20,327 bases of DNA from a virus, in the IMG/VR virus record IMGVR_UViG_3300024518_003605, positions 1 through 20,327 of that record; one strand, 5' to 3'. The position numbers and the translations under genes were made by a program. Positions within the stretch are counted from its first letter, which is position 1. Every line of letters begins with the position of its first letter. Below the pieces are notes generated by a model. The model was not told where the DNA came from and did not search any database. It was given only the letters and a program-made list of their open reading frames with translations. This document shows, one piece after another, positions 1 through 20,327 of this stretch.

Positions 1-35
1 TTTATCGGTTATCCGCAAGAAACTACGAGAGTTTT

Positions 36-242
36 GTGAGTAACAGCCAGTGTTCCATGCCTGACTGCGACAAAACGCCGCGGGCCAACCAGCGGTATTG
101 CGCAGAATGTCACAGTAAGTATATGAAGGCGTGGCGGGCGAAGCGTAAGCGCGAGCAGGCGCAGCTGCTCGCCAGCGTCGTCAAACTACGCTCTACGGTC
201 GTAGAGCAAAGTCATGAGATCGAACGACTGAAGACGGGGTAA
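36..242 (+). CDS. Small zinc-ribbon-like phage protein
   Basis: This 68-residue protein starts at GTG (36), preceded by a weak purine-rich stretch (cgagag), and ends two bases before the terminase small subunit. Four cysteines (C6, C11, C22, C25, with H26 next to the last) are arranged as C-x4-C then YC-x2-C, as in small treble-clef or zinc-ribbon proteins common in phages. A strongly basic helix follows (about residues 30-41), then a heptad-like C-terminus that could form a short coiled coil. Metal and nucleic-acid binding are inferred. Its place directly before the terminase genes suggests a role in packaging or regulation, but no function is established. The 35 bases upstream hold nothing I can assign. 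Confidence 0.65.
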   Translation: MSNSQCSMPDCDKTPRANQRYCAECHSKYMKAWRAKRKREQAQLLASVVKLRSTVVEQSHEIERLKTG

Positions 243-244
243 CT

Positions 245-718
245 ATGAGCGACTTGACGCTCACCGAAGTTAATCCGTATACCCAGCTGACGCTGATACA
301 GAAGCGTTACGTCGAAGCCCGGCTGCAGGGGCTTAACCAGAAAATGTCAGCCAAAGTTGCCGGTTTTAATACCGAGACGGGCGGCATGTATATGGACGCC
401 TTGGAGCGGAACCCGAAGGTTCGAGCGGCGATTCGGTACCTAATACGCGAGTCCACGCAGAGCGTCGACGAGCTCACGAAAAGTGATGTTATGACTGGCA
501 TGATGGACGCAGTGGATGCAGCCGCCACGGCGGGGGAGTTGGTCATGGCCTGGCGGGAGCTGGGTAAGCTGATCGGGGCGTATGAGCCTGAGCGCAAGAT
601 TCTCGAGATTCGTGACTATTCGAACGACGAGCTTAAGCAGCTCAGTGACAAGGATTTGTTGAAATTGGCGGGTAAGCGTATGACGGACACCATCGATGCC
701 GACTACGAAGAAGTTTAA
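245..718 (+). CDS. Terminase small subunit
   Basis: This 157-residue protein fits a TerS, which recognises the packaging site and loads the large subunit onto phage DNA. The N-terminal part (about residues 14-50) reads like the helix-turn-helix of this family: a helix containing QKRYVEARLQG, then a KMSAKVAGF segment and a further helix. A helical middle part (about 60-115) would form the oligomerisation core, and an acidic tail ends in DYEEV. Length and position immediately before the large subunit are typical. Its last 23 bases overlap the start of the large subunit gene, so translation is probably coupled. The call rests mainly on position plus the helix-turn-helix-like N-terminus; sequence alone is only moderately diagnostic. 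Confidence 0.85.
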   Translation: MSDLTLTEVNPYTQLTLIQKRYVEARLQGLNQKMSAKVAGFNTETGGMYMDALERNPKVRAAIRYLIRESTQSVDELTKSDVMTGMMDAVDAAATAGELVMAWRELGKLIGAYEPERKILEIRDYSNDELKQLSDKDLLKLAGKRMTDTIDADYEEV

Positions 719-2528
719 CGCCGAAGAACGGGCTCTGATACGCCAGCAATTGCGCACATTAGCGAAGCGCGAGGCTATTTGGACGTCTAATACGCGGCAC
801 GGCACCAAGAAAAAAGCGCCGAAGTTGCCCAAGGGCGGTACGGCGCTGCTCAAGAGGGCGAGGGAAGAGGCTCCCAGCTACGTAGCCAAGCTGGAGGTGC
901 TGCTGAAGGCGCAGAACCAGGCCAAGCGGAACAAAAAGAACCAAAAAACCATGCAGAAGAAGGCTGATACGGCCGATCCTATCAAAACGCGGGTCGAGCT
1001 CGAGGCCGTAGCCGATATGGAGGACAGCAAGGAGGCGCTTGTCGTCCGACGCGAGCTGGCGCAGCGTCAACTGTCGCGCAGACACCTCATCGGCAGCGTT
1101 ATTCGGTTCAATCCTGACTATTTGGCCGGCTGGGTGCACAAGGACATCTGTTCGCGGCTTGAAAAATTCATGCGCGACGTGGAAGAGGGGCGTAGCCCCC
1201 GGCTAATGCTGCAGATGCCGCCGCGGCACGGCAAATCGACGCTGGCGAGCGTGGAGTTCCCGGCCTGGGTACTCGGCCATCACCCTGACTGGGAGTTGAT
1301 GGTCACATCGTACGCAGAAACCCTGGCTTTGGACTTTTCACGCTCGGTGCGTGAGCGCATGCGTGACCCGGAGTACAACGTACTGTTCCCCGAGACCAAG
1401 CTGGACCGGGAGAACCAGAACGCCAAGGGCTGGAAGACGACTAAAAAGGGCATGTTCCTCCCGGCCGGCGTGGAAGGGCCGCTGACCGGTAAAGGTGCTC
1501 ATATTTTGACCATCGATGACCCCATCAAGAACTCTCAGGAGGCGGAGAGCGAGCTGAAGCGCTCGGGCATCTTGAAATGGTACGGATCGACGGCGTATAC
1601 ACGCCTGGCCCCGGGCGGCGGGGTGCTTATTATCCAGACGCGCTGGCATTTGGACGATTTATCCGGTCGTTTAGAGATGGATATGGCTGAGGGCAACGGC
1701 GACGTGTTTGAAGTCGTGCGGTACCCGGCAGTGGCTGTTGAGGACGAAAAATATCGGAAAAAGGGCGACTCACTGCACCCGGAGCGGTACAACTACGCCC
1801 AGTTGAAGATGATCCGCAAGGCCGTAGGGGAAAGGACCTGGGCAGCGTTGTACCAGCAGAACCCGGTCCCTGACGAAGGCGCTCAGTTCCAGCGAAGCAT
1901 GATCCAGTACTACCGGGAGGAAGAGCTGCCTGACCTATTGACGATGGTAGCCGCGTGGGACTTGGCTATTGGGCAAAAAGAGGTCAATGACAAGACGGTC
2001 GGCTTCACTTGGGGCAAGGATATTTCGGGTAATTTCTGGTTCGTGGACTGCCGCCACGGGCATTTCGACGCGCTCGAGATATGTGAGGAAATCTGCGACA
2101 GTTTCACCAAACATAAGCCTTATACTGTAGGCATTGAGAAGGATAAAACGGCTCTGGCTGTGGGGCCTTTACTCGACACGATCATAGACAGTAGGGAATT
2201 ATACAGCTTACATGTGACTGAGCTTCGTCCTATGCTAGAGGGCAACAAAGTAAAGCGTTGCCGTACTCTGCAGGGGTTGATGCGTAGAGGCATGGTGTTC
2301 TTACCGCACCCTGACGAAGCAGACTGGGTGGAAGAATTTGTTACGGAGCTTTTACAGTTTCCGTACGGCCGGCGCGACGACCATGTCGACGCGGCGGCTT
2401 GGTTGGCGTTAATGGCAACAGAAACGCCTTCGCCTGGCATGAACTATAGTGTAGTGCCTAAGCGAAAAACTTGGCGTGATCGACTAAGCACGATGTCACG
2501 TCGTGACAGATCTATGATGAGCTCGTAG
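696..2528 (+). CDS. Terminase large subunit (packaging ATPase and nuclease)
   Basis: This 610-residue TerL is the motor that pumps DNA through the portal and cuts the concatemer. The ATPase domain shows a Walker A motif PPRHGKST at residues 175-182, a Walker B LTIDDP at about 271-276 and a coupling motif QTRWH at 314-318. The RNase H-like nuclease domain starts near AAWDLAIG (D422), continues with IEKDK (E481) and ends with GRRDDHVDAAAW, whose aspartates near 561-565 complete the metal site. About 100 lysine- and arginine-rich residues precede the first conserved helix (near 118), longer than in most relatives. The chosen ATG overlaps the small subunit by 23 bases and has no clear ribosome binding site, so a later start remains possible. 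Confidence 0.97.
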   Translation: MPTTKKFNAEERALIRQQLRTLAKREAIWTSNTRHGTKKKAPKLPKGGTALLKRAREEAPSYVAKLEVLLKAQNQAKRNKKNQKTMQKKADTADPIKTRVELEAVADMEDSKEALVVRRELAQRQLSRRHLIGSVIRFNPDYLAGWVHKDICSRLEKFMRDVEEGRSPRLMLQMPPRHGKSTLASVEFPAWVLGHHPDWELMVTSYAETLALDFSRSVRERMRDPEYNVLFPETKLDRENQNAKGWKTTKKGMFLPAGVEGPLTGKGAHILTIDDPIKNSQEAESELKRSGILKWYGSTAYTRLAPGGGVLIIQTRWHLDDLSGRLEMDMAEGNGDVFEVVRYPAVAVEDEKYRKKGDSLHPERYNYAQLKMIRKAVGERTWAALYQQNPVPDEGAQFQRSMIQYYREEELPDLLTMVAAWDLAIGQKEVNDKTVGFTWGKDISGNFWFVDCRHGHFDALEICEEICDSFTKHKPYTVGIEKDKTALAVGPLLDTIIDSRELYSLHVTELRPMLEGNKVKRCRTLQGLMRRGMVFLPHPDEADWVEEFVTELLQFPYGRRDDHVDAAAWLALMATETPSPGMNYSVVPKRKTWRDRLSTMSRRDRSMMSS

Positions 2529-2531
2529 GAG
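2527..2531 (+). promoter_or_regulatory. Ribosome binding site of the 55-residue peptide gene
   Basis: AGGAG overlaps the TAG stop of the large terminase gene and lies six bases before the ATG at 2538. This near-ideal Shine-Dalgarno site supports translation of the short ORF that follows. Confidence 0.75.
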
Positions 2532-2537
2532 AAAGAA

Positions 2538-2705
2538 ATGCCTCGTTCCGGTAAAGTTTTATACCCCGACGCTTGCGCCGCACCCGGCAAGCCGAAGTCG
2601 CAAGGTGGGAGTTCGACGGGTAAAAGTGCAAAGTTTAAAGGTGGACCAGAAACCCCGTTACAAAAACAGGAAGGAACACCGCGTGACAAGGGTGTTAATC
2701 GATAG
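2538..2705 (+). CDS. Small basic peptide between terminase and portal
   Basis: A 55-codon ORF (MPRSGKVLYPDAC...) fills the space between the large terminase and the portal. It has a strong AGGAG site at the right distance and ends six bases before the portal start. The product is rich in Gly, Lys, Pro and Ser, contains one cysteine, has no hydrophobic core and is probably disordered. I do not recognise a family. The good ribosome binding site and the exact fit between two essential genes make it likely to be translated, and reading it may also bring ribosomes to the poorly equipped portal start. A minor virion or assembly peptide is one possibility. Confidence 0.65.
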   Translation: MPRSGKVLYPDACAAPGKPKSQGGSSTGKSAKFKGGPETPLQKQEGTPRDKGVNR

Positions 2706-2711
2706 CATCTT

Positions 2712-4829
2712 ATGGGAGAGCCAGCTGACAACGCAGTCGCCGAGGCGAACTGGGTAGCTTATCAGCGCGCCCGTGACTCAGGTCACGACAAGTGGCTTGA
2801 AACAGCCAAACGGTGCGATGATTTTTACCTGGGTGAGCAGTGGGAGCAAAAAGATCGTGACAAGCTGGAGGCTGAAGGTCGTCCGGTACTTACGATCAAT
2901 GAAATTCTAAAGGTTGTTAATGCATTCTTAGGAAAGCAATCGCAGCAACGCGCCGACTTTGTGTTTAAACCGAAGCGCGACGCGACGAAGGAAGTCGCTA
3001 AGACTCTCTCCCAGCTTATAGAGCAGATTTTAGACAACAACAAGTACGAGTTCCTCGAGAAAGAAGTGTTCGAGGACGGCATTGTTGTCGATCGCGGCTT
3101 CTTCGACATTCGTCTGGACTTCGAAGACAACATCATGGGCGATGTTGCTGTGCGTGCACATGATCCGTACGAAGTGCTACCGGACCCGGATGCTAAGAGC
3201 TACGATCCGAAGCATTGGAACAGCGTTATAACCACTAGGTGGATGACGCTTGAGGACATAGAAGCTCACTACGGAAAAGCTAAGCGCGACGAACTAGACT
3301 CTTCGTCGGCCGCTTACGAAACTTTTGGTGAAGATTCCGTACGCTACGACGGCCGGCGTACCTTCGGCGATGATGATTTCAGCATCCAGAACACTAACTA
3401 CCAGGATGACACAACCATTCGTTCAGTGCGGATCGTCGAGCGTCAGTACCGTCGTTTAGCCCCGATTAGTTATTTCATAGACAACGTTGTCGGCGATATG
3501 AAACGTATCCCTGACGAGTTGGACCCTAAGCAGGCGGAAAAGCTTGCTAAGGAAGCTGGCCTATCGATCATTAAACGTGTCGGTAAACGAATACGCTGGG
3601 TAACGACTGCTGATCGCGTCGTTCTTCATGATAGTTGGAGTCCGTACCGTTCGTTCACAGTCGTTCCGTACTTCCCATTCTTCCGTAAAGGAAAGACGTC
3701 AGGTGTTGTACGCCAGCTACTGTCACCGCAGGAACAGTTCAACAAGATGGAGAGCCAGATGCTCCACATCGTGAACACAACTGCGAACTCTGGCTGGATG
3801 GCGGACGAAGGTTCGCTAGCCAACATGACAACTGAAGAATTAGAAGAGCGTGGTGCCGAGACGGGTCTTGTCATGGTCGTCAAGCGCGGCTCTGAGCGCC
3901 CAGAAAAAATTACGGCAAACCAAATACCGACAGGACTTGACCGCTTAGCATCTCGTTCGCAGAGCAACGTTGCGGGGATCGCAGGCGTCGAAGGACTTGT
4001 TGGTACGCCATCAAGAGAAGTTTCGGGCATAGCGCTCGACCAGATTGAAGCTAGGGGATTGATCCAGGTAGATGTTCCGTTCGACTCATTGAAACGTACT
4101 CGCGGTTTGGTCGCTGAAAAAGTTTTAGAACTTATTCAGGACTTTTATACGGAGACACGGGTCATACGAGTCACTGTTGGTGACGGCTTCGAACAAGAAG
4201 ACCAAGAAGTCGTCATCAACGGGCTAAATGCAGCCGGTGAAGTCGTGAATGACATCACACTAGGTGAGTATGACATCGTAACTAGCTCTCGGCCGGCGCG
4301 TGACAACTTCGAAGATGCGCAGTTCGCCAATGCGTTGCAGATGCGCGAGGCTGGCGTACTGATCCCTGACGATGTTGTTATCCGACATTCACAGTTGGAC
4401 AATAAAGATGAGATCGCAGATCGTGTCGCATCGTTGCAAGGAGTGGCACCGCCGACCGAAGAAGAGTTGCAGCTCCAGGCGCAGCAGCTACAGCTTGAAA
4501 TACGCACTGCTGAGCTCGAAGCCGGCAAACTCGAAGCGCAGATTGGCGAATTACAGGCTCGCGCAGCTCAAGCGTTCGCCAAAGCGCAGCAGCTTGAAGG
4601 CGAAGCGCAGCAACAGGCGATGGAGATCGGCATCTCTACACGCGAGCGTATGGTTGATTTGCAGGCGAAACTGCAGATGTTCTATGATAACCTCAACAAT
4701 AAGCTGCAGTTGGCAGGTATTCATGCGCGTAACAAGCGCGAAGTGACGTCGATGCAGGAAGGCACCAAGCACTCTATGAAAGAGCTTGACGTACTGACTC
4801 GTCCGTCTCCCGCTCCTAAGGCGCAGTAA
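2712..4829 (+). CDS. Portal protein (P22 gp1-like)
   Basis: At 705 residues this is close to the long portals of P22-type phages (P22 gp1 is about 725). The portal is the dodecameric ring at one capsid vertex through which DNA enters and to which the neck attaches. The N-terminus (a helix around ARDSGHDKWLETAKRCDDFYLGEQW, then RPVLTINEILKVVNAFLGKQ) and the central DSWSPYRSFTVVPYFPFFRKG segment are typical of this group. From about residue 583 the protein is rich in Gln, Glu and Ala and predicted helical, like the P22 portal barrel that reaches into the capsid. The start has only a weak ribosome binding site and probably depends on coupling to the preceding peptide gene. The stop overlaps the next start as TAATG. 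Confidence 0.95.
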   Translation: MGEPADNAVAEANWVAYQRARDSGHDKWLETAKRCDDFYLGEQWEQKDRDKLEAEGRPVLTINEILKVVNAFLGKQSQQRADFVFKPKRDATKEVAKTLSQLIEQILDNNKYEFLEKEVFEDGIVVDRGFFDIRLDFEDNIMGDVAVRAHDPYEVLPDPDAKSYDPKHWNSVITTRWMTLEDIEAHYGKAKRDELDSSSAAYETFGEDSVRYDGRRTFGDDDFSIQNTNYQDDTTIRSVRIVERQYRRLAPISYFIDNVVGDMKRIPDELDPKQAEKLAKEAGLSIIKRVGKRIRWVTTADRVVLHDSWSPYRSFTVVPYFPFFRKGKTSGVVRQLLSPQEQFNKMESQMLHIVNTTANSGWMADEGSLANMTTEELEERGAETGLVMVVKRGSERPEKITANQIPTGLDRLASRSQSNVAGIAGVEGLVGTPSREVSGIALDQIEARGLIQVDVPFDSLKRTRGLVAEKVLELIQDFYTETRVIRVTVGDGFEQEDQEVVINGLNAAGEVVNDITLGEYDIVTSSRPARDNFEDAQFANALQMREAGVLIPDDVVIRHSQLDNKDEIADRVASLQGVAPPTEEELQLQAQQLQLEIRTAELEAGKLEAQIGELQARAAQAFAKAQQLEGEAQQQAMEIGISTRERMVDLQAKLQMFYDNLNNKLQLAGIHARNKREVTSMQEGTKHSMKELDVLTRPSPAPKAQ

Positions 4830-5185
4830 TGCCTAAGTCGGACCCAGGGAGGTTCTCTAAGGTATTCGATATTCTTGAACAGAATCAGGCGAAGGACTTC
4901 GTTAAACGCATAATGGAACCAGAACGGTCGCCATCGATTTTGAACGAAGATAATAGCGTTTCGACGCATCGTATGGCTACAGCAGAGGCAGACGGAGTAC
5001 ATTACGTCTACCCAACAATATTACGAGATGAGCAAGGGATACTGCGGCAACGAGATGGCTCTGATGCATTTAAAGCTGCGATCGAATCTGGTGAAGCCAT
5101 AGGGTTCAAAACCGCTAAAGAAGCCGATTGGTTCGAACGTAATTGGAAAGTTGTGTGGGGGCATCCCCCAAGGAAGAAAGAATGA
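4829..5185 (+). CDS. Small virion-associated-type protein with conserved phage domain
   Basis: A 118-residue protein follows the portal through a TAATG overlap and overlaps the scaffold start by ATGA. Residues about 38-112 match a small domain seen in many phage virion and internal proteins: a polar NEDNSVST opening (39-46), YVYPTI (59-64), a DAFKAAIESGEAIGF segment, then KEADWFE leading to a terminal tryptophan-containing helix. The domain's function is not established. It is usually found fused to larger virion proteins, so a free-standing copy between portal and scaffold is worth noting. A role in procapsid assembly is inferred from position only. There is no signal peptide or membrane segment. 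Confidence 0.7.
   Translation: MPKSDPGRFSKVFDILEQNQAKDFVKRIMEPERSPSILNEDNSVSTHRMATAEADGVHYVYPTILRDEQGILRQRDGSDAFKAAIESGEAIGFKTAKEADWFERNWKVVWGHPPRKKE
5170..5176 (+). promoter_or_regulatory. Ribosome binding site that sets the scaffold start
   Basis: AAGGAAG ends five bases before the ATG at 5182. It favours that start over the in-frame TTG at 5143, which would add 13 residues encoded inside the previous gene. Confidence 0.7.
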
Positions 5186-6195
5186 CCAAGAAAAAAGAAG
5201 ATCCACCCGAGATTGATCCATTCATGGGCGGTGAAGACGACGATCTTTCCGACATGGAGTATGTCCAGGACGAAAAGTCGACTATGAAGGTAGAAACGCA
5301 TCCTCCTGAAACAGAAGAGGACGCGAAACTTCTCACTGAATTGAAAGAGTCTGAGGTCGAGGAAGAAGTTAAGGCTGAAGAGGAGGTAGTGGAAGATGGC
5401 GAAAAACCCGAAGAGGAAGAAGTCAAAGCCGAAGAAGAAGCGGAGCCCGTCGTACTAGAAGACGAAGATCCTATTAAAGTTCCGAAGGATCGCTTCGACG
5501 AAGTCAACGATCGCATGAAAAAGGCTGAGGACGAGGTTAGGTCGCTAAAAACGCAGCTTGAAACTGTCGTAGAGGCAAAGAATGAACCGGAACCAGAGCC
5601 GTACGATTACGCGGCCAAAGAAAAAGAAGCGATGGATGCGTTACTGGAGGGTGATGCTGAGAAGCATGCGGGGCTACGCCAGGAAATCCGATCAGCGGAG
5701 AAAGAAGAAATATTGCGCGAAGCTCGAGCCATCGCAGCCAAGGGCGATAGTCAGCTCCAAGAAACTCTGACGTTCGAGGAAGCTGGCGCAAATATTGAGG
5801 CCAACTTCCCACAGTTTTCCGAAAGCGACGAGAACTACAATGCCGCAGCTCGCGAGGAGCTGATGGATTTGTATGTGGGCTACGCCAGATCTGGCCAATA
5901 TACCCGGGTACAAGCGTTGCAACGTGCTGCGGATAAAGCGGCTAAGATGCACGGATTGACTGCTACTACGGCCGAAGTACCCAACGATGAGCCGGCTCCT
6001 GACAACGTGGTTGATATTAAGCCGACAGACGCGAAGAAGAAGGCTGATGTGGCCAATGCTCAGCCTCCTGCGATGGAAAGTCGCGCAGAAGGTGAGAACG
6101 AAGAGCCACGAGTCGATGTTAATTCCATGTCCGACGAAGAATTTGATTCGTTGCCAGAGTCGTCTAAACGGCGATTACGTGGCGATATCTTGTAG
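5182..6195 (+). CDS. Capsid scaffolding (assembly) protein
   Basis: From the ATG at 5182 the product has 337 residues. Its first ~100 residues are extremely acidic, with repeated Glu/Val/Lys blocks between about 40 and 95. A KVPKDRFDEVN motif (99-109) follows, leading into a coiled coil to about 133, then a helical body, and the C-terminus has SMSDEEFDSLPES followed by a basic KRRLRGDIL end. An acidic front, the VPKxRFDEVN box and a small charged C-terminal segment are typical of phage scaffolds that guide capsid protein assembly and then leave. Position between portal and major capsid gene agrees. The gene is followed by a strong terminator, closing the packaging/procapsid transcript. Confidence 0.88.
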   Translation: MTKKKEDPPEIDPFMGGEDDDLSDMEYVQDEKSTMKVETHPPETEEDAKLLTELKESEVEEEVKAEEEVVEDGEKPEEEEVKAEEEAEPVVLEDEDPIKVPKDRFDEVNDRMKKAEDEVRSLKTQLETVVEAKNEPEPEPYDYAAKEKEAMDALLEGDAEKHAGLRQEIRSAEKEEILREARAIAAKGDSQLQETLTFEEAGANIEANFPQFSESDENYNAAAREELMDLYVGYARSGQYTRVQALQRAADKAAKMHGLTATTAEVPNDEPAPDNVVDIKPTDAKKKADVANAQPPAMESRAEGENEEPRVDVNSMSDEEFDSLPESSKRRLRGDIL

Positions 6196-6225
6196 AGTTC
6201 GAAGGTAGTTTCTGTGAAACAGCTT

Positions 6226-6252
6226 GGCGGGGCTTGAAGCCCCGCCTTTTTT
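6226..6252 (+). terminator. Intrinsic terminator after the scaffold gene
   Basis: An 8-base-pair GC stem (GGCGGGGC at 6226-6233 with GCCCCGCC at 6239-6246), extendable by one T-A pair, is followed directly by six T. It lies 31 bases after the scaffold stop and should end or strongly reduce transcription coming from the terminase side. Confidence 0.92.
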
Positions 6253-6380
6253 ATGGCTACAGTCCAGGCTCGCGCCCAAGCCGTGTTAGAGCTTGGTCCA
6301 TCGGCGGGGATATGCTGTTGTTCGGTTGAGTAGTCCGATAACTACGAATTTTCCTTAAACTCTTACTAGGAGTCATACAA
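6253..6380 (+). promoter_or_regulatory. Leader of the capsid gene with a small inverted repeat
   Basis: These 128 bases separate the upstream terminator from the capsid ATG and are the only sizeable intergenic stretch in the window. Because the capsid gene sits between two terminators, a promoter is expected here, but I see no convincing -35/-10 pair. An inverted repeat CCAAGC (6276-6281) and GCTTGG (6291-6296) with a nine-base loop could be an operator or a transcript hairpin. AGGAG at 6368-6372 is the ribosome binding site for the ATG at 6381. Confidence 0.45.
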
Positions 6381-7481
6381 ATGGCGCTTACAAACTTCAC
6401 GAACCTCACCACAGAGCAGAAGACCGTTTGGTCTCGAGATCTCTGGGCTGCGGCTCGGAACGCGTCGTTTACAATGCGGTTTACTGGAAAAGGCCCCAAC
6501 AGCATGATTCAGAGGATCACCGAACTCACCAAGAGTGAGAAGGGCGATCGAGCTGTCATTACGCTTGTTGCGGATCTCGAAGGGGATGGCGTTGTAGGCG
6601 ATTTCACGATGGAAAACAACGAAGAGGCTATCAAGGCATTCGACACGGTCATCACCATTGACCAGCTGCGTAATGCTAACCGCCTCGCTGGTCGCATGGC
6701 CGATCAGAGGTCCGTTGTAAATTTCCGCGGTACGTCTAGGGATGTTCTGGCGTACTACCTTGGGGATCGCATCGATCAGATGGCGTTCCTCACTTTGTCC
6801 GGTGTTAGCTATACGCTTACTAACAACGGCGCACTGCGGCCTGTTAACCCAGCTGGCCGTAACCTGAACGATCTGGCGTTTGCTAGTGATGTGTCAGCTC
6901 CGACAGCTAATCGCTGGCGGCGTTGGGATGCAGCTACTGGCCTCGAAGCTGGTAATACGGCCAACGTATTGGTAGGTGACACGCCAACTTGGGAAATGCT
7001 CGTAGAGGCGAAAGCCTTTATGAAGGATGAGTACATTCGCGGTATCAAGGGGCCAGGTGGCTCTGAGTTCTACCACGTCTTTATGACTCCGCAGGGCATT
7101 GCTAAATTGAAGCAGGACGCTACGTTCCTCGCTAACTTGCAGAATGCAGGTCCGCGTGGCACGTCTAACCCACTGTTCAGCGGCAGCATGATTACTCAGG
7201 ATGGCTTGATCATCCACGAGTTCCGTCATGTTTATAGCGCTTCGGACTGGGGTGCTGGTGCAGTTAATGGCCAGGCTGTCTTAATGTGCGGTGCACAGGC
7301 ACTTGGTATGGCAGACATCGGTCTTCCGTACTGGGACGAGGATACGTTCGATTATGGCAACCAGCATGGTGTGTCGATCGGCAAGATCTTCGGCCTGTTG
7401 AAGCCCACCTTCAACAGCATCTACGCGAGTAACACGGTGCAGGACTTCGGTCTTCTGCGCTTGGACACTGCGGTAGAATAG
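6381..7481 (+). CDS. Major capsid protein (N4 gp56-like)
   Basis: This 366-residue protein would form the icosahedral shell. The N-terminus (TTEQKTVWSRDLW), the early RFTGKGPNSMIQ segment, the RNANRLAGRMADQRS stretch and the later FMTPQGIAKLK and FRHVYSASDWG parts are typical of the capsid proteins annotated as the N4 gp56 family (DUF4043), which have an HK97-like fold; N4 gp56 itself is about 400 residues. There is no sign of a cleaved delta domain or an upstream protease, agreeing with a separate scaffold. A good AGGAG site lies eight bases before the ATG. The gene stands alone between two strong terminators, an arrangement that lets this abundant protein be expressed independently of its neighbours. 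Confidence 0.95.
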   Translation: MALTNFTNLTTEQKTVWSRDLWAAARNASFTMRFTGKGPNSMIQRITELTKSEKGDRAVITLVADLEGDGVVGDFTMENNEEAIKAFDTVITIDQLRNANRLAGRMADQRSVVNFRGTSRDVLAYYLGDRIDQMAFLTLSGVSYTLTNNGALRPVNPAGRNLNDLAFASDVSAPTANRWRRWDAATGLEAGNTANVLVGDTPTWEMLVEAKAFMKDEYIRGIKGPGGSEFYHVFMTPQGIAKLKQDATFLANLQNAGPRGTSNPLFSGSMITQDGLIIHEFRHVYSASDWGAGAVNGQAVLMCGAQALGMADIGLPYWDEDTFDYGNQHGVSIGKIFGLLKPTFNSIYASNTVQDFGLLRLDTAVE

Positions 7482-7494
7482 AATGACACGGTTT

Positions 7495-7522
7495 AGTCCC
7501 CGCTTCGGCGGGGACTTTTTTT
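7495..7522 (+). terminator. Intrinsic terminator with UUCG loop after the capsid gene
   Basis: A 9-base-pair stem (AGTCCCCGC at 7495-7503 with GCGGGGACT at 7508-7516) is closed by a TTCG tetraloop, which is exceptionally stable in RNA, and is followed by a run of T. It starts 13 bases after the capsid stop. Confidence 0.94.
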
Positions 7523-7540
7523 ACGCTAAGAGGTGTTTTC

Positions 7541-7996
7541 ATGGAATTACCTGTAGATGATAGGCCATTGATGGCCAAGTTCACCGCCACATTGCCGACT
7601 CGTGTCGTTTCTGACTGCGGGTCAATGTGTGCTATTTTCGAGGCTGGCGAGACACTCAGCATAAATCGCAAGCTATTTACCGCGGCGATTGCTGCAGGAT
7701 TGGTGCCTGAAGAGCCGTTAATTGTCCAAACTCCTCCTGTGGTCGTACAAAAGTCTCAGGAAGAGGTTGTGGTAGACGGTTTGCTGGAAGCATGTAAGCT
7801 ACTTATTGCGAAGGGAGATCCTGGGGATTTCACGATGACGGGGTTCCCCCGTGCGGCCTCAGTGAAAAAACTAGTAGACTTCCACTTCACCACCAAAGAT
7901 ATCGAACGGGCCTTCGGCGAGGCTATGCATGAGGTAGAACGAGATGGCAACGACAGTACGGAGCATTCTGAACCGGTCAGCAGCGCTGCTGAATGA
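7541..7996 (+). CDS. Small head-region protein, function unknown
   Basis: A 151-residue protein starts right after the capsid terminator, with a purine-rich ribosome binding site (AAGAGGTG) seven bases upstream. It seems to have two parts: a beta-rich N-terminus (about 1-65) ending in a helix with FTAAIAAGLVPEE, and a helical C-terminal part (about 76-140) with a GDPGDFTMTGFP stretch. The latter loosely resembles the RNDFTxxGxP pattern of small head proteins of Mu-like phages, but this is a weak resemblance. Position between capsid and connector genes suggests a head completion or accessory role. Its last 53 bases overlap the next gene in another frame, so translation of the two is probably linked. 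Confidence 0.75.
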   Translation: MELPVDDRPLMAKFTATLPTRVVSDCGSMCAIFEAGETLSINRKLFTAAIAAGLVPEEPLIVQTPPVVVQKSQEEVVVDGLLEACKLLIAKGDPGDFTMTGFPRAASVKKLVDFHFTTKDIERAFGEAMHEVERDGNDSTEHSEPVSSAAE

Positions 7997-8573
7997 TGAA
8001 GAGCATACTCGTTGGGAAGAATCTGAACTCTTAGAATGGATGAACGACGGGCAGCGAGTTATCGCTCGAGGCCCAGCTACGGATGTATATGTACTCCGTG
8101 CGAACATCACCGCAGTTGCCGGCTCAGTACAGTCGTTGCCCATAGATGGCATCCGCCTGGTTGATGTCGTGAAGAATGTCGCTGCTGGCGGAGCCATCCA
8201 ATCTACAGATTACGCATTGGTGGATATGCTCAGTAGTACTTGGCGAGCAGGCACAGCAGGCGTGGCCGAGAACTTTTTCTACGACGAGAACAACCCCAAA
8301 GAATTTGAGCTATATCCGCCGCAGGCAGGCGGCGAGTCGATAGAAATCGTGTATAACGCTCAGCCGGCTGATGCTGTCGTGACGGGTAATATCATTATCG
8401 ATGACATGTACGCTGACGCACTTATTGACTATGTTGCGTATCGTGCCTTCAGCAAGGATACTGAGGATACTTCAGGTCAGTTGGGCCGCGCTACGGCATT
8501 CTACAAAGCCTTCTTGGTAGGCGCGGGTATGAAAGATTTGACCGATGCTCGAATAGAGCCTGGGAGTTCTTAA
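7944..8573 (+). CDS. Head-to-tail adaptor-like protein (DUF6682-like)
   Basis: This 209-residue protein begins with SILNRSAALLNDEEHTRWEESELLEWMNDGQRVI-type helices (residues 7-40), the typical opening of adaptor proteins (annotated as DUF6682 or phage adaptor) found after the capsid gene in many short-tailed phages. A beta-rich middle and a C-terminal helical part (YADALIDYVAYRAFSKD, about 160-180) complete the pattern. Adaptors form a ring below the portal that starts the neck. The ATG lies nine bases after GAGG at 7931, inside the end of the preceding gene; the stop overlaps the next start as TAATG. Confident as a connector-type protein, less so about its exact place in the neck. Confidence 0.82.
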   Translation: MATTVRSILNRSAALLNDEEHTRWEESELLEWMNDGQRVIARGPATDVYVLRANITAVAGSVQSLPIDGIRLVDVVKNVAAGGAIQSTDYALVDMLSSTWRAGTAGVAENFFYDENNPKEFELYPPQAGGESIEIVYNAQPADAVVTGNIIIDDMYADALIDYVAYRAFSKDTEDTSGQLGRATAFYKAFLVGAGMKDLTDARIEPGSS

Positions 8574-9220
8574 TGGCGGCTATTTCTGTCCTTACCCCGG
8601 ATGTGAAGGTAGAAATACCTGACATCCCTTCCTTCGTAGCTGAGCGCCAAATTCTACGTGCTACGCGTGAATTTACGGAGATGACTCGTTCTTGGCGAGT
8701 AAATATTCAAGTCAGCACGACTGACTCCGTCGCTACAGTTGATTTGACGGCTTTATTGCCCGCAGGCACAGAACTGGTCGATATCATTTCAGTGAAGAAC
8801 ACTATTGGCGGCGCTCCGGTTGAGCCTCGTACGTTTGCATGGCTGGATGAGAACCACAGCGACTGGCGTTCAGAAGAAGCATTGGACGCTAAGTGGTACG
8901 TGCTCGAGGGCAACAACACAATCCGTTTCATATTCACGCCGTCTACTACGGTAGCGAACCAATACTTCGTGCGAGTCGCGGTGAAACCACTACTCACAGC
9001 GACAGTGTTAGACGACGTCTTAGTAAATAAATACGACGAATTGCTCGTGCATGGCGCACTAGCGAAGTTATTCTTGATTCCACGTAAGCCTTGGTCAGAT
9101 ACCACTCTAGCTCAGTACCACCAAACGCTGTTCTTAGCAGGTATTCCTGGAGCTCGAACAGAGGCTGCGGAGGAGTTCCAGACGGGGATACCACGTAAAG
9201 TGAAGTACGGCGGGCTGTAA
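8573..9220 (+). CDS. Neck/tail connector protein
   Basis: A 215-residue protein starts by TAATG overlap with the adaptor gene and ends directly before the tail nozzle gene. It has an N-terminal helix (RQILRATREFTEMTRSW, about 25-41), a beta-rich middle (45-145) and a C-terminal helical hairpin (about 150-195) with HGALAKLFLIPRKPWSD and HQTLFLAGIPGARTEA, ending in KYGGL. Helices packed on a beta sandwich and this C-terminal hairpin are typical of gatekeeper or tail-adaptor proteins in short-tailed phages. Its position between adaptor and nozzle agrees. It may be a second ring or a stopper; sequence alone does not decide. Confidence 0.75.
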   Translation: MAAISVLTPDVKVEIPDIPSFVAERQILRATREFTEMTRSWRVNIQVSTTDSVATVDLTALLPAGTELVDIISVKNTIGGAPVEPRTFAWLDENHSDWRSEEALDAKWYVLEGNNTIRFIFTPSTTVANQYFVRVAVKPLLTATVLDDVLVNKYDELLVHGALAKLFLIPRKPWSDTTLAQYHQTLFLAGIPGARTEAAEEFQTGIPRKVKYGGL

Positions 9221-11326
9221 ATGTCTGTTATTCGACTCGGCGGGTTCAGGGGAGAATTTCCTCGCGTACACCCCAGGCTGCTACCTACGGGAGCTGGTCA
9301 GTCGGCTATTAATTGCCGAATGGACTCTGGCGCTGTGGAGTCGGTGCGGGACGTTGCTAACCTGCAGTCGACGACTTTATCGAGCCCAATATCACTACAT
9401 CGTTACGCAGCCAATATATGGCTGGAGGCGACTACCGACACTGACTGGGTGACATACCCAGTAGCAAATGACGCCTTCGGCCGTTTAATTTTTGCGGATC
9501 CATCAGCGGGGGCGCTACGCGTAACCGACGCTTCTTTGGTCGGTGTGGGCGGTTATCCCGCTACTTTCAGGAATCTCGACGTGCCGGCACCGGTGCAAGG
9601 TTTCTCGGCAGCGCTTGCTGGCACAGCTGACGACGACACGGAGATCCCCGAGACTCGGTTCTATGTGCTCACCTTCGTCAATAACTGGGGCGCAGAAGGT
9701 CCGCCATCGCCGCCAAGTAACCAGGTGGAGTGGCGCGACGGCCAAACTGTATCGTTGACGTCGTTATCCACTGTACCGGCTGGTAGCTACAACATTACGC
9801 ATCGACGCATCTATCGTTTGAATACAGGGGCTTCAGGTGCGACGAACTACCAATTCGTAACAGAGATCGCTGTTTCGCAGGTACAAACAGCAATTACTGG
9901 CATTACGCAGGCGAATCCAGTCGTAGTTACTACGGGCGTAGCACATGGCATTGTCGAGGGGCAAGAGGTGACTTTCGCTGGCCTGGGTAATGAATCGACG
10001 CAAGTGATTACGTTGATCAGTAAAGCGAACCCGGTGAGGATTACAGTCACGGGGCATGGTTACGTCACAGGTGAAACCGTCGAAATATCGGATCTTGGTG
10101 GTACCAACGGGATGGACGAGCTACAAGGAGTTCGTGCGGTTCTAACGGTTATCAACGAAGACAAGTTCGAACTAGCTTCGATAGACAGTACTGCCTATAC
10201 AGACTATGCAACTGGCGGCACAGCAGCCAGAACTACAGGTATGGATGAGCTGCAGGGCAATAAATTCTTTGCCAATGTAGTCAGTGACACAAAGATCTCT
10301 TTGACGGGTATTGATGGTACGGGTTTCTTTGCTTACGTCAGTGGTGGCTTAGTGTCGCAGATCGCTGGCGTGACATACGTTGATGCTGTGCCCTCAGCGA
10401 ATTTGGCTGAGGTCATACCGACAGAGCTCTATGATCCACCAAACAGCGCCACAGTTGGTGTTACAGCGCACCCAGCAGGGTTTTTAGTCGGCTTCTATGG
10501 CAACACGTTGGCTTTCTCTGAGCCCGGGGCACCGCATGCTTGGCCTATCGATTACCGGTTAGTGACGAACAATAACATCGTGGGGGTAGGCGTCTTCGGC
10601 GGTACGATCGCTGTAGTCACAGAAGGATGGCCTTACCTGGTCGTGGGGTCTGATCCTTCAGCGTTATCGATGGTAGAGCTCGAGATCGAGCAGGCTTGTG
10701 TGGCTAAGCGCGGCATTGTGGACTTCGGTACGGCGATTGCTTATCCCAGCCCTGATGGGCTGATTATGATCTCAGCACAAGGTGCTCAGAACGTATCGTC
10801 GGGCATCTTCAATCGCGATCAATGGCAAGCTTTAGTGCCTTCGTCTTTCATAGCGTTTAACTGGGAACAGCATTATCTGTGCTTTTATGACGATGGCTCT
10901 GTGACACGCGGCTTCCTTATTGATCCGTTCGCGCCTGACTTCGGCGTGCGGTACGTAGAGAAGTACGCGACGGCTGGTTACAAGGATATTGAGGAGGATC
11001 TCCTCTATCTGATCATCAGCGATGAGATTGAGAAGTGGGACCAAAGTACTACAAACCTGTCATATACTTGGAAATCTCGGCCGACGTTTACGCCAAGGGC
11101 TGTTAATATGGCCGCGGCTAAGATCATCGCCGACGCCTATCCGATCACCTTTGAGCTCCATGTAGATGACGTGAAACGATTTACAGCGACAGTGGGGTCT
11201 ATCGATGCTTTCAGGCTACCTGGAGGATACAAAGGCGAGAAGTACGAGGTAGTCATCAAGGGCACACGAAAAGTGTCCGAAGTCACTCTGGCAACTACCA
11301 TGCAGGAGTTGTCAGTAGTCGTATAA
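9221..11326 (+). CDS. Tail nozzle-like protein with FCCH-like insert
   Basis: This 701-residue protein follows the connector without a gap and has the layout of podoviral tail nozzle (tubular) proteins such as P22 gp10 and T7 gp12, which continue the DNA channel below the neck. The N-terminal RLGGFRGEFPRVHPRLLPTGAGQSAINCRMDSG segment and the beta-propeller-like stretch with GFYGNTLAFSEPGAPHAWP (423-441) and FGTAIAYPSPDGLIMIS (502-518) are characteristic. A beta insert at about 224-378 resembles FCCH-type modules (ANPVxVTxxxHG...GxxVxxxGLxG...GMDELQG...ISLTGIDGTGFxAYVSGG) found in phage tail proteins. The modules are interleaved rather than in simple tandem. The stop overlaps the ribosome binding site of the next gene. 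Confidence 0.85.
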   Translation: MSVIRLGGFRGEFPRVHPRLLPTGAGQSAINCRMDSGAVESVRDVANLQSTTLSSPISLHRYAANIWLEATTDTDWVTYPVANDAFGRLIFADPSAGALRVTDASLVGVGGYPATFRNLDVPAPVQGFSAALAGTADDDTEIPETRFYVLTFVNNWGAEGPPSPPSNQVEWRDGQTVSLTSLSTVPAGSYNITHRRIYRLNTGASGATNYQFVTEIAVSQVQTAITGITQANPVVVTTGVAHGIVEGQEVTFAGLGNESTQVITLISKANPVRITVTGHGYVTGETVEISDLGGTNGMDELQGVRAVLTVINEDKFELASIDSTAYTDYATGGTAARTTGMDELQGNKFFANVVSDTKISLTGIDGTGFFAYVSGGLVSQIAGVTYVDAVPSANLAEVIPTELYDPPNSATVGVTAHPAGFLVGFYGNTLAFSEPGAPHAWPIDYRLVTNNNIVGVGVFGGTIAVVTEGWPYLVVGSDPSALSMVELEIEQACVAKRGIVDFGTAIAYPSPDGLIMISAQGAQNVSSGIFNRDQWQALVPSSFIAFNWEQHYLCFYDDGSVTRGFLIDPFAPDFGVRYVEKYATAGYKDIEEDLLYLIISDEIEKWDQSTTNLSYTWKSRPTFTPRAVNMAAAKIIADAYPITFELHVDDVKRFTATVGSIDAFRLPGGYKGEKYEVVIKGTRKVSEVTLATTMQELSVVV
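9890..10354 (+). repeat. Interleaved FCCH-like protein modules in the nozzle gene
   Basis: Residues about 224-378 hold the first half of one module (ANPVVVTT...AHG, 231-258), a full second module (269-337, from KANPVRIT to the GGTAAR end) and then a second half alone (339-378, GMDELQG...YVSGG). GMDELQG appears twice, at 297-303 and 340-346. The DNA of the copies has diverged, so this is an old event visible at protein level. Confidence 0.6.
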
Positions 11327-11335
11327 GGAACCGTT

Positions 11336-12781
11336 ATGACAACCGCAAAGGCAGGCATGCACGGTCATCCCCCGATCGTCAAAATAGAAAAAATACAAAG
11401 AACAGAAGTACAGAAGTACGTAGAAATGTGGAAGGATCCCGCGTACCGTATTGTTTCCCCAGGCGAAGAATCAGCCCAAATCTTCCTGAGTCAGGCTAAA
11501 CCTCTACCAGACAGTACGTGTATCGACTTTGGCTGCGGCACTGGTCGCGGCGGTCTAATGATTGCGTTATTCGGTAACATGGTCGTGACGCTGCTCGATT
11601 TCGCGTACAACGCACTCGATGAAGAGGTCAAGAACGCGACGATTACTCAGCCGCACCGTATTTCCTGGGTAGAGGCGGATCTGAATAACCCAATCCCCGC
11701 GGCTGCCGCCTACGGATATTGTACCGACGTAATGGAACATATCCCCCTGGGGGAGGTAGATCGAGTCTTACAGAATATCTTACAGTCAGCGAACCACGTG
11801 TTTTTTCAGATATCGACGGTCGACGATGTCATGGGCGAAACCATTGGTGAGACGCTGCATATGACGGTCAAGCCATACAGTTGGTGGCTCAAGAAGCTGC
11901 GCAAGCTGGGCGTCGTGGTGCATTGGTCGCAGAACTACGATGATCAGATGTGCCAGTTCTACATCAGTTCTTGGGTAAACCACAACGTCATAGAGATCGA
12001 AGGCAGCGTCAATACAGCGGCGCAGCAGGTTTTCGACAATATGCGCTGCAACGCCAAGACAGACTACTTATTGACCCACCCGCATCCGCTCCAGGATACG
12101 GAGATTATGATGATCTGCGGGGGCCCTTCGTTGAATGACTTTGAGGATGAAATCATCGAAGAGCGCAGTAAAGGCATGCCAATGATTACGTGCAATGGCA
12201 CCTATAACTGGGCCATTGAGCGCGGTATGAATCCCTCTCTACAACTGGTCATTGATGCTCGAGAGTTCAACAAACGCTTTGTCCAACCAGTGGTTGACGA
12301 CTGCAAATATATGCTTGCTTCTCAGTGCCATCCTTCGATGTTCGAAGGGCTACCGCTGGACAGAACGCATATCTGGCACGCGGCATTTGGCGAAGAAGCG
12401 AGCGACTTACTTGATGAACTCTATGAAATTTGGTTCCCGGTACCAGGAGGTTCCACGGTAACTTTGCGGGGCCTTTGCTTGCTCCGCATGTTGGGCTTTC
12501 ATAAGATTCACATGTATGGTTTCGACAGCTGCTATCGCGAGGAAGACCATCACGCGTATTCGCAGCCTGAAAATGACTATGGATCGAAGCCAATCCCTGT
12601 CGCTGTAGGCGGCCGGGTTTTTTGGTGCGACGCATGGATGTTTACGCAAGCCAAAGAATGGATGGATATGATCGGTATGTTTGGCGACGAGATCGAGTTG
12701 GATGTTAAAGGTGATGGGCTTATAGCTCATATTATTCAAACGGGTGCCGCGCTTAGCGCCTTAGAGGAAAACGAGGAATAA
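11336..12781 (+). CDS. Methyltransferase fused to DUF115 (MptE/Maf-like) domain
   Basis: This 481-residue fusion has an N-terminal class I SAM-dependent methyltransferase domain: motif I CIDFGCGTGRGG at 62-73, an acidic VTLLDF strand end (84-89), and TDVMEHIP (130-137), typical of motif IV and its flank. From about 250 a second domain resembles DUF115, shared by archaeal MptE (a hydroxymethylpterin pyrophosphokinase) and Maf flagellin glycosylation proteins: MICGGPSLND (259-268), TCNGTYNWAIERGMNP (285-300), VIDARE (305-310), PGGSTVTLRGLCLLRMLGF (370-388) and IHMYGFDSCY (391-400). Substrates are unknown; modification of a glycan or virion or host surface protein is inferred. AAGGA overlaps the stop of the nozzle gene. 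Such an enzyme is not needed for tail assembly. Confidence 0.88.
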   Translation: MTTAKAGMHGHPPIVKIEKIQRTEVQKYVEMWKDPAYRIVSPGEESAQIFLSQAKPLPDSTCIDFGCGTGRGGLMIALFGNMVVTLLDFAYNALDEEVKNATITQPHRISWVEADLNNPIPAAAAYGYCTDVMEHIPLGEVDRVLQNILQSANHVFFQISTVDDVMGETIGETLHMTVKPYSWWLKKLRKLGVVVHWSQNYDDQMCQFYISSWVNHNVIEIEGSVNTAAQQVFDNMRCNAKTDYLLTHPHPLQDTEIMMICGGPSLNDFEDEIIEERSKGMPMITCNGTYNWAIERGMNPSLQLVIDAREFNKRFVQPVVDDCKYMLASQCHPSMFEGLPLDRTHIWHAAFGEEASDLLDELYEIWFPVPGGSTVTLRGLCLLRMLGFHKIHMYGFDSCYREEDHHAYSQPENDYGSKPIPVAVGGRVFWCDAWMFTQAKEWMDMIGMFGDEIELDVKGDGLIAHIIQTGAALSALEENEE

Positions 12782-12784
12782 ACT

Positions 12785-13234
12785 ATGGCTGCTACAGCAT
12801 GGACTTTTTACAACGAAGCCAAGAAGAAGATTGGTAATAACACCATCCCGTTAGACGCCGGCATCTTCAAAATGCAGCTTCATACGTCCGCATCGAATGC
12901 ATCAACTGCCACTCTATCGGTCGCCAGCGAAGTCAACAACGAAATTGCCGTCCAGGCTGGCTATAACGCTGGCGGTAAAACTATCTCGGGGGTTGTTTGG
13001 ACAATTGCTGGCAACCCGTCATCCGTTAAATGGGACGCAACAGATTTAATCTTCACTGCCAGTGGCGCGAATCTTAGCATTGTGAAATTCGCCGTGGTTC
13101 ATAATTCGATTAACGCCGTTACTTCTGGTCACTTACTTGTTTGGTCACGTTTAAGCACCTTGCAGTTCTCAGTGACTTCGGGTAATACATTGACAGTGCA
13201 GTTCGCTACGGCTGGTATTTTCACCCTTACTTAA
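12785..13234 (+). CDS. Small virion-type beta protein
   Basis: A 149-residue protein with a GAGGAA site (12773-12778) overlapping the end of the preceding gene. The opening WTFYNEAKKKIGNNTIPLDAGIFKMQLHTS-type pattern (aromatic helix, then a strand with FKMQLHTS, about 6-34) is common to small phage proteins encoded in tail-fibre regions. The rest is Ser/Thr/Ala-rich with alternating strands and no catalytic motif. It is probably a minor structural or decoration protein, judged from composition and neighbours. No signal peptide or membrane segment. Possible acceptor for one of the flanking modification enzymes, but nothing in the sequence proves this. Confidence 0.72.
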   Translation: MAATAWTFYNEAKKKIGNNTIPLDAGIFKMQLHTSASNASTATLSVASEVNNEIAVQAGYNAGGKTISGVVWTIAGNPSSVKWDATDLIFTASGANLSIVKFAVVHNSINAVTSGHLLVWSRLSTLQFSVTSGNTLTVQFATAGIFTLT

Positions 13235-13247
13235 ATCGAGGTGCAAC

Positions 13248-13424
13248 GTGGCGGATGAAAAAGAAGAAGTAATCTCTATAGAAGAGTACCAGGAGCGTTG
13301 TAAGCAGCAGGCGCGAACGATACCGATGGTAAAAGCGGAAGCAGTAGTTAAGATTTTTAACCAGGACGGCAGTCTTAAATCAACTTTGAATTTTTCCAGT
13401 GAGGAAGTAGACGATGCGACTTAG
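13248..13424 (+). CDS. Small 58-residue protein
   Basis: This short ORF starts at GTG (13248) after a GAGG site with six bases of spacing and ends at TAG (13424), overlapping the next gene by 11 bases in another frame. The N-terminal half is charged (ADEKEEVISIEEYQERCKQQ) and helical in character; the second half has a likely beta hairpin (AVVKIFNQDGSLKSTLNF). I do not recognise the family. The good ribosome binding site, the fit between two genes and the coupling overlap support real expression. A small structural or chaperone role is possible. Confidence 0.68.
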   Translation: MADEKEEVISIEEYQERCKQQARTIPMVKAEAVVKIFNQDGSLKSTLNFSSEEVDDAT

Positions 13425-13815
13425 TACAGCATTAAGAAACACTTTGGCTGATGCCATTGATACGGCGGTAGGCGCAACAGGGTTTGCCCGCTTCTACACA
13501 GCGAGTGGGACTACTTTGCTTGCAAGTGCAAGTTGCAGTAACCCCGCTTTTGGCGCGGCAGCAACAGGTGTCATTACGCTGGATATTACCCCAGCGGTTG
13601 AAGACACTACTCCTGCCGCGGCAGGTACGTGTGTCAGACTTGGGTTTTATCCTGCAGCTACAGGTGCCTACGCGACAGATGTCTTCATGCTCGGTGTAGC
13701 CACTTCGGGTGCTCCAGATGTAACGATGGCGAACAACGTCATTGCGACAACGGATACAGTGCAGGTATCTAGCCTGCAAGTAACAGTACCGGCTGGCATA
13801 CCTGACGTAACGTAA
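13414..13815 (+). CDS. Small virion-type protein (MRLSTALRN family)
   Basis: A 133-residue protein overlapping the previous short gene by 11 bases, with GAGGAAG upstream inside that gene. The start MRLSTALRNTLADAID, a following GFARFYTASGTTLLASASCSNPAFGAA pattern and a Thr/Ala/Val-rich beta C-terminus match a small protein family that recurs in tail-fibre regions of many phages. Its molecular role is not established; a minor virion component or fibre-associated protein is the usual guess. Two cysteines (SASCSN and AGTCVRL) are present. There is no enzymatic motif. Confidence 0.75.
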   Translation: MRLSTALRNTLADAIDTAVGATGFARFYTASGTTLLASASCSNPAFGAAATGVITLDITPAVEDTTPAAAGTCVRLGFYPAATGAYATDVFMLGVATSGAPDVTMANNVIATTDTVQVSSLQVTVPAGIPDVT

Positions 13816-13826
13816 GTCTTCCAACT

Positions 13827-14654
13827 ATGGGAGACGAGCGAGAAGGCGCAGTCTGGATCGCTTCATACCCGAAGTCAGGAAATACCTGGCTTCGGTGTTT
13901 GTTGGAGGCTTATCGCCGTAACGGCAATTTAGACATAAACGATATGCGCATCACCACTGGCGATGCTGGTGCGACTATCATCCAGGGCGTATCCCCGCTC
14001 CCCCTGGATAAACTCGGTTTTCGTGGTGAGATGTTAGTACGGCCGGCAGCCTTGTTGAACTTGCTCACAAGAATGTCCAGCCCCATGTGGATAAAAACCC
14101 ACTTCGCTAACATACAACCCGCTGGGTTGCCTCATTGCATCCCACAAGATTTTACGGAACGTGCAATTTATATCGTACGTGACCCTCGAGCGGTGTTCCT
14201 GTCGTTCGCACAGTTTTTCAACTTTTCATTAAAAACTGCTGCCGATGCGATGAGCAACAACGAATTTGCTATTGGGGGTATGGGGGACTATGCCAGTACT
14301 TTGATTTCTGACTGGTCAAACCATGTCGCTTCATGGACATCCGAGACTGCGTATCCTGTACACATAGTAAAGTATGAGGATCTGGCTAAGGACTCGGCGA
14401 AGGAACTCAGTGAGGTCCTGGACTTCTTAGGAATGGATACTGAGAAAGCTATTATTCAACGAGCAGTGAAGGCCGCTGATATCAGTAAGCTCAAGGCGAA
14501 AGAAGAGGAAGAAGGCTTCCGTGAAAATATTACGGAGAAACACGGTAATTTCTTCAACGGCGGTACTTCATGGGAAGAGGAACTTGGTTCTAAATGGATC
14601 GCTAGGATTGAAAAGGATCATGGTAAAGTCATGAAAATTTTAGGTTATTTATAG
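13827..14654 (+). CDS. PAPS-dependent sulfotransferase
   Basis: This 275-residue enzyme would move a sulfuryl group from PAPS to a hydroxyl or amine. The 5'-phosphosulfate loop SYPKSGNTW is at 13-21, the likely catalytic histidine is H92 in WIKTHFA, and the 3'-phosphate motif IVRDPRAVFLSF (116-127) has R118 and S126 eight apart as in the family. VKYEDL (181-186) and the C-terminal NGGTSWEEEL followed by an amphipathic helix also fit. The usual RKGxxGxW motif is degraded here: only G and W249 are recognisable and the basic residues are missing. The acceptor is unknown; the phage must take PAPS from host sulfate assimilation. The ATG has a weak ribosome binding site, 11 bases after the previous stop. 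Confidence 0.93.
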   Translation: MGDEREGAVWIASYPKSGNTWLRCLLEAYRRNGNLDINDMRITTGDAGATIIQGVSPLPLDKLGFRGEMLVRPAALLNLLTRMSSPMWIKTHFANIQPAGLPHCIPQDFTERAIYIVRDPRAVFLSFAQFFNFSLKTAADAMSNNEFAIGGMGDYASTLISDWSNHVASWTSETAYPVHIVKYEDLAKDSAKELSEVLDFLGMDTEKAIIQRAVKAADISKLKAKEEEEGFRENITEKHGNFFNGGTSWEEELGSKWIARIEKDHGKVMKILGYL

Positions 14655-14659
14655 GAGGG
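14653..14659 (+). promoter_or_regulatory. Strong ribosome binding site overlapping the sulfotransferase stop
   Basis: AGGAGGG, the best Shine-Dalgarno match in the window, shares its first bases with the TAG stop of the sulfotransferase gene and sits four bases before ATG 14664. It should give the following structural gene much stronger translation than the sulfotransferase itself. Confidence 0.75.
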
Positions 14660-14663
14660 CATC

Positions 14664-15077
14664 ATGCCTTATTCAGCAAACCAAGTCGCGAAGCTACAGG
14701 CTGAGCGCACCAACGATCCCCACGGTCGTACATACTTAGGCATGGACGATGCAACGTTTTTGGCGTCGGTCAACCTTGCTGATGTTGCAGTACTTCGAGA
14801 GGACGTTACTACACAGGAAATTTTCGAAGCCTATGTTGGTTCTGAGCTTCCTGTTCGCGGAAGTGATCAGTGGGAAAACCTGATGTTACTGGGGGCTATG
14901 AACAACGGTTCTGATTTGTCAATGTCAGGTAACATTCAAACCGTATTAGAGGATGTTTTTGGAATAGCTACAACTACGCGGGCTAACTTGTTAGCACTTA
15001 AAGATCGAAACGATTCACCTGCGAAAATTGCGGGACTACCACCGCCTTCTTTGGGCGACGTACAGAGGACAAGCTAA
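14664..15077 (+). CDS. Small tail-region protein, function unknown
   Basis: A 137-residue protein with a very strong AGGAGGG ribosome binding site. The helical N-terminal part (ANQVAKLQAERTNDPHGRTYLGMDDATFLASVN, about 5-37) is followed by LREDVTTQEIFEAYVGSELP (44-63), a QWENLMLLGAMNN segment and a C-terminal NLLALKDRNDSPAKIAGLPP. This reads like a small protein often placed before fibre genes in phage genomes, but I cannot name a function. Its strong translation signal suggests a structural role. The stop overlaps the next start as TAATG, so both are translated together. Confidence 0.72.
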   Translation: MPYSANQVAKLQAERTNDPHGRTYLGMDDATFLASVNLADVAVLREDVTTQEIFEAYVGSELPVRGSDQWENLMLLGAMNNGSDLSMSGNIQTVLEDVFGIATTTRANLLALKDRNDSPAKIAGLPPPSLGDVQRTS

Positions 15078-15586
15078 TGGCAGAGACACTCCCAACTCGA
15101 AAGGCTGACGCACCACTAACGATCACCGCATGGACGACCTCTTTACTTACGGGTGAGTTTGCTACCTCTGCGCTTTACGATTCATCCGCTTTGATGGATG
15201 CTCTCGTCGGCGGCGTGATCGAAGCTGACACCGTAACCGGCATCATGGCGGCAGGCGAGTCGTTTGATCTGTACGTCCTCGGACAATACTCAGCGACCGT
15301 GACCGATATTGGCGGCGCAATCGACGCCGCGCTAGGTGCGGATGGCGAAGAAGCGGAAGATGTTTCTTTCGTCAAGGCCAATATGACGCTAATGAAGTCC
15401 ATTAGCTTGGACTCGGCGCTGCCTGACACGCAGCAGGGTTATCACTTCGGGCCGATCGCTTTAGCGCAGTTCTTTGGTGGAGTCATGCCACGCGCATTCA
15501 TGCTTGTGCTGCACAACAACACAGGCGCGTCATTAGGCTCCGGCTCCAACGTAAACGTTGAGGGCATTACTTATACGACCAGCTAA
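15077..15586 (+). CDS. Tail-fibre-region structural protein
   Basis: A 169-residue protein linked to its upstream neighbour by TAATG. The front half is acidic and helical with several Asp/Ala-rich stretches (GGAIDAALGADGEEAEDVSFVKANM, about 78-103). The C-terminal part has a QGYHFGPIALAQFFGGVMPRAFMLVLHNNTGASLGSGS stretch that recurs in small phage proteins next to LamG-type adhesin genes. The HNNTGA and GSGSxVxxxGITYTTS end look like a beta-sandwich edge. Probably a virion component; no enzymatic motif and no experimental function that I can name. Confidence 0.75.
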   Translation: MAETLPTRKADAPLTITAWTTSLLTGEFATSALYDSSALMDALVGGVIEADTVTGIMAAGESFDLYVLGQYSATVTDIGGAIDAALGADGEEAEDVSFVKANMTLMKSISLDSALPDTQQGYHFGPIALAQFFGGVMPRAFMLVLHNNTGASLGSGSNVNVEGITYTTS

Positions 15587-15595
15587 GGACAGTCC

Positions 15596-15676
15596 GTGGC
15601 GATTATTCGCAAAATCCCGTGGACATCGCAACCGCCGCCGGGGACGCCGCTTCGTAAGGACGGCATAGCTCTATGA
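15596..15676 (+). pseudogene. 26-codon ORF, likely remnant of a LamG protein N-terminus
   Basis: This ORF starts at GTG (15596) after AAGGA and ends at TGA, overlapping the next ATG (15673) as ATGA. Its peptide IRKIPWTSQPPPGTPL matches residues 233-248 of the next protein (VRKIPWTIKPPLGTPL) at 12 of 16 positions. That stretch is the usual N-terminal opening of phage LamG-type proteins. I infer that the ancestral LamG gene began here and that a beta module was later inserted behind it, leaving a short translated leader. It may still serve to couple translation to the next gene. Confidence 0.6.
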
Positions 15677-16416
15677 CTTTCCCAGTCATAGAGTCTGTTG
15701 CTGACGATCACAACGAGACAGGCAACTCCACTACCCATACGGTAGATTTGCCCGCCGGTATTCGTACTGGTGAGTTGTTACTTATATTTGCTGTTTCTGA
15801 CGGTCTTGATGCCCAAAGCGCCCCGATTGGCTGGAAGCGGGCAGCTTCAGAAACCAGTTCCCCTGTTACTAATATCTGGTACAAGAAGGCTGTTGGCGAT
15901 GAAGGGTCGTCAATAACCATCACGACTGTTGCTGGGCAAGTTCTTATATCAAAAGCCTACCGTATATCAGGCGCAGCAGACCCAGATATTTATCCACCCG
16001 AAGCGGCCCATGCTGGTGCGAGTTCGGCCGCAGCCAACGCTCCGTCATTATCAACCTCATGGAACAGTGAAGATACCTTGTGGTTGTCCCTTGTTGGAGT
16101 GGACACCACTGGTATTATTTTTACGACCTTCCCGCGCAACTTTACCGATACTGGTTCGTTTGATGCCGATGGTGGGGCTGGTGTAACTCTTGCTTATTGC
16201 CAAAAGGAAAGTCACGAACAGACAATAGACCCAACTGCATACGCTCAAAGTAATGAGCAATGGAACGCATGGACTGTTGCTATAAGACCAAAGTTTGACG
16301 GACTGCATCAACAAATTCAGCGGCGCAATTTTTTATTGGCGTCTGCTGCCGAAACTACTGGCATGGTTGTTCGTAAGATTCCGTGGACGATCAAGCCGCC
16401 CTTAGGAACGCCGCTT
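15605..16416 (+). repeat. Diverged direct repeat flanking an inserted module
   Basis: The 48 bases at 15605-15652 and at 16369-16416 align without gaps with 33 identical positions and are read in the corresponding frame. Longest shared stretches include CCGTGGAC and ACGCCGCTT. Between them lies the coding region for the first ~230 residues of the LamG-type protein. Confidence 0.65.
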
Positions 16417-17580
16417 GATTACGGCAATTCGCTCTGCCGAGGATTGTTGTTGGTTGATACTTTTCAAACCGACAAGTCTTTTGATTTAACTAGAAAACAT
16501 ATAGATGACGGAGCCAGCAACAAGATAGTTCAAGTTGTTCATCCTTATGGCAGGGAAGGAGCGTTCTTTGACAATGTAGCTAATGATCGTATACGTCGAT
16601 ATGCCCAAACTCCCAACACCCCTAGCAGCATGGTGGGTCTGCCCGGGTTAACAGTTGCTACAATACATCGCAAACGCAACCCCTCTGGTACTGATGGTAC
16701 TTATCGTTTAGGAGGCATCATACGTTCAGGCTTTAACAGTTGGTTTATGAATGCAAGTGATAATAATGCCAATGTCAGAAAATATTTCTGGTCTGTATAC
16801 GATACGACACCAACTCAATTTGAAACAGATGATGGAGCGACATATTCAACGACCGATACTGAACCACATATAATTATTGGACGGTGGATAGCAAGTACCG
16901 TTCTTGATCTTTGGCTTGACGGTGAGTTTTACACTGATCGTGCTGCTGGCGCACCAGCCAATATGCGGAATGATCGTGATGAGGCTTTTCAGGTTGCAGG
17001 CGAACACACTAATCCACAGTCTGCCAACGAAGAATTTTTCTTGTCAGTTGTATGGAATCGAGGATTATCTGATACAGAGATAAGAGAGTTTTCTAACAAT
17101 CCATGGCAGATATTCGAACCGCACATTCAGCATATACCAATTGGATTTATAGCTGTTGCTGGCGGCAGCCCCACAGCCAGTGGTACACCGTCAATAGATG
17201 TTATTACCGCTTCTGGTACAGCGACACAAACACAACTGGCATCTGGTACGCCATCGATAGATGTCTTAACCGCATCAGGTGTTGCGACACAAACACAACT
17301 AGTATCTGGTACGCCATCGATAGATGTCTTAACCGCGTCAGGTGTTGCGACACTTGCGGCATTCATAACAGCTAGCGGTACTCCATCGATAGATGTCTTA
17401 ACCGCGTCAGGTGTTGCGACACTTGCGGCATTCATAACAGCTAGCGGTACTCCATCGATCGACGTCGCAACTGCGGTAGGCGTAGCTACTAGAGGGCCCA
17501 TCATAGACGACGTAAATACAACGGAGTCGTGGAATGACGGCGACTCAGGCTTAATCATAACGGGCAAGGGGTTCATGTAA
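15673..17580 (+). CDS. Modular adhesin: beta module, LamG-like domain, repeat linker
   Basis: This 635-residue protein has four parts. Residues 1-206 form a beta-sandwich-like module (HTVDLPAGIRTGELLLIFAV, then W- and T-rich strands ending NAWTVAIRPK) common in phage fibre proteins. Residues 233-480 form a LamG/concanavalin A-like lectin domain starting VRKIPWTIKPPLGTPLDYGN and ending VVWNRGLSDTEIREFSNNPWQIFEP, the standard end of such phage domains. Residues 502-606 are five copies of a linker SGTPSIDVLTASGVAT. A short C-terminal part begins an IxDxNTTESWNDGDSGLIITGKGF fold, like the edge of an IPT/TIG-type domain, and stops there. Glycan binding at the host surface is inferred. It starts as ATGA with the preceding ORF; stop and next start overlap as TAATG. 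Confidence 0.85.
   Translation: MTFPVIESVADDHNETGNSTTHTVDLPAGIRTGELLLIFAVSDGLDAQSAPIGWKRAASETSSPVTNIWYKKAVGDEGSSITITTVAGQVLISKAYRISGAADPDIYPPEAAHAGASSAAANAPSLSTSWNSEDTLWLSLVGVDTTGIIFTTFPRNFTDTGSFDADGGAGVTLAYCQKESHEQTIDPTAYAQSNEQWNAWTVAIRPKFDGLHQQIQRRNFLLASAAETTGMVVRKIPWTIKPPLGTPLDYGNSLCRGLLLVDTFQTDKSFDLTRKHIDDGASNKIVQVVHPYGREGAFFDNVANDRIRRYAQTPNTPSSMVGLPGLTVATIHRKRNPSGTDGTYRLGGIIRSGFNSWFMNASDNNANVRKYFWSVYDTTPTQFETDDGATYSTTDTEPHIIIGRWIASTVLDLWLDGEFYTDRAAGAPANMRNDRDEAFQVAGEHTNPQSANEEFFLSVVWNRGLSDTEIREFSNNPWQIFEPHIQHIPIGFIAVAGGSPTASGTPSIDVITASGTATQTQLASGTPSIDVLTASGVATQTQLVSGTPSIDVLTASGVATLAAFITASGTPSIDVLTASGVATLAAFITASGTPSIDVATAVGVATRGPIIDDVNTTESWNDGDSGLIITGKGFM
17176..17490 (+). repeat. Tandem repeat array coding a Ser/Thr/Ala linker
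   Basis: Five in-frame units encode SGTPSIDVxTASGxAT with spacers QTQLA/V or LAAFITA. Two units are 63 bases (17278-17340 is one) and later ones 69 bases (17341-17409). A 77-base stretch at 17314-17390 is repeated exactly at 17383-17459, a period of 69. Such identity points to recent duplication by slippage or recombination. Confidence 0.92.
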
Positions 17581-17909
17581 TGCCACAAGTTAAATTGGAA
17601 GTTCGAACTATGAACAGTATAGACCGCCTTATATTTCGTGAGGGCGAAGATCGTAATGGGCCAGCAATGATAATGAATATTGCTGATAAACAGGTGATGC
17701 GAGCAGCGATTCAAGGAGTGAATACCCCCGGTGATTTTGTGTTCGTTAATGATGCTTTGTTTCGACGTGAAGAAGGATCTACTACTGCTCAGATCGCATT
17801 GTTTACGGTCGAGCAAGACTGCGATGACTTCATAGCGGCTCATCCTGGCACGAGTAAAATAACTGAGCTGTCTGGTGACGGCTTTAACTGGAAAGCAGTT
17901 GAAGGCTAA
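17580..17909 (+). CDS. Small protein between two fibre genes, function unknown
   Basis: A 109-residue protein joined to both neighbours by TAATG overlaps. It appears mixed alpha/beta: an N-terminal strand (VKLEVRTMNSIDRLIFREGED), a middle with QVMRAAIQGVNTPGDFVFVNDALFRREEG and a C-terminal helix (VEQDCDDFIAAHPGTSKITEL). It is acidic, with one cysteine, no repeats and no membrane segment. I do not recognise the family. Strict coupling to a LamG-type protein and a repeat-containing virion protein suggests a small fibre-associated or assembly-helper protein, which is inference from position only. Confidence 0.72.
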   Translation: MPQVKLEVRTMNSIDRLIFREGEDRNGPAMIMNIADKQVMRAAIQGVNTPGDFVFVNDALFRREEGSTTAQIALFTVEQDCDDFIAAHPGTSKITELSGDGFNWKAVEG

Positions 17910-19423
17910 TGGCTGACGTTTGGTATAAAACAGGCACGTTTACTACCCCGGCGTCGGGTACGACAGTTATTTCGACGACAGACAAAGGTACTAACCCGAA
18001 AGCTATTCACCTGTGGTGGACTCACGCTGATACGAATGACACTAATGAACTAGGCGTCTGCTTTGGGCATGGCTTTGGTGACGGCACTGACGAGACTGCG
18101 ATGTGCCTCGCGTCTCAGCACAACGGCTCAGTCAATCGTCGTCATGGTATAGGTACAATAGCAGGTACAGGCAACTGCATAGCAATTCTTAATCCAGCAT
18201 CTATTACCACAACTACATCTGGCACGCTGTTTGTTATTGGCACAACGGCAGCGATGAACGTTAACGATGTAACGATCACTTATACGACATTCACTGCTGG
18301 CATCATCGTTCACTATGAGATATGGGGCGGCGCAGATTGTTCTGCCAACATGACCATTCGTAACGCTGATCCTGCTACTGATTCCCCGTTTACTCATAGC
18401 TTAGGTGCAACCCCTGATCTGATCTTGCAATGTACTTTGGGCCAGGCCCATCCAGCTAACGCTGAGTTCGCGTTTATGGCGTTTGGCGCAGCTCATGACA
18501 ATGGTGCAAGCATTGATCAATGGATGCTGTCTGCATACCTGGGAGATAACAACGAGACTGATACAGGGTCAGCGATTACGCCTGCAATGTATACAGGGCA
18601 GTACGACCTCGAGTATGCCGATTGGGATAACACAATAACGGTAATCGGTGCGACTACGTTTACGTGGACAGCGGGGACTGGTTCATCTGGCATGACCGAT
18701 GATGTCATCGACTTATACTTAGATTTTAGCGGCGTTGGTGTCGATGTCGGTACGTTTACGAAATCTACGGGAGGGGCACCCGTAACACAAGCATTGCCTA
18801 ACCTTGGCTTTACGCCTTTGGGTTATCACCTAGCTACTGCGAACAATACGGGCACGGGCAGAACAACTCAGACTGAAGGCCATATGGCGCACGGTGCTTA
18901 CGACGGATCTACAGGACATGCAGCCGCAGGCGTCCAAGATAATGGCAATAATACTGATCGGGCGTCTCGTTCAATCACTGGTGAAGTCCTGTTTGGGTCG
19001 GCAGACCTAGATGTATCTGGAGTTCAGTTCTCAGGTACACCGCAAGCGATCACTGACGCTACGCCAGATGTTGAATGGAATCCGAATACAGCCAGTGCTG
19101 TTCACATAGGCTACTACGCTGTCGAGGATACGAACCTCACTTTGACAGCTTCAGGTACACCGTCAATAGATACAATTACTGCGTCGGGTACGGCAATACT
19201 AGCAGCGCAGCACGAACAAGATAGCTTCGGGTTCTATAATGATGGCACTGAAGCAGGAGCAACAACGCTTGCTGCTCAGAATGTTGATATTTCCATTGGA
19301 AAGGAGGAAACATTCCAATTAAGAGTGGGCGGCCAGCTAACCGGCGATCCTGACGCACTATCGGCAACACTACAATATAAGAAAACCGGCGACGCCGATT
19401 CTGAGTTCCGAGACGTACCGTAA
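17909..19423 (+). CDS. Virion protein with three related beta domains and shared linker
   Basis: This 504-residue protein seems built from three diverged copies of one beta-sandwich-type domain: about 1-141, 142-274 and 275-406. Each carries an AxHxxx/FGHGFGDGT-like centre (FGHGFGDG 52-59, FGAAHDNG 192-199, MAHGAYDG 326-333) and ends in a strand before a Gly or acidic turn (VHYEIWGG, IDLYLDFSG, VHIGYYAVED). A linker LTASGTPSIDTITASGTA (411-428) repeats the array of the LamG gene. The C-terminal domain (436-504), opening FGFYNDGTEAGATTLAAQ and ending ATLQYKKTGDADSEFRDVP, is a common phage/bacterial surface module. A decorated or fibre protein of the virion is the likely role. Confidence 0.8.
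   Translation: MADVWYKTGTFTTPASGTTVISTTDKGTNPKAIHLWWTHADTNDTNELGVCFGHGFGDGTDETAMCLASQHNGSVNRRHGIGTIAGTGNCIAILNPASITTTTSGTLFVIGTTAAMNVNDVTITYTTFTAGIIVHYEIWGGADCSANMTIRNADPATDSPFTHSLGATPDLILQCTLGQAHPANAEFAFMAFGAAHDNGASIDQWMLSAYLGDNNETDTGSAITPAMYTGQYDLEYADWDNTITVIGATTFTWTAGTGSSGMTDDVIDLYLDFSGVGVDVGTFTKSTGGAPVTQALPNLGFTPLGYHLATANNTGTGRTTQTEGHMAHGAYDGSTGHAAAGVQDNGNNTDRASRSITGEVLFGSADLDVSGVQFSGTPQAITDATPDVEWNPNTASAVHIGYYAVEDTNLTLTASGTPSIDTITASGTAILAAQHEQDSFGFYNDGTEAGATTLAAQNVDISIGKEETFQLRVGGQLTGDPDALSATLQYKKTGDADSEFRDVP
19154..19203 (+). repeat. Copy of the SGTPSID linker in a second gene
   Basis: The 18 bases at 19154-19171 (GGTACACCGTCAATAGAT) are identical to 17182-17199 in the LamG gene, and the following bases encode a similar TITASGTA. 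A linker shared between two genes about 2 kb apart offers a site for recombination. Confidence 0.8.
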
Positions 19424-20327
19424 TGGCTGCTGTTATAGGCAAATGGCAAGGCGGGATCGTATCGATCGTCCCGCCAACAACTTATGCGGTTCCGACCAGC
19501 GATCTGTTCAACAGTGGGTCGGCAGTACGTAATGATGGTACTGCTTACGCTCTAAGTTCTAGTGCCCGCCTGACTCTGCCTTCGTCAGCACTTGCTGACG
19601 GCTATTTGCTGAGAGTCAGCTCTACGTACGACGATACCAGCTCGGGTCGTGTGTCCATATCTGGCCGCATTGTGCAAATCAGTGGCACTGGCAACTACGT
19701 GCCACTTACGAGTGGTACATATTCGCGTGACGCCAATAACGACAAATCTACACTAAGTTGTGCAGGGTTTATTGATAATCCGTCAGCGTCAGCAACGTTT
19801 GACTTTCAGTGGCAGCGTGGCTCGGACGCACCCACTGGTGGTACGACACGTTCCATCTTTGAGATTATTCCATTCTTCTATGCTGATATTGGAATGTACA
19901 CAGGTGCCGGTACTGAGCTGTTGGGTGGTACGACACGAGGAGTGACCACTCTTAGTGCCACGGTAGTAGAAGGCACTAACATAACTCGCTCAGCGAACGT
20001 AGTCACAGTAACGGGCGACAACAAGCGCTACTTCATTATTTCCAGCAACTTCTCGATAGGTCGTGGTGGCACAGCAAGAACCCAGCGCATCTTCGGGCTT
20101 GACTATGATGGTACGGCTGATTTAGCGGCGCAGTCTTACGCTTACTACCGACAAACGTCAGCGGATCACTGCGGCGGCATTATCATGGACATCATTGAGA
20201 CGGTCACGGCAAGTCGCACGATCGAATCAACTACCTTCCGTGGCCTTGGTGTTGCTAACGGGCAGGGTGGTGCTGACGTTGATTCAGGTGTGCCGTCATC
20301 AACCGTCAATGGTTTGGTTGTTCTTGA
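19423..20327 (+). CDS. Probable tail-fibre or virion protein, partial (3' end outside window)
   Basis: An open frame starts at ATG 19423, coupled by TAATG to the previous gene, and runs off the end of the window after 301 codons without a stop. Two jelly-roll-like halves are visible: about 45-158 (LADGYLLRVSSTYDD...GTGNYVPLTSGTYSRDANNDKSTLSCAGFI) and about 185-301 (DNKRYFIISSNFSIG...LAAQSYAYYRQTSADHCGGIIMDII). Both have a strand starting RV/II-SS, a long polar strand pair and a Cys-Gly turn (C113, C250), suggesting an internal duplication of a C1q/TNF-like beta module. A virion surface or receptor-binding role is inferred from context. The short N-terminus (GKWQGGIVSIVPPTT) may attach it to the particle. 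Confidence 0.8.
   Translation, partial: MAAVIGKWQGGIVSIVPPTTYAVPTSDLFNSGSAVRNDGTAYALSSSARLTLPSSALADGYLLRVSSTYDDTSSGRVSISGRIVQISGTGNYVPLTSGTYSRDANNDKSTLSCAGFIDNPSASATFDFQWQRGSDAPTGGTTRSIFEIIPFFYADIGMYTGAGTELLGGTTRGVTTLSATVVEGTNITRSANVVTVTGDNKRYFIISSNFSIGRGGTARTQRIFGLDYDGTADLAAQSYAYYRQTSADHCGGIIMDIIETVTASRTIESTTFRGLGVANGQGGADVDSGVPSSTVNGLVVL

Follow-up and report, generated by a model that had tools for sequence, protein, structure and literature searches.

Teg12, Teg14 and StaL, sulfotransferases of actinobacterial clusters, act on glycopeptide antibiotics, and RaxST of Xanthomonas, the product of a bacterial and not a phage gene, is a tyrosine sulfotransferase that sulfates a peptide. Sulfotransferases have also been reported from phages, where they count as auxiliary or unexplained (PMC10580990, PMC8290583, PMC12285232, PMC10829341, PMC13079714). 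In these texts, the OM43 phage genomes contain Sulfotransfer_3 members whose function is stated as unclear (PMC10580990), one sulfotransferase of glacier ice viruses is listed as an auxiliary gene (PMC8290583), and surveys count such enzymes as viral auxiliary metabolic genes (PMC8290583, PMC13079714, PMC12285232).

The sulfotransferase analysed here is encoded in an IMG/VR virus record, a fragment of 20,327 bases that was analysed over its whole length and is called the window below. The genes of the window all lie on one strand and encode a terminase, a portal protein (phrog_156), a major head protein (phrog_334), fibre-like proteins and proteins of phrog_399, 437 and 511. The sulfotransferase reading frame starts with ATG, is uninterrupted and complete, and is located among small late genes, as the first-pass annotation had described. 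The structural genes, those of the portal and the major head protein among them, and the terminase gene lie upstream; the late expression of the sulfotransferase is deduced from this position. Terminator-like sites are present inside the gene, and a search for a cassette-specific promoter gave nothing above shuffled expectation. The locations of the sulfotransferase gene and its neighbours are summarized in Table 1.

Table 1. Sulfotransferase gene and neighbouring features in the window
Feature	Coordinates	Strand	Remarks
g149, phrog_644 (function-unknown family), left cassette border, lineage-conserved	12785..13234	+	
orf58, 58 aa, GTG start, 11-nt overlap with g133	13248..13424	+	motif around NQDGSLKS
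g133, 133 aa, putative appendage-type virion protein, sulfotransferase partner	13414..13815	+	phrog_3758, fold match
Sulfotransferase, PAPS-type, 275 aa	13827..14654	+	P-loop 13-21, K90, H92, R118, S126
g137, right cassette border	14664..15077	+	directly after g149 in L017, 82% identical
g635, fibre-like, repeats ASGTPSIDVLTASGVAT, three 63-69 nt repeat arrays	15673..17580	+	
g504, second fibre-like protein, one copy of g635 repeat ASGTPSIDVLTASGVAT	17909..19423	+	

In the Pfam search, PF00685 (Sulfotransfer_1) matched residues 8-271 of the window enzyme with an E value of 1.8e-24 (87 bits against a cut-off of 22; profile positions 3-253 of 255), and Sulfotransfer_3 matched with an E value of 2.6e-10; no PHROG match was obtained for this enzyme or for the 36 viral relatives tested. 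The best sequence matches in the PDB were Teg14 (E 8.5e-17) and Teg12 (E 1.6e-16), and the window enzyme shares with Teg12, Teg14 and StaL, which are Sulfotransfer_1 members, the P-loop context W-I-A-S-Y-P-K-x-G-N-T-W-x-R. The motifs named in the first-pass annotation, that is, the PAPS loop SYPKSGNTW (residues 13-21), H92 within KTHFA (residues 90-94) and the pair R118 and S126, are all in place. An alignment with 37 viral relatives showed that W10, S13-P15, S17-W21, R23, N38, K90, H92, R118, P120, S126, E184, E226 and F242 are invariant. The 5'-phosphosulfate loop YPKSGxTW (residues 14-21) is kept in 37 of the 37 homologues, with K16 nearly invariant (R in L164), and this invariant set includes the catalytic His and Lys and the 3'-phosphate-binding Arg and Ser (H92, K90, R118 and S126).

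The C-terminal 3'-phosphate loop of cytosolic sulfotransferases has the form R-K-G-x-x-G. The corresponding loop of the window enzyme is FFN-GGT and is altered also in the other cassette-clade enzymes; several sister viral sulfotransferases retain an FFRKGK loop. The AlphaFold2 model of the window enzyme (pLDDT 93.2, pTM 0.91), which is itself ligand-free, matched PAP-bound Teg12 and SULT structures with Z scores of 19-23, and the complex of Teg12 with PAP and teicoplanin aglycone with a Z score of 22.7 (rmsd 2.7, 230 residues aligned). We concluded that the window enzyme is a PAPS-type sulfotransferase, and both the profile search and the fold comparison agree with the family assignment made in the first-pass annotation. 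The family and the residues indicate the use of PAPS, and the enzyme probably transfers sulfate. As a sulfotransferase it would add sulfate, and the earlier description of an enzyme "acting on sulfated targets" has the reaction backwards.

Contigs of the phage lineage of the window were gathered with the portal and the 701-aa protein and are 60-80% identical over the structural genes. Seven close relatives (L015, L017, L018, L020, L021, L022 and L023) have contigs reaching beyond the cassette site, and none of them carries the sulfotransferase gene; a profile search of 17 further lineage records, several of which are fragments, also found none. The sulfotransferase thus does not belong to the core genes of this lineage. 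In L017, g149 directly adjoins g137 and both genes have the boundaries seen in the window, which represents a clean empty site; therefore, the insert is a cassette of three genes, namely orf58, g133 and, in third place, the sulfotransferase gene. Outside the cassette, at positions 11336-12781, the window encodes a methyltransferase fused to an MptE-like protein (PF01973 E 4e-13, Methyltransf_25), which is 61-70% identical across the lineage, directly follows the 701-aa virion gene and possibly modifies virion or host glycans.

When the window enzyme was used as query, the peptide-pattern search gave no match in viral or genome contigs, and the isolate phages (50,697 records) contained no match to it or to two sister sulfotransferases. 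Its relatives were first reached by a degenerate P-loop DNA pattern and not by direct homology search; this pattern retrieved 79 viral contigs, most of which encode sulfotransferase homologues. Each of the closest homologues (62 to 46% identity) comes immediately after a g133 homologue, and g133 was found directly 5' of the enzyme gene in L150, L110, L159, L163, L164, L142, L134, L109, L147/L082, L087 and L112, the near-duplicate pair L147/L082 being counted once. A scan with the g133 profile, which is blind to the enzyme, detected 12 loci comprising 8 known contigs, 2 new ones and 2 distant homologues. The new loci, L163 and L164, both carry g133 and the enzyme; their enzymes have YPRSGNTW and were absent from the results of the P-loop motif scan. 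The two distant g133 homologues (31-37% identity) have no sulfotransferase, and the genome-contig scan revealed no prophages or hosts with g133. This g133-only scan is a cleaner test of linkage than the enrichment of upstream families (27 of 57 versus 35 of 438 genes), which is partly circular because most of the families were chosen after the neighbours had been seen.

The first gene of the cassette recurs as well. An ORF of 51-65 aa with a DKDGNVK-like motif precedes g133 in 10 contigs, the window included, and a search for this motif in about 200 loci found cassette contigs only, the motif having been derived from the cassette contigs themselves and the pattern not catching the variant copy of the window (NQDGSLKS). 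The full cassette is present in the window and in L110, L150, L159, L163, L164, L142, L134, L109 and L147, with diverged forms in L087 and L112; it occurs in 11 viral contigs and on at least five unrelated phage backbones. These backbones have portals of phrog_156, 12082, 1216 and 146, a head protein of phrog_9953 and, in L150, a long-tail tape measure. As the portals, head proteins or tails differ, the cassette has either been transferred among unrelated backbones or persisted in them, and we propose that it is transferable. The first-pass annotation had looked to synteny in related phages: at the site itself this failed in all the spanning relatives, but the position of the enzyme gene behind g133 recurs in unrelated phages. 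The tandem repeats of 63-69 nt in g635 span positions 17181-17505 of the window, and outside the window the ASGTPSIDVLTASGVAT repeat was found, among about 200 loci, only in the g133-carrying contigs L110, L164/L177 (one contig), L150 and L172. In L109 (4978-5565), upstream of the cassette, a 195-aa ORF with a PHSGTRSL motif resembles a diverged sulfotransferase and has no Pfam hit.

Six of the 10 members of the g133 family matched phrog_3758, "virion structural protein" (best E 2.8e-10), the match of the window g133 alone being marginal (6e-4). The g133 model (pLDDT 91) matched 9rkv_A, a chain from the tail-fibre map of Agrobacterium phage 7-7-1 (PMC12796354), with a Z score of 11.5 (rmsd 2.3 over 120 residues), and connector/neck chains of Bas63 and Sf14 with Z scores of 9.2-9.4 (9mt4_M, Z 9.4; 9c39_K, Z 9.2); the match to the GP4 fiber I/adaptor chain 8jou_a had a Z score of 6.5. 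Judged from this model, g133 shares its fold with small phage tail-appendage and neck proteins. It differs from PF23140 (GP4 fiber I gp80) in having no Pfam hit at all, and profile comparisons showed no significant similarity of g133 to the PF23140 partners of sister sulfotransferases or to g149; the comparison of g149 with the GP4-like partners was suggestive only (probability 30%).

Relatives of g133 without the enzyme were observed in L171, L172 and isolate phages. In Sphingopyxis phage VSN-002 such a relative lies between P22-type tail accessory and DNA stabilization genes, and in Vibrio phages K354, K406 and K408 the relatives are annotated as virion structural protein, that of K354 being followed by a long repetitive protein. 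Therefore, the appendage does not need the sulfotransferase, and the loci of the isolate phages suggest that a small appendage protein with a repeat fibre behind it is the older unit, to which the sulfotransferase seems to be an optional addition. In VSN-002 an unannotated 488-aa ORF (L203:5956-7422) with repeats of about 24 residues (TTGALTGQLGSISGSAAR) comes right after the g133 homologue. A conserved tyrosine in g133 was considered as acceptor and rejected: Tyr79 is nearly constant, but L164 has His at this position although it carries the enzyme, and L171 lacks the residue, so that g133 has no clear acceptor site.

In a sulfotransferase tree of 63 rows, the cassette enzymes formed one clade (7 rows, 100/99), the g133-linked enzymes of L087 and L112 fell elsewhere, and the enzymes linked to P22-type coat genes and those linked to 145-aa proteins formed separate groups of their own. 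The partner labels changed 7 times on the tree versus 22.3 times when shuffled. The distances of g133 and of the enzyme were correlated (Mantel r 0.83, p 0.002, n 9), and the correlation inside the cassette clade alone was weak (r 0.54, p 0.046, n 7). All six of the 145-aa partners of sister sulfotransferases belong to PF23140, GP4 fiber I gp80, and nine upstream partners matched the phrog_283 major head protein. The separate clade that follows P22-type major head genes (L157, L083, L140, L136, L127, L097, L084 and L092) has its sulfotransferase genes mostly within about 370 bases of the coat gene and before a small adaptor gene. Tandem ORF pairs with sulfotransferase P-loops in one operon occur in L086 (8753-10398), L145, L102, L108, L125 and L154.

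In L099 (7296-8505), an APS kinase gene (PF01583 E 1.7e-21) overlaps the sulfotransferase gene by a few bases, forming a PAPS-making and PAPS-using pair, which is consistent with a demand for PAPS. This was the only one of 40 sulfotransferase-bearing records with an APS kinase above the family cut-off, none being found in the window record, itself a fragment, and a phage-supplied PAPS as a general feature was rejected. The best bacterial matches in the plasmid collection (24-34% identity) were on plasmids of Thalassobaculum, Tistrella and Hyphomicrobiales. HPr-kinase-like genes neighbour three of the four bacterial relatives, two of these three also having asparagine synthase; PqqD was seen in one, a lasso B2 gene in one, and no peptide-cluster neighbours were seen in L200. 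The nearest bacterial relatives in this collection lie mostly in peptide-maturation-like, that is, peptide-modifying, clusters.

The linkage, the virion-gene-linked sister clades and the bacterial relatives in peptide-maturation clusters together suggest appendage sulfation. The best explanation, to which we give about an even chance, is that a virion appendage protein is O-sulfated late in infection. The sulfotransferase would be made late, together with orf58 and g133 and beside the fibre module; sulfate would be taken from the PAPS of the host; the enzyme would O-sulfate the appendage, be it g133, orf58 or the repeat fibre next to them, either ahead of assembly or in its course; and the part of the virion in contact with the host surface would thereby change its charge. 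The enzyme family, its fold, the invariant active site, the cassette, the occurrence of the cassette on unrelated backbones and its absence from close relatives are observed; the activity, substrate, product and benefit in this scheme are those that we infer. The wider proposition, that phages of an environmental family possess a protein sulfotransferase of their own, which is passed on in one cassette with a tail-appendage protein and attaches sulfate covalently to virion proteins, is put forward tentatively, the chances lying somewhat against it. The linkage seen in different phage genomes makes a virion target more likely than a metabolic one. However, the late-operon linkage is also expected from an enzyme that acts on the host surface late in infection. 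Such an enzyme might sulfate surface glycans or the envelope, for instance to keep progeny from adsorbing again or to prevent superinfection, and the operon would then set the timing only. The first-pass annotation had named virion and host surface side by side as targets; the linkage speaks for the former, and the latter is an unlikely alternative, though one with appreciable weight. Tail-fibre loci commonly carry receptor-altering genes, and the distant phage sulfotransferases of L186, L188, L195 and L197 cluster with nucleotide-sugar epimerases and methyltransferases, which fits glycan modification. The cassette clade, on the contrary, is tied to one specific virion protein across unrelated backbones with no sugar genes nearby, and the sister clades lie behind coat or fibre I genes, a placement for which an enzyme directed at the host would have no need.

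A glycan might also be a target on the virion itself, if the methyltransferase/MptE-like protein (11336-12781) added a glycan that the enzyme then sulfated. The MptE-like Pfam model also includes Maf-type protein glycosyltransferases, and the lineage has conserved the gene; but it was found in none of the 11 other cassette or g133-linked records, several of which are fragments, and it is kept by sulfotransferase-free members of the lineage. On this absence a common two-step system of the two genes was rejected, and we regard the scheme as very improbable. Sulfation of small molecules, or an auxiliary metabolic role in sulfur metabolism, would accord with the surveys cited above and with the many solved structures of the same fold whose substrates are small phenols and steroids. 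An auxiliary metabolic gene would be expected to lie beside host metabolic genes or to depend on them; the neighbours here are consistently virion genes and not metabolic ones, and APS kinase is confined to the one record, which makes the metabolic role improbable. It is similarly improbable that the protein uses the sulfotransferase fold for a structural or binding role, has a degenerate cofactor site and transfers no sulfate: the altered R-K-G-type loop of the cassette clade would fit this, but all 37 homologues strictly retain the P-loop (K16 nearly), the catalytic His, Arg118 and Ser126.

If appendage sulfation is true, sulfation would join the known modifications of phage particles, and the enzyme would provide a sulfotransferase for peptides or proteins that occurs in nature and has defined partners. 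At the level of the genes, the partner classes indicated are small appendage proteins, GP4 fiber I proteins and P22-type coat proteins, and the P22-coat-linked sister enzymes would extend virion sulfation to capsids. Phage sulfotransferases recur in metagenomes, and the linkage makes their function directly testable, as sulfate on virions or on co-expressed partners.

The open-access literature searched yielded no account of sulfated phage virions or of a g133-sulfotransferase cassette. Phage sulfotransferases are already known, and what appears to be new is the recurrent cassette. The sulfotransferases of OM43 phages and glacier viruses are environmental phage genes too, and the passages on them mention no virion-gene link or cassette. 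The bacterial sulfotransferases of lasso-peptide-like clusters form a supported clade separate from the viral enzymes and have no virion genes nearby. Unlike Teg12, Teg14 and StaL, the window enzyme is encoded by a late phage gene, has an appendage-protein partner and carries an altered C-terminal loop.
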